Positions 1 through 64,000 of a DNA stretch of 64,000 nt are shown here, one piece after another; position 1 is the stretch's first letter; each line of letters opens with the position of its first letter. Source of the DNA: Pseudonocardia asaccharolytica DSM 44247 = NBRC 16224 (GTDB taxonomy: Bacteria > Actinomycetota > Actinomycetes > Mycobacteriales > Pseudonocardiaceae); the NCBI RefSeq assembly GCF_000423625.1, contig NZ_AUII01000010.1, positions 1 through 64,000 on the forward strand, read 5' to 3'. The notes beneath the pieces are model-generated. The model had not been told where the DNA came from, did not search any database, and was given only the letters and a program-made list of their open reading frames with translations. The position numbers were made by a program, and so were the translations under genes.

Positions 1-1025
1 CTAGCGCCTGTTTAAAAAGTGGATCTTCGTCCGTCGCCTGTGCGTGTCGGTCAGCGGAGATGAGTGAGGTCTCCGGTAGATGGATCAACGACCAAGAAGA
101 CCATCACCACCGGAGACCTCGTGGGCACCGTACTCGCGGGGGCCCGTCATGACCTCACCGACGCGCAGTGGCAGCTGCTCGAGCCGCTGCTACCTGCGGT
201 GAGTGGGCGTGGACGGCCCCGAACCGGGACCTGGCGGCAGTTGATCGACGGGATCCGGTGGCGGGTCCGGTCCGGTACACCGTGGCGGGACGTGCCCGAA
301 CGGTACGGGTCCTGGCAGTCGATCTACGGCCTGTTTCGACGCTGGCAGCGCGACGGCACCTGGGCGGCGATCCTGGCTGGTCTGCAGCAGCTCGGAGACG
401 CGGCGGGCCTGATCTGCTGGGACGTCTCGGTGGATTCCACCCTCGTGCGGGCGCATCAGCACGCCGCCGGCGCCCGCCGGGATCCGGCCAGCCAGGTCGA
501 GCCGCCCGGCGCCGAGCCGGTCGACCACGCGTTGGGCCGGTCTCGGGGCGGGTGGACCACCACGCTGCATCTGGCCTGTGAGCAGGGGCGTAAGCCGCTG
601 TCGATGGTGATCACCGCCGGGCATCGGGGAGACAGCCCGCAGTTTGTGCGGGTCCTGGAACGCATCCGGGTGCGGCGGCCGGGGCGGGGTCGGCCCCGGA
701 CCCGCCCGGACCGGGTCCTGGCCGACAAGGCGTACTCATCCCGGGCCAACCGGGCCTACCTGCGCCGCCGCGGAATCCGGGCGACCATCCCGACCAAGCG
801 CGATCAGCAGGCCCACCGGCGCAAGCGCGGATCACGCGGCGGGCGGTCGCCACGGTTCGACCCCGACATCTACCGGCAGCGTCACGCCGTCGAAGCCAGC
901 ATCAACCTGCACAAACAGAACCGGGCAGTCGCCACCCGCTACGAAAAGCTGGCCCTGCGCTACGAAGCCACCACCCACATCGCAGGGATCAACATCTGGC
1001 TCCGCCGATTAGTAAACACGCGCGA
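1..1025 (+). mobile_element. IS5-family insertion sequence inserted in a regulator gene
   Basis: One transposase gene fills the element. The left end at the window edge (about bases 2-18, containing GCGCCTGTTTA) and bases 1009-1025 (TTAGTAAACACGCGCGA) form an imperfect inverted repeat, roughly 13 of 17 positions by eye. To the right, the sequence becomes the minus-strand coding sequence of an AAA/LuxR-type regulator, whose frame runs into the IS end, so the IS interrupts that gene. The C-terminal part of the regulator should lie left of base 1, outside the window. The exact left boundary and any target-site duplication cannot be seen. Confidence 0.7.
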
Positions 1026-1230
1026 CCGGCCCGAGTGGCCGGCCTCGCCGAGGGCGTCGAGTGCCTCCTCGCACACCCGGGTCGCAACCGCGTTGACGGT
1101 GTGCTCGGCGAGCGCCGGCTCCAGGACGAGCCCGGCCTCGGCCATGAGCTCGGCGCTTCCGGCGGCGCGCGCGGCGGCCACCGCCCCGGTCGCGGCGGCG
1201 GCGCTGCCGGGCAGGTCGCCGGCGAGGTAG
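64..1230 (+). CDS. IS5-family (DDE) transposase, C-terminus read through into target DNA
   Basis: Transposase of the IS5 superfamily. The N-terminal DUF4096-like domain is visible (RHDLTDAQWQLLEPLLP, then GIRWRVRSGTPWRDVPERYG), followed by the DDE core: D in WDVSVDSTLVRAH, D in VLADKAYSS, and E in the RHAVEASINLHKQNR segment. A GTG at 121 (VGTVLAGARHDL) is a plausible real start; the frame is open from 64. The transposase-like sequence ends at INIWLRRLV near 1012, with no stop of its own, so the frame reads about 70 codons into the interrupted regulator and stops at 1230. Whether the fused tail affects function is unknown. The catalytic core looks intact. Confidence 0.8.
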   Translation: MRSPVDGSTTKKTITTGDLVGTVLAGARHDLTDAQWQLLEPLLPAVSGRGRPRTGTWRQLIDGIRWRVRSGTPWRDVPERYGSWQSIYGLFRRWQRDGTWAAILAGLQQLGDAAGLICWDVSVDSTLVRAHQHAAGARRDPASQVEPPGAEPVDHALGRSRGGWTTTLHLACEQGRKPLSMVITAGHRGDSPQFVRVLERIRVRRPGRGRPRTRPDRVLADKAYSSRANRAYLRRRGIRATIPTKRDQQAHRRKRGSRGGRSPRFDPDIYRQRHAVEASINLHKQNRAVATRYEKLALRYEATTHIAGINIWLRRLVNTRDRPEWPASPRASSASSHTRVATALTVCSASAGSRTSPASAMSSALPAARAAATAPVAAAALPGRSPAR

Positions 1231-2211
1231 GCGGCTCGGCCGAGTGCGAGTAACACCCGGCAGCGGTCCGCCTCGGACATCGGCGCGGGGAAGCCGAGCG
1301 CGGCACGGTACAGCCGGACGCCTTCCTCGTGGGCGAGGTGACGCACGGCGTGCTCGGCCGCGCGGAGGGCCCAGGTCCGGGCGGTCTCCGCCGCCCCGTA
1401 GGGCGCGAGCCACGCCCAGTGCCGGGTGAGGTCGGCGAGGTGCTCACCGAGATCGTCGGCGAACAGGGTCTCGATCGCCTCGGCGACGGCCCGGTGCAGC
1501 GCCACCCGGTCGACAGTGGTGAGCGAGGCCTCCACCGCGTCCCGGGTGAGCACGTGGACGAACCGGTGATCACCCCCGTCGCCGACCCGTTCCACCAGCC
1601 CGTGCCCGATCGCCTCGTCGGCGAGCGGCAGGCACCGGGCCAGGGGCACGTCGAGCGTCGCCGCGACCAGGACCAGCGGGAAGTCCCACCCGACGATCGC
1701 CGCCGCCTGCACCAACCGGCGGCATCCGGTTCAGCCGCCCGGCGACGACGTCGAGCACGCTGCGCGGCGGCCGTTCCGGGCGCCAGCTCCCGTCCGCCAT
1801 CGCGCGGGCAACCTCACGGACGAACAGCGGGTTGCCCTCGGTGATCTGAAGGATGGTGTCCGCCGGCGCGTCCACGTCCATTCTCGCCAGCTGCTCGCGC
1901 ACCTCGGCCAGGTCGAAACGGCGCAGGTCGAGCCGCTCCACCGCCGGAGACCGGAGCAGGTCGGGGAACACGCGCGGCAGGACGTTGTCGGGCTCCCCGT
2001 CGCGGTAGGTGACGACGAGGAGCAGCGGAAGGGTGTGGACCTGGTCGGTGACGTGGCGCAGGACCAGCAGCGTCGGCTCGTCGGCCCGGTGGACGTCGTC
2101 GAGGACGACGAGCAGGCCGTCTGTCGCCTCGGCCGCGCCCCGCAGGGCCTCGGTCACGTCGTCGAACAGCCGGAACCGATCCTCAGGTGACCCGGCCCGG
2201 CCGGCGAGCAC
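1021..2211 (-). pseudogene. Broken AAA/LuxR-type ATPase regulator
   Basis: Fragments of a large AAA-type (LuxR/MalT-like) regulator. From 2211 down to about 1715 the frame encodes the Walker B region and flanks (LLVVLDDVHRADEPTLLVLRH, then ITEGNPLFVREVARAM). At about 1715-1730 the frame shifts, and VQAAAIVGWDFPLVLVAATL and the following helical repeats continue in another frame to about 1021. There the IS5-family element begins. The N-terminal Walker A part is missing: 5' of 2211 the sequence changes abruptly to a universal stress protein fragment. The gene therefore has at least three lesions (5' loss, frameshift, IS insertion) and cannot be functional. Confidence 0.8.
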
Positions 2212-2244
2212 CGACTACACGCGGTGGCCGCGCGGACGGGTCGG

Positions 2245-2589
2245 AGGTCAGCCCCGGATCACGGTCCGGACCGGTCCGGCTCGGGCACGAGGACGACGGG
2301 GCAGCGCGTCGGCCAGCCATGTGCGGGCCGCGTCCTCGAACTCGGGGGCCGGAAGCGGCGCGGTGTCGGCGAACTGGACCGGTTGGTGCCACACGGCGAC
2401 CGCGTGCACGGTCGCGCCGACGTCCCGGGCGTAGCGGACCGCCCAGTGCAGCGCCGCTCGCGCCTCGGCCGACCCGTCGATCCCGACGACCACACCCGGC
2501 CCTGCCGCCTCGTCGGCGGCCGGGCCGGGTTCGCCCGGCGCGCCGAGCTTGTGGGGTTGGATGTTGTCCGGGACGTCGCGCAGGTCCAA
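2245..2589 (-). pseudogene. Universal stress protein fragment
   Basis: The frame contains the N-terminal half of a universal stress protein (UspA fold): GVVVGIDGSAEARAALHWAV, then an Ala-rich helix and a strand ending in VAVWHQPV. It stops soon after WLADALPRRP, before the ATP-binding GSxGxGG motif expected in the second half. The truncation abuts the truncated AAA regulator, so the two were probably joined by a deletion. Bases 2590-2884 upstream contain no convincing gene on either strand. Confidence 0.6.
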
Positions 2590-2884
2590 CGGACCCGGCG
2601 CCCCGTCTGCTCCGGGTCGAGGTAGGGCTCGGACATATCGCCCGGATACCCGGTGACGGCACGGAGTACCCGGCCATGCGGTTCGACGGCATCGGTCAGC
2701 TCAGGCATCAGCGCCCGGTGCGGGCAGTTGCCCGTCCGCACGGTCAACCCGCCGAGCCCGCTTGTCGCCCTGCGGCATGCCGGGAAGGCTGGACGGCATC
2801 CAGCCGGACGTCGGTGCGGAGGTGGCCGTGGATCAGGAGCTCGGGAGCGGGCATGAGCACACCAGCCGAGCGTGGGCACCGCCG

Positions 2885-3718
<834 letters not shown>

Positions 3719-3826
3719 ATCGTTGTGCTCACCACGGCGGCCACGTTCCCGGCCGCCGGGAGCGGCGCCCGGGACGACAGGAGAGGAACGTCCCGGACGC
3801 CACCAGCTGATGGCCGCTCCCTGCGA

Positions 3827-5365
3827 TCAGCCGTTGGGCCGCTGCTCGACCCCGATCACACCCGGGATCGTGCGGGGAACGTCGGTGATCCACCTGGTGC
3901 CGTCGTTCGGGTCGTTCTCGCAGCCCGTGATCGTGCAGCCCTCGGGCGCCTGGTCACCGACGGCGAGGTAGGAACCGGGGGCGGCGTCGACCGGATAAAT
4001 GATCGTCTCCGGGTCGAGGGCCAGGTCCGGCGAGCCGGTCCACGGACCGTCCGGATTCGCGATCGAGTCGCGGACGTCGTCGGGCATATCGGTCACAGCG
4101 CTCATCAGGGTCCGGAAGAAGTTGTAGTAGCCCTCCTTCACCGCGGCGCCGGCCAGCGGGTCGGCGTCGAGGTTCGGGGTGTTCTCCAGCGTGTCCGGCG
4201 GGACCTCACCGCTGCGGGTGACGACCATGTCCAGGCTCGGGATCACGAAGGTGTGCTGGCCGTGCAGACCGAAGCTGAAGTACATGTCCGACGGAGCCGA
4301 GGCGATCCACGGCTGGGCCGGTGCGATCACCCTCCGGGCGAACAGCGAGGCGTTCACCTGCATGTCGTCGCCCGAGCAGGAGTTCACCCACGTCAGGAAG
4401 CCGTAACCGCAGTTGGCCTCGGTGCCGGTGTGCAGCTCCCTCATGTATGACGGATCGATGATCTCCACACCGTCGTAGGTGCCGTCATTGCGCATCAGCT
4501 CGCCGAGCCGGCCGAACTCCAGCGGCCGCAGGAACAGCTTGGAGTAGCCGAGGGTGTTGCCCGAGCGGTCGCGCTGCCACCAGTAGGCCGACTGCGGGAT
4601 GCCCAGCTTGTTGAAGAACTCGCGCTGCGCCCACTCCTGGTAGTCCAGGCCGGGTTCGGCCTTCCAGATCGCGTGCTGGACCACGTAGTTCAGCACCGAC
4701 GGCGTCGTCTGGTCGTACTCGAAGTACTCGCCGGGCTCGTGCTCGATCGTCATCGACATCGCCTCGCGCGCACGGGAGATGTCGGTGAACAGGTTCAACC
4801 CACGCGCCCAGTTCATCTGGACGCCGGTCGTCATGTTCAGTACGTTGCGCACCGTGATCGCGCGGTGCGCCTCGTCACCGAGCCCCTCGGGCAGGTAGTC
4901 ACCGATCGGGGCGTCGACGTCGATCAGGCCCTGCTTCTCGGCGACGCCCGCGATGAGCGCGGAGACGGTCTTGGTCTGGCTCCAGTTCAACCGCGGCACC
5001 CGCTCCAGAGCGGGGTCGAGGCCGCTCTCGCCGACGAGGCAGCCGTGCCGGAAGACCTTGACGGTCTCCGAACCCTGAGCGGCCCAGTAGTCGATGGCCT
5101 CCTTGACCTTCGCCGGGTCCAGGCCGACCGCCTCCGGTGAGGACTCCTCGTACTCCCCGGTGCGCGTCATCGCGCAGTCGGTGGCGTCCCCGCTCGCGAT
5201 GATGGCGCCGGCGACGGGGAGTTCCGGCAGGCTGGGCAGGTCCGGGGCGGCGAAGGCGACGCCGCCGGCCAGCCCTCCCACGGTGATCACGGCCGCGACG
5301 GCAGCCGCGGCGATGCGACCAGATGCTCGCACTCTTCCTCCGTATGTCCTTGATGCGTCACGCAC
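3827..5365 (-). CDS. Secreted serine hydrolase, class C beta-lactamase/PBP-like
   Basis: A 512-residue protein with an N-terminal signal sequence (Arg residues at 11-17, then an Ala/Val-rich hydrophobic stretch to about residue 40), so probably exported. The SxxK catalytic motif is SQTK at residues 129-132 (NWSQTKTVS), typical of class C beta-lactamases, D-aminopeptidases and related esterases. The second motif region reads FEYDQTTPSVLNYV. The protein has several cysteines late in the chain (NCGYG, NSCSGDD, CTITGCEN), consistent with an extracellular disulphide-bonded enzyme. The family acts on peptides, beta-lactams or esters, and the substrate here cannot be told. The 237-bp upstream gap (5366-5602) contains no gene. 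Confidence 0.8.
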   Translation of the reverse strand: MRDASRTYGGRVRASGRIAAAAVAAVITVGGLAGGVAFAAPDLPSLPELPVAGAIIASGDATDCAMTRTGEYEESSPEAVGLDPAKVKEAIDYWAAQGSETVKVFRHGCLVGESGLDPALERVPRLNWSQTKTVSALIAGVAEKQGLIDVDAPIGDYLPEGLGDEAHRAITVRNVLNMTTGVQMNWARGLNLFTDISRAREAMSMTIEHEPGEYFEYDQTTPSVLNYVVQHAIWKAEPGLDYQEWAQREFFNKLGIPQSAYWWQRDRSGNTLGYSKLFLRPLEFGRLGELMRNDGTYDGVEIIDPSYMRELHTGTEANCGYGFLTWVNSCSGDDMQVNASLFARRVIAPAQPWIASAPSDMYFSFGLHGQHTFVIPSLDMVVTRSGEVPPDTLENTPNLDADPLAGAAVKEGYYNFFRTLMSAVTDMPDDVRDSIANPDGPWTGSPDLALDPETIIYPVDAAPGSYLAVGDQAPEGCTITGCENDPNDGTRWITDVPRTIPGVIGVEQRPNG

Positions 5366-5602
5366 TCAGATAGACCAAACGGAGCACTACGGCGAGAGAT
5401 GCGCGCATTACCCACCGGCGGGGGTAGGAGGACGACTGAGCACCGACAGGTCGACAGGCACTTCCCGACCAGCGGCACGGACGGCGTTGATCCGCGTTGG
5501 GGAACATCGGCGCCGTGGGTGGCGCTGACGTCCCTCAACGGACGATCACTCGGGCTTCTCGCGGTGGAGCCTCGTGATCGCGCCCACCGCAGCGCGCAAC
5601 CG

Positions 5603-6874
5603 CTAGAGATCCGCGAGCGCCGGCAGCGGGTTCTCGATCGCGTCGGCGACGAACCTGAGGAACCCTCCCGCGGTGCCGCCGTCGCAGACCCGATGGTCGA
5701 AGACGAGCGAGAGCTGCGTGATCTGCCGCGGGACGATCCGCCCGTCGACGACCCAGGGCCGGGGGTGGATCCGCCCGATCCCGAGGATCGCGACCTCGGG
5801 GTGGTTGATGATCGCGGCGCTGCCGTCGACGCCGAGGATGCCGTAGTTGTTGAGCGTGAACGAGCTGCCGGAGAGTTCGGTCGCCGTAGCGGTGCCCTTG
5901 CGGGCCGCGGCGGTGAGCCTGCGGATCTCGGCGTCGAGGTCCCGGATGCTGCGGCGGTGCGCGTCGCGGACGGCCGGGACGACGAGGCCGCGGTCGGTCT
6001 GGGCGGCGATGCCGAGGTGGACGCCGTCGAGATGCTGGATCTCCTCGCGGTCGGGGTCGACGCGGGCGTTGAGCTCGGGGAACCGGACCAGCCCGGCGAG
6101 GACGAACCGCGCGACCAGGGCGAGCAGCCCGGGCGGGCGCCCGCCGATGTGCATCCCGGTGCGCAGGTCGAGCAGCGCGGTGGCGTCGACATCGACCCAG
6201 GTCGTGGCCTCGGGAATCTCCCGGCGGCTGCGGGTGAGCGTCTGGGTGACGGCCCGTCGCAGGCCGCGCAGCGGCATCCGGGTGCGGATCGGCAGCCCGG
6301 TGCGCGGGTCGGTCCCGGCAACCCCGGCGGGCTCCGGCCGGGTGGGCGCGGAGGCGGCGCGTTCGACGTCGTCACGGGTGATCAGACCGTCGGGTCCGGT
6401 GCCGACGAGTGCGGCGAGGTCGATGCCGCGCCGGCGGGCGAGCCGGCGCACGATCGGAGATGTCACCCTGGGCCGTTCGGCTCCGGGGCTACTCGACAAA
6501 GCGGGCGGTGCGGCGGCGGGCCGCCGCCTGCGACGGCCGGTCGTGCCGTGCTCGCCCGACGTGCCGTATCCGATCAGGACGTTCCCCGAGCCCGCGCGCT
6601 CCTCCTCAACATAGGTCGCGGCGGCCGCGTCGCCGGCCGGGTCGATCGAGATCAACGGTGCCCCGACGGGGATCGTCTCCCCCTCGGCGCCGTGCAGTTC
6701 GGCGACCACGCCGGCGAACGGGGACGGCACCTCGACCGTGGCCTTGGCCGTTTCCACCTCGGCGACGGGCGCGTCGACCGCCACCGTGTCGCCGATCGCG
6801 ACCCGCCACGTCACGAGCTCGGCCTCGGTGAGGCCCTCGCCGAGATCGGGCAGGGTGAACACCCGGCGGCTCAC
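5603..6874 (-). CDS. 2-oxoacid dehydrogenase E2, dihydrolipoamide acyltransferase
   Basis: E2 subunit that transfers the acyl group from lipoate to CoA. Domains in order: one lipoyl domain (LPDLGEGLTEAEL; lipoylated Lys44 in VETAKATV), a linker rich in Arg/Ala, an E3/E1-binding domain (TSPIVRRLARRRGIDLAALVGTG, about residues 135-170), and the catalytic acyltransferase domain ending with DHRVCDGG (His394). Length is 423 residues. I use GTG 6874, which overlaps the E1beta stop by 4 bp (GTGA); an upstream ATG at 6886 is possible. It is the last gene of the E1alpha-E1beta-E2 operon, and no E3 lies nearby. The Lrp/AsnC neighbour favours branched-chain 2-oxoacids, but pyruvate is not excluded. Confidence 0.9.
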   Translation of the reverse strand: MSRRVFTLPDLGEGLTEAELVTWRVAIGDTVAVDAPVAEVETAKATVEVPSPFAGVVAELHGAEGETIPVGAPLISIDPAGDAAAATYVEEERAGSGNVLIGYGTSGEHGTTGRRRRRPAAAPPALSSSPGAERPRVTSPIVRRLARRRGIDLAALVGTGPDGLITRDDVERAASAPTRPEPAGVAGTDPRTGLPIRTRMPLRGLRRAVTQTLTRSRREIPEATTWVDVDATALLDLRTGMHIGGRPPGLLALVARFVLAGLVRFPELNARVDPDREEIQHLDGVHLGIAAQTDRGLVVPAVRDAHRRSIRDLDAEIRRLTAAARKGTATATELSGSSFTLNNYGILGVDGSAAIINHPEVAILGIGRIHPRPWVVDGRIVPRQITQLSLVFDHRVCDGGTAGGFLRFVADAIENPLPALADL

Positions 6875-7857
6875 GACGCGTCCCACTGCAGCTCGTCGAC
6901 GGTGGCGAGGACGCGGTCGACGCCCGGCAGATGGTGGCGTTCGAGCTTCGGCGGTGGATAGGGGATGTCGAAGCCGGTGACGCGGCGGACCGGCGCCTCC
7001 AGATGGTGGAAGCAGCGCTCGGTCACCCGCGCGACGATCTCGGACGCGACGGAGGCGAACCCCGGGGCCTCGGCGACGACCACGGCGCGGCCGGTGGCGC
7101 GGACCGTGGCCGCGACCGTCTCGTCGTCGAAGGGCACGATCGAGCGGATGTCCACGACGCCGAGGTCGCGGCCCTCGTCCGCCGCCTGCTCCGCGGCGGC
7201 GAGGGCGACCGACACGCTGGGGCCGTAGGCGATCAGCGTCGCGTCGCGGCCCGCGCGGCGCACCACGGCACGCCCGACGGGCGGCACCGGAGCGGTGACG
7301 TCGACCTCCTCCTTGGTGAAGTAGTGCTTCTTCGGTTCGAGGAAGATCACCGGATCGGGGCTGTGGATGGCGGCGCGCAGCAGGCCGTGGGCGTCGGCGC
7401 CGGTCGCGGGGACGAGCACGGTGAGCCCGGGCGTATGGGCGTAGTAGGCCTCGGACGAGTCGCAGTGGTGTTCGACCCCGCCGATCCCGCCCGCATACGG
7501 GATCCGGATGACCATCGGCAGCCGCACCCGGCCGCGGGTGCGGCTGGCCATCTTCGCGACGTGGCTGGTGATCTGCTCGAAGGCCGGATAGGCGAAGGCG
7601 TCGAACTGCATCTCGACCACCGGACGCATCCCGTTCATCGCCATGCCCACGGCCATGCCGACGATGCCCGACTCGGCGAGCGGGGTGTCGAAGCAGCGCT
7701 GCTCTCCGAAGGTGGCGGCGAGCCCGTCGGTGACCCGGAAGACCCCGCCGAGGGCGCCGACGTCCTCGCCGAACACGACCACGGACTCGTCGGCGGCCAT
7801 CGCCTCGCGCAGCGCGGTGTTGATCGCCTGCGCCATCGTCATCGTCACCCCACTCAT
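6871..7857 (-). CDS. 2-oxoacid dehydrogenase E1 beta subunit
   Basis: Beta subunit of the thiamine-diphosphate-dependent E1 component (328 residues). Family landmarks: MAQAINTALREAM, VFGEDVGALGGVFRVTDGL, TPLAESGIVGMAVGMAM, EMQFDAFAYPAFEQ, and the C-terminal transketolase domain (IAYGPSVSVAL, VVDIRSIVPFD). ATG 7857 overlaps the E1alpha stop as ATGA, which shows translational coupling. The frame is open further upstream, but that part is an Arg/Gly-rich shadow of E1alpha. It works as an alpha2beta2 heterotetramer with the upstream subunit, and hands the acyl group to the E2 encoded downstream. Confidence 0.92.
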   Translation of the reverse strand: MSGVTMTMAQAINTALREAMAADESVVVFGEDVGALGGVFRVTDGLAATFGEQRCFDTPLAESGIVGMAVGMAMNGMRPVVEMQFDAFAYPAFEQITSHVAKMASRTRGRVRLPMVIRIPYAGGIGGVEHHCDSSEAYYAHTPGLTVLVPATGADAHGLLRAAIHSPDPVIFLEPKKHYFTKEEVDVTAPVPPVGRAVVRRAGRDATLIAYGPSVSVALAAAEQAADEGRDLGVVDIRSIVPFDDETVAATVRATGRAVVVAEAPGFASVASEIVARVTERCFHHLEAPVRRVTGFDIPYPPPKLERHHLPGVDRVLATVDELQWDAS

Positions 7858-8927
7858 CGCGCGGCCTCCTCGGTGAGCTCGGCGCGCAGCAGCGCCTCCT
7901 GCTCGGCGAGCTGCGCCGTCGGCCGGGCGTAGACGTGGGCGAACAGTTCGGCCGGATCGACGACGTCCTCGGCCGAGACGCCGTGGCGGACGTGCGCGGC
8001 CATCTCGTCCGCCGCGGCGGCGAACTCGGCCTCGCGCGCGTCGTCGAGCACCCCCTCGGCGATCAGGTAGGTGCGCAGGCGGGCGAGGGGGTCGCGCGGC
8101 AGCCACCGCGCCACCTCGTCCTCGGTGCGGTAACGCGCGGGATCGTCGGCGTTGGTGTGCGCGGCGACGCGGTAGGTGTCGGCCTCGACCAGGGTGGGGC
8201 CATCCCCGTCCCGGGCGCGGCGAACCGCGTCCGACAGGGTCACCGACAGCGCGGCGAGATCATTGCCGTCGACGAGAACCGCGGGCATCCCGTACCCGGC
8301 GCCCTTCGCCGCGAGCGACGGCGCCACCGACTGGCGCGCCAGCGGCACCGAGATCGCGTACTTGTTGTTCTGCACCAGGAACACCACCGGCGCGGCGAAG
8401 ACCGCGGCGAAGTTGCACGCCTCGTGGAAGTCGCCCTCGCTGGTGGCACCGTCCCCGCACAGCGCCATCACGACGGTGTCCTCTCCCCGCAGCCGGGCCG
8501 CGTGCCCGACGCCGACCGCGTGCAGCAGCTGCGTGGCGAGCGGGGTGGCCTGCGGGGCGACCCGGTGCGCAGTCGGGTCGTAGCCGCAGTGCCAGTCGCC
8601 GCGCAGCAGCACGAGCGCCTCCACCGGGTCCACTCCGCGGGCGGCGACCGCCGCGGTGTCCCGGTAGGTCGGGAACAACCAGTCGTCCTCGCGCAGCACC
8701 GACACGGCGGCGACCTGGCAGGCCTCCTGGCCGTGCGAGGACGGGTACACCGCGAGCCTGCCCTGCCGGACCAGCGCGCCGGCCTGCTCGTTCAGCCGCC
8801 GGGCCAGCACCATCGCGCGGTAGCCGGCGAGCAGCTCGGCGGTCGGGGGCAGGACGGCGGGGTCGGCGGCGTGGCCGTGCTCGTCGACCAGCTGGACGAC
8901 GCCGTCGACGGCGAGTGATGTGCTCAT
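7854..8927 (-). CDS. 2-oxoacid dehydrogenase E1 alpha subunit
   Basis: Alpha subunit (357 residues) that binds thiamine diphosphate: GDG at residues 158-160 and NN at 187-188 delimit the TPP motif (GDGATSEGDFHEACNF ... FLVQNN). SSHGQEACQVAA and DWLFPTYRD are typical of the E1alpha family. ATG 8927 is preceded by a GGGAGGTTCC ribosome site; the open frame reaches 9032. The gene leads the E1alpha-E1beta-E2 operon and is divergent from the Lrp/AsnC gene, with 182 bp between the starts. That arrangement recalls bkd operons controlled by a local Lrp-type regulator, so branched-chain 2-oxoacid decarboxylation is my preferred role. Confidence 0.9.
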   Translation of the reverse strand: MSTSLAVDGVVQLVDEHGHAADPAVLPPTAELLAGYRAMVLARRLNEQAGALVRQGRLAVYPSSHGQEACQVAAVSVLREDDWLFPTYRDTAAVAARGVDPVEALVLLRGDWHCGYDPTAHRVAPQATPLATQLLHAVGVGHAARLRGEDTVVMALCGDGATSEGDFHEACNFAAVFAAPVVFLVQNNKYAISVPLARQSVAPSLAAKGAGYGMPAVLVDGNDLAALSVTLSDAVRRARDGDGPTLVEADTYRVAAHTNADDPARYRTEDEVARWLPRDPLARLRTYLIAEGVLDDAREAEFAAAADEMAAHVRHGVSAEDVVDPAELFAHVYARPTAQLAEQEALLRAELTEEAAR

Positions 8928-9109
8928 GGAACCTCCCGGCGGCGAGACCCTGGCCCAGGATGCTGGTCCCTCATCGAGCACACCGTCTACTCTCAACGTC
9001 CAACCGAAGACGTTCGGCTCTACACAGCCCACCGCCCTGGACGATCCGCCGACCGGCGCGCAACACCGGCGGAGCCCGCAGACGAATGGCAGCCCCGAGG
9101 GAGGCAGGC

Positions 9110-9550
9110 GTGGCGGACGAGCTCGACACGGTCGACCGGCGAATCCTGGCCGAGCTGCAGGCCGACGGCCGGCTGTCGATGCGGGCGCTCGCAGAACGGG
9201 TGCGCATCTCCCGCGCGAACGCCTACGCCCGGGTGGAGCGGCTCACCCGGAACGGAGTGATCACCGGGTTCCGCGCCGTCGTCGATCCGGTCCGGACCGG
9301 GCTCACCACCTCCGCATACGTGTCGCTGTCGGTGCGGCAGCACTCGTGGCGCGACCTGCAGGCCCGGCTACGGGCGATCCCCGAGGTGCGGCACATGGCC
9401 CTGGTCGGCGGGGAGTTCGACGTCATCCTGCTCGTCCGCGCCGCCGACAACGCGGCCCTGCGCCGCGTGGTCCTCGAGCAACTTCAGGCGATCCCCGGCG
9501 TCCTCGCCACCCGCACGTTCCTGATCTTCGAGGACGCCGAGAACCCCTGA
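9110..9550 (+). CDS. Lrp/AsnC family transcriptional regulator
   Basis: A 146-residue feast/famine regulator. The N-terminal helix-turn-helix (LDTVDRRILAELQADGRLSMRALAERV, then RISRANAYARVERL) is followed by the RAM/AsnC ligand-binding domain (VSLSVRQHSWRDLQARL, VGGEFDVILLVRAADN). I chose GTG 9110 because GAGGGAGG lies 5-6 nt upstream; ATG 9086 is also in frame. It is transcribed divergently from the 2-oxoacid dehydrogenase operon, and is a good candidate for its local regulator, probably sensing an amino acid or 2-oxoacid. That link is inferred from position only. Confidence 0.88.
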   Translation: MADELDTVDRRILAELQADGRLSMRALAERVRISRANAYARVERLTRNGVITGFRAVVDPVRTGLTTSAYVSLSVRQHSWRDLQARLRAIPEVRHMALVGGEFDVILLVRAADNAALRRVVLEQLQAIPGVLATRTFLIFEDAENP

Positions 9551-9581
9551 GGGCCGCTCGCCGCGACGATCGGCGGGTCAC

Positions 9582-9807
9582 TCAGGCGCCAGACGCCCCG
9601 GCCGGGCCCGCGGGCAGGAAGTCGGGCAGCGAGCGGTCGCGGGTTTCGGTTCCCAGCACCGCCACGGCCGCGGCCGCCAGCAGGAACGCGACGGCATACA
9701 GCGCGAGCGGGAGCACCAGCGTGGTGGTCAGCAGCGCCCCACCGACGATCGGCGCGAGAACCCCGCTGGTCAGCAGCAGGCCGGTACCCGCGACGCCCAG
9801 CCCGCAT
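9582..9807 (-). pseudogene. C-terminal remnant of an MFS-type transporter
   Basis: On the minus strand, about 70 codons before a TGA at 9584-9582 encode two hydrophobic segments (GLLLTSGVLAPIVGGALL and LPLALYAVAFLLAAAAVAVL) and a polar tail with TETRDRSLPDF. This looks like the last helices of a major facilitator. Upstream of about 9807 the frame does not continue as a membrane protein, because the next gene's leader begins there. It is a truncated leftover. Confidence 0.5.
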
Positions 9808-9907
9808 GGATGATCGTGCCGACGTGCTCGCCCTCGCGGGCCCGGGTGTCAGCCGCCGCGCAGCGGGTACCCGGGAGGACCCCCATCGAGAGGAGTGCGA
9901 GGCAGCG

Positions 9908-10141
9908 ATGGCAACGACGAGCGAGACCGGTCAGATCACCGGCACCGCCGACAAGGACTACAACCTGATCTGGTTCCTCGAGGCATGCCTGTCCAACGCC
10001 CTGCGCCTGGAGACCTACATCCAGGACGCGGAGCGCGACGGCGACAGCGAGCTGGCGGAGTTCTTCCGCCGCGCCCAGGGCGAGAGCCGTAAGGGCGCCG
10101 ACCAGGCCAAGCAGATGCTGACGGGGCGGCTGTCCGGCTGA
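9908..10141 (+). CDS. Small conserved helical protein of unknown function
   Basis: A 77-residue acidic protein with no cysteines apart from one in EACLSNAL. It reads as two amphipathic helices (YNLIWFLEACLSNALRLETYI and SELAEFFRRAQGESRKGADQAK), a four-helix-bundle or ferritin-like feel, but I cannot assign a family. The start is ATG 9908, with AGAGGAG 15 nt upstream; the frame is open from 9806. It lies 72 bp upstream of the sigma54-type activator on the same strand and may be co-transcribed with it. Confidence 0.65.
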   Translation: MATTSETGQITGTADKDYNLIWFLEACLSNALRLETYIQDAERDGDSELAEFFRRAQGESRKGADQAKQMLTGRLSG

Positions 10142-10213
10142 CGTCCCTGACCCGGCGCCGCGCAGGTCGGCCGAACACATGCGCGGCGCCGGCCGCCGCC
10201 TAGGCTGGCGGAC

Positions 10214-12091
10214 ATGACGTGGCTGGCCGTCGAAGTGGATGCCGCCCGCCGGTGCTTCCTCACCGCGGGCCAGGGTCTGTTCGTCGGCGACGCCGTGCGC
10301 GCCGAGGTCGCCGCCTCGTGGGAACGATCGCGGCGCCACGATGTGGACCCTGATCGGATCGCGGCCCGCTTCGTCGGCCACCAGCACGACGTCCCGGCGT
10401 CGGTCAGATGCGCCGACGCCGTGTTCGAGGAGTTCGCCGCCCTGCACCGCGGTGCCGGCTGCTCGCTCGTCCTGCTGGACGCCTCCGGAATCGTGCGGGC
10501 CCGTCGCGACTGTGACGCCACGTTCGCCCGGCTGCTCGACGGGCTGCTGCTGGTACCCGGCTACGGCTATGCCGAGCGGGTGGTCGGCACCACTGCGGCG
10601 TCGATCACGCTGCACGAGCAGCGGGATGTCGCGATCAGGGGAGCCGAGCACTACCACTCGCAGCTGACCTGTCTCAGCGCCGCGGCCGCACTCGTTTCGG
10701 ACCCGGTGGATCACACGGTCTGCGGGGTCATCGCCGTGGTGTGCCACGACACCGAGCACAGCGCCCTGCAGCTCCCGCTGGCCCGCATGCTGGCCGACCG
10801 GCTCACCGAGCGGATGGCGGGCGATCCGCACCGCAGGACGCAGGCGATGCTGCAGACCCTCGAGCGCCAGCGCCACGACGGCGGCTGGATGATGGCCACC
10901 GACGGGGACTACGTGCTGAGCAACGGCATGGCCCGCAGGCTCGCCGCCGAGGACCAGCGCGTGCTCGGCGATCTCGTGCTCGCCGGCCTTGTGCTGCAGG
11001 ACTTCTCCGCCAAACACGTGGACCTGCCCTCGGCCGGGTGCGGGGATGTCGTGATCGAGCCGGTTCATCTCGACGGAGAGGTGGCCGGCGCCGTTCTGCG
11101 GGGCGGCCGGGCCGATTCCCGGCAGACGGTGCAGCAACCGGAGGCGGTGCGCCGTCAGGGCTCGCACGTGGCGCCGCTGGCTCGCCGGGACTATGCGAAG
11201 GACCTGCACGCGGACTCGGCGCGACACGACCATGCCGCGGCTCGGATCAGGGCCAACCAGGAGTTGCTCTCGCCGTACCTGCGCGCGCAACAGGGCGTGG
11301 TCGCGAGCATCCGGCAGGGACGCCACCACCTGCTGATCGGAGAACCGGGGGTGGGCAAGCGGACGCTGCTGATGAGCACGTTCCGGACGGCGTTCCCGTC
11401 GGGCCGCGTGGTGACCGTGGACTGCGCGTCGGTCGCGAACGGGCCGGAAGGCACCGCGATCGCCGACGGCGGGCTGCGGCTGCCCGACGCCGACGACGGC
11501 CGCCCGCAACTGGTCGTGCTACACGGGCTGAACGCGCTCAGCCCGGTGAGCGCCCGCAGGCTCGACGAGGTGTTGCGGCCACTGCTGTCGTTGCCGATCC
11601 CACCGCTGGTGGCCGGCTGCCTCGACACTCCCGCGGTCGACGCCACCCGCCCCTACGGGCTGCTTCTGCGGCATTTCCACGAGGTCACCCGGGTACCCGC
11701 ACTGCGGCACCGGATCGACGAGATCAGTGAGATCGCGTTGACGATCATGCGCCGGCTGTCCGGGCGGCGTTCGCTGCGGCTGAGCCTGCAGGTGATCCGT
11801 GTGCTGGAAGGCTACGCCTGGCCGGGCAACATCAGCGAGCTCGAGGACGTCCTTCGCTACGTCGTGGCCCGCAAGCCGATGGGCGAGATACAGCCGCCGG
11901 ACCTGCCGCAACTGTGTTTCCAGGGCCGGGCCCGGCGGCTGTCGATGCTGGAGACCGCGCAGTGCGACGCGATCATCCAGGCGCTCTACGAGGCGAAGGG
12001 CAACCGCTACAAGGCCGCGGCGATGCTGGGCATCGCCCGCTCGTCGCTGTACCGGAAGATCGACGCCTTCGGGATCAGCTATATCGCGTGA
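10214..12091 (+). CDS. Sigma54-activator-like (AcoR/MimR-type) regulator with degenerate AAA+ domain
   Basis: A 625-residue regulator. The N-terminal part (SWERSRRHDVDPD, then a GAF-like segment with GCSLVLLDASG and GYAERVVGTTAAS) matches acetoin-type enhancer-binding proteins. The AAA+ domain has a Walker A (GEPGVGKRT, about residues 376-384). The GAFTGA loop that contacts sigma54 is absent, and the Walker B position reads LVVLHGLN without the usual acidic pair. The C-terminal Fis-type HTH is intact (YKAAAMLGIARSSLYRKI). Actinobacteria generally lack sigma54, and known relatives (MimR-like) activate alcohol or alkane oxidation genes. The convergent zinc alcohol dehydrogenase next door is a possible target. 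Confidence 0.82.
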   Translation: MTWLAVEVDAARRCFLTAGQGLFVGDAVRAEVAASWERSRRHDVDPDRIAARFVGHQHDVPASVRCADAVFEEFAALHRGAGCSLVLLDASGIVRARRDCDATFARLLDGLLLVPGYGYAERVVGTTAASITLHEQRDVAIRGAEHYHSQLTCLSAAAALVSDPVDHTVCGVIAVVCHDTEHSALQLPLARMLADRLTERMAGDPHRRTQAMLQTLERQRHDGGWMMATDGDYVLSNGMARRLAAEDQRVLGDLVLAGLVLQDFSAKHVDLPSAGCGDVVIEPVHLDGEVAGAVLRGGRADSRQTVQQPEAVRRQGSHVAPLARRDYAKDLHADSARHDHAAARIRANQELLSPYLRAQQGVVASIRQGRHHLLIGEPGVGKRTLLMSTFRTAFPSGRVVTVDCASVANGPEGTAIADGGLRLPDADDGRPQLVVLHGLNALSPVSARRLDEVLRPLLSLPIPPLVAGCLDTPAVDATRPYGLLLRHFHEVTRVPALRHRIDEISEIALTIMRRLSGRRSLRLSLQVIRVLEGYAWPGNISELEDVLRYVVARKPMGEIQPPDLPQLCFQGRARRLSMLETAQCDAIIQALYEAKGNRYKAAAMLGIARSSLYRKIDAFGISYIA

Positions 12092-12145
12092 GCAGGCGGG
12101 GACGGGCGGGATCGGGGGTTCACCCGTCCGCCGCCAGGTCAGGGG

Positions 12146-13192
12146 TCAGCTCGGAGTGATGATGACCTTCAGCGCGGAGTTCGCCGCGGCGTTCTTGAAC
12201 ACGTCGTAGGCCTCGTCCATCTGGTCGAACGTGAACGAGTGCGTGCCCATCTTCTCGGCCGGGATCCGCCCGCTGCCCACCATCTTGAGCAGGGTCGGGA
12301 TCGAGACGGTGTCCACCAGGCCCATCGCCAGTGTCACGTTCTGGATCCACATGTCCTGCATGGGCAATTCCACCGGGGTGCCGTGCACGCCGACGTTGGC
12401 GATCGTCCCGCCCGGGCGGACCAGCGAGGCCGCGGTCAGCAGCGTCTCCGGGTAGCCGACCGCCTCGATCGAGACGTCGACGCCGAGGCCGTCCGTGAGC
12501 GCGATGACGTCGGCGACGGTGCTCGGGCCGACCTCGACGGCGTCGGTGGCGCCGAACTCCAGCGCCTTCTCGAGACGGAACTTGTTCGAGTCGATCGCGA
12601 TGACCTTCGAGGCCCCCCACAATCCGGTCGTCAGGATCGCGGCGAGACCGACCGCACCCGACCCCACGACGGCCACCGTGTCACCGGGGCGCACGTTCCC
12701 GGCCAGCACCCCGACCTCGTAGCCGGTGGGCAGCGAGTCCGCGAGGAAGATCGCCTGCTCGTTGGTCACCGACTCGGGCACCGAGTACAGCGAGGTGTCC
12801 GCGTACGGTACCCGGACGAGTTCGGCCTGCGTCCCGTCGATCAGGTGGCCGAAGATCCAGCCGATACCGCCGACCGTCTGACAGTGCGACGGCATCCCGC
12901 GCTGGCAGTACTCACATCGGCCGCATTTGGTGATCGCCGGGACCAGTACCCGGTCCCCGACGTCGAACCCCTTCACCGCGTCGCCGATCTCGGTGATGGT
13001 GCCCACCGCCTCGTGGCCGAGGATGCGCCCTTCGGTCACCGCGGCGACGTCGCCCTGCAGGATGTGCAGGTCGGTGCCGCAGATGGTCGTCGTGTCCACC
13101 CGTACTACCACGTCGGTCGGGTCCTGGATCGTCGCGTCGGGAACGTCCTCCCAGGCCTTCTTGCCCGGACCGTGGTAGACCAGTGCCTTCAT
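12146..13192 (-). CDS. Zinc-dependent alcohol dehydrogenase (MDR family)
   Basis: A 348-residue medium-chain dehydrogenase. The catalytic zinc site is visible (ICGTDLHILQGD, GHEAVG), as are the structural zinc cluster (CGRCEYCQRGMPSHC) and the Rossmann fold (VAVVGSGAVGLAA, followed by VIAIDSNKFR, which suggests NAD). It oxidises a primary or secondary alcohol or reduces the aldehyde; the substrate is unknown. It is convergent with the sigma54-like activator gene, with 54 bp between the stops. ATG 13192 is preceded by CAGGAGGTTTCG. Confidence 0.9.
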   Translation of the reverse strand: MKALVYHGPGKKAWEDVPDATIQDPTDVVVRVDTTTICGTDLHILQGDVAAVTEGRILGHEAVGTITEIGDAVKGFDVGDRVLVPAITKCGRCEYCQRGMPSHCQTVGGIGWIFGHLIDGTQAELVRVPYADTSLYSVPESVTNEQAIFLADSLPTGYEVGVLAGNVRPGDTVAVVGSGAVGLAAILTTGLWGASKVIAIDSNKFRLEKALEFGATDAVEVGPSTVADVIALTDGLGVDVSIEAVGYPETLLTAASLVRPGGTIANVGVHGTPVELPMQDMWIQNVTLAMGLVDTVSIPTLLKMVGSGRIPAEKMGTHSFTFDQMDEAYDVFKNAAANSALKVIITPS

Positions 13193-13408
13193 CGAAACCT
13201 CCTGGGTGAGCTGTACGGCGACCGACGCTAGTGGCGGCCCACGGCCCCCGCTGTTTCAAAATCGGACCATCGCCGCCCACCCGCGGCCCGGCGCGCGATC
13301 GACTGACCCGGATCCGGGACACAGGCCCGAGGCGGCTCCCCGGCAACTCCCGCAAGAGGTAAGTTATTGCAAGTATCTTGCATCAGAGTCGAAAGCTGGA
13401 GGGATTCC

Positions 13409-14011
13409 GTGACCGAGTACACGCTGCCCGATCTGCCCTACGACTACGGCGGGCTCGCCCCGCACATCGCACCCGAGATCATGGAACTGCACCACTCCAA
13501 GCACCACCAGGCCTACGTCAACGGCGCCAACGGTGCACTCGCCAAGCTCGCCGAGGCCCGCGCCGCCGGCAACTTCGACGCGATCGTCGGGCTGGAGAAG
13601 GCCCTCGCCTTCAACCTGGGCGGACATGTCAACCACACGATCTTCTGGACGAACATGTCGCCGGACGGCGGCGACAAGCCCACCGGGGACCTGGCCGCCG
13701 CGATCGACGACACCTTCGGCTCCTTCGAGGCGTTCCAGGCGCATTTCACCGCCGTCGCCACGACGATCCAAGGGTCCGGCTGGGCGATGCTGACCTGGGA
13801 CACCCTCGGCGGGCGGCTGCTCGTCCACCAGGTCTACGACCACCAGTCCAACCTGCCGGCCGGGCAGACCCCGCTGGCGCTGCTGGACATGTGGGAGCAC
13901 GCGTTCTACCTGCAGTACAAGAACGTGAAGCCGGACTACGTCAAGGCCTGGTGGAACGTCGTCAACTGGGCCGACGCTCAGGCCCGCTTCGCCGCCGCAT
14001 CCCACCCCTGA
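13409..14011 (+). CDS. sodA: Superoxide dismutase (Mn/Fe)
   Basis: A 200-residue Fe/Mn superoxide dismutase that converts superoxide into oxygen and hydrogen peroxide. N-terminal landmarks are [17 protein letters not shown] and [17 protein letters not shown] (first His ligand). The second ligand is in the [10 protein letters not shown] helix region, and [13 protein letters not shown] carries the Asp and His ligands. GTG 13409 follows CTGGAGGGA. The metal (Mn or Fe) cannot be fixed by eye. No export signal, so cytosolic. Confidence 0.93.
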
Positions 14012-14024
14012 CCGTCGATAGCCG

Positions 14025-14053
14025 TTGACGGCAATTGAACACACGTTTAAACT
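14025..14053 (+). promoter_or_regulatory. Predicted sigma70-type promoter for a leaderless TetR mRNA
   Basis: TTGACG at 14025-14030 and TAAACT at 14048-14053 are separated by 17 bp. A transcript starting 7 nt after the -10 box would begin at about 14060-14061, exactly on the GTG of the TetR gene, and no ribosome-binding site is visible. The overlapping GTTTAAAC palindrome could be an operator. Confidence 0.6.
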
Positions 14054-14060
14054 CCTGAAC

Positions 14061-14717
14061 GTGGGTTCAGTACGGGCATCAGTGGCCGCGGCGGACCTGA
14101 CCACGCGCGCGCGAATCCGCGACGCCGCGATCCACCGTTTCGGCGCGGACGGTTTCGCGGCGTCGGTCCGGTCCATCGCCACGCAGGCCGGGGTGAGCCC
14201 CGGGCTGGTGATCCACCACTTCGGGTCGAAGGACGCGCTGCGGGCAGCCTGCGACGAGTACGTGCTGCAGGTGATCCGCGAGTCCAAGAGCCGGGCGCTG
14301 ACCCCGGGCAGCGCGTCCGATCTGCTCGCCCAGCTCGCCGACGTGGAGGAGTACACCCCGCTCGTCGCGTACATGGTGCAGGGCATGCTCGCCGGTGGCG
14401 ATCTGGCGGTCGCCTTCCTCGACCAGATGATCGCCGACGCCGAGGGCTACCTGGCCACCGGCGTCGAGGCCGGCACGGTCCGTCCCAGCCGCGACCCGGC
14501 GGCCCGGGCCCGGTACCTCGTGCTGGCGAACGTCGGCGCCCTGCTGCTGCACGTTCGCCTGCACCCGCCGGTCGACGGCGACTACGCGGCGACGATCCGC
14601 GAGCTCACGGCGCTGACGGCGGTCCCGGCGCTCGAGATCTTCACCGAGGGCCTGCTGACCGACCGCACGATGCTCGACTCCTACCTCGTGTACGTCCCGG
14701 ACCCGCCGCGGCGGTGA
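14061..14717 (+). CDS. TetR family repressor
   Basis: A 218-residue TetR-type regulator. The N-terminal helix-turn-helix is typical (IRDAAIHRFGADGFAASVRSIA, then SPGLVIHHFGSKDALRAACDEYV), and the C-terminal half is a ligand-binding helical domain. GTG 14061 lacks a Shine-Dalgarno sequence but coincides with the predicted transcription start, so translation is likely leaderless. It is followed after 42 bp by the ABC exporter genes on the same strand, so it probably represses its own operon and responds to the exported compound. Confidence 0.88.
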   Translation: MGSVRASVAAADLTTRARIRDAAIHRFGADGFAASVRSIATQAGVSPGLVIHHFGSKDALRAACDEYVLQVIRESKSRALTPGSASDLLAQLADVEEYTPLVAYMVQGMLAGGDLAVAFLDQMIADAEGYLATGVEAGTVRPSRDPAARARYLVLANVGALLLHVRLHPPVDGDYAATIRELTALTAVPALEIFTEGLLTDRTMLDSYLVYVPDPPRR

Positions 14718-14759
14718 CCGTCCGCACCGTTCCCGTTCCGACGCATCCCGAGGCCAGCC

Positions 14760-15704
14760 ATGTCCGCATCAGTCATGTCCCCATCCAGCGCTGTGCCGGC
14801 CGTCGAGGTCCGCGGCCTCACCAAGTCCTTCGGTAGCGTCCGGGCTCTCGACGGCCTGGACCTGACCGTCCCGTCGGGTCAGGTGGTCGGGTTCCTCGGC
14901 CCCAACGGCGCCGGCAAGTCCACCACCATCCGGGTCCTGCTCAGCCTGCTGCGCGCCGACGCCGGCACCGTCCGGCTGCTCGGCGGCGACCCGTGGGCCG
15001 ACGCCGTGGCGCTGCACCGCCGCCTCGCCTACGTGCCCGGTGACGTCAACCTCTGGCCCAACCTCACCGGCGGCGAGGCGATCGACCTGCTCGGGCGGCT
15101 GCGCGGGGGAATGGACGCCGCCCGCAAGGCCGAGCTGCTGGGACGCTTCGAGCTGGACCCGACGAAGAAGGCCCGCACCTACTCCAAGGGCAACCAGCAG
15201 AAGGTCGCCCTGGTCGCCGCGCTCGCCGCCGACGTCGAGCTGCTCATCCTCGACGAGCCGACCTCGGGACTGGACCCGCTGATGGAGACGGTGTTCACCC
15301 AGTGCATCCGCGAGGCGAAGGCGGCGGGCCGGTCGGTGCTGCTGTCGAGCCACATCCTCGCCGAGGTCGAGAAGCTCTGCGACACGGTCACGATCATCCG
15401 CAACGGACGGACGGTGCAGTCGGGAACCCTCGCCGAGCTGCGCCATCTCACCCGCAGCACGGTCACCGCCGTCACCGTGGCCGATCCGGCGCCGCTGGCG
15501 CGGCTGGCCGGGGTGCACGATCTGCGGGTCGACGGCGAGCGGGTCACGTTCGACCTCGACAACGACCACCTCGACGACGTCATGCGCGAGCTCTCCGGGC
15601 TGGGGCTGCGCAGCCTGGTCAGCGCGCCGCCGTCGCTCGAGGAGCTGTTCATGCGGCACTACGGCGACGACCTCGCCGTCCTGGGTGGGGCCGGTGCGCG
15701 ATGA
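14760..15704 (+). CDS. ABC exporter ATP-binding protein
   Basis: A 314-residue ATPase of the drug/polyketide exporter class. Walker A is GPNGAGKST (residues 47-55), the signature is YSKGNQQK, and Walker B is [13 protein letters not shown]. The C-terminal extension (about 90 residues, [20 protein letters not shown]) resembles the tail domain of DrrA/CcmA-type exporters. Its stop overlaps the permease start as ATGA, so the two are translationally coupled. Substrate unknown. Confidence 0.92.
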
Positions 15705-17347
15705 CGACGACCACCCTCACCCCGGTCGTACGCCCGGCGAGCGGCTCCGGCGCACTGGCCGGCACCGGCGCACTGGTCCGCTTCGCGCTGCGCCGGGACC
15801 GCCTACGGCTCGCGATCTGGATGCTCGCCGTCGGGGTGCTCCCGATCTATACGGCCTCGGCGCTGGACGCGGTCTACCCCACCGCGGCCGATCGGCAGGC
15901 CCGCGCCGCACTGATGGAGAGCCCGGCCGCCATCATGTTCAGCGGACCGGGCTTCGGCCGCAGCGAGTACACCCTCGGCGCGATGCTCGCCAACGAGATG
16001 GGCCTGACGCTGATGATCGCGGTCGCGATCATGTCGGTCCTGCTCGTAGTGCGCCACACCCGCGCCGAGGAGGAGTCCGGCCGCGCCGAGCTCGTCCGGG
16101 CCTGTGTGGTCGGGCGCCGGGCCCATCTCACCGCCGCGCTGATCCTCGCCGCGCTGGCCAACGCCGTCATCGCCGTGGTGACCACCGCCGGCCTGGCCGC
16201 GATCGGGCTGCCCGGCGTCGATGCGCTCGCCTTCGCGGTCGGGATCGGCCTGACCGGCATGGTCCTGGCCGCGGTCGCCGCAGTCACCGCGCAGATCAGC
16301 GAGCACACCCGGGCGGCGTCGGGCGCCGCGCTGGCCGTGCTCGGCGCCGTCGTCGTCGTCCGTGGTGTGGGGGACATCGCCGAACCCGGCGGAAGCCTGC
16401 TGTCCTGGTTCTCGCCGATCGCCTGGGCTCAGCAGACCCGCCCGTTCGTCGACCTGCGCTGGTGGCCCCTGCTGCTGTCGATCGCCCTGATCGCCGTCGC
16501 GGCCGGGCTCGCGCATCGGCTCGCGGAGCACCGCGATGTCGGCGCCGGTCTTCGGCCACCGCGTGGTGGAGCCGCCGACGCGTCGCCGCTGCTGTCCGGA
16601 GCCACCGCCCTCACCGCGCGGTTGCAGCGCGGCACCTTCTCCGGATGGGCGGTCGGGCTGGTGCTCACCGGGATCACCTTCGGCACCCTCACCGATGCGG
16701 TCGTCGACGCCGTCGCGGGCAACCCGCAGCTGTCCGCGTTCCTGGCCGCCGGCGCCAGCAGGGATCTGACCGACGCGTTCCTGGCCGCGATGCTGACCTA
16801 TATCGCGCTCGGCAGTGCGGCCTTCGCAGTGACATCAGTGCTGCGGCTACGCGCGGAGGAGACGGCGGGCCGGGTCGAGCCACTGCTGGCCGCGTCGCTG
16901 GGCCGCGCCCGCTGGCTGGGTGGCGGACTGCTGGTGACGCTCGCGGGATCGACCCTGCTCCTGCTGGCCGGTGGCCTGGCCACCGGCATCGCGGCGGCCG
17001 TCACCCTCGGTGACGGCGGCCTCGTCGCCGTCATGACCGGCGCCGGCCTCGCCTACCTGCCCGCCGTGCTCGTGGTCGGCGGTGTGGCCGCGGCGCTGGT
17101 CGGGCTGGTGCCGCGACTGTCCGCACTCGCCTGGGTCGTCCTCGGTTACGCGCTGCTCGCCGGAATGTTCGGCGCGCTGCTGGATCTGCCGACGTGGGCG
17201 ATGCGGCTCTCGCCGCTGGACTGGGTGCCGGCGCTGCCCGGGGAGTCGCTGGACGTCGCGCCGCTCGGCGGGTTGACGGTGCTCGCAGCGGCCCTGGTCG
17301 CCGCCGGCCTGGCCGGAATACGCAGGCGGGATCTGTCCACCGCCTGA
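15701..17347 (+). CDS. ABC exporter permease, antibiotic (tetronasin)-type
   Basis: A 548-residue membrane protein. Around twelve hydrophobic segments can be counted in two similar halves (for example [53 protein letters not shown], then a second set from about residue 300). This duplicated form is typical of the exporters annotated as polyketide or tetronasin antibiotic permeases. ATG 15701 overlaps the ATPase stop. The open frame extends upstream to 15302, but that part is a shadow of the ATPase. Confidence 0.88.
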
Positions 17348-17414
17348 TGGGAGCTGCCCTGGCGGCCCTCGGACGACTAGCGTCGTGGTTCGGCTCCTAT
17401 CCAGCGGAGGTCAT

Positions 17415-17780
17415 ATGCCGACGTACAACCCCGCGATGCAGAAGGCGTCGATCGACGAGATCACGCCCGAGGTACACGGCAAGATCAGCAAACGTACGGC
17501 GCAGCTCGACGGCGTCGACGTCACCCGCGTGACATTCGATGTCGGCGCGCGATGGTCGGTGGATCTCAAGGACTACGCCGGCACGGACAGCTGCGAGCTG
17601 CCGCACGTCGCGCTCGTGCTGTCCGGGACGCTGCGCGTCGTGATGGACGACGGGAGCGAGGAGGATTTCTCCGCGGGCCAGGTGATGCTGCTCCCGCCGG
17701 GCCACGATGCGTGGACCGTGGGCGACGAGCCCTGCACGTTCGTGGAGTTCTCCCGGGGCAACGACTACTACGCGGCCTGA
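17415..17780 (+). CDS. Cupin domain protein
   Basis: A 121-residue single-domain cupin. The conserved beta-barrel motifs are present in outline (HVALVLSGTLRVVMDDGSEEDFSAGQVMLLPPGHDAW). Metal ligands are few (H in ELPHVAL, H in PPGHDAW), so catalysis is uncertain. ATG 17415 follows GCGGAGG. The 3' end overlaps that of the convergent DUF998 gene by 13 bp. Confidence 0.8.
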   Translation: MPTYNPAMQKASIDEITPEVHGKISKRTAQLDGVDVTRVTFDVGARWSVDLKDYAGTDSCELPHVALVLSGTLRVVMDDGSEEDFSAGQVMLLPPGHDAWTVGDEPCTFVEFSRGNDYYAA

Positions 17781-18448
17781 TCGGATCCGTCGCCGCGGGC
17801 CCGGCCGCAGAGGGCCGCCACCCACAGCAGGCCGGTGGCCAGCGCGATGCGTTCGCACAACCCGGACGGCGGGGCGGGCCAGATCGCCGCGTAGTCCAGG
17901 CCGGTGAGGACGGCGCCGAGCAGCCAGCTCACCGGGACGACGACCGCGACCGCGGCCGAGACCCGCGACCAGCCCGGCCGACCGGCCGCCCGCAGCCGGC
18001 GGGTGGCCGCGGCCGCGGCGGCGGTCAGCCCGGCGAACACCGCCGGCCCGGCGAGGTCGTGCACCGTCCCGTGCCAGCTCCGGACGGGCGCGGCCGCCGG
18101 CGGGTAGCCCTGGCCGGGATCGATCGGGAACGCCGCGGCGACCAGCAGCGCGGCGCCGGCGAGCGCGAGCAGCCGGGGCGCCCACGGACCGACCGCGGGC
18201 GCGCGCCGCAGGCCCGCGGCCCCGGCCAGCACCGCCAGGCCGGCCAGCGCGATCCCGGCCGCCCCCAGCCACCCGCGCTCCCCCAGCGCGAGATGGCTGA
18301 TCTGGTGGCGCCACGCGTCGTATCCCGGCCGGGTGGCCCCGTCGACGATCCAGGCCAGGACCGAGACCGGCGCACCGATCGTCGCCGCCAGCAACCCGCC
18401 GCGACCGGGCTGCGTCCGTTCCCGCTCGTCCAGGATGTCGCTTCGCAC
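17768..18448 (-). CDS. DUF998 membrane protein
   Basis: A 226-residue protein with six hydrophobic segments (for example LLAATIGAPVSVLAWIV, IALAGLAVLAGAAGL, LLALAGAALLVAAAFPIDPG, VAVVVPVSWLLGAVL) and the FPIDPGQGYPP ... WHGTVHDLAG motif typical of DUF998. Biochemical role unknown. It is divergent from a MarR gene, with 79 bp between the starts, and the palindromes there suggest that MarR controls it. A second, truncated DUF998 copy lies near 33.7 kb. Confidence 0.8.
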   Translation of the reverse strand: MRSDILDERERTQPGRGGLLAATIGAPVSVLAWIVDGATRPGYDAWRHQISHLALGERGWLGAAGIALAGLAVLAGAAGLRRAPAVGPWAPRLLALAGAALLVAAAFPIDPGQGYPPAAAPVRSWHGTVHDLAGPAVFAGLTAAAAAATRRLRAAGRPGWSRVSAAVAVVVPVSWLLGAVLTGLDYAAIWPAPPSGLCERIALATGLLWVAALCGRARGDGSDQAA

Positions 18449-18483
18449 GGCGTCCTCCCCCTCCCTAGAATCTCACTGACGAC

Positions 18484-18507
18484 GGAAGTATCTTCCTTTG
18501 TCAGATA
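18484..18507. promoter_or_regulatory. Probable MarR operator
   Basis: A perfect GGAAG-TAT-CTTCC palindrome (18484-18496) overlaps a second, looser repeat (TATCT ... AGATA, to 18507). Both lie between the divergent DUF998 and MarR genes, a typical location for MarR autoregulation. Confidence 0.5.
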
Positions 18508-18527
18508 CTGCGCGGGGAAGGGAATCC

Positions 18528-19052
18528 GTGTCAAGAGAAGCGCCGGAGCGCGTTCAGCTGCTCGCCGACATCCAGCGCGTGGTCCGGCAGGTCATCGCCC
18601 GTGGGGTGTTGTTCCACCAGGCGGTCGCCGCCCAGGTCGGGCTGGGCGCCACGGACCTGCAGTGCCTGGCGGTGCTCCAGGAGACGGGCGCCGTCACCGC
18701 GGGCGAGCTCGCGACCCGCACCGGACTGACCACCGGCGGCATCACCCGCGTCGTCGACCGGCTGGACCGGGCCGGGTTCGTCCGGCGCGAACCCGACCCG
18801 CGCGACCGGCGCCGGGTGCGCGTCGCGGCGGTGCCCGAGCGGCTCGGCGAGATCGGAGGCCGGTACGAATCGGTCGCCGCCGGATGGGCGGAGCTGCTCG
18901 CCGGCTACGACGACGAACAGCTGCGCCTGTTCCTCGAGCTGTTCACCCGCATGCGGCGGCTGTCCGACGAGCAGATCACCGCGGTCCGCGCCGACCGGAT
19001 CGATCAGGCGAGATCGAGCGAGAGCGCGAAGCGGAACCGGTCGCCGCGGTAG
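18528..19052 (+). CDS. MarR family regulator
   Basis: A 174-residue winged-helix regulator: LGATDLQCLAVLQETG, GELATRTGLTTGGITRVVDRLDRAGFV and the wing RREPDPRDRRRVRVAAV are characteristic. GTG 18528 follows GGGGAAGGGA; TTG 18498 is also in frame. The last 49 bp overlap the 3' end of the convergent GntR gene. Probable target: its own promoter and the divergent DUF998 membrane protein gene. Confidence 0.88.
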   Translation: MSREAPERVQLLADIQRVVRQVIARGVLFHQAVAAQVGLGATDLQCLAVLQETGAVTAGELATRTGLTTGGITRVVDRLDRAGFVRREPDPRDRRRVRVAAVPERLGEIGGRYESVAAGWAELLAGYDDEQLRLFLELFTRMRRLSDEQITAVRADRIDQARSSESAKRNRSPR

Positions 19053-19771
19053 TGGATCAGCGCGGCGTCCACGACCCGGCCATCGGTGTCGAAGGTGAGG
19101 TTGGTCGAGAGCAGGATGGGCTCATCGGGCTCGGTCCCCAGCAGATCGGCCAGATGGGGCGTCGAGCGCTGGGCTTCGAGGATGTTCTCGATCCGCCCCA
19201 GCTCCAGACCGGCCCGGTCGCGCAACACCATCGTCATCGGGGCGGAGGCAAGGTCGTCGTCGGCGATGCGCTCGGCGACGTGGAGCGGGACGAAGTTCTC
19301 CGCGTAGCTGCTCGGCTCCCCGCTCTCGTAGCGCAACCGCCGGAACACCGCGACCTCGGCGTCGTCACCGAAGGACGCAGCGAATACGGCCGGGGCCGGT
19401 CCCGTGCCGCGGCTGAGCAGCCGCGACTCCTCGCTGACCTGCTGGGCCACCACCGTGTCGGCCGTCCCGAGGAACCGCAGCGGCCGCGGTTCGTACGCCC
19501 GCGGGTTGATGAAGGTGCCCCGACGGCGGTGCCGCGAGACGAGGCCCTCAGCCTCCAGGGTGGACAGCGCCTGGCGCACCGTCGCCACACTGACGCCGTA
19601 GTAGCGGGCCAGCGCCGCCTCCGTGGGCAACCGCGTCGGCTCGCCGGTGCTGCGATGCACGATGTAGGCCCGCAGGCTCTGGCTGACCTGGTACCAGACC
19701 GGCAGCCGTCCCGAGACCGGCGACGGGAGCGGGCTGAGCATCGCGGTGATGCTCGACTCCGGAGCGGTCAT
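19004..19771 (-). CDS. GntR family (HutC subfamily) regulator
   Basis: A 255-residue regulator with an N-terminal winged helix ([40 protein letters not shown], read as pieces) and a C-terminal UTRA ligand-binding domain ([18 protein letters not shown] ... [21 protein letters not shown]). ATG 19771 overlaps the hmgA stop (ATGA), so it is translated from the same mRNA as homogentisate dioxygenase. Role inferred: repressor of homogentisate/tyrosine breakdown, responding to an aromatic intermediate. Confidence 0.88.
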
Positions 19772-21090
19772 CGGCGCGGGAACTGACGGCCGAGGCCGCT
19801 CCAGACGGCGTCGTAGTCCGGTTGCCGGTGTCCGGCGTCCAGGGCGCGGCGGGTCGGCACGAGCGCCCAGCGGCTCTCGAACATGAACGCCAGCGTGTCG
19901 TCGATCTTCTGCGGGGCCAGCTCGGCGGTGCTCGCCCGCGCGAATGTCTCGGCGTCGGGTCCGTGCGAGGTGAACGTGTTGTGCAGGCTCGCCCCACCCG
20001 GCACGAAACCCTCCGCCTTCGCGTCGTAGACCCCGTGCACCAGACCCATGAACTCGCTCATCACGTTGCGGTGGAACCACGGCGGCCGGAAGGTGTCCTC
20101 GCCGACCAGCCAGCGCGGCGGGAAGATCACGAAGTCGGCGTTGGCCAGCCCCGGTGTCTCGGTCGGCGAAGTGAGGACCGTGAAGATCGACGGGTCCGGG
20201 TGGTCGAAGCTGATCGTCCCGATGGTGTTGAACCGCGTCAGGTCGTACTTGTAGGGCGCGTAGTTCCCGTGCCAGGCGACGACGTCCAGCGGGGAGCGGT
20301 CGTAGTCGGCGGCCCAGAGGTTGCCGCCGAACTTCTGCACGACCTGGACCGGTGCCTCCAGGTCCTCGTAGGCCGCCTGCGGGGCAAGGAAATCGCGTTC
20401 GTTCGCCAGCCCGTTAGCCCCGATCGGGCCGCGCTCGGGCAGCCGGAACGGCGCTCCGTAGTTCTCGCAGAGGTAGCCGCGGGCGGCGGCGTCGAGCAGC
20501 TCGACGCGGAACCGGATGCCCCTGGGCACCACCGCGATCTCGGTCGGGCCGATGCCGAGGCGGCCGAACTCGGTGTGCACCAGCAGCCGACCGAGCTGCG
20601 GGACCAGCAGCAGCTCGCCGTCGGCGTCGACGAAGTAACGTTCGACCATGCTCCGGTTCGCCCGGTACAGGTGCACGCCGATGCCCGCGTGGGTCATCGT
20701 GTCGCCGTTGCCTGCGACGGTGAACAGGCCGTCGACGAAGTCGGTCGGCTCCTCGGGCAGCGGGAGCGCGCCCCAGCGCAGCCGGTTCGGCGACGGCACC
20801 GTCTCGTTGAACGGCGCCGACCGGAGCTCGCCGTTGTCGATCCGGCGGAACTCGGGGTGCGCGGCGGAGGGACGGATGCGGTAGACCCAGCTGCGCCGGT
20901 TGACCCCGCGGACCTGGGTGAACGCGCTCCCGCTGATCTGCTCGGCGTAGAGCCCCATCGGGGCCCGCTGTGGGGAGTTGCGGCCCACCGGCAGCGCCCC
21001 GGCCACCGCCTCGGTGACGTGGTGGTTGCCGAAGCCCGGCTGATACTCGAGCGTCACGTCGCTCTTCGGATCCCGCAGCACCCGGGTCAT
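19768..21090 (-). CDS. hmgA: Homogentisate 1,2-dioxygenase
   Basis: A 440-residue non-haem iron dioxygenase that opens the ring of homogentisate to maleylacetoacetate in tyrosine and phenylalanine breakdown. Landmarks: [13 protein letters not shown] near the N-terminus, the long cupin body ([24 protein letters not shown]), and the C-terminal metal-binding region ([17 protein letters not shown] for a His and the Glu, [16 protein letters not shown] for a His). Start ATG 21090 follows GGGAGGTCT. The downstream GntR gene overlaps its stop. No isomerase or fumarylacetoacetase gene is nearby, so the rest of the pathway must be elsewhere. Confidence 0.95.
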
Positions 21091-21105
21091 GAGACCTCCC
21101 GTTCG

Positions 21106-21143
21106 CTCACCGATTGATATGTTTCTTCATATCAATCGGTGAG
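21106..21143. promoter_or_regulatory. Long perfect palindrome upstream of hmgA, probable GntR operator
   Basis: Two 16-bp perfect arms (21106-21121 and 21128-21143) flank TTTCTT. The stem contains TTGATATG/CATATCAA. It sits 16 bp upstream of the hmgA start and 18 bp beyond the ArsR-rhodanese stop. With no T-tract on either side it looks more like an operator, though it could also attenuate read-through from the regulator gene. Confidence 0.6.
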
Positions 21144-21160
21144 ATGGGGGGCAAGCGACG

Positions 21161-21829
21161 TCAGGCGGCGCCCACCGCGACCGGCAGGCCGTGGCGCTTC
21201 CACTCCGGGAAGCCGTCCTCCAGCCGCGCCGCGCGCAGGCCATGCTCACGCAGCTCGCGGACCGCCTCGTCGGCGTAGACGCAGTACGGGCCGCGGCAGT
21301 AGGCGACGATCTCGGTGTCGTCGGGCAGCGTGCGCAGCCGCCGGCGAAGCTCGGTGAGGGGCACCGATCGAGCGCCGGCGATGTGACCGGCGGCGTACTC
21401 CGCGGCCGGACGGACGTCCAGCACCAGCACCTCGCCGCGGCGCATCCGCTCGACCAGCGTCGCGCGGTCGACCGCCTCGAGCTCGCTGCGGTCCCCGAGG
21501 TAGGCCCGGGCGAGCCGGTCGAGGCCGGCGGAATGCTGCTCGGCGACCGCACGCACCGCCGCCCACAGCTCCTGCACGCGCTCGCCGGCGAGCGCGTAGT
21601 AGATGCGGGTCCCGTCGCGCCGCGTGCGCACCAGGCCGGCCCTGGCGAGCGTGCGCAGGTGGTGCGAGGTGTTGGCGACGCTCTGTCCGATCTGCTCGGC
21701 GACCTGTTCGACCGGGCGTTCGCCCTGGGCCAGCAGGTCGACGATCTCGGCCCGGCGGCCCGACCCCAGCGCCCCCGCCACCTCGGCGAATGCCGAGAAC
21801 AGCGCGTCCTTCGCCGCGCGATCGCCCAT
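21161..21829 (-). CDS. ArsR family regulator fused to a rhodanese domain
   Basis: A 222-residue fusion. Residues about 1-100 form an ArsR winged helix (RRAEIVDLLAQGERPVEQVAEQIGQ, NTSHHLRTLARAGLVRTRRDG). Residues about 120-215 form a rhodanese domain (GEVLVLDVRPAAEYAAGHIAGARSVPL) with a catalytic-type Cys in AYCRGPYC. ArsR proteins of this build are thought to sense sulfane sulfur or related reactive species through the Cys pair. The start ATG 21829 faces the divergent DsrE-methyltransferase operon across 135 bp that contains two inverted repeats. I infer it represses that operon. Confidence 0.88.
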   Translation of the reverse strand: MGDRAAKDALFSAFAEVAGALGSGRRAEIVDLLAQGERPVEQVAEQIGQSVANTSHHLRTLARAGLVRTRRDGTRIYYALAGERVQELWAAVRAVAEQHSAGLDRLARAYLGDRSELEAVDRATLVERMRRGEVLVLDVRPAAEYAAGHIAGARSVPLTELRRRLRTLPDDTEIVAYCRGPYCVYADEAVRELREHGLRAARLEDGFPEWKRHGLPVAVGAA

Positions 21830-21851
21830 TGGTCGATGCTCGCGCGCACCA

Positions 21852-21929
21852 CCTCTTCTGTCAAGTTCATATGAATACTTGACAAGAGGCCGCTCGGAGC
21901 AGATCCTCAAGCATCTACTTGAAAAGTAG
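21852..21929. promoter_or_regulatory. Divergent operator region of the ArsR-rhodanese regulator
   Basis: Two inverted repeats. The first (21852-21889) pairs CCTCTT-c-TGTCAAGT with ACTTGACA-AGAGG around an AT-rich centre containing TTCATATGAA. The second (21915-21929) is CTACTT-GAA-AAGTAG. Their AT-richness and position between the divergent ArsR and DsrE genes fit ArsR-type operators. Confidence 0.6.
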
Positions 21930-21964
21930 GCGGCGTGGCCGCTTCTCACCCGCCGGAGGACGGC

Positions 21965-22330
21965 ATGAGCGACAAGGTGATCGTGAATCTCGCCACGGGC
22001 CTGGAGGACGCCGAACGCGTCACCGTCGCGTTCCTCGTCGCCACCGCTGCGGCCGAGCGTGGACAGCCGGTCCGGATCTTCCTGACGAAGGAGGCGGTGC
22101 GGCTCGGACTGAAGGACGGCATCATCGGGGTGGCCTGCGAGGGATGCCCACCGCTGCCCGGGCTGGCCGAGCGGTTCGCCACCGCACACGGGCGGCTGCT
22201 GGTGTGCCCGATCTGCTTCAACGCGCGCAGGCTGGACGACACCGCGCTGGTCGGGTACGCCGAGATCGCCGGGACCGCCCCGCTGTTCGACTGGATCGGC
22301 GGCGAGGCGGCCACCGTCTTCAGCTACTGA
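21965..22330 (+). CDS. DsrE-like sulfur-relay protein
   Basis: A 121-residue DsrE/DsrF-like protein: KVIVNLATGLEDAERVTVAFLVATAAAERG is the family's N-terminal beta-alpha unit. Cys residues occur in ACEGCPPLPG and in VCPICFNARRL, the second close to where sulfur-carrying cysteines lie in the family. ATG 21965 follows GCCGGAGGAC. First gene of the operon opposite the ArsR-rhodanese gene. It probably carries sulfane sulfur, or another chalcogen, to or from the rhodanese domains encoded downstream; that is inference. Confidence 0.82.
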   Translation: MSDKVIVNLATGLEDAERVTVAFLVATAAAERGQPVRIFLTKEAVRLGLKDGIIGVACEGCPPLPGLAERFATAHGRLLVCPICFNARRLDDTALVGYAEIAGTAPLFDWIGGEAATVFSY

Positions 22331-22351
22331 GCACCGAGGGAAGGCCCATCA

Positions 22352-23119
22352 ATGCACGAGGTGCTGGTCGATGCCGACGTCCTGCGCGCGCAGGTCCGGG
22401 AGAAATACCGCGCCGTCGCGACGGAACCGGACGGCACCTACCACTTCCACACCGGACGCGGGTTGGCCGCCCGGCTCGGCTACGCCGACGCGGAGGCGCT
22501 GCCCGACGCGGCGGTGGAGTCGTTCGCCGGGGTGGGCAACCCGTTAGCGCTGCGGCCGCTGCAGCTCGGGGAGCGGGTGGTCGACATCGGCTCCGGTGCG
22601 GGCTTCGACAGTTTCATTGCGGCCGGACAGGTGGGCCCGGACGGCCGGGTGGTCGGGGTCGACATGACCGAGGAGATGCTGGTCAAGGCGCGTCGGACCG
22701 CGGAACAGCTCGGCCTCGCGCAGGTGGAGTTCCGCGTGGGCCTGGCCGAGTCTCTTCCGGTGCCCGACGGCTGGGCCAACGTCGTGATCTCCAACGGGGT
22801 GTTCAACCTGTGCCCGGACAAGGCGGCGGTGTTCGCCGAGGTCCACCGCGTGCTGCGGCCCGGTGGGTGGCTGCAGTTCGCCGATATCGCCAACGGTCGG
22901 CCGGTCCCGGTGGAGGCCATGCGCAACATCGACCTGTGGACCGGTTGAATTGCCGGCGGGCTGCCCCGTGCGGGCTGGCAGGCGATGCTCGAGCAGAGCG
23001 GGTTCACCGACGTTCGGATCGGACCGGCGTGGGATACCTTCGGCGGTGCCCTCGGCGAAGGCAACGCCCGTGCCTTCGAGGTCTTCGGCTACCCCTTCCT
23101 CGCCCGCAGACGGAGGTGA
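22352..23119 (+). CDS. ArsM-like SAM methyltransferase with in-frame TGA (candidate selenoprotein)
   Basis: A 255-residue class I methyltransferase if TGA 22946-22948 is read as selenocysteine (codon 199). Motif I is VVDIGSGAGFDSFIAA, followed by VGVDMTEEMLVKARR, VVISNGVFNLCPDKAAVF and HRVLRPGGWLQFADI, the order seen in arsenite methyltransferases (ArsM). In ArsM the next block reads like LWxxCxAGAL with an As-binding Cys. Here it is DLWTG-U-IAGGLP, so the TGA stands exactly at that Cys. The frame then continues uninterrupted for 56 codons (MLEQSGFTDVRI ... AFEVFGYPFLARRRR) to a normal TGA. A hairpin follows the TGA. A conventional reading gives a 198-residue truncated protein. The alternative is a point-mutated pseudogene, but a second gene in the same operon shows the same pattern. 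Confidence 0.75.
22949..22980 (+). promoter_or_regulatory. Candidate bacterial SECIS hairpin after TGA 22946
   Basis: GCCC (22963-22966) pairs with GGGC (22972-22975) around an apical CGTGC loop that starts 18 nt after the TGA. The second loop base is G, as I recall for bacterial SECIS models. An alternative fold pairs TGCCGGC (22951-22957) with GCTGGCA (22974-22980). The stem is short, so it is suggestive only, but loop and spacing match the hairpin at 26158-26186. Confidence 0.5.
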
Positions 23120-23124
23120 CGCTG

Positions 23125-24495
23125 ATGAACGCCCCATCCGTGCAGGTGATCCCGGTCGTGGACGAGGGGCTGGGCAACTCCAGTTACGTCGTGGACCTCG
23201 GCGACGGCGCCGCGCTCATGGTGGACCCGCCCCGGGACCTGCGCGGCGTCCGCGCCGCGACCCAGCGGCACGGGCTGCGGATCCGGTTCGCCGCCGACAC
23301 CCACCTGCACGCCGACTTCCTCTCCGGTGCCGTGCAGCTGGCCCACGACGACGGCGCACAGGTGCTCGCCTCGGCCGCCGGGCGCCGCGAGTTCCCCCAC
23401 CGCGGGCTGGTCGACGGCGAGCAGGTCGGCCTCGGCGGCCTGGTGCTCGCCGCGCTGGCCACGCCGGGGCACACCAACGAGCACCTCTCGTTCCTGCTGC
23501 TCGACGACGGCGTCCCGCGCGGGGTGTTCACCGGCGGGTCGCTGATCGTCGGGTCGGCGGCACGCACCGACCTGCTCGGCGCCGACCGGGCCGAGGAGCT
23601 CGCCCGCGCCCAGTACGGCTCGTTGCGGCGGCTGGCGACGCTGCCCGCCCAGACCGCGGTATGGCCCACGCACGGCGCGGGCTCGTTCTGCTCGGCCCCG
23701 CCCGGGGCGCAACGCACCTCCACGATCGGCCGGGAGCTCACGTCGAACCCGCTGCTGCAGGTCCCGGACGCCGACGCGTTCATCGACGCCCTGATCGGCT
23801 CGCTGGGCAGCTATCCCCCGTACTTCCGCCGCCTGGCCGAGCACAACCGGCGCGGTCCCGGGGTGCTTTCCGCCGACGCCGGGCCGCTGGCCCCGTTGCC
23901 GGTGCCGGAGGTCGGCAGGCTGCAGGCCGACGGCGCGCTCGTGATCGACGTCCGTCCGGTGCCGCACTGGGCCGCCGCGCACATCCCGGCCGCGCTGTCG
24001 ATCCCCTTGCGCCCCCAGTTCGCCACCTGGCTGGGCTGGCTCGTCCCGGCCGACGCCACGCTGGTGATCGTGCGCGACACCGACCAGGACGCCGAGGAGG
24101 TCTTCTGGCAGGCGGTCAAGATCGGTTACGAACGCCTCGCCGGAGAGCTTGCCGGCGGGATGGACGCGTGGACGGCGGCCGGACGGCCGACGGCCCGCAC
24201 CGAGCTGGTCGGCGCGGACCGGATGGAGGATCGCGCCGTGCTCGACGTCCGGCAGCATCCCGAGTTCCTCGGTGGGCATCTGCCCGGGGCTCGGCACGTC
24301 GAACTCGGCGCCCTCGAAGCGGCCGCGGACCGGGTGCCCGACGTGCCCACCGTGGTCATGTGCGGGCACGGGGAACGCGCCGCCGGCGCGGCCAGCCTGC
24401 TCGAGCGGGCCGGCCACCGCGACCTCGCCGTCCTGGTCGACGGCGCGGATGGTTGGTCCCGGGCCAGCGGGCGGGAGCTGGAGACCGGCGCGTGA
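23125..24495 (+). CDS. Metallo-beta-lactamase fold hydrolase with two rhodanese domains (persulfide dioxygenase-like)
   Basis: A 456-residue fusion. The N-terminal beta-lactamase fold has the metal motif THLHADFLSG and a second His in TPGHTNEHLSF, the arrangement seen in ETHE1/Blh persulfide dioxygenases. Two rhodanese-like domains follow: one around ALVIDVRPVPHWAAAHIPAAL that lacks the catalytic Cys (IVRDTDQDAE), and one with the Cys in VVMCGHGERAAG. Such proteins oxidise or transfer sulfane sulfur from low-molecular-weight thiol persulfides. ATG 23125 follows CGGAGGTGACG; the open frame reaches far upstream but that part is a shadow. It lies between the methyltransferase and the MFS gene in the operon. 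Confidence 0.88.
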   Translation: MNAPSVQVIPVVDEGLGNSSYVVDLGDGAALMVDPPRDLRGVRAATQRHGLRIRFAADTHLHADFLSGAVQLAHDDGAQVLASAAGRREFPHRGLVDGEQVGLGGLVLAALATPGHTNEHLSFLLLDDGVPRGVFTGGSLIVGSAARTDLLGADRAEELARAQYGSLRRLATLPAQTAVWPTHGAGSFCSAPPGAQRTSTIGRELTSNPLLQVPDADAFIDALIGSLGSYPPYFRRLAEHNRRGPGVLSADAGPLAPLPVPEVGRLQADGALVIDVRPVPHWAAAHIPAALSIPLRPQFATWLGWLVPADATLVIVRDTDQDAEEVFWQAVKIGYERLAGELAGGMDAWTAAGRPTARTELVGADRMEDRAVLDVRQHPEFLGGHLPGARHVELGALEAAADRVPDVPTVVMCGHGERAAGAASLLERAGHRDLAVLVDGADGWSRASGRELETGA

Positions 24496-25778
24496 GCAGT
24501 AGCGAGGCGACCGGCGGTCTGCGGCTGGGGCTGCGCGCCAACCTCGCCCAGTTCACCCTGCTCGTTGCGGTCAACGCCCTGGTCGGCGGGATGCTGGGGC
24601 AGGAACGCACGGTGCTGCCGCTGCTGGCCGACCGGGCGTTCGGACTCACCGCCTACACCGCCGCGCTGACCTTCATCGTCGCCTTCGGGGCCACCAAGGC
24701 CGCTACCAACTACATCGCCGGGACGCTCTGCGACCGGTTCGGCCGCAAACCGGTGCTGGTCGTCGGGTGGCTGATCGGGCTGCCGGTACCGTTGCTGCTG
24801 ATCTGGGCGCCGAGCTGGGGCTGGGTGATCGCGGCCAACGTGCTGCTGGGGCTCAACCAGGGCCTGACCTGGTCCACCACCGTCATCATGAAGATCGACC
24901 TGGTCGGCCCGAGACGCCGCGGGCTGGCGATGGGGCTCAACGAGGCCGCCGGCTACCTCGCCGTCGCCGCGACCGCGCTGGCCACCGGCTACCTCGCCGC
25001 CCGCTACGGGCTGCGCCCCGAACCCTTCTACCTCGGCATCGCCTTCGCCGCCCTCGGGCTGGGCCTGTCCACGCTGGCGGTGCGCGAGACCCGCGGACAC
25101 GCCCGGCTCGAGGCCGCCTCCCACACCGCCCGCCCGGACGGGCGCCACGACCACTTGCATGCCGAGCTCAGCAACCGGAAGGTGTTCACCCAGACCAGCT
25201 TCCACGAGCCCGCGCTGTCCGCGGCCAGCCAGGCCGGGATGGTCAACAACCTCAACGACGGCCTGGCCTGGGGGCTGTTCCCCGTGCTGTTCGCCGCGGC
25301 CGGCCTGTCGGTCGCCCGGATCGGGGTGCTCGCCGCGCTCTACCCGGCGGTGTGGGGGCTCGGGCAGCTGGTCACCGGGGCGCTGTCGGACCGGACCGGC
25401 CGCAAACCCTGGATCACGGGCGGGATGCTCCTGCAGGGCGCGGCGCTGGCTCTGGTCGCGGCCGGTGACACGTTCGGCGTGTGGGCGGCGGCCGTGGTGC
25501 TGCTGGGCGCCGGGACCGCGATGGTGTACCCGACGCTGCTGGCGGCGATCGGCGATGTCGCGCATCCGGTGTGGCGGGCCCGCTCGGTCGGGGTGTACCG
25601 GCTCTGGCGCGACGGCGGGTTCGCGGTCGGCGCGCTGGCCGCGGGGCTGCTCGCTGACGCCTTCGGCCTCCGGGCCGCGGTCTGGGTCGTGGCCGCGCTG
25701 ACCGCCGCGTCCGGGCTGCTGGTCGCCGCACGCATGTACGAAACCCACCCGCGCGTCACGTCCGGGACGCCGGGATGA
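24492..25778 (+). CDS. MFS transporter
   Basis: A 428-residue major facilitator with 12 predicted helices. The loop 2-3 motif is LCDRFGRKPVLVVGW, and its second-half copy is ALSDRTGRKPWITGG. A His-rich central loop (GRHDHLHAEL) separates the halves. GTG 24492 overlaps the MBL-rhodanese stop (GTGA), and its own stop overlaps the next start (ATGA), so it belongs firmly to the operon. Probably exports a methylated or thiol-linked product of the neighbouring enzymes; the substrate is not known. Confidence 0.88.
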   Translation: MSSSEATGGLRLGLRANLAQFTLLVAVNALVGGMLGQERTVLPLLADRAFGLTAYTAALTFIVAFGATKAATNYIAGTLCDRFGRKPVLVVGWLIGLPVPLLLIWAPSWGWVIAANVLLGLNQGLTWSTTVIMKIDLVGPRRRGLAMGLNEAAGYLAVAATALATGYLAARYGLRPEPFYLGIAFAALGLGLSTLAVRETRGHARLEAASHTARPDGRHDHLHAELSNRKVFTQTSFHEPALSAASQAGMVNNLNDGLAWGLFPVLFAAAGLSVARIGVLAALYPAVWGLGQLVTGALSDRTGRKPWITGGMLLQGAALALVAAGDTFGVWAAAVVLLGAGTAMVYPTLLAAIGDVAHPVWRARSVGVYRLWRDGGFAVGALAAGLLADAFGLRAAVWVVAALTAASGLLVAARMYETHPRVTSGTPG

Positions 25779-26542
25779 GCCTGCCACCGCTTCCGCGCGG
25801 CGCGGTCACCGATCGCATCGAACGACGAGTCATCGGCGCCGATTTCGGCGCCGACGGCTACACCACCCGCACCCAGGCCGACGAGCTCGCCCGTCACCTC
25901 CACCTGCGGCCGGGCCGGCGGCTGCTCGAGCTGGGCAGCGGCCGCGGATGGCCCGGCCTGTACCTTGCGGCCCGCACCGGTTGCGCGGTGGTGCTCACCG
26001 ACCTGCCCGTCGACGGCCTCGCCATCGCGAACCGGCGGGCGACGCGGGAGGGAGTCGACGCGCGGTGTGCGGTCGTCGCGGCGTCGGGCCAGCACCTCCC
26101 CTTCGCCGCCGAGACCTTCGACGCGGTCGGCCATGCCGATGTGCTGTGTTGACTGACGGCCAAGCTCTCCGTGCTGAGAGCCAGCCGCCGCGTTCTGCGC
26201 CCGGGCGGGCGCACCGCGTTCTTCACCATCCACGTCGCCCCCGGCCTCTCCCCGGCCGCCCGGCGCCGGGCCGCCGAGGCGGGCCCACCCGCGGTCACCA
26301 GCCACGGCAACTACCGGAACCTGATGCGCTCGGCCGGGTTCGTCGAGGTCGAGGAGCACGACGTCACCGCCGCCTATCTCGAGACCGCGCGGGCGTGGCT
26401 GCGCCACGTCGAGGACGCCGCGGACGATCTCGCCGCGGTCGAACCGCCCGGGTTGGTCGCGGATCGGCTCGCCCGTCGTCGTGAGGTGGTCGCCGCGATC
26501 GAGTCCGGGCTCTTGCGGCGCTCGCTCCTGATCGGTTCTTGA
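25775..26542 (+). CDS. SAM methyltransferase with in-frame TGA (candidate selenoprotein)
   Basis: A 255-residue class I methyltransferase if TGA 26150-26152 (codon 126) is translated. Motif I is LLELGSGRGWPGLYLAA, and the region before the TGA reads FDAVGHADVLC. After the TGA the same frame continues LTAKLSVLRASRRVLRPGG, AFFTIHVAPG and SAGFVEVEEHDVTAAYL to TGA 26542. Relatives I remember have DVLCCL, so the TGA replaces the second Cys of a CC pair. A hairpin follows the TGA. ATG 25775 overlaps the MFS stop (ATGA). Read conventionally, the product would be a useless 125-residue fragment lacking motif III. The substrate is unknown; context suggests a thiol, metalloid or chalcogen compound. Confidence 0.75.
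26158..26186 (+). promoter_or_regulatory. Candidate bacterial SECIS hairpin after TGA 26150
   Basis: GCTCTC (26164-26169) pairs perfectly with GAGAGC (26176-26181) around a CGTGCT loop. A lower GGC/GCC helix (26158-26160 with 26184-26186) extends it. The apical loop starts 17 nt after the TGA, and G is its second base. Loop CGTGC and spacing match the hairpin in the first methyltransferase gene. Confidence 0.6.
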
Positions 26543-26606
26543 TCGGGTCGGGCGCTCGCGGCGATCGGCGCCGCAGAGTTGACGTCGCGCTCCCGGTCCG
26601 GTGTGC

Positions 26607-27121
26607 GCTCATCCCCTCGCTGTGAGCATGATGCAGTTGGCGGCCCGAAGGTAGCGGTACGCAACCGCACGCCGGCCTGCAGGGTGGTTTCCATCACGTC
26701 CATGCGGCATCGCGGATCTGCTGACGACTTGCCCGATCATCGGCTCGACCAACGGGTATGCGCCGTGGTCAGCGCGCTTCCCGGCCGCCTCGCGAGCGGT
26801 GGTTCCACCCTGCTGTCGCCACACCCCGGGGTGCGCGTGGGGACCTGCCTTGCATCGGTTCGCCGGCGACCGGCAGACTGCGGCCCGTGCGCGCCACGAA
26901 GCAGCCGACCGACCAGATCCGCGGCATCGCGGAGATCCTGGCGTTCACGTACTCCCCCTCCGACCTGAGCCGGATCCTCGTCGAGCACACGGCCGACGAG
27001 ACCGGACACTGCCGCGGCTGCCAGTACCCGACGAAGGCGTCGCCGGTGTGGCCGTGCCCCCTCTGGGAGATCGCCAAGGAGACCGAGCGGATCCGGGGGC
27101 TGCCCGAGTCCGCGTAGCGTC
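26607..27121 (+). repeat. Long direct repeat, copy 1 (3' 237 bp identical to copy 2)
   Basis: This segment is repeated in the same orientation at 37659-38172. Bases 26885-27121 match 37936-38172 without a single difference. The roughly 275 bp before them are recognisably similar but diverged (for example TCATCCCC(C)TCGCTG near the left ends and CCGGCAGACTGC near the gene start). Apart from the small gene at its right end I see no other gene in 26543-26886. Confidence 0.9.
26887..27117 (+). CDS. Small Cys-containing protein, copy 1
   Basis: A 76-residue protein of unknown function starting at GTG 26887. Three cysteines are clustered in GHCRGCQYPTKASPVWPCPLW, which could bind a metal. The remainder is a charged helix (YSPSDLSRILVEHTADE). 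The same protein, with identical DNA, is encoded at 37938-38168. The upstream frame is open to 26758, but the identity between copies begins at the GTG, supporting this start. No Shine-Dalgarno is obvious. Confidence 0.65.
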   Translation: MRATKQPTDQIRGIAEILAFTYSPSDLSRILVEHTADETGHCRGCQYPTKASPVWPCPLWEIAKETERIRGLPESA

Positions 27122-27389
27122 CGCTGCCGGTTCCCGATGGTCGCGGACGGCGCTGTCACCGTCGTCGTCCCACGACAGATCTGCCGGCAGCGCCCGATCC
27201 ACATCCACCCGCATCGTCGGGAAGTCGGGACACCGATGCCGATGATCATCAGGGAATCCCCAGCCCGTCGAGCAGGCCCTCGAGGAATCCGGCTTGCACC
27301 ACCCACCACATCACGCCCTGACCAGCACGGTGAGCACCGCAACCAGCACGATGCGGAAGGCCGTGTAGTGCGGCGGCCCCGAACTCCTC

Positions 27390-28450
27390 ACGACGCGCCC
27401 GTCAACACCCGCGCGGACTCCGGCATCCCGCTGCGCCCGATGATCCAGAGCAGCGGTCGCGCCGGAGAGATCGGACCGATCCCCCGAGCGGGAGGCAGGC
27501 CGAGGAGCAGGTCGCCTTGACCACGGCAACGGGGAGCGGCTTTCGGTGGAGCTTCACCTTCTGGGCCCGCAACCGGTTCACCGTGACCTGATAGGACTCC
27601 TCGGGGTGCATCCGCGCGGGCGAGGCGGCCGCGAGCAGGGATGCCAGCGAGCCGACGAGCTCGTCGGCGACGGCGGGAATCGAGAACGGGTCGAGCACGA
27701 GCACGAGCCTCTGCGCATCGTCGAGGGTCGGTGGGCGTGGGCGAGACGGACCGTGATTCCCGCGGGAGGCGCCCCGGCATCGGTCTTCGCGGTCTGAACC
27801 TGCGAGCCGATCACGTCGACCGCACGTCGAAACGTCGCCTCGCTCTCAGTCCCCATCGGCCGAAGGGCCCCGCCGATCGCCTTCATGTGCTGGTTCAACG
27901 TGACCCTTCCGGCGAAGACCAGGCGAGTCTTGCCCGCCGACGCCGGCCCGAACACCGGGACGACGATGTCGGTGAGCACGCGGCCCCGCCAGCAACGGAC
28001 GGTCGCACCTCTGGCAGACGGCAACCATCTGGGCCGCGGCCCCCAGCACCGTGGTTGGCAGCTGTGCGCCGCATCCACAGCGGCGGATGAACGCACCGAG
28101 CCGGCCTGCACGGATGGCGTAATGGGTCTCCCCGCACTGCCGGCAACGATGCGCGGGAAGCCGGTTGCGGTAATTGCAGCTCGGGTGATGGCAGGTGGCG
28201 CGGCCCGGCGCAGTACCCGGACCCCGAGGTCGCCACCGCGCAGCAGGCCGACGGAGACGAGCCAGCCGAGCCAAGCCACCGCCAGCGCCGCCGCGAGAGC
28301 CGCATAGACGACGATGCCGGCAACCACTGCACCGGCCGTCAGCGCGGCGGCGGCGACCAACAAGATCCCGAACAGGCCACCGGCGAGGAGGTAGGGCGCC
28401 GCCGAGCAGATCCGCAGCGTCGTCTCCGACGGCCGGCTGTCCGAGGACAT
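27390..28450 (-). pseudogene. Frameshifted P-loop protein with membrane and zinc-ribbon parts
   Basis: Minus-strand pieces in different frames follow one another in the order of a single gene. First comes a membrane segment (LLAGGLFGILLVAAAALTAG ... VVAGIVVYAALAAALAVAW) from 28450. In another frame a Cys-rich zinc-ribbon set follows (NYRNRLPAHRCRQCGE, RRCGCGAQ, VCQRCDRPLL). Back in the first frame there is a P-loop (VPVFGPASAGKTRLV), and in a third frame LVLDPFSIPAVADELVGSL. The layout resembles actinobacterial double-GTPase-type P-loop proteins of predicted conflict systems, but that assignment is tentative. Several frameshifts make it non-functional. Bases 27122-27389 contain nothing I recognise. 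Confidence 0.55.
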
Positions 28451-28530
28451 CGACCTCAGCGCACCGGTCCGGCGGAGCGCGGTGGGCGCGCCGCACCGAT
28501 GGATCCGGCACGCGAGTCCGTCGGTAGGAC

Positions 28531-28903
28531 ATGTCTGCGAACGGATCGAGCACCAAGAACCTGGCCGACCTCTACGCGCTCGCCCCGCTCGGCTGGGACG
28601 CCGTCCGCCGGCGGCTGGCGACCAACCTCACCCAGGAACCGGGGACCGGCGGACCCGGCCATCACACCTGCTGGTTGTCGACGATCGACCACGACGGCTG
28701 TCCGCACATGACCGCGGTCGGTGCCTCCTGGATCGACGGACGCTACTACTTCTGCGGTGGCCCCGGTTCAGCAAGATCTGCAACGTCGAGCGCGACCCCC
28801 GCTGCGCGTTCGGCGTCGCCATCCACGGCTACGACGTCGCCTCGAGGAGGCGTACGCCGTGATGTCCGAGGAGCCCGGCGGCGCAACCCGCTGGACCTTC
28901 TGA
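28531..28903 (+). pseudogene. Broken pyridoxamine-phosphate-oxidase-fold protein
   Basis: The first frame (ATG 28531) encodes GHHTCWLSTIDHDGCPHMTAVGASWIDGRYYFCGGPG, typical of the split-barrel flavin/F420-binding family. The match continues in a second frame as FSKICNVERDPRCAFGVAIHGYDV, and in a third as EEAYAVMSEEPGGATRWTF. Two frameshifts and apparent loss of the central part show that the gene is decayed. Nothing is seen in 28904-29059. Confidence 0.65.
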
Positions 28904-29059
28904 TCCACAGCGGGGCACGGGCGGGGGGACACGGGCGGGCTCAGCCGCCAGGCGGATCGGCACCGACCCGAGCCCCCGCTACGGCTCCGCCGGTTCGCAC
29001 GTACTCCTGAGCTGTCCGGCGACGGTGCCGATCCGCCGATCGTCCCCCGATGGTCCGGT

Positions 29060-30151
29060 TCAGGGCTTTCGGGCGACGTAGTAGAGGTTGAACGGCTCGG
29101 CCTCCACCTCGTTGACCTTCACGTCGGTGAAGCCGGCACCGGCCAGCATCGACGAGGCCAGCTGGTGGCCCCAGCCGGTACCCAGGCCGGCCCCGTCCAG
29201 GCCGAGGGAGACGCTCATGCAGTGCATCGTCGAGACGGTGTAGATGTAGGTCCCCCACGGAATCCCCAGGTTGTCCTCCAGGTTGCTCGAGGCCTTGACG
29301 TCGCCGGCGAGGAACGTGCCGCCGGATCGCAGCGCGCGGAACGCGGCTGCCAGTGCGCCGGCCGGGTCGGCCTGGTCGTGGATGGCGTCGAACGCCGTGA
29401 CCAGGTCGTAGCGCCCGGAGTCGCGCATCCGGGCCACGTCGACGACCTCGAACCCGGCGTTCGTCAGGCCGAGCTCGGCGGCCTCGTCGCGAGCCCAGCC
29501 GATGGCCTCCTCGGAGAAGTCGTAGCCGATGAACCTGCTGGCCGGGAACGCGCCGGCCATCAGGTTCACCGCGTGGCCGCGGCCGCACCCGACGTCGAGG
29601 ACGTCGATGCCACGCCGCAGCCGGTCGACGAGTCCCGGAGCGAGCGGCAGGAGCACGTCGAGGAGAGCGCCGTCGACGGCCGCGCCGCTGACCCCCGCCA
29701 TCGTCTCGTGGAAGCGCGGGTACGCGGAGTAGGGCAGCCCGCCACCGGTACGGAAGCACTCGACGATCGCGGGCTCGACCTCGCCGAGCATGGAGATGAA
29801 GGTGGTGAGCACGGCAAGGTTCTTCGGCCCGGAGGCGCGGCTCAGCGAGACGGCGTGCTCGGTCGGCAGGCGGTAGGTCTGTGCCTCGGGGTCGTACCCC
29901 ACGACGCGGGCCGTGGTCATCGCCTTGAGCCACTCGCGCACGTAGCGCTCGTCCAGGCCGGCGGCGTCAGCGACGTCGCGGCTGGTGGCGGGGCGCAGCC
30001 CGGTGAGGGTGTCGAACAGCCCGGTCTGGTGGCCGATGCTGATCATCAGTGCGGCCGCGGCGTTGTCGAAGATGGTGAGCACCCGGCCGGCGAACTCCTC
30101 TGCCGCGGCCGGGTCGATCGATGTCCGGGGGGCGATGTCAGTGGTGGTCAT
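29060..30151 (-). CDS. SAM-dependent methyltransferase with N-terminal winged helix (Rv2258c-like)
   Basis: A 363-residue protein. Residues about 1-120 form a winged-helix dimerisation domain ([37 protein letters not shown]). Motif I follows ([31 protein letters not shown]), with the post-motif region [18 protein letters not shown]. The build matches the mycobacterial Rv2258c group. ATG 30151 is preceded by GAGAGGAGCC. The LuxR gene lies 109 bp upstream on the same strand and may control it. Substrate unknown. Confidence 0.85.
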
Positions 30152-30260
30152 GACGGCTCCTCTCGCTGCTGCGGACTCCGCCACGCTAGGAAGGCCAGGC
30201 AGCGCCGGGCATCGGGAGAAGCGCCACGATGTGGGGCACGACATACAGCGAATGCCGTAG

Positions 30261-31901
30261 TCAGGAACTCGCCCGGGGCGCCCGGACACCGTGATCGTGG
30301 GCCCAGGCGGACGCGGCGGTGCGGGAGGCGACGCCGAGCTTGAGGTAGATGTTCGAGAGGTGGCGTCCGACGGTCTTCTCGCTGATGTGCAGCGCGGCGG
30401 CGACCTGGCGGTTGGTCTCGCCCTCGGTGACCCGGCCCAGCACTTCGGCCTCGCGCCTGGTCAGCCCCCCGGGAGGTGCTCGGCGCGCGGACGTCGTGGC
30501 GCCGAGGTCAGCCAGCGACCGGCTGGCGACCAGGTCCTCGGTGTCGGCGTTCTCGTCGTGCCCGAGGTCGCGCAGGCAGTCGGCGAGCAGCAGCCGCGCC
30601 TGAGCGGCGGCGTACGGCGCGGACATCGCCTCGTAGCCTCCGACCGCCGTGCGCAGCGGGGCCAGCGCGGCTTCGTGGTCCCCGGCCGCCAGCAGCGCCA
30701 TGCCGTGGGCGTGCGCGGCCCAGGCCCTCATCCCGGGGCTGGGGAAGCTCGCGCTGATCTCCGCGAGCTCGAGCCGGGCGGCCGCCGCAGCCGAAGGGTC
30801 GCTCGTCCGATACCCCACCTCCGCCTGCGCGAGCAGGAGCGGCGCGCGGTGCAACCGGTCGCCTCCGCTACGGGCGAGAGCCAGTCGCAGCCCCTCGACT
30901 GCCTCGTCGCCCGCGCCGCGGGCCAGCGCCAGCCGGGCCTCCTCGGGCTGGGTGTTCCCGCCGCGTACCCGTACCTGCTCGAGCGCGCGCGCCGCCTGAT
31001 CCAGTTCCCCGCGGAGCCGGTGGATCTCGGCGAGCTGGCAGTGAGCTTCCGCCACCACCGATGCGTTGATTCCCTCGACGTCCAGGCAGACCTGCAGCGC
31101 CTCGCGCTCGGCCTCGCTCCACGCACCGGCGAGGTTGAGCAGCTGGACCCGACGGACGCGGCAGATGCTCAGATACATCGCCGCGCTGGAGAACTGCGCA
31201 CACCAGAGCTCGGTGGTCTCGGTCCAGTGCCGCGCACGTTGCGGGTCGGCGAGGTCGTGGCAGACCGCGATCATGTCGCAGTAGATCCCACCGGCATACT
31301 CCGGTTGCACGTCCCCGGCGACCACCGGGAGCATCGCCTCGTCGAGCAGGCTGAGTCCGTTGGCGACGTGGCCGAGGCGGACCTCGGCGACCCCCTCGAC
31401 CGCGAGTCCCAGCGCGGTCAGGGTGCTCTCGCCGAGTTCTGCGCCGAGCCGCTGCAGCTCCCGCCCGCCGTCGGCCGCCCGCTCCATGTCCGCCTCGCCC
31501 AGCATCCCCAGACACTCGACGTACCGGAGGAGTCCGTGGGCGAGCCCGGGCGGACGTCCCTCCTGCAGCCGCCGGGCACGACCCAGCCAGCCGGACCCGA
31601 TCGTGACGTCGCCGCGCAGGATCCAGGTGACCGCCACGTCCACCGCGTTGGCTGCCGCCGCCTCCTCGTCGCCCTCGGCCAGGAACCGGCGGTGGCACTC
31701 CTCACCGATCTCGAGACTCTCGCCGACCTCACCCAGCCACCACGCGGCCAGGCCGAGATGGGCGAGGGCCGCTGCCGGGAGTCGCGTTCCGCCCTCATAG
31801 GCATCACGCAGCAGCCGGTGCACCGTGTGCCAGTCACCGCGCTCGCGGGCCGCCTCCGTCGCCTGGAGCAGCCGAGTCGTCTCGGAGTCCACCGCGGCCA
31901 A
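30261..31901 (-). CDS. LuxR family regulator with TPR-like repeats
   Basis: A 546-residue regulator made mostly of helical tetratricopeptide-like repeats (for example [60 protein letters not shown]), ending in a LuxR helix-turn-helix ([36 protein letters not shown], quoted in part). It lacks the N-terminal AAA ATPase of full-length MalT/LAL regulators. It lies upstream of the methyltransferase gene on the same strand, and is a candidate regulator of it. Confidence 0.85.
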
Positions 31902-31979
31902 GGTAGCGGTTCCGCGGACCGGGCACAGGCGGTTGTCGTCTCCGGCGGCGGTCGGCGGGCGACGGTGCCACCTGGGCGG

Positions 31980-32444
31980 TCAGGCGCTCGACGGCGTCGC
32001 GACGAGCTCGTCCACCGTGGGCGTCGAGCCTTCCACGCGCGCCTCCGCCAGCACCTCGCCGAGCAGCGGCGCCAGCTTGAACCGGTTGTTCCCGGAGACC
32101 GCGAGCACCGACCCGCTCCGGCTGAGCCCGACGCGGTGTCCTCCACGGCGTGGACGTGCTCGTGCACGACGGTGTTGCCCGGCCGACCCGGCACAGCCCT
32201 GCGGGCCGACCATCGGCACGCCGGCGGCCAGCTCCCACTCGCGGAAACCGTTCCGGGACTGCTGCGCCAGCCGCACGAGGCCGGGTGTCGCGTGCGCGAG
32301 ACGGAAGATGCGTGACGAGCCGGCCGACCGCTCGCCCATCACCACGGCGGACCGCTCGTAGCAGGTCACCTCGGCACCGCGGGCAAGGAGTTGGGCGGTC
32401 ACCGACAGCCCGACGACGCCGGCCTCGACCACAGCGATCCGCAC
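31980..32444 (-). pseudogene. Remnant of an FAD-dependent amine oxidase (sarcosine oxidase-like)
   Basis: The frame starting at GTG 32444 encodes an FAD-binding Rossmann segment (VRIAVVEAGVVGLSVTAQLL, first Gly of GxGxxG replaced by Glu), then CYERSAVVMGERSAGSSRIF as in sarcosine/tryptophan oxidases. After about 90 codons it turns to low-complexity Arg/Gly sequence. A C-terminal part then reappears (VSGNNRFKLAPLLGEVLAE). At about 155 residues instead of about 380, most of the middle is missing. Pseudogene. Confidence 0.65.
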
Positions 32445-32540
32445 GTCGACGAGGGTGTCACGATCGAGCCGCCCGCCACGCTTCCGGTCGACGGCAAGGC
32501 CGTCGCGTCGGTCGTCGGGGCCCTCGGGCAGGATCGGTTC

Positions 32541-33017
32541 GTGGACGATCGCGACGTGAACCTCCTGCGGCGGTGCGTGGAACTGGCCGCCGAGGCGCTG
32601 GCGGCGGGTGACGAGCCGTTCGGTTCGGTGTTGGTCGGCGCCGAGGGCCGGGTGCTCGCCGAGGACCGCAACCGGGTCGCCGGGGGCGACCACACCCGCC
32701 ACCCGGAGTTCGCGCTCGCGCGCTGGGCAGCGGACCATCTCACCCCGGCCGAACGCGCGGCGGCGACCGTCTACACGTCCGGCGAACACTGCCCTATGTG
32801 TGCCGCCGCTCACGCCTGGGTGGGCCTCGGCCGGATTGTCTACGCGAGCTCTGCCGAGCAGCTCGCGTCCTGGCTCCGGGCACTCGGCGTCCCGCCGCCC
32901 CCGGTGCGGATGCTGCCGATCCCTGACGTCGCGCCGGGCGTGGCCGTCGAGGGTCCGGCGCCTGGGCTCGCGGAGCAGGTTCGCGACCTGCACCGCCGCT
33001 TCCACCAGCCCGCCTGA
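32541..33017 (+). CDS. Nucleoside deaminase (cytidine deaminase-like fold)
   Basis: A 158-residue zinc deaminase. The active-site motifs are HPEFALARWA (His ligand and proton-shuttle Glu) and SGEHCPMCAAAH (two Cys ligands). The usual PCxxC is HCPMC here. GDEPFGSVLVGAEGRVLAE is typical of guanine/nucleoside deaminases. I chose GTG 32541; the frame is open from 32391 and GTG 32556 is also possible. No linked purine genes are nearby. Substrate unknown. Confidence 0.8.
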   Translation: MDDRDVNLLRRCVELAAEALAAGDEPFGSVLVGAEGRVLAEDRNRVAGGDHTRHPEFALARWAADHLTPAERAAATVYTSGEHCPMCAAAHAWVGLGRIVYASSAEQLASWLRALGVPPPPVRMLPIPDVAPGVAVEGPAPGLAEQVRDLHRRFHQPA

Positions 33018-33048
33018 TCACCACGCGCTCGATGGGAACGAGGAGCAC

Positions 33049-33501
33049 ATGGCCGTCCTGACCTGCCTCGGGACGTTCGTCGACATCGACGGCCACGAAG
33101 CAGACCTGAGGGAGATGTCCGTGTCGGCCCGCCACGAGGCGGAGCTTTCCGACGGCGGCCGGGTGGTGCTGCTGAACGACCGAGGTTGGGGCCTGTCGCG
33201 GCTGACCCGGGCGAGCACCGCCGCCGAAGACGCCGCCCGGGACGATGACATGCCCGACATCTGGGCCGCGCAGACCGTGGACGACGTTCAGGAGACGGCG
33301 CGTGTGGTGGTCGGGCCGGACGAGCCGTTCGACGGCCGCTCGCAGGAGGACATGGAAGCCGACCATTGGGCCTACCTGCAGCAGATCCTCCAGCGGCAGG
33401 GCGTCGTCGTCGATGCGGCCCAGCTCCGGCGGTTGCCGCACGACGTCGTGCTCAGCCAGCGGATGCTCGCGCGCATGAGTGGCGAGCGCGGAGATACGTG
33501 A
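33049..33501 (+). CDS. Hypothetical protein
   Basis: A 150-residue protein with no motif I recognise. It begins LTCLGTFVDIDGHEADLREMSVSARHE, has a strand-rich N-terminal half (GGRVVLLNDRGWGLSRL), and an acidic helical C-terminal half. ATG 33049 follows AACGAGGAGCAC. It lies 31 bp downstream of the deaminase gene and may be co-transcribed with it. Confidence 0.6.
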   Translation: MAVLTCLGTFVDIDGHEADLREMSVSARHEAELSDGGRVVLLNDRGWGLSRLTRASTAAEDAARDDDMPDIWAAQTVDDVQETARVVVGPDEPFDGRSQEDMEADHWAYLQQILQRQGVVVDAAQLRRLPHDVVLSQRMLARMSGERGDT

Positions 33502-33669
33502 CGAGGTGTGCGGGGTGAGCGGGTTGCGGGCCTCGGGCGGAAGGCAGGGGTGAGCTGGACGGCACGTGCGCGGCGAGCGCTATCGCGAGGGTGCCGTTGC
33601 CGCAGCGGCGTCGAGCAACGATCCGGGCTGCTGGTCGGAGGCAGCACCGGTGGTCGTGATCGTCGGCAA

Positions 33670-34005
33670 TCACGGTTCTCTCATGCCAGTGGCAGTGTTG
33701 GCCAGGTGGAGCGCGAGGGCGATGAGCCATCCGAGGCCTGCGAAAAGGGCGACGCGCTCGGCGAGGCCCCAGGGCAGAGACGTCGAGGCGTCGGAGAACG
33801 CAACGACCGCCATTGCGCTGGCGGCGATCCAAGCGACCGCGACGACGACCGCGCAGACGACGCCCCAGCGACGTGCGAAGACTGTGCGGGTCGCCAGGCA
33901 GGCAGCGAAGAGTCCGAGGAAGGTGAGACCGCCGCCGGCGTCGCGGAACTGGCCGTGCCAGGTGAACGCGTCGTCGTACCGCGTGCCGGGTGGTGCGTGC
34001 GTCAC
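33670..34005 (-). pseudogene. Truncated DUF998 membrane protein
   Basis: The frame encodes FTWHGQFRDAGGGLTFLGLFAACLA, VVCAVVVAVAWIAASAMAVVAF and GLAERVALFAGLGWLIALALHLA, matching the last half of DUF998 proteins such as the intact copy at 17768-18448 (WHGTVHDLAG, GLCERIALATGLLWVAAL). The N-terminal helices are absent upstream of about 34005, so it is a fragment. Bases 33502-33669 hold no gene. Confidence 0.6.
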
Positions 34006-34042
34006 CTGCCCACGTCGGCACCCTCTCGGTCCCAACCATTTT

Positions 34043-34830
34043 CAGGTTGCTATCCGGCCAGTGATGCCACGGCGGTCGACGGAGGTTGCCGACACACGCT
34101 GTCCGTGGATTTCCTGTGCCTTTCGGCCACCGGCATTCGCTTCTTGGGCATCCTGTCCCGCCGAGGGGTTCCGCCCCTCTTACGATCGGCCTAGCAGACC
34201 TCGGCGCCGATGGCTTCGACGTCCGTCTGGATCACGACGGGGTTTCCACTTTCCACTCACTCGAGTCACGACCGGAGTGGGTGCCCTCTTTACCCCGAGA
34301 CCTCGTGGTGCTCTCGTGGCCGGTCTCGTGCCTCCGACCACCATGCGCCCCCTCTGCCAAGGGCAAGGTCCTATCGCCTCGGTCCACATCCCATCATCCG
34401 AGGCTGTCCGATAACGAGGCGTCATCAAGGGTTCACTCACGTTCACCCGCCCGGCCTTCTTCCTGGCCTGGTGATCCCCGGATGGAACAGGGGCTCCTTG
34501 GGCACGGACCCCGGGCTTCGCACTCCGCAGACCAGGAGCCTGCAACGCGCGCCGGGGCAGGAGACGGACGTTTGAGCACTTGCCCGGAGCTACGTCACCA
34601 GCATCACCGGTCCTCTGATCGACGCAGCCCGCTCACGGTGAGCGACTCGGTGTCGCACCACAAGATTCGGCTCGTTGAACCGCACCGACATGACGCGGCG
34701 GGCGTGAGATGCTCGAACCCGTCAGATGCCTCTCTGCTCGGAGTCATGATCGGCCTCGACAACCGACATCCTCCAGCTCAAGGGGCATTTGATCTTTCAG
34801 GCGCCGCCAACCAACCAGCTCGACCGTGGA
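34043..34830. other. Unassigned 0.8-kb segment without a convincing gene
   Basis: Open frames exist on both strands, but their products are Pro/Arg/Ser-rich without domains, and the codon pattern is unlike the neighbours. A GAGGGG-TTCCG-CCCCTC hairpin lies at 34163-34179. The translated shadows seem familiar from intergenic or mobile-element-linked DNA of other actinomycetes, so a decayed mobile element or structured RNA is possible. I cannot name it. Confidence 0.3.
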
Positions 34831-34837
34831 TCCGGGG

Positions 34838-35290
34838 TTAGGCAGGGACGGTGGCGGGAGTCAGTTCCTTGCCCGGCAGCCATCCCGAGCTGATGTCCGT
34901 CACCCGCCACAGCGAGACGGCCAGCTCGACCGCTTCCACCGGACCGGCCTCCACCAGCGGTTTGACCTGCGGATCCTTGCGGAGCAGCGCCTCGATCGTG
35001 GCCTGCTTGCCGGCCGTGTCGCACACCGTCGCCCGCACTCGCCCCTGGAGAAACGGCTGGAATGGGCCATTGGGCGCAATGACGATCGCGGCCGTCGGGT
35101 TGCCGCGCAGGTTGCGCAGCGTGGTACCGCCCGTCTCCAGAACCAGCGTCAGGGTGAACGGATCCAGCTCGGCGTAGAAGGCCCCGGCGTTCCAGACGTC
35201 GTCCTCCGAGGTGGCCAGATACATCGAACTGGTCGCCGCGAGCACCTCGACGAGCTTGTCGTGGACCGCCTGCTGGTCACTCGGTTGCAT
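34838..35290 (-). CDS. Pyridoxamine 5'-phosphate oxidase family protein
   Basis: A 150-residue split-barrel protein. LVEVLAATSSMYLATSEDDVWNAGAFYAEL and FTLTLVLETGGTTLRNLRGNPTAAIVIAPNG are typical of flavin- or F420-binding members of the family. ATG 35290 was chosen over the longer open frame (35347). It is separated by 37 bp from the preceding methyltransferase gene, whose stop is at 35328, in the same direction. Enzymatic role unknown. Confidence 0.78.
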   Translation of the reverse strand: MQPSDQQAVHDKLVEVLAATSSMYLATSEDDVWNAGAFYAELDPFTLTLVLETGGTTLRNLRGNPTAAIVIAPNGPFQPFLQGRVRATVCDTAGKQATIEALLRKDPQVKPLVEAGPVEAVELAVSLWRVTDISSGWLPGKELTPATVPA

Positions 35291-35327
35291 GGGTGGCCTC
35301 TCGTTTCCGATGGTGAGGGACGGACGA

Positions 35328-36149
35328 CTACCGCTTGCGGCCGACACCGCCGAGGATCAGGTGCTGCTCGGGGTGCAGTTCCCGCGCCGGCGGTCCGGCG
35401 GGCCACCACTCTTCGAGCTCCGTCAGCCCCGGGGGCAGCATCTCCAGATCGCCGAACATCGCCGCGATCTCGCTGCGGTGCCGGAACCAGCCCGAGCCCA
35501 GATGCATCAGGCCCGCCTCGAGGTTGCGCGCGAACGCGTGCAGTTCGGCGTTCTCCTCGCCCGGGTCCCAGAAGTGGGTGATCGCCACGAACGAGCCCGC
35601 GGGCAGGGCGTCGAGGTAGGGCCGCATGAGGCCCGCGGGATCGTCCTCGTCGGGCACGTGATGCAGCGTGCCGCACTGCATCAGCACCATCGGACGGTCG
35701 AAGTCCAGCCAGCGGGTGACGTCCGGAGCCTCCAGCACGGTGGCCGGCTGGGTGAAGTCGGCCTCGACGAAGTGGGTGTACTCGTTCTCCTCCAGCAGCG
35801 CCCGTCCGTGGGCGTTGCAGATCGGGTCGATGTCGACGTACACCACGCGCGCCTCGGGATTGTGGTACTGCGCCACCTGGTGGGTGTTCTCCACTGTGGG
35901 CAGCCCGCTGCCCAGATCGAGGAACTGGTCGATGCCGACCTCTTCGGCGAGGTAGCGCACCACCCGGACCAGCCAGCGTCGGTTCATCTGGCTGACCGCC
36001 CCCTGGTTCGGGGCCGCCGCTTTGATCTGCTCCCATACCTGCCGGTCGACCTCGTAGTTGTCCTTGCCGCCGAGGCTCGCGTCGTACACCCGGGCAATGG
36101 ACGGCTTGGTGGGGTCTATCGCAGTTGACGGCAGATGGGCTTCACTCAT
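35328..36149 (-). CDS. DUF574 SAM-dependent methyltransferase
   Basis: A 273-residue protein of the actinobacterial DUF574 (Methyltransf_19) family. The characteristic N-terminus is PSIARVYDASLGGKDNYEVDR, and the SAM site is IDQFLDLGSGLPTVENTHQVAQ, followed by VVYVDIDP. HHVPDEDDPAGLMRPYLDAL is also typical. The methyl acceptor is unknown for the family. It leads a two-gene unit with the split-barrel protein. Confidence 0.9.
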   Translation of the reverse strand: MSEAHLPSTAIDPTKPSIARVYDASLGGKDNYEVDRQVWEQIKAAAPNQGAVSQMNRRWLVRVVRYLAEEVGIDQFLDLGSGLPTVENTHQVAQYHNPEARVVYVDIDPICNAHGRALLEENEYTHFVEADFTQPATVLEAPDVTRWLDFDRPMVLMQCGTLHHVPDEDDPAGLMRPYLDALPAGSFVAITHFWDPGEENAELHAFARNLEAGLMHLGSGWFRHRSEIAAMFGDLEMLPPGLTELEEWWPAGPPARELHPEQHLILGGVGRKR

Positions 36150-36450
36150 GGGCTGCTCCTTTGGCGACTGCGAGTCGCCAACCTATCGCACGCCGCACAG
36201 TCCAGCTTGGATACGGGCCCTCCCCTCTCCGTTGTGCCACAGCGGCGTCGAATGGCCTGTTCACCGTGGTTGAGCTGGGGAAAGGTCCGCATCGGATGGT
36301 CGAGCGGATCAGCCCTCCACGATCACTCGATCAGGTGTCCGATCATTGCCATCGCTACTCGATATGGTCGGGCACGGACGTTCCCCGCCGACGATTGCCG
36401 TGTACGGTTCACCGGCGGATCGAGTCGGATGGTCAACAGGGAGGAGCGAT

Positions 36451-37344
36451 ATGGCCGAGCGTGGCCGCTCCGAGGCAGCCGTTGCCGGGGAGGAGCCCAC
36501 TCGGGGATCGACCGCCCGACGCATTGCGCTCGGCTCTCACCTGCGACGCCTCCGCGAGGCGGCGGGCATCTCGCGGGCCGACGCCGGATATGTCATTCGC
36601 GCCTCGGACTCGAAGGTCTCCCGCCTCGAACTCGGCCGGGTCGCATTCAAGGAGCGGGACGTCGCCGACCTGCTGACCACCTACGGGGTCACCGACGCCG
36701 ACGAGCGCGAGGCCTTCCTCGACATGGTCCGGCAGGCGAACCAGCCCGGCTGGTGGCGCCCGTTCAACGACGTGATGCCCAACTGGTTCCAGGGCTTCGT
36801 GGGCCTGGAGGAGTCGGCGACGCGGATCCAGGACTACGAGCTGCAGTTCGTCCCGGGTCTGCTGCAGACAGAGGCATACATGCGTTCCATCCTCACCCGG
36901 GGACGGCCGGAGTACACGCCGCCGGACGCCGAACGGCGGATCACGCTGCGGATGAAGCGCCAGAAGATACTGACCGGCGTCGCGCCGACGAAGCTGTGGG
37001 CGGTGCTCGACGAGTCCGTCCTGTACCGGCCGATCGGCGGACCGCGCACGCTCAAGGAGCAGCTCGAGCACCTGCTGGAGCTGGCCCTGCTGCCCAACGT
37101 CACGATTCAGATCGTTCCGAACCAGCTGAGCGGGTATGCCGCGGAGGGCCCGTTCACGATCCTCCGGTTCGCCGAGCCGGAGCTGCCCGACGTCGTCTAT
37201 ATCGAGCACCTCAGCGGCGCCCTCTACCTCGACAATCGGGACGAGGTCGAGCTGTACAGCCGGACGTTCGACCGCCTGACGGTCGACGCGGAGACGCCCG
37301 ACCGGTCCCGCCAGCTACTGACGAAGGCGCTCGCCGGGATCTGA
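36451..37344 (+). CDS. XRE-family regulator with DUF5753 (Scr1-like)
   Basis: A 297-residue protein. Residues about 25-90 form a helix-turn-helix (RIALGSHLRRLREAAGISRADAGYVIRASDSKVSRLELGR, quoted in part), and the rest is the DUF5753 effector domain (IQDYELQFVPGLLQTEAYMRSIL, LPNVTIQIVPNQLSGYAAEGPFTILRF). Such genes usually pair with a DUF397 gene, and many act in development or as toxin/antitoxin-like modules. ATG 36451 follows GGGAGGAGCG. Here the DUF397 partner is convergent rather than downstream on the same strand. Confidence 0.9.
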   Translation: MAERGRSEAAVAGEEPTRGSTARRIALGSHLRRLREAAGISRADAGYVIRASDSKVSRLELGRVAFKERDVADLLTTYGVTDADEREAFLDMVRQANQPGWWRPFNDVMPNWFQGFVGLEESATRIQDYELQFVPGLLQTEAYMRSILTRGRPEYTPPDAERRITLRMKRQKILTGVAPTKLWAVLDESVLYRPIGGPRTLKEQLEHLLELALLPNVTIQIVPNQLSGYAAEGPFTILRFAEPELPDVVYIEHLSGALYLDNRDEVELYSRTFDRLTVDAETPDRSRQLLTKALAGI

Positions 37345-37396
37345 GCCGGAGGAGGCTCCGCGCACCGGGGGGACAGTGCGCGGAGCCGCTGGCCCC

Positions 37397-37654
37397 TCAG
37401 ACGGTTCCGCGGGCGGACCCATCCGTGGGGGGACCGAACTCGCCGTGCTGCACTCCGGCCACGAACGCCGTCCATTCGGCGGGAGTGAAGACCAGCGCCG
37501 GGCCGCCGGGATGACGGGAGTGGCGCACCGCGACCTCGCCGCCGTCCAGGTTCGCCACCTCCACGCAGGCGTGCTGGCCGCTGAAGCTGCTCTTGCGCCA
37601 CACAGCACCATGAAGTCGTGCCGCAGAGCTGTCGTCGCGATCCTGATTCGGCAT
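37397..37654 (-). CDS. DUF397 protein
   Basis: An 85-residue DUF397 protein: GAVWRKSSFSGQHACVEVANLDGGEVAVRHSRHPGGPALVFTPAEWTAFVAGV (quoted here as the family's hallmark order WRKSSFS, CVEVA, VRHSR, FTPAEW). ATG 37654. It is convergent with the XRE/DUF5753 gene, 52 bp between stops. DUF397 proteins commonly interact with their XRE partner. The start region lies in the diverged part of a 0.5-kb repeat. Confidence 0.85.
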   Translation of the reverse strand: MPNQDRDDSSAARLHGAVWRKSSFSGQHACVEVANLDGGEVAVRHSRHPGGPALVFTPAEWTAFVAGVQHGEFGPPTDGSARGTV

Positions 37655-37658
37655 GCGA

Positions 37659-38172
37659 TCATCCCCCTCGCTGGGAGTCTGTAGCGTCATGGCGGGCCGA
37701 AAGTAGCAGCTTGCAGCTGCACGTTCGCCTGCAAGGTGCTTTCCGTCACGTCCCGCGGCGCCGCAGATCCGATGGCGTCCCGCCCCCATCCTCGGTGCCA
37801 TCAGCAGAAATACGGGATGGCCATCTCGTTTCTCGGCTGCCTCGCAAACGGCGATTTCACCCGGCGGTCTCGCACCCCTGAATGCACGTGCAGACGTACC
37901 TTGCATCCGCGCGCCGGACACCGGCAGACTGCACGCCGTGCGCGCCACGAAGCAGCCGACCGACCAGATCCGCGGCATCGCGGAGATCCTGGCGTTCACG
38001 TACTCCCCCTCCGACCTGAGCCGGATCCTCGTCGAGCACACGGCCGACGAGACCGGACACTGCCGCGGCTGCCAGTACCCGACGAAGGCGTCGCCGGTGT
38101 GGCCGTGCCCCCTCTGGGAGATCGCCAAGGAGACCGAGCGGATCCGGGGGCTGCCCGAGTCCGCGTAGCGTC
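37659..38172 (+). repeat. Long direct repeat, copy 2
   Basis: Partner of 26607-27121. Bases 37936-38172 are identical to 26885-27121. The preceding 275 bp are similar but diverged. The sharp step from diverged to identical suggests recent recombination or conversion restricted to the small gene. Confidence 0.9.
37938..38168 (+). CDS. Small Cys-containing protein, copy 2
   Basis: The 76-residue protein is identical to that at 26887-27117, including the cysteine cluster in HCRGCQYPTKASPVWPC. Start GTG 37938 is divergent from the DUF397 gene. Its repeated presence beside XRE/DUF397-type genes hints at a functional link with these loci, but nothing in the sequence shows what it does. Confidence 0.65.
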   Translation: MRATKQPTDQIRGIAEILAFTYSPSDLSRILVEHTADETGHCRGCQYPTKASPVWPCPLWEIAKETERIRGLPESA

Positions 38173-38213
38173 GTTCGCGCCAGATCCGGCCTCCTCAGCA
38201 CCGGATCATCTCT

Positions 38214-38283
38214 ACCATGATCATCGACTGAGGGACGTAGGCGCCATGAGTGGCGCGGATGTCCCGTAACCGATGATCATGGT
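38214..38283. repeat. 70-nt nested symmetrical palindrome
   Basis: Three nested perfect stems share one axis: ACCATGATCATCG with CGATGATCATGGT (13 bp), GGGAC with GTCCC (5 bp), and GCGCCA with TGGCGC (6 bp) around TGAG. The internal loops are symmetrical (5/5 and 4/4 nt). It could be a cruciform, an RNA hairpin ending the small gene at 38168, or the joined ends of a small mobile element. Confidence 0.85.
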
Positions 38284-38570
38284 CAACGCTGCGGCCGCCT
38301 GACCGATGGAACCGATCCGGCAGGCAGCGCTCGGCAAGAACGGGACATCCACCGCAGACGCGTGGCGTACGTTCCATTTCCGACGCTCGCGGATGGGCTT
38401 CGCTGCCGATACGCCTCATGACCGACGTCTGGGAGCCAGCAACCGCGAAGGACACGACTCCCCCGGCCCAAACGCCGATCATGCCATGGGGCAGGCCGAT
38501 CCGCATGGGCGATAAATCCGACGCGGTCGTGGTCTCGAACGGGGCCGCGATGGACGCGGTCCACTGACAT

Positions 38571-38614
38571 GGGTGGAACTGAGGGGATTCGAACCCCTGA
38601 CCTTTGACTGCCAG
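38571..38614. repeat. Degenerate tRNA-Ala 3'-end copy (old att site)
   Basis: The segment from GGGTGGAACTGAGGGGATTC through TTTGACTGCCAG matches the 45-bp att core at 41165 and 58576, with two substitutions and a one-base deletion. Weaker similarity to the rest of the tRNA continues for about 35 bp. It marks the left border of an old integration at tRNA-Ala. Bases 38284-38570 hold no gene I can support. Confidence 0.75.
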
Positions 38615-38717
38615 GCACTGGGAGTCAAGCCGCCAGCAGCGGCGCAACGGTGTGCGGACTGGTCGTCCTGTCTGTTGTCGTCCACACCGGTCCGCTGCTC
38701 GACGCGGCGGTTGTCGC

Positions 38718-40715
38718 TCACTTGCCCGCTGGCTGCAGATCTTGCGTGACCGATTGGCGTCGTTCCGCTGCGCGCGCTCTGAGGGACCGCTTGGCGTCGA
38801 TCAGGATCCCGGCGAAGAAGTCGACCAGTGCCTCGTGTCCGTGCAGTGGGAGCACGTGCGAGACGTACTGGTCCGGGCGGACGACGACCATGCAGCCCGT
38901 CTCGCGGTTCACGCCTCGCAGCTCGAAGATGTCATCAGCCTTCGGGTCCGGGCAGAACATCTTCTCGTAGTCGACCAGGCCAAACCTGCCCTTCTTCGGC
39001 AGCAGGACCGACGGCATCTTCTCGACGGCCAGCTCACGATGCCCCTGCTGGAAGATGGCACGGACATCGATCACGGAGTCGGGGTCGGCATCGGCCGGCG
39101 TGAAGCGCTTGATCGGAGACGCGTCCGACTCCAAGAACTCGCACAGCTCCCGGGCGAGCGAGCCTCCGGTGGTCGGGTCGTTCCGGTCGGCGAAAATATG
39201 GATGCGCCAGGCGCCGTCCGCCCGAGCGACGTGGCCGAGGTGGACCGGTTTGGCGTCGGCTAACCGGACGACCGGGGCAGAGTGGAAGCGCATCCCGACC
39301 GGGAAGCCCTCCGCGAGGTGCTGGAACATCGCTTCGGCGGTGATCATTGACGGGGCGTACCTGGTTGCGGTTCCCGCAGTGAAACGGCCTTGCGTGATGA
39401 AGTACTGCTGGAACTCCTCCGGGTCGACGCCCTCTCCCTCGCCGCCGCCGGACTCCCTCGGGTGGGCGCTGAACATCTTGGCGAACTCGCGGTCGAAATC
39501 GATGAGCTGCTTGGCGATCTTCTGACGCTCCTCGGAGTAGGTGTGCAGGAGTTCCGGCTTGGCCGAACCCCTGAGGACGGCACCCAGCTTCCACCCGAGG
39601 TTCCAGGTGTCCTGCATGGACACGTTCATGCCCTGACCGGCCTTGGCGCTGTGCGTGTGGCAGGCATCGCCTGCGATGAACACCCTCGGAAGTCGGGTGG
39701 CCATCTCCGCCACCGGCACGTCGTCGAACTTGTCGCAGAGACGCTGGCCGATCTCGTACACCGCCCACCACCCGACGTCTTTGGCCTCAAGGGTGTATGG
39801 GTGCAGGATGCGATTCGCGACCTTGACCAGCTTCTCCGGGGTCACACTCCGGTTCTCGAGCATCTCCTTGTCGCTGACCTTGTCCAGCTCGACGTAGAAC
39901 CGGACCATGTATCCGCCCTCACGCGGGATGATGAGGATGTTGCCCTGGTTCGCGGAGTGGATCGCGCACTTGAGCCGGATGTCCGGGAAGTCGGTGATCG
40001 CGAAGACATCCATGACGCCCCAGGACTGGTTCATCGGGTCGCCGACCAGTTCGCGGCCGATCGCGGTCCGGGTACCGCTGCGTGAGCCGTCGCAGCCGAC
40101 GACATACCTGGCCCGGATCGTCGAGGTCTCGCCGGTTTCCTCGAGGTCCTTCATGTGCTGCAGGGCGACCGTCACCGGGTACTCCGACGAGCCGTTGGTG
40201 TCGATCTGGACGTCGCTGGCGTGGAGGCTGTAGAACGGCTCCAACTTGCTGGCGGACCGCTCCATGTGATCCAGAAGGTAGGCGAGCATTCGCGCCTGGT
40301 TGACGATCACGTGCGGGAACTCCGACAATCCCTCTTCGGTATCCCGGATGCGCCCGGTACGGGTGATCTTGGTCCGGTCTTCCGGGTCCGGCCGCCAAAA
40401 GCAGACCTCGTTGACCCAGTAGGCCTCGTTGACCAGACGGTCAGCCAGACCGAACGCCTCGAACATCTCCACGGTGCGGCAGGCGACTCCGTCGGCCTGG
40501 CCCACCTCGAGCGGACCGTCCTTGCGGTCGATGACCGCGGTCCTGATGCCGGGGAAGTTGGCCATTTGCGCAGCCAGGACGAGACCGGCCGGACCGCACC
40601 CGATGATCAGGACGTCGACATCCTGGGGAAGACTTCCCGGCCGCTCCGCCACGGACGGATGCGGGTCCTCGATGAACGGGTCGCCGGTCTTGTAGCCGTT
40701 GAGATAGAACTGCAT
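38718..40715 (-). CDS. FAD-dependent aromatic monooxygenase (phenol/3-hydroxybenzoate hydroxylase type)
   Basis: A 665-residue flavoprotein of the group A hydroxylase family that adds a hydroxyl group to a phenolic ring using NADPH and oxygen. The motifs are GxGxxG (VLIIGCGPAGLVLAAQM), DG (VVGCDGSRSGTRTAIG) and GD (RVFIAGDACHTHSAKAGQGMN). The long C-terminal thioredoxin-like domain (from about residue 470) matches phenol 2-monooxygenase and 3-hydroxybenzoate 4-monooxygenase (MobA). It lies alone between two tRNA-Ala-derived repeats, next to an integrase remnant, so it was probably brought in on an integrative element. No ring-cleavage genes accompany it. Confidence 0.87.
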   Translation of the reverse strand: MQFYLNGYKTGDPFIEDPHPSVAERPGSLPQDVDVLIIGCGPAGLVLAAQMANFPGIRTAVIDRKDGPLEVGQADGVACRTVEMFEAFGLADRLVNEAYWVNEVCFWRPDPEDRTKITRTGRIRDTEEGLSEFPHVIVNQARMLAYLLDHMERSASKLEPFYSLHASDVQIDTNGSSEYPVTVALQHMKDLEETGETSTIRARYVVGCDGSRSGTRTAIGRELVGDPMNQSWGVMDVFAITDFPDIRLKCAIHSANQGNILIIPREGGYMVRFYVELDKVSDKEMLENRSVTPEKLVKVANRILHPYTLEAKDVGWWAVYEIGQRLCDKFDDVPVAEMATRLPRVFIAGDACHTHSAKAGQGMNVSMQDTWNLGWKLGAVLRGSAKPELLHTYSEERQKIAKQLIDFDREFAKMFSAHPRESGGGEGEGVDPEEFQQYFITQGRFTAGTATRYAPSMITAEAMFQHLAEGFPVGMRFHSAPVVRLADAKPVHLGHVARADGAWRIHIFADRNDPTTGGSLARELCEFLESDASPIKRFTPADADPDSVIDVRAIFQQGHRELAVEKMPSVLLPKKGRFGLVDYEKMFCPDPKADDIFELRGVNRETGCMVVVRPDQYVSHVLPLHGHEALVDFFAGILIDAKRSLRARAAERRQSVTQDLQPAGK

Positions 40716-40895
40716 CGTTCATACCCTTCCCACCGGGAGGTTGGCACGCCGAGACGACCAGACCCAGTGGCTGACCCGCGACTTCCGACCAGCGAGAGAC
40801 GCTGGTGAGCGCTGCCACATGCAGTGAGAGCGGAGACGCTGGATCGAGCCGGGCCAGGGGTGTCGCGATGGCGGAGTCGCGCCCCCGCGCGAGCG

Positions 40896-41111
40896 CCTGC
40901 GGTGCACAACGTCCGCCGGTCGTTCCGCAAGGTGGTCGCCGCCGCGAGGCTCGACCTGAAGGACTGGACGCCGCTGGAACACGTCTCGCGCCTCGTCGAG
41001 CATAGTGGGACGGCCGTGACCGAAGCGGTGTACCGGCAGCAGCTCCGGCCGGTACTGGAAGACGGCGCCACCGCGATGGACACCATCTTCCCGATCAGCG
41101 ACGCCGGTTAG
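40896..41111 (+). pseudogene. Integrase C-terminal remnant
   Basis: The frame VHNVRRSFRKVVAAARLDLKDWTPLE is followed directly by HVSRLVEHSGTAVTEAVYRQQLRP. These are pieces of a tyrosine recombinase in the right order. The block with the HxxR active-site motif is deleted between them, the N-terminal two thirds are missing, and the Tyr-containing end (EAVYRQQ) remains. It lies 53 bp from the att repeat at 41165, where an integrase gene is expected. Relic of the older element. Confidence 0.7.
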
Positions 41112-41164
41112 TCACTCAGCTCGCTTCTGATCTTGCGAAAGGTCGCTCCGCGAGCCTCTGACCG

Positions 41165-41209
<45 letters not shown>

Positions 41210-42021
41210 GCTCGGCCGGGGCGTCTGCGACGGTCCGTGTCCGTCGGTGACGTGGGAGAGCCCCGATGCATGATCGCGCTCTGGCCGGGCTGATCGGCGG
41301 CCGTTGCTATCAGCCCGCGCTATCAGTGGGTCGGGCTGCGACATGTACCTGTCAACGCGACCGGGGGCGACCGCGCGGCGCCATCCCCGCGATCCTGGCC
41401 GGCACTTGGCGGGACCGGACGGGGTCAACCCGGAACCCCCGATCCCGCTACCTGATCACCGCGGCGCCGGAGCCGAGCTGGGCGACGCCACCACTGGCGG
41501 GATCGGGGCGCGCAGCGGGGTTGACGCCGTTCGGGCACGCTAAGACGATCATGGCCAGCGGGGATGACCCGCTACGGCTCCAACCGACCCTGCCGGCGCG
41601 TAGCCGGCGGCCCATAGGTACGACCCGACCCAGAGGCCCCAAAGCCGCCGGGTCGGGTCGTTTGCCGTCCGGCCGCAGTCCGGCCCGCTCCCGGCAGGGA
41701 GCGGCTTGAAGACGTATCGAAAGTCCTCACCGCACGGCTGTCGTCGATCTTTAAGACGTATCGGGCGACCTCCGTCACACTTCGCGGCCAGCTTCACCGT
41801 TCGCCGGTCGCATCCGATCGGTCGCATCACCGACGGGCAGGCTCACGAAGATCCGGATTAGGGTTGCCGCCAGCGTACGTGGCACGAGGCGTCACGGCGC
41901 CCGGCACCCGACGTGCGAAGGATGGTCAATTCATGGCTGCGCTGCGTGCCTTGCAGCATCTCCGAGGCGACACTCTGCCTGCTCCTCGGTTGCTTTCCGT
42001 GACGAAGGAGGTGGCCTGGTA
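41210..42021. other. Left end of the AICE, no protein gene seen
   Basis: Open frames here are low-complexity and lack ribosome sites. The segment contains a strong hairpin at 41620-41661. A good GAAGGAGGTG site at 42004-42013 serves hsdM. Confidence 0.6.
41620..41664. terminator. Strong hairpin, possible terminator or insulator
   Basis: ACGACCCGACCC (41620-41631) pairs perfectly with GGGTCGGGTCGT (41650-41661), followed by TT. The 18-nt loop and short T-run make a classical terminator uncertain. It lies at the edge of the AICE, where it could stop transcription coming in from outside. Confidence 0.55.
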
Positions 42022-44469
42022 GTGGCTCTCAAGAAGTCGGACCTGTACAGCTCGCTGTGGCGGAGCTGCGACGAGCTGCGCGGTGGCATGGACGCCTCGC
42101 AGTACAAGGACTACATCCTCACGCTGCTGTTCGTGAAGTACGTGACGGACAAGGCCAAGGCCGACCCGCACAGCCTCATCGACGTGCCCGCCGGCGGGTC
42201 CTTCGACGACATGGTCGCCCTCAAGGGCGACAAGGAGATCGGCGACAAGCTGAACAAGATCATCGGCAAGCTCGCCGAAGCCAACGGGCTCGAAAAGGTC
42301 ATCGACCTGGCCGACTTCAACGACGAGGAGAAGCTCGGCCGCGGCAAGGAGATGCAGGATCGCCTCTCAAGGTTGGTGACGATCTTCGCCGACCTCGACT
42401 TCCGCGGCAGCCGGGCCGAGGGCGACGACCTGCTCGGCGACGCCTACGAATATCTCATGCGGCACTTCGCGACCGAGTCCGGCAAGTCCAAGGGCCAGTT
42501 CTACACGCCGGCCGAGGTGTCGCGGGTGCTCGCCAAGGTAGTCGGCATCGGCCCGCAGACCCGCCAGGACCAGACGGTCTACGACCCGGCCTGCGGCTCC
42601 GGGTCGCTTCTGCTCAAGGTCGCTGACGAAGCGCCACGCGGCATCACCATCTACGGCCAGGAGAAGGACAACGCCACCTGGGCACTGGCCAAGATGAACA
42701 TGATCCTCCACGGCAACGAGGACGCCGACATCCGCAAGGGTGACACCATCACCAGCCCGCAGTTCACCACCGGTAGCGCGCTGCGGACCTTCGACTTCGC
42801 GGTCGTCAACCCGCCGTTCTCGCTCAAGTCCTGGAGCAACGGCCTGGAGCAGGACTACGGCCGCTTCGAGTTCGGCCGGCCGCCGGAGAAGAACGGCGAC
42901 TACGCCTTCCTGCTGCACGTGCTCAAGTCGCTCAAGAGCGCCGGCAAGGCGGCGGTGATCATGCCGCACGGCGTGCTGTTCCGCGGCAACGCCGAGGCGG
43001 CCATCCGCAAGCAACTCCTGCGCCGCGGCTACATCAAGGGCATCATCGGCCTGCCAGCCAACCTCTTCTACGGCACCGGCATCCCGGCCTGCATCGTCCT
43101 GCTCGACAAGGAGAACGCCCAGGCCCGCACCGGCGTCTTCATGATCGACGCCTCCAAAGGCTTCATGAAGGACGGCAACAAGAACCGCCTGCGTAGCCGG
43201 GACATCCACAAGATCGTCGACGTCTTCACCAAGCAGACCGAGCTTGAGCGCTACTCGCGCCTGGTGCCACTCGTCGAGATCGCCGACCCGAAGAACGACT
43301 ACAACCTGAACATCCCGCGTTACATCGACTCCTCCGAACCGGAGGACCTCCAAGACCTCCACGCCCACTTGCACGGCGGCATCCCGAACCGCGACCTCGA
43401 CGCCCTTGCTGGATACTGGGACGCTTTCCCGTCGCTCAGGAGTGCGCTCTTCAAGGACAACCGGTCGGGCTACAGCGATTTGGCTATCGCGCTCGAGCAG
43501 GTGCAGCAGATCATCCTCGACTCTGACGAATTCAAGAAGTTCGCCAGTGACGTCCGCGCCATCGTCGATGACTGGTTCTCCGCGCATCGCCCGATCCTGC
43601 AGTCCATCAATGAGACGACCGTTCCCAAGGACCTCATCGCGCACCTCGGCGACGACCTGCTCGCCCGCTTCAAGGACGTCCCGCTGCTCGACGAGTACGA
43701 CGTCTACGAGCGGCTCATGACCTACTGGCACGACGTCATGCACGACGACGTCGCCCTCGTTCTGGGTAACGGATGGCTGGAGGCTGCAAAACCTCGTGCT
43801 GCCCGCATCCTCGGCTACGATAAGAATAAGAAGCCGAAGTTCGAAGACGCCCACATCCAGTTCGGCACCGGAGCAATCGCCGAGCGCTACGTCATGGATC
43901 TGATCCCACCGGCCCTCGTTGTTGGACGATTCTTGGCAGATCAGCAAGCTCAGTTCGATGAATTCACCGCCGCTGCCGAGGAGGCCACTCATCAGCTCGA
44001 AGAGTTCGTCGAAGAGCACGCTGTGGAGGACGGCCTCCTCTGGGAGGCTCTCGATGATAAGGGAAAGGTGACCCAGAAGTCGGCATCGAGTGCCCTCACG
44101 GACATCAGTGAAGCCGGTGACGATGAAGCGGCCGAGGCGATCGCCAAGGTGATCTCGTTCCTCAAATTCGAGAGCGGAGCCAAGAAGAAGGCTAAGGAAG
44201 CTCAAACCCAGCTTGAACGCGCCACGATCAAGCAGTACGTCGACCTCACGCTTCCCGAGGTCAAGCAGCTCGTGCTCGACGACAAGTGGCACACCACCAT
44301 CGCTACCCGCGTTGCGGGTGAGGTCACGGCGCTCACGCTCACGCTTGTGGAACGTATACAGCAGCTGGGTCGGCGCTACACAGAAACCGTCGGCGAACTG
44401 GACGCCGCGCTTGGCGAGCTCGAGGCAAAGGTGGCGCGACATCTCGCAGAGATGGGGGTCGGTTCGTGA
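42022..44469 (+). CDS. hsdM: Type I restriction-modification methyltransferase subunit
   Basis: An 815-residue N6-adenine methyltransferase subunit. The N-terminal helical domain (SLWRSCDELRGGMDASQYKDYILTLLFVKYV, quoted in part) is followed by the catalytic domain, with SAM motif I DPACGSG (about residues 188-194) and the adenine-binding motif NPPF (263-266). GVLFRGNAEAAIRKQLL and IPACIVLLDKEN are typical. The C-terminal 300 residues are a charged helical extension that short HsdM proteins lack. GTG 42022 follows GAAGGAGGTG. Its stop overlaps the hsdS start. It forms M2S with HsdS and R2M2S with HsdR. Confidence 0.95.
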   Translation: MALKKSDLYSSLWRSCDELRGGMDASQYKDYILTLLFVKYVTDKAKADPHSLIDVPAGGSFDDMVALKGDKEIGDKLNKIIGKLAEANGLEKVIDLADFNDEEKLGRGKEMQDRLSRLVTIFADLDFRGSRAEGDDLLGDAYEYLMRHFATESGKSKGQFYTPAEVSRVLAKVVGIGPQTRQDQTVYDPACGSGSLLLKVADEAPRGITIYGQEKDNATWALAKMNMILHGNEDADIRKGDTITSPQFTTGSALRTFDFAVVNPPFSLKSWSNGLEQDYGRFEFGRPPEKNGDYAFLLHVLKSLKSAGKAAVIMPHGVLFRGNAEAAIRKQLLRRGYIKGIIGLPANLFYGTGIPACIVLLDKENAQARTGVFMIDASKGFMKDGNKNRLRSRDIHKIVDVFTKQTELERYSRLVPLVEIADPKNDYNLNIPRYIDSSEPEDLQDLHAHLHGGIPNRDLDALAGYWDAFPSLRSALFKDNRSGYSDLAIALEQVQQIILDSDEFKKFASDVRAIVDDWFSAHRPILQSINETTVPKDLIAHLGDDLLARFKDVPLLDEYDVYERLMTYWHDVMHDDVALVLGNGWLEAAKPRAARILGYDKNKKPKFEDAHIQFGTGAIAERYVMDLIPPALVVGRFLADQQAQFDEFTAAAEEATHQLEEFVEEHAVEDGLLWEALDDKGKVTQKSASSALTDISEAGDDEAAEAIAKVISFLKFESGAKKKAKEAQTQLERATIKQYVDLTLPEVKQLVLDDKWHTTIATRVAGEVTALTLTLVERIQQLGRRYTETVGELDAALGELEAKVARHLAEMGVGS

Positions 44470-45686
44470 GCGCGCCCTCTGAGGCTTGGACACGAAGTCC
44501 GCTCGGTCACCATGCAACCGTGACGCGTGGAGCGTCGCCACGACCGATCGCGTCGCCTCGTTGGTTCAGCGACACCAGCGATGTGGGGTGGGTTCGTATC
44601 GCTGACCTGGGCCGTTCCGATGGGCTCGTACTCAGATCTACGACGCAGTGGCTCGCGCCTGACGGCATCACACGCAGCAGGCTTCTCCCGCCAGGAACGT
44701 TGATCATGAGCATCGCCGCCACGGTGGGTGTTCCGATCGTCACCGGTATTCGTGCGTGCATTCATGACGGCTTCGTCGCAATCCAGAACTTGCGTGGGCT
44801 CGACCAAACCTACCTCCTCTACACCTTGAGGTCGCTACAGAGCGAACTACGATCAGCCGGCCAAACGGGTTCGCAGCAGAATGTCAATACGGATATCGTC
44901 AAGGGCCTACAAATCCCGATGCCACCGATAGAGGAGCAGAGGGCGATCGCAGCTGCGCTCCTTGACATCGACCACCTGATTGGTGCGCTCGAGCGTACGA
45001 TCGCCAAGAAGCAAGCGATCAAGAAGGGCATGATGCAGCAGTTGATGACGGGCAGGACTCGGCTGCCCGGATTCACAGATCCGTGGGAGGTCGTAACGCT
45101 TGGTGACCTCGGAGTCTTTCTGAAGGGCCGAGGTATCAAGCGTGACGATGTGCGCCAGTCTGGCATACCTTGTATCCGTTATGGCGAGCTCTACACAGAC
45201 TTCGTCAACTACACCGATACTGCACGTTCATTCGTCAGCCCGGACATCGCGGCTACCGCCTTGCCCCTTCACTCGGGAGATCTCATGTTCGCGGGCTCTG
45301 GCGAGACGCGTGAGGAGATCGGCACGTGCGTGGCCTACATAGGCGAGGAACCGGCGGTAGCTGGCGGCGACATTGTGGTATTTCGCGGGAGCTTCAACCC
45401 TATCTATCTCGCGACCCTCGCAAATACTCCCGCAGTGTCGACGCAAAAAGCTCGCGCAGGTCAGGGCGATGCCATCGTGCACATCAATAGCCGTGCACTG
45501 GCTTCGGTAAGCATCGAACTTCCTCCACGACATGAGCAGGATGCGATCGCTGAGGTGCTGGTGGATGCTGACAATGTGATCAGTGCTCTCCGTAGCCGCC
45601 TTAACAAGGCCAAGTCCATCAAGCAAGGCACGATGCAGCAGCTTCTCACTGGGCGGACGCGCCTTCCTCTGGAGGTTGCGTCGTGA
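44466..45686 (+). CDS. hsdS: Type I restriction-modification specificity subunit
   Basis: A 406-residue specificity subunit with two target-recognition domains, each followed by a conserved helix. The first repeat ends IPMPPIEEQRAIAAALLDIDHLIGALE and the second ELPPRHEQDAIAEVLVDADNVISALRSRL (each quoted in part). The two near-identical ends QQLMTGRTRLP and QQLLTGRTRLP show the internal duplication. GTG 44466 overlaps the hsdM stop. Base composition is visibly more AT-rich than hsdM or hsdR, as expected for a rapidly exchanged specificity gene. Recognition sequence cannot be predicted. Confidence 0.93.
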   Translation: MSAPSEAWTRSPLGHHATVTRGASPRPIASPRWFSDTSDVGWVRIADLGRSDGLVLRSTTQWLAPDGITRSRLLPPGTLIMSIAATVGVPIVTGIRACIHDGFVAIQNLRGLDQTYLLYTLRSLQSELRSAGQTGSQQNVNTDIVKGLQIPMPPIEEQRAIAAALLDIDHLIGALERTIAKKQAIKKGMMQQLMTGRTRLPGFTDPWEVVTLGDLGVFLKGRGIKRDDVRQSGIPCIRYGELYTDFVNYTDTARSFVSPDIAATALPLHSGDLMFAGSGETREEIGTCVAYIGEEPAVAGGDIVVFRGSFNPIYLATLANTPAVSTQKARAGQGDAIVHINSRALASVSIELPPRHEQDAIAEVLVDADNVISALRSRLNKAKSIKQGTMQQLLTGRTRLPLEVAS

Positions 45687-46408
45687 ATGCGGAGTGGGCG
45701 ATTACGGAACTGGATCGATTTATCGAAGCGACGTCTCTGACACATGTACCTCCGCCATCTGGAGTTGTCAGCGCCGGAACATACAGAACACAGCAGCCTG
45801 ATGTCGAGATAGCGAAGATGGCGCATGTTGTGGAACAGATTCTCGACCGCTCTGTCGTAGGTTGGACGGCGCTGGATGTGAGTCTGAGGCGCAGTCGTTG
45901 GGCAAGACATCGCGAGGCGGCAATCAGAGGACGCGAGGCGATCGCCCGGGAAGACGAGATACGTGAAAACCTTGGCGAGAACGCACCTGAGTTATCCGCC
46001 GCGCGTCTGCATCCATGGGTCTGGGGTGGCGCCAAGTCTCTGTGGCAATCCGGCCACTATCGGGAAGCCGTTGAGGGGGCGATCAAGAAGCTGAATGCCG
46101 AGACCCAGAACAAGGTCGGGCGGCGCGATGTTAGCGAGACCGACCTGTTCAAGCAGGCATTCACTCTTGATGCTCCGACCGCAGGTAAGACTCGTCTCCG
46201 CCGGATAAGGCCGGAGGCAAGTGATACCTACAAGTCGATTCAGCGTGGCGCGATGACCTTCGCCGAAGGCGTGTTCGCGGGTATCCGCAATCCCCTCAGC
46301 CACGAGGCAGATCAGGAGCTCTCCGAGCAAGAGGCGTTGGAGTACCTTGCAGCACTCAGCGTGCTTGCGCGCTGGGTTGATGCCTCGGACGTGGAGACTT
46401 CCTCATGA
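45683..46408 (+). CDS. TIGR02391 (Ymh-type) protein within the R-M operon
   Basis: A 241-residue protein. The C-terminal half has the TIGR02391 pattern: LHPWVWGGAKSLWQSGHYREAVEGAIKKLNAE, DLFKQAFTLDAP, TFAEGVFAGIRNPLSHE, ALEYLAALSVLARWVD (read as blocks). This family is recurrent in defence islands and is sometimes linked to abortive infection; its molecular activity is not established. The N-terminal 110 residues are unlike anything I know. GTG 45683 overlaps the hsdS stop and its own stop overlaps hsdR (ATGA), so it is translated as part of the R-M operon. Confidence 0.82.
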   Translation: MNAEWAITELDRFIEATSLTHVPPPSGVVSAGTYRTQQPDVEIAKMAHVVEQILDRSVVGWTALDVSLRRSRWARHREAAIRGREAIAREDEIRENLGENAPELSAARLHPWVWGGAKSLWQSGHYREAVEGAIKKLNAETQNKVGRRDVSETDLFKQAFTLDAPTAGKTRLRRIRPEASDTYKSIQRGAMTFAEGVFAGIRNPLSHEADQELSEQEALEYLAALSVLARWVDASDVETSS

Positions 46409-49400
46409 GCAATGTAGGACAGATCGAGCGCTTGGCTCAGGACCGCGTGGTCACGCTGTTCCGTGACCAGCTCGGTTACGAGTACCTGGGCAATTGGGAG
46501 TACCGCGAGAACAACTCGAACGTTGAGGTCGAGTTGTTGGCGCAGAACCTGCGCGTCCGCGGCTACGACGACACTTTGATCACCAAGGCCATCGACAAGC
46601 TCAAGAGCGACGCCTCGCTCGGCGGCGGCCGCGACTTGTACGAAGCCAACCGCGACGTCTACGGCCTGCTGCGCTACGGCGTGAAGGTCAAACCCGGCGT
46701 CGGCGAGCAGACCGAGACGGTTTGGCTCATCGACTGGGCGCACCCCGAGGCCAACCACTTCGCCCTCGCTGAGGAAGTCACCGTCCTCGGCCAGCACCCG
46801 AAGCGCCCCGACGTCGTGCTGTACGTCAACGGCATCGCCTTCGTCACGCTGGAACTCAAGCGCTCCAAGGTGGCCGTCTCCGAAGGCATACGCCAGACCA
46901 TCGGCAACCAGCGGCCGGAGTTCATCCGCCCGTTCTTCACGACCGTCCAGCTTGTGCTCGCCGGGAATGACGTCGAGGGGCTGCGCTACGGCGTCATCGA
47001 CACACCGGAGAAGTACTGGCTGGCCTGGCCCGAGCCGTCGGACATCACCAACCCGCTCGATCGGGCGCTGATCCAGCTGTGCGCGAAGGCCCGGCTGCTC
47101 GAGCTCGTCCACGACTTCATGGTCTTCGACGCCGGCGTCAAGAAGACCTGCCGGCACAACCAGTACTTCGGCGTCAAGGCGGCCCAGGAACGCATCACCC
47201 GGCGAGAGGGCGGCATCATTTGGCACACCCAAGGCTCAGGCAAGTCGCTCACCATGGTCTGGCTCGCCAAGTGGATCCGCGAGCAGCAGACCGACCCGCG
47301 CGTGCTGCTCATCACCGACCGCACCGAGCTCGACGAGCAGATCGAGCAGGTGTTCAGCGGCGTAAACGAGGCCATCTACCGCACGACGAGCGGCACCGAC
47401 CTGCTCGCCACGCTCAACCGCTCCGACGAGTGGCTCGTCTGCTCACTCATCCACAAGTTCCGCGGCTCTGACGACGAGGTGGCGCGTGACGCCGCCGAGG
47501 GCGACTACATCAAGGAGCTGCAAGCGAGCGTGTCGAAGGACTTCCGGGCCAAGGGCAATCTCTTCGTCTTTGTCGACGAGGCCCACCGCACCCAGTCCGG
47601 CAAGCTGCATGACGCCATGAAGCAGCTGCTACCCGGCGCCATGTTCATCGGCTTCACCGGCACGCCGCTGCTCAAGGCGGACAAGACGACGAGCATCGAG
47701 ACCTTCGGCCGCTTCATCCACACCTACAAGTTCGACGAGGCCGTCGCCGACGGCGTCGTGCTCGACCTGCGCTACGAAGCCCGCACCATCGACCAGGAGC
47801 TGACCTCACCCGCCAAGGTTGACCTGTGGTTCGAGGCCAAGACCAAGGGCATGACCGACTTGTCCCGCGCCGAGCTCAAGAAGCGCTGGGGCACCATGCA
47901 GAAGGTCGTCAGCTCCGAGCCGCGCGCCCGGCAGATCGTCGACGACATCCTGCTCGACATGGAGACCAAGCCGCGGCTGTCTGACGGCCGCGGCAACGCC
48001 CTGCTCGTTGGGCAGAGCATCTACCAGGCCTGCAAGTTCTACGAGCTGTTCTGCCAGGCCGGTTTCAAGGGCAAGTGCGCCATCGTCACCTCATACGCGC
48101 CGCAGGCCGGCGACATCGCCAAGGAGGACGCCGGCGCGGGCGCCACCGAGAAGCTGCGCCAGTACGAGATCTACCGCCAGATGCTCGCCGACCACTTCAA
48201 CGAGCCGGCCGACCAGGCCATGGCCAAGGTCGACGAGTTCGAGCGCCAGGTCAAGGAGCGCTTCGTCAAGCACCCGGGCCAGATGCGGCTGCTCATCGTC
48301 GTCGACAAGCTGCTGACTGGCTTCGATGCCCCGTCCGCGACGTACCTCTACATCGATAAGCCGATGCGCGATCACGGCCTGTTCCAGGCCATCTGCCGCA
48401 TCAACCGGCTCGACGGTGAGGACAAGGATTACGGCTACATCGTCGACTACCGCGATCTGTTCAACTCGCTCGAATCCGCCATCATCGACTACACCAGCGG
48501 AGCGCTCGACGGCTACGAGAAGGCTGACATCGAGGGCTTGCTGTCCGACCGCATCGACAGGGCCCGCGAGGACCTCGACGAAGCCCTCGAGACCATCCGA
48601 GCACTCTGCGAGCCGGTCGCGCCGCCGAAGGACACCCTGCAATACCAGGAGTACTTCTGCGCCGTGGAACCTGGCAACGCCGAGCAACTCAAGACCAACG
48701 AGCCGAAGCGCGTCGAACTGTACAAGGCGGTCGCCGCGGTCACCCGCGCCTACGGCAACCTTGCCAACGACATGACCGCCGCCGGCTACGGTGAGGCCGA
48801 GGCAGCAGCCATCAAGACGGAGATCGCCCACTACGCGAACGTTCGCGACGAGGTGAAGCTCGGCGCCGGCGAAGACATCGACTTCAAGCAGTACGAGGCC
48901 GGCATGCGCCACCTGCTCGACACCTACATCAGCGCCAAGCCATCGGAAACCATCACCAACTTCGAGGACGCCGGGCTCATCGATCTCATCGTGCAACTCG
49001 GCACCGGTGCGATCGACAAGCTCCCGGCGGGAATCAAGCGGGACCCCGAGGCGGTCGCCGCGACGATCACCAACAACATGCGCAAAGTGATCATCGACGA
49101 GCACGCCCTGAACCCCAAGTACTACGACAAGATGTCCAAACTGCTCGACGCCATCCTCGAGGAACGGCGCCAGGGAGCGCTCGACTACCAGGTCTACATC
49201 GCCAAATTGCTGGGGCACGCCCAGAAGCTCGGCAAGGGTGAGTCCGATACGGCCTATCCAGCCTGGGCGGACACCGGCGCCCGCCGGGCTCTCATTGACT
49301 TCTTCCACCCGTTGGTCGAGCTCGCTGTCGAGATCGACACCACCATCCTCCATACCAAGCCGGACTCCTGGGTTGGCAACCCGATGAAGGAGAAGAAGGT

Positions 49401-49491
49401 TAAGCGCGCCCTGGCTCAGGCGTTGCCACCGGATTTCGATCGCCTCGACGAGCTCTTCGACCTCCTGAAGGCCCGCCATGAGTACCGCTAG
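46405..49491 (+). CDS. hsdR: Type I restriction endonuclease/translocase subunit
   Basis: A 1028-residue subunit that translocates DNA using ATP and cleaves it. The PD-(D/E)xK nuclease motif is in RPDVVLYVNGIAFVTLELKRS (about 134-155; D, E and K all present). Walker A is TQGSGKSLT (about 274-282), and the DEAH box is DEAH at 391-394. Helicase motif III-like GFTGTPLL and the late motif QAICRINRLDG follow, then a long helical C-terminus that docks on HsdM. ATG 46405 overlaps the upstream stop. All motifs look intact, so the R-M system is probably active. Confidence 0.95.
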   Translation: MSNVGQIERLAQDRVVTLFRDQLGYEYLGNWEYRENNSNVEVELLAQNLRVRGYDDTLITKAIDKLKSDASLGGGRDLYEANRDVYGLLRYGVKVKPGVGEQTETVWLIDWAHPEANHFALAEEVTVLGQHPKRPDVVLYVNGIAFVTLELKRSKVAVSEGIRQTIGNQRPEFIRPFFTTVQLVLAGNDVEGLRYGVIDTPEKYWLAWPEPSDITNPLDRALIQLCAKARLLELVHDFMVFDAGVKKTCRHNQYFGVKAAQERITRREGGIIWHTQGSGKSLTMVWLAKWIREQQTDPRVLLITDRTELDEQIEQVFSGVNEAIYRTTSGTDLLATLNRSDEWLVCSLIHKFRGSDDEVARDAAEGDYIKELQASVSKDFRAKGNLFVFVDEAHRTQSGKLHDAMKQLLPGAMFIGFTGTPLLKADKTTSIETFGRFIHTYKFDEAVADGVVLDLRYEARTIDQELTSPAKVDLWFEAKTKGMTDLSRAELKKRWGTMQKVVSSEPRARQIVDDILLDMETKPRLSDGRGNALLVGQSIYQACKFYELFCQAGFKGKCAIVTSYAPQAGDIAKEDAGAGATEKLRQYEIYRQMLADHFNEPADQAMAKVDEFERQVKERFVKHPGQMRLLIVVDKLLTGFDAPSATYLYIDKPMRDHGLFQAICRINRLDGEDKDYGYIVDYRDLFNSLESAIIDYTSGALDGYEKADIEGLLSDRIDRAREDLDEALETIRALCEPVAPPKDTLQYQEYFCAVEPGNAEQLKTNEPKRVELYKAVAAVTRAYGNLANDMTAAGYGEAEAAAIKTEIAHYANVRDEVKLGAGEDIDFKQYEAGMRHLLDTYISAKPSETITNFEDAGLIDLIVQLGTGAIDKLPAGIKRDPEAVAATITNNMRKVIIDEHALNPKYYDKMSKLLDAILEERRQGALDYQVYIAKLLGHAQKLGKGESDTAYPAWADTGARRALIDFFHPLVELAVEIDTTILHTKPDSWVGNPMKEKKVKRALAQALPPDFDRLDELFDLLKARHEYR

Positions 49492-50200
49492 TGCTTACCT
49501 GACGGTCCGCGGCATCGACGTTGACGTCGTCTACAAGAACATCAAGAACCTACACATCGGGGTCTACCCACCGCTTGGGCGGGTCCGGGTGGCGGCGCCG
49601 CAGCGGCTGAATGATGACGATGTCCGCCTGGCCGTCATCCAGCGACTGCCCTGGATCAAGCAGCAACGGGAGCAGCTGCGGTCGGCCGAGCGTCAGTCGG
49701 CACGCGAGATGGTGACCGGCGAGTCCCACTACGTCTGGGGTCGGCGGCACCGTCTCAAGGTGATTGAGCGGCCGGGCGGCGCCCACGTCGAGGTCGACGG
49801 CGAGCGTCTGTTGCTATACGTGCCCCCAGGCATGGATCGGAATGGCCGCCTGGCTGTCCTACAACGCTCGCAGCGCGCGCAGCTTCGCAGGCGAATTCCT
49901 GAACTGCTTGCCCGCTGGGAGCCCGCCGTCGGCCGCCCAGTGCCCAAGTGGAGCATTAGGCGGATGAAGACCAAGTGGGGCTCGTGCAACCGAGAGTCCG
50001 GCCACATCTGGTTCAACCTCGAGCTCGCCACGAAACATCCTGACTGCCTCGAGTACATCGCCGTCCACGAGATGACGCACCTGCTCGAGCGCAGCCACGG
50101 CGAGCGATTCACATCGCTCATGGATCAGCTGCTTCCCGACTGGCGCGTGCGGCGCGACCAGCTCAACGCTGCACCGCTTGCAGAGGAAGAGTGGACATAG
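49478..50200 (+). CDS. YgjP-like zinc metallopeptidase (DUF45)
   Basis: A 240-residue protein with the metalloprotease motif HEMTHLLERSHGERF (HExxH at 197-201, third ligand a His further on) and the family core WSIRRMKTKWGSCNRESGHIWFNLEL (quoted in part). This SprT/YgjP-like family is often found beside type I R-M genes, where its role is unsettled. The start overlaps the hsdR stop by 14 bp, so it is the last gene of the operon. Bases 50201-50320 contain no gene. Confidence 0.88.
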   Translation: MSTASAYLTVRGIDVDVVYKNIKNLHIGVYPPLGRVRVAAPQRLNDDDVRLAVIQRLPWIKQQREQLRSAERQSAREMVTGESHYVWGRRHRLKVIERPGGAHVEVDGERLLLYVPPGMDRNGRLAVLQRSQRAQLRRRIPELLARWEPAVGRPVPKWSIRRMKTKWGSCNRESGHIWFNLELATKHPDCLEYIAVHEMTHLLERSHGERFTSLMDQLLPDWRVRRDQLNAAPLAEEEWT

Positions 50201-50320
50201 GAGGGACAAGCAAGGGAGCACTTGCTGGGCGGTCAAGTCAGGGTCTGACGCTGCGCTTATGGGATCACACTGTGGCTGGAGTGACCGTGTCATAGCTGCT
50301 CAGTTTCGGTGCCTGCAGGC

Positions 50321-51571
50321 TCAGGCTGCGCCGCGGGCTGCCTCGACGAGGGCGTCGTGGAACTCGGCGGCTTCGGGTTCGGCCCCGTAGCGCTGGCGCA
50401 GGACCTCGTCCAACTCCTTGCCGATCATCAGGAGCGAGGGCTGGGACCTGCGCTCGATGGCCAGCGCCTCCTGGCCGTGGGCGGCGGCCTGGGCCAGATC
50501 GCCGCGGCGGGCGGCCACCACCCCGAGGGTGAGCCGGGCCTCGGCGTTGCGCATCGGGGCATTCGAGGTCCCGTCCGCGTTGGTGGTCTTGCGAATGATC
50601 TCGCGGGCGTGCATGTCGGCGAGCTTGTCGTCGCCGATGAGCCGGTAGCAGTCCATCGCGTAGAAGTCGAACTTGTCCGGGTCCACGACGAAGTGGTTGT
50701 CCGGGCGCTCGGGGTAGGGCAGCGAGTCCAGCAGCACCCGGCCCTTCTCCAGGGCGCGTACGACGTTGCGCTGGTTGCCCATCCGCGCCCACGCCTTGGC
50801 CTCCTGGCCGAGCAGCTGCACGGCGACCGACCGGCCGGGGGCCGCGTCCTGGCCGGCCTGTGCCGCGGCGATGACCTCCCGGAAGCGGCCGTGGGTGAGG
50901 GCGAACCAGGCGCGCATCTCGTGGGCCCACGCCACGACCGAGTTGTTGTCGGCCTCCTTGCCCAGCTCCAGCGCGGCCACCCGGGTGGCCTCGGCGGTGC
51001 GGGCCTGGCCGGTGTCGTACTCCAGGCAGCCGACGAGCAGGGTCAGCCAGCCGGCCGCGTCGAGGACGTCGCGGTGCTGGGCGAGGGTCAGCCGCTGGTC
51101 GAGCAGCCCGGTGAGGCGGGTCAGCCACTCCCGGCTCTCGGTGATCAGGCTGAACGGGTCACGGCTGGCGTAGTCGCAGCACAGCTGCTCCACCGTCAGG
51201 GCGAGGGCGTCGAGCGTGTGGTCGGTGACCGAGGACTGCCGGATGCGCTGGACGAGTTCGTGGGTGTCCATGCCGCTGCGGCCGATGAGCAGCTCGTCGG
51301 TGGTGCCGCGCCGACCAGTCGGCGGCCGGTCCTCACCGAAGATGGACTCGACGACGGTGCCGAAGGTGGCCGCAATCAACGGCCGGTAGAACTCATCCGG
51401 CCGGTTCCGGCCGCGCTCCCAGCGCTTCCACTGGTCGAGCAGGCCCTCCGGGAGCGGGACCTCGGCGAAGGTCCGCATCGCCGCCACGACATCGGACTGC
51501 GACCAGTCTCGCGCGAGGCGCTCCTGACGCAGCCGCTCTGCCCATGCCGGACGCTCCTGATCCTCAGCCAC
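50321..51571 (-). CDS. XRE-family regulator with TPR-like C-terminus
   Basis: A 416-residue protein. Residues about 10-60 form a helix-turn-helix (LRQERLARDWSQSDVVAAMRTFA ... QWKRWERGRNRPD), and the rest is a helical repeat domain (for example AAGWLTLLVGCLEYDTGQARTAEATRVA, MRNAEARLTLGVVAARRGDLAQAA). This architecture is frequent in actinomycete plasmids and AICEs. GTG 51571 was chosen; the frame is open to 51694. It is divergent from the transfer/replication genes, with two palindromes between, so it probably controls both. Confidence 0.82.
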   Translation of the reverse strand: MAEDQERPAWAERLRQERLARDWSQSDVVAAMRTFAEVPLPEGLLDQWKRWERGRNRPDEFYRPLIAATFGTVVESIFGEDRPPTGRRGTTDELLIGRSGMDTHELVQRIRQSSVTDHTLDALALTVEQLCCDYASRDPFSLITESREWLTRLTGLLDQRLTLAQHRDVLDAAGWLTLLVGCLEYDTGQARTAEATRVAALELGKEADNNSVVAWAHEMRAWFALTHGRFREVIAAAQAGQDAAPGRSVAVQLLGQEAKAWARMGNQRNVVRALEKGRVLLDSLPYPERPDNHFVVDPDKFDFYAMDCYRLIGDDKLADMHAREIIRKTTNADGTSNAPMRNAEARLTLGVVAARRGDLAQAAAHGQEALAIERRSQPSLLMIGKELDEVLRQRYGAEPEAAEFHDALVEAARGAA

Positions 51572-51658
51572 ACGGCGAGGGTACCGAGTCGATCGGACCC
51601 GACCGGGTGACTTGCCGAAGCCGGTCACCGGTGCGGCCACCGAACGGCCGGCGATTGG

Positions 51659-51694
51659 TTCACAGATGTGAAGTGGGGGCAGGCGTGCCCCCAC
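51659..51694. promoter_or_regulatory. Two adjacent palindromes, probable XRE operator
   Basis: TTCACA-GA-TGTGAA (51659-51672, 6-bp arms) abuts GTGGGGGCA-GGCG-TGCCCCCAC (51673-51694, 9-bp arms). Both are perfect and lie between the divergent XRE regulator and the first transfer gene. An operator or a replication-related site is likely. Confidence 0.6.
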
Positions 51695-51808
51695 CGGCTG
51701 CCCCCATTACTGCCTCTGCTCTCCCGTGTGACTCCGAACGATGCTGAAGACACTCGTCCATCCGGACGCGTTTCCTGCAAGTTGATCCGCTGAAGGAGCA
51801 CAGCAGTC

Positions 51809-52147
51809 ATGGATCTCATTCTCGACACCTCCGACGTGAAGTTTCAGGTGAGCGGTGAGTTCGAACCGCGCCTGGACAAGGACGGTGTGCAGCGTCGCGA
51901 CAAGAGCGGCGGCACGAACCTGCCCCTGTATGCCGTGAAGCTCGTTGCCTGGTTCGACGCGGACGCGGAGACGATTCTGGTCACGGTGGCGATCGCAGAT
52001 CCGCCGAAGGTGAGCCAGGGTCAATACGTGACCGTAGAGCGTCTGCAGGCGATGCCGTGGGTGCAGAACGGCAACTCCCGGGTGGCGTTTCGTGCCAAGT
52101 CCGTGGTCCCGATGAGCGGATCCGGTTCGGGTTCCAAGTCGGCCTGA
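51809..52147 (+). CDS. AICE-associated hypothetical protein
   Basis: A 112-residue strand-rich protein: DLILDTSDVKFQVSGEFEPR, YAVKLVAWFDADAETILVTVA, and a Gly/Ser tail (SGSGSGSKS). Proteins of this look are common as the first small gene of actinomycete transfer modules; no function is known to me. ATG 51809 follows GAAGGAGCACAGCAGTC. First of a run of closely spaced genes on this strand. Confidence 0.7.
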   Translation: MDLILDTSDVKFQVSGEFEPRLDKDGVQRRDKSGGTNLPLYAVKLVAWFDADAETILVTVAIADPPKVSQGQYVTVERLQAMPWVQNGNSRVAFRAKSVVPMSGSGSGSKSA

Positions 52148-52188
52148 TCGCCGAGCAACCGACCAATCATCGTTGAAGGGAGTTCGGC

Positions 52189-52527
52189 ATGTCCGAGTCC
52201 AACGGTAAGCCGGTGACCATCGTCCCGCAGCATCAGGAGGACGACTACGAGAGCCGATACCGGCCCATGGCCAGCCGGAAGAAGGTGCACGAGCAGATCG
52301 AGAGTTCGCTTCGTGAGATCGTGCACAGCGCCGCGTATGAGGCGAGCCAGTTCGTTTCACTGGTCTACTGCGATCGGAAGAAGGACGTCGCGGTCCGCTA
52401 CGGGCACCTGGTCGATGCCATCGAGAGTTTCGAGCTCGCGATGATCTACCTCGGCATGCTGAAGCAGGTGCTGTCGCACCGCATGCGCGTCGAGGACGAG
52501 CAGAACCTCGGAGATCCGCCCTTCTGA
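52189..52527 (+). CDS. AICE-associated hypothetical protein
   Basis: A 112-residue helical protein (RKKVHEQIESSLREIVHSAAYEASQF, VDAIESFELAMIYLGMLKQVL). No recognised domain. ATG 52189 follows GAAGGGAGTTCG. Lies 41 bp after the preceding gene in the same presumed operon. Confidence 0.65.
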   Translation: MSESNGKPVTIVPQHQEDDYESRYRPMASRKKVHEQIESSLREIVHSAAYEASQFVSLVYCDRKKDVAVRYGHLVDAIESFELAMIYLGMLKQVLSHRMRVEDEQNLGDPPF

Positions 52528-52660
52528 CGAAGGGCTCTTCGACCGCCGATCGGCAAGGGTGGACACGGGACCGGCAGTTGTCCCGACCGGTTGATCCGGC
52601 CCCGCGTCCTCCTCTGTCGCTACATCGCCCTATCGAGCATGAGCGAGAGGAATCGTCATC

Positions 52661-53467
52661 ATGGCACGTCGCCGAAGCCCCGGCGTGGGCAGCCGGCGCG
52701 GCTCCCAGCTGGGATTCGTGGAGTTGTTCACTCGTCCCGAGCAGCACCCGCTGATGCGTGTGCTCGGGTTCCTGGTCCGCTACCGCGCGGAACTGACCGT
52801 CACCACCGTGCTGGTGACCGTGGCCCTCGTGCTCCGTGCGGAGCTGGGTCCCGACCTCGCGATGATCACCCTGGCGGGCACGACGCTGATCGTGTTCGCG
52901 GTCCCGGCGTCCCGCCGGTACGTCCTGCGCCGGTCCTGGTGCGTGTACACCCGGCACCGTATCCGGACCTGCTTCGTGCAGACCGGCACGATGACCTACG
53001 ACGGCCGTATGCCGTTCCTGCTGTGGTCACGGCCCTCCGAAGTCGGAGAACGCGTCCGAGTCTGGCTCCCCGCCGGGCTGTCGGTCAAGGACCTCGATCA
53101 GATCACCGATCGCCTCGCCGTGTCCTGCTGGGCACAGGAGGCCCGCGTCGAACCCTGCCGCCGGCAAGCGGCCCTCGCCGTGGTGGAGATCGTCCGCCGC
53201 GACCCGCTCGCCACCGGCGACAGTGTCGCACCCGCGGTCCTGGACGGCGTCAGCGTCAACATCCACGACACCGGCGCCGAGATCGCCGCCGTGGTGCCCC
53301 TGCCGAACCGGGCCGACCTGGTTCCTGTCCCGGCAGGCACCGACCGCACCCCGCCGGCCGCCGCGCGACCGGCACGACCGAAGCACACCGGCACGACTGC
53401 CAGCTCGGAGGGCACCGACACCCGCGTCACCGGGTTCGGCGGGGTCGACGTCAGCGACTACGTCTGA
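52661..53467 (+). CDS. AICE membrane protein, probable transfer-associated
   Basis: A 268-residue protein with two hydrophobic segments (about residues 43-60, ELTVTTVLVTVALVLRAEL, and 65-80, LAMITLAGTTLIVFAVPA), followed by a soluble domain rich in Arg and Val (VWLPAGLSVKDLDQITDRLAVSCWA). It directly precedes the FtsK-like translocase, and its soluble domain resembles the N-terminal part of TraSA-type proteins. It may be the membrane anchor of a split translocase. ATG 52661. Confidence 0.65.
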   Translation: MARRRSPGVGSRRGSQLGFVELFTRPEQHPLMRVLGFLVRYRAELTVTTVLVTVALVLRAELGPDLAMITLAGTTLIVFAVPASRRYVLRRSWCVYTRHRIRTCFVQTGTMTYDGRMPFLLWSRPSEVGERVRVWLPAGLSVKDLDQITDRLAVSCWAQEARVEPCRRQAALAVVEIVRRDPLATGDSVAPAVLDGVSVNIHDTGAEIAAVVPLPNRADLVPVPAGTDRTPPAAARPARPKHTGTTASSEGTDTRVTGFGGVDVSDYV

Positions 53468-53567
53468 CCTGGCCCTGCACGACGCCGACGGCCCGGGAGC
53501 GCCTGCTCGTGTCCCGGGTCCCGGCCACTCACGGAGACCAACCACATGCCCGAAGGAATGATCAGCG

Positions 53568-54404
53568 ATGTTCCTGCCCGCCGCACGGCGCCGACGGCCC
53601 CGCCCGTCCCGCCCTGACGCGTTCTCGATCTACGACCCGGTCCACTTCGGCATCGACGAGAACGGTCAGGCGGTCACCGTCACCCTGATGTACCGCAACC
53701 TGCTCACCGGCGGCGAACCCGGCTCCGGGAAGTCGTCCCTGCTCAACACGATCATCGCCCACGCCGCGTTGTCGACGGATTGCCGACTGTGGCTGTTCGA
53801 CGGCAAGGTCGTCGAACTCGGGCTGTGGCGCTCGGTCGCCGACGTGTTCGTCGGCAACGCCATCACCGACGCCCTCGATCGGCTCCGCGAACTCCAGGCG
53901 GAGATGGACACCCGCTACCGGCTGCTCGACGTCGCCGGCCGCCGCAAGATCCTGCGGTCCGACGGGCTTGACGTGATCCTCTGCGTCATCGACGAACTCG
54001 CCTACTACTCGGTCACCATCGGCACCCCGGCCGAACAGGACGAGTTCAAGACCCTCGTCCGCGACCTCGTCGCCCGGGGACGCGCCGCCGGCATCATCGT
54101 CATCGCTGCCACCCAGCGCCCGTCTGCCGACATCATTCCCACCTCGCTGCGGGACCTGTTCGGTTTCCGCGTCGCCTTCCGCTGCACCACCGACTCGTCC
54201 TCGGACATCATCTTGTCCGTCGGCTGGGCCAAGGACGGCTATTCCGCCAAGAACATCCGACCCGAAGATCGCGGGGTCGGCTGGCTGCTCGCCGAGGGTG
54301 GAATCCCCCGCCGGTTCAAGGCCGCCTATCTCGATGACGGCGCCATCCGCGCCCTAATCGCCACCGCACTACTCATCCGCGGAGGCAACGGCGCCGCTGG
54401 TTAG
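53568..54404 (+). CDS. FtsK/SpoIIIE-type DNA translocase (TraSA-like)
   Basis: A 278-residue motor domain. Walker A is GEPGSGKSS (residues 49-57), Walker B is VILCVIDELAYY, and the downstream motif is IVIAATQRPSADIIPTSLRDLFGFRVAFR, the FtsK/SpoIIIE hallmark. In AICEs such proteins move double-stranded DNA between mycelia. It is shorter than full-length TraSA because membrane segments and the linker are on the preceding gene. ATG 53568. Confidence 0.88.
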   Translation: MFLPAARRRRPRPSRPDAFSIYDPVHFGIDENGQAVTVTLMYRNLLTGGEPGSGKSSLLNTIIAHAALSTDCRLWLFDGKVVELGLWRSVADVFVGNAITDALDRLRELQAEMDTRYRLLDVAGRRKILRSDGLDVILCVIDELAYYSVTIGTPAEQDEFKTLVRDLVARGRAAGIIVIAATQRPSADIIPTSLRDLFGFRVAFRCTTDSSSDIILSVGWAKDGYSAKNIRPEDRGVGWLLAEGGIPRRFKAAYLDDGAIRALIATALLIRGGNGAAG

Positions 54405-54482
54405 CGGTCTACCGCTTTTTATCCGGCACGAACACGAATTCGGGATAGCCGCCGCTATTCCGAACACAGGAGGAGTCTGCCC

Positions 54483-54674
54483 ATGAACACCCTGCTCATC
54501 GTCACCCTCGGCATCCTCGTGATCGGTGCTCTGCTCGTCAGGCTCGTGTCCCGGCTCGCCGGCGTCGAGACCTACACGATCAGCGCCGCCGACTTCGCCG
54601 ATGACGCCGGCGCCCTCCCGGCCGACACGTCCGTGTCATACACAGCCGCCCCCAGCCCGGGCACGCGGTCATGA
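54483..54674 (+). CDS. Small single-span membrane protein
   Basis: A 63-residue protein with one N-terminal membrane segment (LLIVTLGILVIGALLVRLV) and a soluble tail. ATG 54483 follows CAGGAGGAGTCTGCC. Its stop overlaps the next start (ATGA). Possibly a spread-type (Spd) protein of the transfer module; sequence evidence is thin. Confidence 0.65.
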   Translation: MNTLLIVTLGILVIGALLVRLVSRLAGVETYTISAADFADDAGALPADTSVSYTAAPSPGTRS

Positions 54675-54925
54675 CCGCCGGGCAACGCCGGTACGCCGAG
54701 AAGATCGCCATCCGGCTCGCCGTTGAGATCCTCACCGGCCAGCGGCACCACGGCCATCACAGCTACCTCATCGCGGCCCGCTACCTCGGTTCCTGCCACG
54801 GCCCGCACAAGCGCGACGTGCTCACCAGCCTCGTCCGGCTGCTCGCCCTGCAGCACCCGGGCCGCTACCGGCCCACCGGAACCATCCGGCGCGCGCTCGC
54901 CCTCACGGACCCGAACACCCGTTGA
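54671..54925 (+). CDS. AICE-associated hypothetical protein
   Basis: An 84-residue His-rich basic protein (GQRHHGHHSYLIAARYLGSCHGPHKRDVLTSL in outline), with an end resembling helix pairs that bind DNA. Start ATG 54671 overlaps the upstream stop. Function unknown. Confidence 0.6.
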   Translation: MTAGQRRYAEKIAIRLAVEILTGQRHHGHHSYLIAARYLGSCHGPHKRDVLTSLVRLLALQHPGRYRPTGTIRRALALTDPNTR

Positions 54926-55014
54926 CGGTGACCCTCATCCCTGGCATCTCATCTGCGATTTGCCGGGGGTGTTGGTGAACGCCAACGGACCTCCCGACAG
55001 AAACGGAGAGACCC

Positions 55015-55359
55015 ATGACCGCCACCCTCGACCACCCGGCGCCGGCCACGTTCCCGGCGACCGGCCGGACCGTGACCGCCCGCGACGAGCCGATCTACCT
55101 GCGCGCCGAGACCTACACCCTCACCGCCCGCCAGATCGTGCTTGTCCTCGCCGCACACCTGGCCCGCTACGGCGACACCCTCGGCGGCCGCGTCGTCGAT
55201 CCCCTCTGCGCGGTCGATGCGGTCATGCGGTTCGACGGGGCCGACCTCACCTGCTGGACCGCCGGGCGCACGCCCGCCGACGTCGCCACCGTCCTGGCCC
55301 GCGCCGAGCACATCGCCCGGGACTACTTCGGCCACCACTTCCCCGCGATCCCCTGGTGA
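55015..55359 (+). CDS. AICE-associated hypothetical protein
   Basis: A 114-residue protein with core ARQIVLVLAAHLARYGDTLGG and an aromatic/His-rich end (DYFGHHFPAIPW). No domain recognised. ATG 55015 follows AACGGAGAGACCC. Closely followed by the next small gene, 9 bp away. Confidence 0.65.
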   Translation: MTATLDHPAPATFPATGRTVTARDEPIYLRAETYTLTARQIVLVLAAHLARYGDTLGGRVVDPLCAVDAVMRFDGADLTCWTAGRTPADVATVLARAEHIARDYFGHHFPAIPW

Positions 55360-55367
55360 GACCGCCG

Positions 55368-55685
55368 ATGAACGACCGCGACCAGAAGCCCGACGAACCC
55401 GACGTCGTCGGCATGCTGCGTGCCCATCCCGGCGATCAGTCCGCGCTGCTCGCCCCGGACCTCGCACGCACCGCCGACCCCCACGCCTACCGCGCTCCGG
55501 GCTACGTCAACCTCGGCGTCGCCCTCACCGGCGGGCATGTCCTGCTCGTCGCCCGCTCGGTCCTGCAGCTGCCGCGCCCCCTCGAGGTCGCGCTCTCCCC
55601 GGCGGCCGCCGACGAACTCGGCCACGCGCTGTGTGCGCACGCCCGATACACCGACCCGGCCCTCGTTTGCCGCGCAGCGGCATGA
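55368..55685 (+). CDS. AICE-associated hypothetical protein
   Basis: A 105-residue protein (GYVNLGVALTGGHVLLVARSVLQLPRPLEVALSPAAADELGHAL in outline) of unknown function. The ATG 55368 start is inferred from the tight spacing after the preceding gene; the open frame extends further upstream. Its stop overlaps the ATG of the replication gene (ATGA), which indicates coupled translation with Rep. Confidence 0.6.
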   Translation: MNDRDQKPDEPDVVGMLRAHPGDQSALLAPDLARTADPHAYRAPGYVNLGVALTGGHVLLVARSVLQLPRPLEVALSPAAADELGHALCAHARYTDPALVCRAAA

Positions 55686-57157
55686 CCGCAGCCGCCCCGA
55701 CACCCGCGCTCCGGTCCGGGCACGAACGGACGCTGCTGCGCCGCGCGGGCTCCCCGGGTCTCGGCCGCTGGCTCGCCCACACCGCCAGCACCCGCGGCTG
55801 CGTGCGCCCGGTCCGGCTGACCGGCTCCGTGCACACCGTCGAACGCGCCACCGGCCGCGTCGTCGAGACCCGCCACACCCACACCATGCCCGACGGGGTC
55901 CTCTACGCCCCCTGCGGCGACCGCCGCGCCAGCGTGTGCCCGCCGTGCGCGGAGACCTACCGCGCCGACACCTTCCAGCTCATCAAGGCCGGCCTGGTCG
56001 GCGGCAAGGGCGTGCCCGCCTCCGTATCGGCCCATCCGGCGGTGTTCGCCACCGCGACCGCGCCGTCCTTCGGCCCGGTCCACACCCGGGTCGCGAACCG
56101 CACGACCGGCAAGGTGCGGCCCTGCCACATGCGCCGCGACATCCGCCGCTGCCCGCACGGCAAGCCGCTGGTCTGCACCCAGCGTCACACCGAACACGCC
56201 CCCTGCCTGGGCCGCCCGCTCTGCCTGGACTGCTACGACCACGCCCACCACGTCGTGTGGAACGGCTGGGCCGGCGAACTCTGGCGCCGCACCATGATTG
56301 CCCTCGCCCGGTCACTGCGGCCCCTGGAACGCCGCCACGGCGTCAAGCTCCGCGTCTCCTACGGCAAGGTCGCCGAGTACCAGCGCCGCGGCGTCGTGCA
56401 CTTCCACGCCCTGCTGCGCCTCGACCAGATCGATCCCGCCGACCCGGATGCCATACTCCCCCCACCGGCCGAGATCACCGCCGACCACCTCGCCGAACTC
56501 GTCGCCGCCGCGGTCGCCAACACCGGATTCCGCACGCCGGACTACGCCGACACCGGCCACTCCTGGCCCATCCACTGGGGCCCGCAGCTCGACGTCCGCC
56601 CGGTCGCCCACCTCGGCACTGGCGAGATCACCCCCGAAGCCGTGGCCGGCTACCTGGCCAAGTACGCCACCAAGGCCACCGAGCCCACCGGGCTCCCGCT
56701 CACCGGCCGGATGACCGCCGAGACCGCCGAGTACTACAGCGACGGCGACACCCACCTCGGCCGACTGGTCGCCTACGCCTGGCAGCTCGGCGCCCGCCCC
56801 CGCGAGTACACCACCGACCAGCAGAAACGCGACTGGCACGACACCTACGGCCGGCTCCGACGCTGGACCCACATGCTCGGGTTCGGCGGGCATTTCGCTA
56901 CCAAGTCCCGCCGCTACTCCACCACCCACAAGGCCCTGCGGGCCGCCCGCCGCACCTGGCGCCGCACCCAACAGGCCGAATGGCGTGCCCGCCACGGCCT
57001 GGATCACCACGACGAGGAGACCACCCTCATCGTCTGCGATCTCACCCTCGCCGGCATCGGCTGGCCCACCACCGCCGACGCCCAGCTCGCCGCCGGCGCC
57101 GCCGCCCGCGCCCGCGAGCACCGCCAGCGCATCAAGGAAGAACGCGCCACCGCATAG
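55682..57157 (+). CDS. RepSA-like replication initiator
   Basis: A 491-residue replication initiator of the actinomycete AICE/plasmid type. Cys clusters suggest zinc binding (CGDRRASVCPPCAETY, CTQRHTEHAPCLGRPLCLDCYDH). The rolling-circle HUH motif is visible as VVHFHALLRLD (His240 and His242). The candidate catalytic Tyr lies in VAGYLAKYATKATE, a Y-x3-Y-x3-K-like segment also typical of rolling-circle initiators. It would nick and replicate the excised element before transfer. ATG 55682 overlaps the preceding stop. Next to xis and int. Confidence 0.85.
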   Translation: MTAAAPTPALRSGHERTLLRRAGSPGLGRWLAHTASTRGCVRPVRLTGSVHTVERATGRVVETRHTHTMPDGVLYAPCGDRRASVCPPCAETYRADTFQLIKAGLVGGKGVPASVSAHPAVFATATAPSFGPVHTRVANRTTGKVRPCHMRRDIRRCPHGKPLVCTQRHTEHAPCLGRPLCLDCYDHAHHVVWNGWAGELWRRTMIALARSLRPLERRHGVKLRVSYGKVAEYQRRGVVHFHALLRLDQIDPADPDAILPPPAEITADHLAELVAAAVANTGFRTPDYADTGHSWPIHWGPQLDVRPVAHLGTGEITPEAVAGYLAKYATKATEPTGLPLTGRMTAETAEYYSDGDTHLGRLVAYAWQLGARPREYTTDQQKRDWHDTYGRLRRWTHMLGFGGHFATKSRRYSTTHKALRAARRTWRRTQQAEWRARHGLDHHDEETTLIVCDLTLAGIGWPTTADAQLAAGAAARAREHRQRIKEERATA

Positions 57158-57186
57158 CCAGCCCACCGTATGGAAGGAGAACCACC

Positions 57187-57372
57187 ATGGACCGCGTCCT
57201 GCTGACCGCCGAGGAGGCCGCCGAGGCACTCCACGTCGGCCGCTGCACGGTCTACGACCTGATCCGCACCGGCCAGCTCCAGTCCTTCAAGATCGGCAAA
57301 CTGCGGCGCGTCCCGGTCGACGCGGTGCGCGAGTTCGCCCGCCGCATGCTCGAAGACAGCGACGTCGCATGA
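57187..57372 (+). CDS. xis: Excisionase (MerR-like HTH)
   Basis: A 61-residue winged-helix protein: LLTAEEAAEALHVGRCTVYDLIRTGQLQSFKIGKLRRVP, the usual HTH_17/excisionase form. ATG 57187 follows GGAAGGAGAACC. Its stop overlaps the integrase start (ATGA), so the two are made together, which fits control of excision. Confidence 0.87.
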   Translation: MDRVLLTAEEAAEALHVGRCTVYDLIRTGQLQSFKIGKLRRVPVDAVREFARRMLEDSDVA

Positions 57373-58502
57373 GCCGCAACGCCAACGGCGAGGGCAGCGT
57401 CTGGCACCGGAAGGACGGCCGCTGGTGCGCGGCCGCCTACCTGCCTGTCGTCACCGGCGGCCGCCGCCGGGTCGTGGTCTACGGCAAGACTCGCCAGGAG
57501 GCCCGCGCCAAGCTCCGGGAGCTGCTCGACAAGGCCGAGCGCCAGGTGCCGGCCACCCCGGCCGGCCTGTCCGTGGGCGAGTACCTCGCCGAGTGGCTGA
57601 CCCACATACGCCAGCACGTGCGCCCCAGCACCTGGGCCGGCTACGAGAGCAACGTCCGGCTGCACCTGGTCCCGCGCATCGGGAAACGCAAGCTCGCCCG
57701 GCTCACCGTGCGCGACGTCCGGCTCATGGTCGACGCCATGCGCGCCGACGGGATGAACCCGCGCTCCATCCAGTACGCCCACGCCACCCTGCGCTCCGCG
57801 CTCGAACATGCCTGCCGCGAGGAGCTGGTCTCCCGCAACGTCGCCCGGCTCGTCCGCATCCAGACCCCCACCCCGCTCAAGCCGCGCGAACCGCTGTCGG
57901 CTGCGGAGGCCCGCAAGCTGCTGGCCGCCACCCGCGGGCAGCCCCTCGACGCGCTCTGGGCGCTCCTGCTCATGCTCGGTCTGCGCCGCAGCGAGGCCTG
58001 CGCGCTGCGCTGGGACGACATCGACTTCGCCGCCCGCACCCTGCGCATCGCCAGGAGCGTCCAACGGGTCGACGGCCGGCTCCGCGAGCTGCCCACCAAG
58101 ACCCGCCGCAGCAACCGCACCGTGCATCTGCCGCCCCGCTGCCTCTACGCGCTGGCCGAGCACCACCGCCGGCTCCAGGAACTCCACGGCAGTGGGCCCG
58201 GCCGGCCCTGGCCGCCCACCGGCTACGTCTTCGGCACCCGCTGGGGCACCCCGCTGGAACCGCGCAATCTCACCCGCATGTTCGGCCGGCTCTGCGACGA
58301 GCATGGCATTCGCCGCGTCCCGCTCCACGGGCTGCGCCACACCTGCGTCTCGCTGCTGCTCGCGCTGGGCATCCACCCGCGGGTGGTCATGGAGATCGTC
58401 GGCCACAGCGCCATCGAGATGACCATGAACGTCTACGGGCACGTCAACCTGGAAACTCAGCGCGCCGCGCTCGACCACCTCGACGAACAGCTCTCCGACT
58501 GA
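57369..58502 (+). CDS. int: Tyrosine-family integrase
   Basis: A 377-residue recombinase. The N-terminal arm-binding part (GSVWHRKDGRWCAAAYL) is followed by a SAM-like core-binding domain (SVGEYLAEWLTHIRQHVRPSTW), then the catalytic domain with Arg206 (LGLRRSEACALRW), His320-x-x-Arg323 (HGLRHTCVS), His346 (VGHSAIEMTM) and Tyr356 (VYGHV). All catalytic residues are present. ATG 57369. It stops 74 bp before the att repeat and the tRNA-Ala gene, the standard AICE arrangement. Confidence 0.93.
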   Translation: MSRNANGEGSVWHRKDGRWCAAAYLPVVTGGRRRVVVYGKTRQEARAKLRELLDKAERQVPATPAGLSVGEYLAEWLTHIRQHVRPSTWAGYESNVRLHLVPRIGKRKLARLTVRDVRLMVDAMRADGMNPRSIQYAHATLRSALEHACREELVSRNVARLVRIQTPTPLKPREPLSAAEARKLLAATRGQPLDALWALLLMLGLRRSEACALRWDDIDFAARTLRIARSVQRVDGRLRELPTKTRRSNRTVHLPPRCLYALAEHHRRLQELHGSGPGRPWPPTGYVFGTRWGTPLEPRNLTRMFGRLCDEHGIRRVPLHGLRHTCVSLLLALGIHPRVVMEIVGHSAIEMTMNVYGHVNLETQRAALDHLDEQLSD

Positions 58503-58575
58503 GCCCGTTGCTATCAAACGTCGCTATCAGGCAGATTTGGGCGATCTTGCCACCAGGCGAAATACCTGGCCTGAA

Positions 58576-58651
<76 letters not shown>

Positions 58652-58758
58652 TTACGATAAGAGAACCGTACACGGTCCGTTCGGGGGCCCCGCAACCGGG
58701 TGGTTCATCCGCGACCAGCGGGCGGGCGAGCGACGATGCAGCTCGCCCGCCTGCCCGG

Positions 58759-59523
58759 TCAGCCCTGGCCGAGAGCCTCCTTGAGCCAGTCGCGGTTACC
58801 CAGATCGATCTTCTGGCCGTTGATGGCGACGGTGGGGGTCCCGAACTGCCCGTCGGTCTGCAGCGCCGGGTTGGCGGCCGCCTCGTTGGTCGCCGCGGTG
58901 ATGGCGCCGGCGTGCCGGTTGCTGGTGACGCACTCCTGCCAGTCACCCGTGGCGCCCAGCGCGTTCCCCTTCTCGACCAGCTGCGCGGCGGTGAAGCCGG
59001 GCCCGCCCTCGGCGGGCTGGGTGTCGAAGAGCTCCTTGTGGAACGCGGGCCAGATACCCGCGGGCACCGCGCACATGCCGGCGTTCGCGGCAAGGGTCGA
59101 GTAACCGGGCGGGTTGCTGAACCGGTCCAGGATCGAGGTCGAGTGGTAGTTGACCTTGATCTTGCCCTCGTTGAGCGCCGTGGCGAGCTGCGGACCGTAG
59201 GTGGTCTCGAAGCGCTCGCAGACCGGGCACAGGTAGTCCTCGTAGACGTCGATGGTGATCGGCGCGTTCGCCTGGCCCGCCGCCACGGCCGTGCCGTCCA
59301 GCGCGACGGGGTAGTTGGCCGCAACCGGCTCGGTGGACGTGCGGCTGAGCCACACCCCGACGCCAACGGCCACCGCGACCACCACGACGATCGCGACGAG
59401 GATGATCGAGGTGCGGTTGGTTCCGGCCAGCCCGCTCTTCTTCGGCGTGATGCCGGCTGCGGCCAGGCGCTGCCTGGCCGCCTCCTGGCGTCGCTGCCTC
59501 TCGTTCCGCGAGGCTCCGCCCAC
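58759..59523 (-). CDS. Membrane-anchored DsbA/thioredoxin-like protein
   Basis: A 254-residue protein. One membrane segment (SIILVAIVVVVAVAVGVGVWL, about residues 30-50) is followed by an extracytoplasmic DsbA-like domain (ITIDVYEDYLCPVCERFETTYG) with a CPVC redox site, and a cis-Pro loop (GTPTVAINGQ). It resembles MSMEG/Rv2969c-type actinobacterial DsbA proteins that form disulphides in exported proteins. GTG 59523 was chosen, 2 nt after the stop of the upstream MauE gene, so the two genes are probably translated from the same mRNA. Confidence 0.87.
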   Translation of the reverse strand: MGGASRNERQRRQEAARQRLAAAGITPKKSGLAGTNRTSIILVAIVVVVAVAVGVGVWLSRTSTEPVAANYPVALDGTAVAAGQANAPITIDVYEDYLCPVCERFETTYGPQLATALNEGKIKVNYHSTSILDRFSNPPGYSTLAANAGMCAVPAGIWPAFHKELFDTQPAEGGPGFTAAQLVEKGNALGATGDWQECVTSNRHAGAITAATNEAAANPALQTDGQFGTPTVAINGQKIDLGNRDWLKEALGQG

Positions 59524-59524
59524 G

Positions 59525-60028
59525 TCAGTCCCTTCCTTCCCCCGACCGGGCCACCGGCCGGGACTCAAGCCGCTCGTCGATCGAGAGCAGGGTGCGCGGC
59601 CGGACCAGAAGCCAGCCCGCGAGCACGAGGAACCCGGCGTCGCGCAGCAGCTCGACGCCGTACGCGGTCTCACCGGGGGCGACCTGGCCGCCGCCGCCGA
59701 AACAGCCGCAGTCGATCGACAGCCCGCGCACCCAGGCCTGGGTCACGCCGGCGATGAACACCAGAAGCAGCAGCGCCGAGAGCCCCGCGACCAGCCGGGT
59801 CCCGACGCCGAGGAGCAGCAGCACACCGAAAGCGATCTCCAGCCACGGAAGCACCTCGGCCACGACCCCGACCAACTCGGTCGGCAGCACGTCGTAGGCG
59901 CGCACGGCGACATAGGTCTGGTCCGGGTCGAGCGCCTTGAGCGTGCCGGAGACCAGCCAGACGGCCGCAAGCCCGAGCCGGGCCAACGTCCCGATGATGT
60001 CGAGTACCTGCCCGGACCCCTGCTTCAC
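59525..60028 (-). CDS. MauE/DoxX-type membrane protein
   Basis: A 167-residue membrane protein with four helices (GTLARLGLAAVWLVSGTLK, WLEIAFGVLLLLGVG, GLSALLLLVFIAGVTQA, LLRDAGFLVLAGWLLV) and the MauE Cys motif SIDCGCFGGGG. MauE proteins partner with DsbA-like or thioredoxin-like proteins for disulphide formation, matching the gene directly downstream. ATG 60028. Confidence 0.85.
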   Translation of the reverse strand: MKQGSGQVLDIIGTLARLGLAAVWLVSGTLKALDPDQTYVAVRAYDVLPTELVGVVAEVLPWLEIAFGVLLLLGVGTRLVAGLSALLLLVFIAGVTQAWVRGLSIDCGCFGGGGQVAPGETAYGVELLRDAGFLVLAGWLLVRPRTLLSIDERLESRPVARSGEGRD

Positions 60029-60079
60029 GCGTTCAGCCTATCGACGCTTGCTGAGCGCCCTTCCGCGAGCGGGCTCATC

Positions 60080-61387
60080 TCAGGACGACGGGTCGGTGTC
60101 GCGGCCGCGGGAACCCGGGACGGTCAGGCCGTCGCTGACGGCGGCGGCCGCGGAGGCGTCGACGGCCGCCGAGGAGCGGCCGGGCAGCGTCTCCGGTGCG
60201 CGCAACCAGAACAGCAGCGCCAGCGCCGACACCGCGCCGGTCAGCACGAACGCCGCCGCGAACCCGCTCGTCTCGGCCACGGCGCCGGCGAGCACCGGGC
60301 CGAGGATCGCGCCGACGTCGGCGGCCATCTGGAACCCCGCCAGCACCGTCCCGCCGCGGGCCTTCGAGCCGATCACGTCGGCAACGGCCGCGGTCATCGG
60401 CGGGTTCACCAGGCCGCTACCGGCCCCGCACACCAGCGAAACGGCGAGAAACAGCGGAAGCGATCCGATCAGGCCGAGCACCCCGGTGCCCAGTGCCGTC
60501 ACCACCAGCCCGGCCATCACCGGTGGCCGTCGACCGTGCCGGTCGGCGAGCCTGCCGGAGACCATCAGCGCGGCGGCGTTCCCGACCGCGAACACGGCGA
60601 GCGCGTACCCGGCCCAGTCCTCCCGCTGGTGCAGGATCTCGACGACGAACAGCGGCACGAGCGCGACCCGCACCCCGAACACCGTCCAGCCGTTGGCGAA
60701 GCTGGCCGCGAGCGCGGCCCGGAAGGTCGGATGCTTCCATGCGACGCGGAAGGTCGCCGCCGGGGCCGCATCCGGATCGCTCGCGGGCGACCCCCCGGTC
60801 CGGCCGCGGAGCATCAGCCCGGACAGGACCAGCGCGACGACCAGCGCGACCGTGTACACGTAGAACGGCGCCCTGAGGCTGATGGTGATGAGCACCCCGC
60901 CGACCAGCGGGCCCGCGATGTTGCCGAGCAGGAAGCCGGTGGCCCACATGCCGGATGCCCGGCCCCGGGCCGCCGGTGGCGCGAGCCGGACGAGCAGCGA
61001 GATCGCCGAGACCGTGAACATCGTCGAGCCGATGCCGCCGAACGCCCGGAAGAACAGCAGCTGCCAATAGTTCGCGGCGAACGCGCAGGCGCCGGTGGAG
61101 AGCGTCGAGATGCACAGCCCCACCACATAGACGCGCAGCTCGCCGAACCGGCCGACCAGCCGTCCGCTGACCGGTGCGAACCCCAGCCGGAACACCGCGA
61201 ACAGGCTGATCACGAACGACGCCGCCGTGACGCCGACGTCGAAGCTGCGGGCGAACGCGGGCAGCGCGGGAGCGACCAGGCCGAACCCGATCGCGATCAC
61301 GAACGCCGCACCGACCAGCACCCAGATCTCCCGGGGCATTCCTGTCGGTGCGGCGGTGCGCGTGCCCGGGCCTTCGTCGACGGCCAC
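60080..61387 (-). CDS. MFS multidrug-type transporter
   Basis: A 435-residue major facilitator with 12 helices. The loop 2-3 motif is GRLVGRFGELRVYVVG and the second-half copy is GRLADRHGRRPPVM. The C motif in helix 5 (GFLLGNIAGPLVGG) suggests drug/H+ antiport. GTG 61387. It stands alone, 51 bp from the MauE gene and in the same direction. Substrate unknown. Confidence 0.85.
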   Translation of the reverse strand: MAVDEGPGTRTAAPTGMPREIWVLVGAAFVIAIGFGLVAPALPAFARSFDVGVTAASFVISLFAVFRLGFAPVSGRLVGRFGELRVYVVGLCISTLSTGACAFAANYWQLLFFRAFGGIGSTMFTVSAISLLVRLAPPAARGRASGMWATGFLLGNIAGPLVGGVLITISLRAPFYVYTVALVVALVLSGLMLRGRTGGSPASDPDAAPAATFRVAWKHPTFRAALAASFANGWTVFGVRVALVPLFVVEILHQREDWAGYALAVFAVGNAAALMVSGRLADRHGRRPPVMAGLVVTALGTGVLGLIGSLPLFLAVSLVCGAGSGLVNPPMTAAVADVIGSKARGGTVLAGFQMAADVGAILGPVLAGAVAETSGFAAAFVLTGAVSALALLFWLRAPETLPGRSSAAVDASAAAAVSDGLTVPGSRGRDTDPSS

Positions 61388-61616
61388 TCACGTCCTCCTC
61401 GTCCGCTCCGTTAGCAACGCTACGGGACTTCGGACCGTCACGATGCGACGCCTGGGGGTTCTCCCGCCTCAGGTGGTCGGGTCGGCCCCGGCGAACGTAG
61501 GGAGAGCATGCTGGTCCGGGGCGCCGGCCGCGGCGCAGTCTTTGCACCGTCCAACGAGACCACCGGTCTCGGTCCGAGAACCAGCCATCCCGTCGCCCGG
61601 AGAGCCAGACACCGCC

Positions 61617-61931
61617 ATGACCGTCATCGCCCTGCCCACCGCGGGCCGGATCGGCGCCGGCCCGCACACTGCCACCGACCTCGCCGGCCGGATGGAGTCG
61701 CGCCAGCACGCGACGAGCGCCGCCGGGCTGGTCCACGACGCCACCGCGCCGCTGCTCGCCGCGCTGGAGGGCGCTGTCTCCGCAGCCGCCGCTCGGGGCA
61801 TCAACGACACCGGCGCCCGCAGGACCGCCGATGCGCTACGGGAGGCTCGCATCGCACTCGACTTCGCCATCATCGCCGCCGGTCGCGCCCTCGCCGACCG
61901 AGAGGTGCCCGTCCGGCCTCTGACCGGCTGA
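61617..61931 (+). CDS. Hypothetical protein
   Basis: A 104-residue mainly helical protein (HDATAPLLAALEGAVSAAAARGINDTGARRTADALREARIALDFAIIAAGRALAD, read in outline) with no recognised domain. The ATG 61617 start is a guess; the frame is open to 61227 and no strong ribosome site is seen. Codon use fits a real gene. Confidence 0.5.
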   Translation: MTVIALPTAGRIGAGPHTATDLAGRMESRQHATSAAGLVHDATAPLLAALEGAVSAAAARGINDTGARRTADALREARIALDFAIIAAGRALADREVPVRPLTG

Positions 61932-62079
61932 GAGGATCGGGGGTGGCGAGCTCGCCACCCCGGGCGTCACGACGGCCGCCGCGGGCGATAACGGACCGCA
62001 GCCCCCTCCTCCGGGAGGAGGCTGCGACCGATCTTGCTCGAGGGGCCTCCTCATCGGCTCCGTTCGAGTACGCCACCAC

Positions 62080-62451
62080 TGGTGGAGGTGCCGGGAATCG
62101 AACCCGGGTCCTCCGTCGCGTCACAAGGGCTTCTCCGTGCGCAGTCCGCGTCGCCTCTACTCGGACCCACCGGTCATGCGAACCTGCCGGTGTGACGATC
62201 CCAGTCGCTGTGTGATGTCCCGTGCAGCCCCGCGACCGAGCCGCACGGTCAGTTCCCTAGCTGATGCCGGTTACCGGGTCGGGAACGCTCCCGGGCCGAC
62301 AGCGACGCTCCTGCCTCAGGCGGCGAGGGCGTACGCAGTGCGCTTATCAGCGGCACTTATTTTTTTGCGACGCGTGGTTAACGAGGTCATCGTCGCCTTC
62401 CTCGGCACGCTTCCCCTTGCTCAACATCCGGAGTCGAAACCGTTCACCCCC
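62080..62451 (-). ncRNA. ssrA: tmRNA
   Basis: A 372-nt transfer-messenger RNA. The 3' tRNA-like end reads GGTTCGATTCCCGGCACCTCC plus ACCA, and the 5' end GGGGGTG pairs with CACCTCC. The 5' part GAACGGTTTCGACTCCGG is the tmRNA D-loop signature. In the middle an open frame ends TACGCCCTCGCCGCCTGA (YALAA-stop), the usual degradation tag end. Resuming at GCT GAT AAG would give ADKRTAYALAA. It rescues ribosomes stalled on broken mRNA, with SmpB encoded nearby. Confidence 0.95.
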
Positions 62452-62480
62452 TTGACCCGCCCGGCCTGGGCAGGACGTCG

Positions 62481-62509
62481 AGTATAACGCCCAGGGGTCC
62501 GCGGATCAT
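62481..62509 (-). promoter_or_regulatory. Predicted ssrA promoter
   Basis: On the minus strand TATACT (62486-62481) is a good -10, with a weak -35 (ATGATC, 62509-62504) 17 bp further upstream. It would start transcription about 20 nt before the mature 5' end, consistent with RNase P trimming. It overlaps the end of the amidohydrolase gene. Confidence 0.55.
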
Positions 62510-63414
62510 CCCAGCCGCAGAAGTCGCAGCGGCGTGTCGTGCAGCACCGAGCGCAGGAACCCGGTCCCGAGCCGGTCGTCGGCCGCGGCCCAGCCCGCGA
62601 TGGCCTGCAGCTGCTCCGCATAGGGGTAGGGGATGTTGGGGAAGTCGGTGCCCAGCACCACCCGGTCGGCGACGTCGACGATCCGCGCGGGCCAGTCCGG
62701 CGGCAGCGGGGCGATGCGCTCGCTGAAGGCGGTACCGACCATCGTGGTGTCGATGTACACCCGCTCGTAGCGGCGTACCAGTTCGAGCGCCTCGGCGAAG
62801 TCGGGCATACCGGCATGCGCGAGTACCACCGTCAGCCGCGGATGCGCGGCAAGAACCTCACCGAATACATCCAGACCGGTGTGCTCGCCGGGGATCGGGC
62901 CGTGCCCGCAATGCACGATCGCGGGCACCCCCGCCTCGGCGAGCATCCCCCACGCGGGGCGCAGCAGCTCATCGCGCGGGTCGAAGGCGCCGACCTGCAC
63001 GTGCACCTTCACCACCCGCGCCCCGGCCTCCAGGGCCGCACCGAGGTAGTCGGCGACGTCGGGCTCGGGATAGATCGTCGCCGTCGGGACCGCCGCGGGG
63101 TTCGCTTCGGCGAACTCGGTGACCCATTCGGTGAGCCAGCGGCCCATCCCCGGCTTGTGCGGGTAGACCAGCGGCGCGAACGCGCGGACACCGAGCTTCT
63201 CCAGCGTCGCGACGCGGTCGGCTTCCGGCGTCCGGTACTGAACCGGCCACGGCGTGCCGTAATGCGTTTCGGCCTCGTCGAAGTAGGCCCACACCTTGCG
63301 CATGACCGGCTCGGGCAGGAAGTGCACGTGGGCGTCGACGAGCCCGGACAGACCGAGATCGGCGGTGAATCGGGGCACGTCGCCGTCGTCGACGGGCGGG
63401 GTCGGGAGGCTCAC
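62506..63414 (-). CDS. Amidohydrolase-family protein
   Basis: A 302-residue metal-dependent hydrolase (amidohydrolase 2, TIM barrel). The metal-binding elements are DAHVHFLPE near the N-terminus, [21 protein letters not shown] and the Asp in [11 protein letters not shown]. The family includes decarboxylases of aromatic acids and hydrolases. GTG 63414 overlaps the smpB stop (GTGA), so it is translationally coupled to smpB. The substrate cannot be predicted. Confidence 0.87.
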
Positions 63415-63896
63415 CGCAGCGCCCTCGCCCGGCCCTTCGCGGCCCGTCCGTAGGCCCGCTGGATCTCCCGTTCGGCATCGCGCTTGGCCAGGTCGCTGCG
63501 CTTGTCGTAGCTCTTCTTGCCGCGCGCCAGTGCCAGCTCGCATTTGACCTTGCCGTCGCTGAAGTACAGCGACAGCGGCACCAGAGTCAGGCCGCCCTCA
63601 CGGATCTTGCCGATGAGGCGCTCGATCTCGCCGCGATGCAGCAGCAGCTTGCGGGTCCGCCGCGGCTCGTGGTTGGTCCAGCTGCCCTGGGTGTACTCCG
63701 GGATGTGCAGCCCGCGCAGGAAGACCTCGCCGTCGTCGACCGTGGCGAAGGCGTCGGCGAGCGAGGCCCGGCCCAGCCGCAGACTCTTGACCTCGGTGCC
63801 CATCAGCGCGATCCCGGCCTCGTAGGTGTCGAGGATGGCGTAGTCGTGTCGCGCCCTGCGGTTCTGCGCGATCACCTTGCGGCCTTTCTCCTTCAC
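63411..63896 (-). CDS. smpB: SsrA-binding protein
   Basis: A 161-residue Smp[42 protein letters not shown] (in outline), then [55 protein letters not shown], and the basic C-terminal tail that enters the ribosomal mRNA path. It binds tmRNA for trans-translation. It lies between ftsX and the amidohydrolase, the order common in actinobacteria. Confidence 0.97.
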
Positions 63897-63924
63897 TCGT
63901 CCAGCCTACGTCGGCGCGGCGGGA

Positions 63925-64000
63925 TCAGACCTTCACATAAAGCCGCAGCGTCACATACCCCGTGATACCGGCGATGAGGGCACCGATCGGCAACAGGTAG
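63925..64000 (-). CDS. ftsX: FtsX C-terminal end (partial)
   Basis: The minus-strand frame ends YLLPIGALIAGITGYVTLRLYVKV and a TGA at 63927-63925. This is the last membrane helix of FtsX, the permease-like partner of FtsE in septal peptidoglycan hydrolysis. The remainder lies beyond base 64000. Its place just upstream of smpB supports the assignment. Confidence 0.85.
   Translation of the reverse strand, partial: YLLPIGALIAGITGYVTLRLYVKV

What the first reader, a model, noticed from the sequence alone, without database searches (positions are those of the whole stretch)
25775..26542. Second methyltransferase in the same operon with TGA in place of a Cys
TGA 26150 follows a TGT Cys codon (DVLC-U-LTAKL). 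The frame then continues 130 codons through motif III to the end. Relatives I recall carry DVLCCL. A second independent TGA-for-Cys event four kilobases from the first, in the same co-transcribed unit, makes chance mutation unlikely.
Basis: partly seen in the sequence, partly recalled or inferred. Interest (0 to 1): 0.93.

Follow-up and report, generated by a model that had tools for sequence, protein, structure and literature searches.

The report
Unlisted selenocysteine methyltransferase with Cys-Sec pair
A methyltransferase gene in an actinobacterium carries a stop codon (TGA) in its middle that is kept at the same place in 19 genomes and is predicted to be read as the rare amino acid selenocysteine, which would make this a family of selenium enzymes that the catalogues we checked do not list.

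Summary
TGA 26150-26152 splits a 255-residue SAM-dependent methyltransferase (MT2). Of 120 listed full-length relatives, 119 have Cys there, after an invariant Cys. It is no error: all 9 carriers in an unbiased draw of 396 genomes have exactly one internal stop, this TGA; a scan requiring TGA added 10 genomes (19 in all); 118 of 119 listed short relatives end at this codon. Just downstream, codons CTC-TCC-GTG are identical in 18 of 18 TGA copies and Arg135 is AGA in 16, against 6 of 447 Arg codons elsewhere in such genes: the mark of a SECIS hairpin. The genome has selA, selB, tRNA-Sec (TCA) and selD, itself with a TGA. MT2 is very probably a selenoprotein with a Cys-Sec pair in a predicted active-site loop. 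It ends an operon with an ArsM-like methyltransferase whose own TGA aligns with ArsM Cys224, plus DsrE, MBL-rhodanese and MFS genes and a divergent ArsR-rhodanese regulator; parts recur in five other loci. The substrate, a soft metalloid or chalcogen, is inferred. MT2 is not in NCBIfam 20.0 or a 119-family 2026 review; three relevant papers were not available.

The parts
25775..26542 (+). MT2: SAM-dependent methyltransferase, 255 residues if the TGA is read through; start overlaps the stop of the MFS gene
   Evidence: Translation; Pfam Methyltransf_11 58.4 bits over cut-off 21.2; homologues over the full length
26150..26152 (+). In-frame TGA, codon 126, predicted selenocysteine codon, directly after invariant Cys125
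   Evidence: Cys in 119 of 120 listed relatives; only internal stop in 9 of 9 genomes of the phylum draw and in 18 of 18 copies checked
26164..26181 (+). Predicted SECIS hairpin GCUCUC-CGUGCU-GAGAGC, 11 bases after the TGA
   Evidence: Codons 131-133 identical in 18 of 18, Arg135 AGA in 16 of 18; 95.6% of pair cells standard, no compensatory change; MFE fold (z -1.73)
24492..25778 (+). MFS transporter, 428 aa, likely exporter of the operon
   Evidence: PF07690 151 bits; 70-73% identical MFS in L037 and L054 clusters
23125..24495 (+). Metallo-beta-lactamase fold protein with rhodanese domains, 456 aa
   Evidence: PF00753 31.2 bits, PF00581 94.9 bits in two stretches
22352..23119 (+). MT1: ArsM-like methyltransferase with its own in-frame TGA (codon 199)
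   Evidence: NF008823 215.5 bits, below cut-off 263; the TGA residue aligns with the Cys of solved ArsM that counts as 224 in the alignment; TGA kept in 4 of 4 MT1 copies next to MT2 elsewhere
22946..22948 (+). In-frame TGA of MT1, predicted selenocysteine codon (W-T-G-U-I-A-G-G)
   Evidence: 27 of 35 matches in 33 of 396 genomes have one TGA inside, 8 have none
22949..22986 (+). Predicted hairpin after the MT1 TGA; weak support from folding energy
   Evidence: z -0.47, 54 of 200 shuffles fold as well
21965..22330 (+). DsrE-like protein, 121 aa, first gene of the putative operon
   Evidence: PF02635 28.8 bits over cut-off 22.7
21161..21829 (-). Divergent ArsR/SmtB regulator fused to a rhodanese domain
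   Evidence: NF033788 78.1 bits over cut-off 55; PF00581 59.3 bits
21859..21884 (.). Palindrome TGTCAAGT-N10-ACTTGACA between regulator and operon, operator-like (inferred)
   Evidence: Inverted repeat I2, 8-base arms, 100%; not found in five related loci

Best explanation
The TGA at 26150-26152 is a conserved internal codon that is very likely read as selenocysteine, making this gene a 255-residue SAM-dependent methyltransferase whose adjacent Cys125 and predicted Sec126 would bind a soft metalloid or chalcogen substrate for methylation. Shown: the TGA is kept at one codon, its counterpart in other relatives is Cys, codon choice is constrained over the hairpin just downstream, and the genome has the Sec machinery genes. 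Inferred: SelB binds that hairpin and delivers Sec-tRNA(Sec), and translation goes on to 26542. Inferred from a predicted structure (U modelled as Cys): the Cys-Sec pair lies in the loop after the strand at 115-120, where class I methyltransferases usually meet their acceptor. Inferred from neighbours: the ArsR-rhodanese regulator senses a thiophilic compound, DsrE and the MBL-rhodanese protein handle sulfane sulfur or selenium, the ArsM-like selenoenzyme and MT2 methylate, and the MFS protein exports. I hold the selenocysteine reading at about 0.95 and the metalloid/chalcogen substrate at about 0.4.
For: Cys in 119 of 120 listed full-length relatives; exactly one TGA and no other stop in 9 of 9 genomes of a draw of 396; 10 more genomes from the TGA-requiring scan; 118 of 119 listed short relatives end at this codon; codons 131-133 identical in 18 of 18 copies, AGA at 135 in 16 of 18 against 6 of 447 elsewhere; S-V-L at 132-134 in 18 of 18 TGA forms but 15 of 119 Cys forms; selA, selB, tRNA-Sec, selD in the genome; repeated TGA/Cys exchange on the tree; operon partner with a TGA at ArsM Cys224; selD beside the cluster in L035; confident class I fold.
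Against: No experiment: no protein, selenium or read data. SelB passes its cut-off in 15 of 19 carriers, not all, and the excess over the base rate of 214 of 396 is not significant for the nine drawn genomes (P 0.13). The hairpin has no compensatory changes and modest folding energy (z -1.73). For the substrate: Sec126 is not at an ArsM metal-ligand position, the nearest solved folds methylate organic molecules, and 14 of 19 loci examined show no clear cluster partner beside MT2 (many stretches are short).
Confidence: 0.9

Rival explanations
1. The TGA is a sequencing or assembly error, or the gene is a recent pseudogene.
For: No reads were available for the window.
Against: Same single TGA in 9 of 9 carriers of an unbiased draw and in 19 genomes in all; coding conservation equal on both sides; constrained codons downstream.
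Confidence: 0.01
2. UGA is read as Cys or Trp by another tRNA or by leaky read-through, without selenium.
For: Cys is the counterpart in relatives, and one database relative shows Trp (P0020).
Against: Neighbouring genes of the window end at TGA, so the code is standard; a full Sec machinery is present; codon constraint fits a SECIS, which plain read-through would not need; P0020 is sister to a TGA gene, so its Trp is probably a gene-caller artefact (inferred).
Confidence: 0.04
3. The functional product is the 125-residue N-terminal half, and the TGA is a true or regulated stop.
For: Termination competes with Sec insertion at UGA in bacteria (start of the abstract of PMC4513850 in the listing), so some short product is expected.
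Against: The part after the TGA is as conserved as the part before, and 119 of 120 listed full-length relatives carry Cys and no stop, so the full protein is under selection.
Confidence: 0.03
4. It is a selenoprotein, but the Cys-Sec pair serves another chemistry: methylation of a thiol, persulfide, selenide or small organic molecule, or a selenenylsulfide redox switch that turns the enzyme on and off.
For: Three sulfur-handling proteins lie in the cluster (DsrE, MBL-rhodanese, ArsR-rhodanese); the nearest solved folds act on organic acceptors; the pair is not at the ArsM ligand positions.
Against: The operon partner is ArsM-like with its TGA at a metal-ligand Cys of ArsM, and the regulator is of the ArsR type.
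Confidence: 0.45

Closest known systems
Arsenite methyltransferase ArsM, including its selenoprotein form (NF008823, motif UxxG; listed as experimentally verified in Table 1 of PMC13188914)
   Same: SAM-dependent class I methyltransferase; an ArsM-like gene with a TGA stands in the same operon; shares sequence with MT2 over the methyltransferase core
   Different: MT2 scores 37.2 bits against a cut-off of 263; its predicted Sec126 lies in the strand-4 loop, four residues after the position of ArsM Cys174, and not at Cys224; it carries a vicinal Cys-Sec pair
MduS, methyltransferase domain-containing selenoprotein (NF045649)
   Same: Methyltransferase domain with predicted Sec
   Different: 32.5 bits against a cut-off of 380; the review lists MduS with two Sec and motif CxxU, MT2 has one TGA and motif CU
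DVU_1556 family methyltransferase (NF045667)
   Same: Best NCBIfam match of MT2 (52.8 bits)
   Different: Far below its cut-off of 155
AtmM/RebM, TleD, MitM and phosphoethanolamine methyltransferases (solved structures)
   Different: About 12-26% identity; MitM has no Cys-Cys or Cys-Sec at this place in the alignment shown; other substrates
Selenoproteins with a CU motif such as SaoC, SaoL, HgcA, MbdU (names and motifs from Table 1 of PMC13188914)
   Same: Adjacent Cys-Sec; the review links several such families to metals or organometals
   Different: None is described there as a stand-alone class I methyltransferase; no sequence comparison was made here

Membership tests
Bacterial selenoproteins | In-frame TGA at a position where relatives have Cys, conserved in several organisms | tested here: met
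   119 of 120 listed relatives Cys; TGA in 19 genomes
Bacterial selenoproteins | SECIS hairpin directly downstream of the TGA, with a G in the apical loop | tested here: met
   Hairpin with loop CGUGCU; codon-level constraint. Not met in the strict sense of covariation: no compensatory change
Bacterial selenoproteins | selA, selB, selC, selD in the same genome | tested here: met
   in the other carriers SelB passes in 14 of 18
Bacterial selenoproteins | Selenium shown in the protein | not testable with these tools
   Needs 75Se labelling or mass spectrometry
Class I SAM-dependent methyltransferase | Rossmann-like methyltransferase fold and motif I glycines | tested here: met
Arsenite methyltransferase ArsM (NF008823), for MT2 | Score over the curated cut-off | tested here: not met
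   37.2 against 263
Arsenite methyltransferase ArsM, for MT2 | Cys (or Sec) at the places of ArsM Cys174 and Cys224 (roles recalled) | tested here: not met
   Through MT1, the place of Cys174 is Asp122 in MT2; no counterpart of Cys224 was seen aligned
Selenoprotein ArsM (UxxG), for the partner MT1 | UxxG at the ArsM Cys224 place | tested here: met
   U-I-A-G aligned with C-L-G-G of solved ArsM
Selenoprotein ArsM (NF008823), for the partner MT1 | Score over the curated cut-off | tested here: not met
   215.5 against 263; 216.4 and 213 for the relatives in L035 and L037
MduS (NF045649) | Score over the curated cut-off; two Sec with CxxU | tested here: not met
   32.5 against 380; one TGA, motif CU

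The most novel reading that the evidence does not exclude
An actinobacterial gene island encodes a two-selenoenzyme methylation pathway, an ArsM-like Sec methyltransferase and a Cys-Sec methyltransferase, under an ArsR-rhodanese sensor and ending in export, that detoxifies or volatilises a thiophilic element such as arsenic, selenium or tellurium. The Cys-Sec pair is a vicinal soft-element ligand inside a class I methyltransferase, a use of selenocysteine that is not in the inventory of prokaryotic selenoproteins we read.
Probability: 0.3. Interest if true: 0.85.

Novelty: new variant of a known kind. Interest (0 to 1): 0.74.

Why it matters
Public protein databases seem to hold this family split in two: full-length forms, 119 of the 120 listed with Cys, and short stubs of 107-161 residues, of which 118 of the 119 listed besides the window's own end exactly at this codon; 802 short relatives were found in all. 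If right, many short 'methyltransferases' are broken annotations of a selenoenzyme, and gene callers and family libraries need a rule for it. Cys and TGA forms have interchanged several times, so matched pairs can test why a methyltransferase would use selenocysteine at all. In this genome none of the five FDH-like matches has an internal stop, so methyltransferases and SelD may be what keeps selenocysteine in use (inferred; the whole selenoproteome was not listed).

Tried and rejected
Error or pseudogene: rejected by recurrence. Altered genetic code: rejected, since neighbouring genes end at TGA. Stop-free length as evidence: rejected, 18% of shuffles do as well. Covariation in the hairpin: no compensatory change, so uninformative; the argument rests on codon choice. 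SelB enrichment among carriers: not significant (P 0.13). A loop shared by the MT1 and MT2 hairpins: considered, not claimed, because the minimum-energy fold of MT1 in the window has another loop and model R1 does not hit MT1. R1 in the whole own genome finds only MT2 (150 of 3949 candidates were scored), so it does not list the selenoproteome. Formate dehydrogenase as the main selenoprotein: five matches at E<=1e-50, no internal stop. Viral contigs: no match to the TGA pattern. The palindrome at 21859-21884 was not found by its pattern in the five related loci scanned. Arsenic methyltransferases are absent from the 50 rows shown by each structure comparison, which excludes nothing. DNA of Cys-form relatives could not be fetched, so codon choice in Cys forms was not compared, only the protein sequence. 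Kinship inside the own family could not be used: 1 of 297 genomes has the gene. The 15 aligned loci leave out L021 (near-copy of L020) and L049-L051; one search missed L049 (its pattern did not fit) and one search left out L031 (cut by its contig end).

Full report
OBSERVATION. The frame 25775-26542 (+) is open except for TGA at 26150-26152, codon 126, in the context D-V-L-C-TGA-L-T-A-K-L, and ends at TGA 26540-26542. 129 sense codons follow the TGA. The downstream half is coding: identity to the nearest full-length relative P0002 is 88 of 125 before and 86 of 129 after, with similar codon-position GC on both sides. The start ATG overlaps the stop of the preceding MFS gene, so translational coupling is likely (inferred). 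The other TGA of the putative operon is at 22946-22948, 3.2 kb upstream.

CYS COUNTERPART. A protein search gave 377 relatives with E<=0.001 among 7,998 scored candidates; the best 120 were listed and all 120 were aligned with the window's protein. Position 125 is Cys in 120 of 120. Position 126 is Cys in 119 and Trp in one, P0020. On the tree P0020 is sister to a TGA gene, L036 (support 98), so its Trp is probably a TGA translated by a gene caller (inferred).

THE TGA IS CONSERVED. Three looks agree. (a) Not asking for a TGA: in 396 genomes drawn from the phylum, 9 (the window's among them) have the gene at E<=1e-30, and all 9 have exactly one internal stop, a TGA; in a draw from the own family 1 of 297 genomes, the window's own, has it. 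(b) Asking for it: a scan of the genome collection for D-V-L-C-TGA-L-x-x-K gave 19 loci; 15 are homologues by tblastn and 4 (L025, L027, L029, L033) are chance. That leaves 19 distinct genomes. Titles, where given, name Actinomycetota groups, Acidobacteria and Gemmatimonadota. In the 18 copies read over nearly the whole gene the TGA is the only stop (L031, cut by its contig end, left out). (c) A search with the first 125 residues gave 802 short proteins among 907 candidates. 120 were listed, one being the window's own; 119 of the 120 (118 of the 119 others) end in Cys at this place. Which stop follows them was not seen. One, P0123, is named Pseudonocardia hispaniensis.

SECIS. The 48 bases from the TGA were aligned for 15 loci. 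A hairpin GCUCUC-CGUGCU-GAGAGC starts 11 bases after the TGA. 95.6% of pair cells are standard pairs, with wobble changes at two pairs and no compensatory change. The stronger evidence is codon choice. In 18 TGA copies (L020 and L021 are near-copies) codons 131-133 are CTC, TCC, GTG in all 18, codon 134 is CTG (13) or TTG (5), and codon 135 is AGA in 16. These genes are 62-76% GC and use AGA for 6 of 447 Arg codons outside this region (sets of 17-18 copies that differ by one row; Fisher P 6e-23, not corrected for relatedness). Among conserved degenerate positions of 17 copies (L021 dropped), codon identity is 1.0, 1.0, 1.0 and 0.94 at 131, 132, 133 and 135, against 0.31-0.79 elsewhere; the exceptions are codon 127 (1.0, partly fixed by the scan pattern) and Ile152 (ATC in 15 of 15). 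The pattern in (b) left codons 131-135 free. At protein level S-V-L at 132-134 stands in 18 of 18 TGA forms and in 15 of 119 Cys forms. Folding energy alone is modest (z -1.73; 13 of 200 shuffles as low). A model of the hairpin finds only this site in the own genome.

MACHINERY. The genome has selB (260 bits, cut-off 242.25) directly after selA (396.5 bits, cut-off 267.9), tRNA-Sec with anticodon TCA and selD, which itself has one TGA inside, all on contig C25. SelB passes its cut-off in 15 of the 19 TGA genomes: 7 of 9 of the draw (for G434, G477 and G507 inferred from E-values below that of the window genome's passing match, for G552 and G583 failure is inferred likewise) and 8 of 10 of the scan (L022 and L035 fail). 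G552 and G583 are 73% and 61% complete; completeness of the other two is not told. The base rate in the draw is 214 of 396, so this fits but proves nothing alone (P 0.13).

EVOLUTION. On a tree of 138 sequences the 18 TGA rows need nine changes of state, at least three forced by well-supported branches (quick method, several long branches). TGA and Cys have thus probably been exchanged repeatedly, as described for other bacterial selenoproteins (passages of PMC1794560).

THE OPERON. On the + strand: DsrE-like (21965-22330), MT1 (22352-23119), metallo-beta-lactamase/rhodanese (23125-24495), MFS (24492-25778), MT2 (25775-26542); divergent ArsR-rhodanese (21161-21829), with a palindrome TGTCAAGT-N10-ACTTGACA between. 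A promoter scan found no sigma-70-type site. MT1 is ArsM-like (215.5 bits, cut-off 263). Its TGA-199 aligns with the Cys that counts as 224 in the solved ArsM (that this Cys binds As(III) is recalled). The TGA is kept in the four MT1 copies beside MT2 in L035, L037, L054 and L055. In the phylum draw 33 of 396 genomes have an MT1 match at E<=1e-55, 35 matches in all: 27 with one TGA, 8 with none. The own genome has a second MT1, 84% identical, also with one TGA. Cluster members recur beside MT2 in L037 (all but DsrE), L035 (DsrE, MT1), L054 (MT1, MFS), L055 (MT1) and L024 (ArsR-rhodanese); in 14 of the 19 loci examined (two of them one genome, several of them short) there was none, or only a weak methyltransferase match. 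In L035 a selD (394.9 bits) stands next to DsrE. MT1 is in 4 of the 9 MT2 genomes of the draw against 33 of 396 overall (P 0.004).

STRUCTURE AND MECHANISM. AlphaFold2, with U as Cys, gives a confident class I methyltransferase (pLDDT 91.6, pTM 0.88). Residues 121-129, a loop with one helical turn and lower confidence (mean 77 for 121-130), follow the strand 115-120, so Cys125-Sec126 lies where this fold usually faces the acceptor (inferred; no ligand was modelled). The nearest folds are AtmM/RebM, TleD, MitM and phosphoethanolamine methyltransferases. Through MT1, Sec126 lies four residues after the place of ArsM Cys174, so it is not the same ligand. C70, H120, C125 and K130, invariant in 60 sequences, are further candidates for the site. 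I propose that Cys125 and Sec126 bind a soft metalloid or chalcogen for methyl transfer from SAM, with MT1 acting on the same or a linked species and the MFS protein exporting. The main rival is a thiol, persulfide or organic-acceptor methyltransferase, or a selenenylsulfide switch.

NOVELTY. No NCBIfam 20.0 model passes its cut-off for MT2 among the 25 best of 26 matches shown: ArsM 37.2 of 263, MduS 32.5 of 380, best DVU_1556 52.8 of 155. Table 1 of PMC13188914 (May 2026, 119 families; section 7 parts 1 and 2 read) lists ArsM (UxxG), three methyltransferase or ArsM fusions and MduS, but no stand-alone Cys-Sec methyltransferase. Passages of PMC12013277 and PMC9312934 and the listings of eight paper searches showed none. 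The Haft and Gwadz 2023, Haft and Tolstoy 2025 and Deng 2026 papers are not held, so a description there, or in a supplement, is not excluded. Selenoproteins and Sec methyltransferases are known kinds; what is new is this family, the Cys-Sec site in the strand-4 loop, and the paired cluster.

Noticed in passing
22946-22948, and G000 contig C50:10043-10813: MT1, the ArsM-like gene of the same operon, has its own conserved in-frame TGA, and the genome holds a second MT1 copy (84% identical) that also has one TGA.
   Followed up: partly
L054:2618-3277 (-): A further ArsM-like gene with an in-frame TGA (WAG-TGA-LSGAL) lies 1.6 kb from MT1 in the same locus as MT2.
   Followed up: no
L035:2892-3893 (-): A selD gene without an internal stop stands next to the DsrE, MT1 and MT2 genes in a Sporichthyaceae record.
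   Followed up: partly
21161-21829 and 21859-21884: An ArsR regulator fused to a rhodanese domain, divergent from the operon, with an operator-like palindrome in the gap.
   Followed up: partly
G000 contigs C38, C33, C5, C2, C9: Five FDH-like matches in this Sec-decoding genome have no internal stop, although formate dehydrogenase is the most widespread bacterial selenoprotein according to PMC13188914.
   Followed up: no
L022, L035, G552, G583: Four genomes with TGA-form MT2 show no SelB over the cut-off; two of them are incomplete MAGs.
   Followed up: no
62080-62451 (-): tmRNA gene with tag AADKRTAYALAA, and tRNA-Ala at 58577-58651.
   Followed up: no
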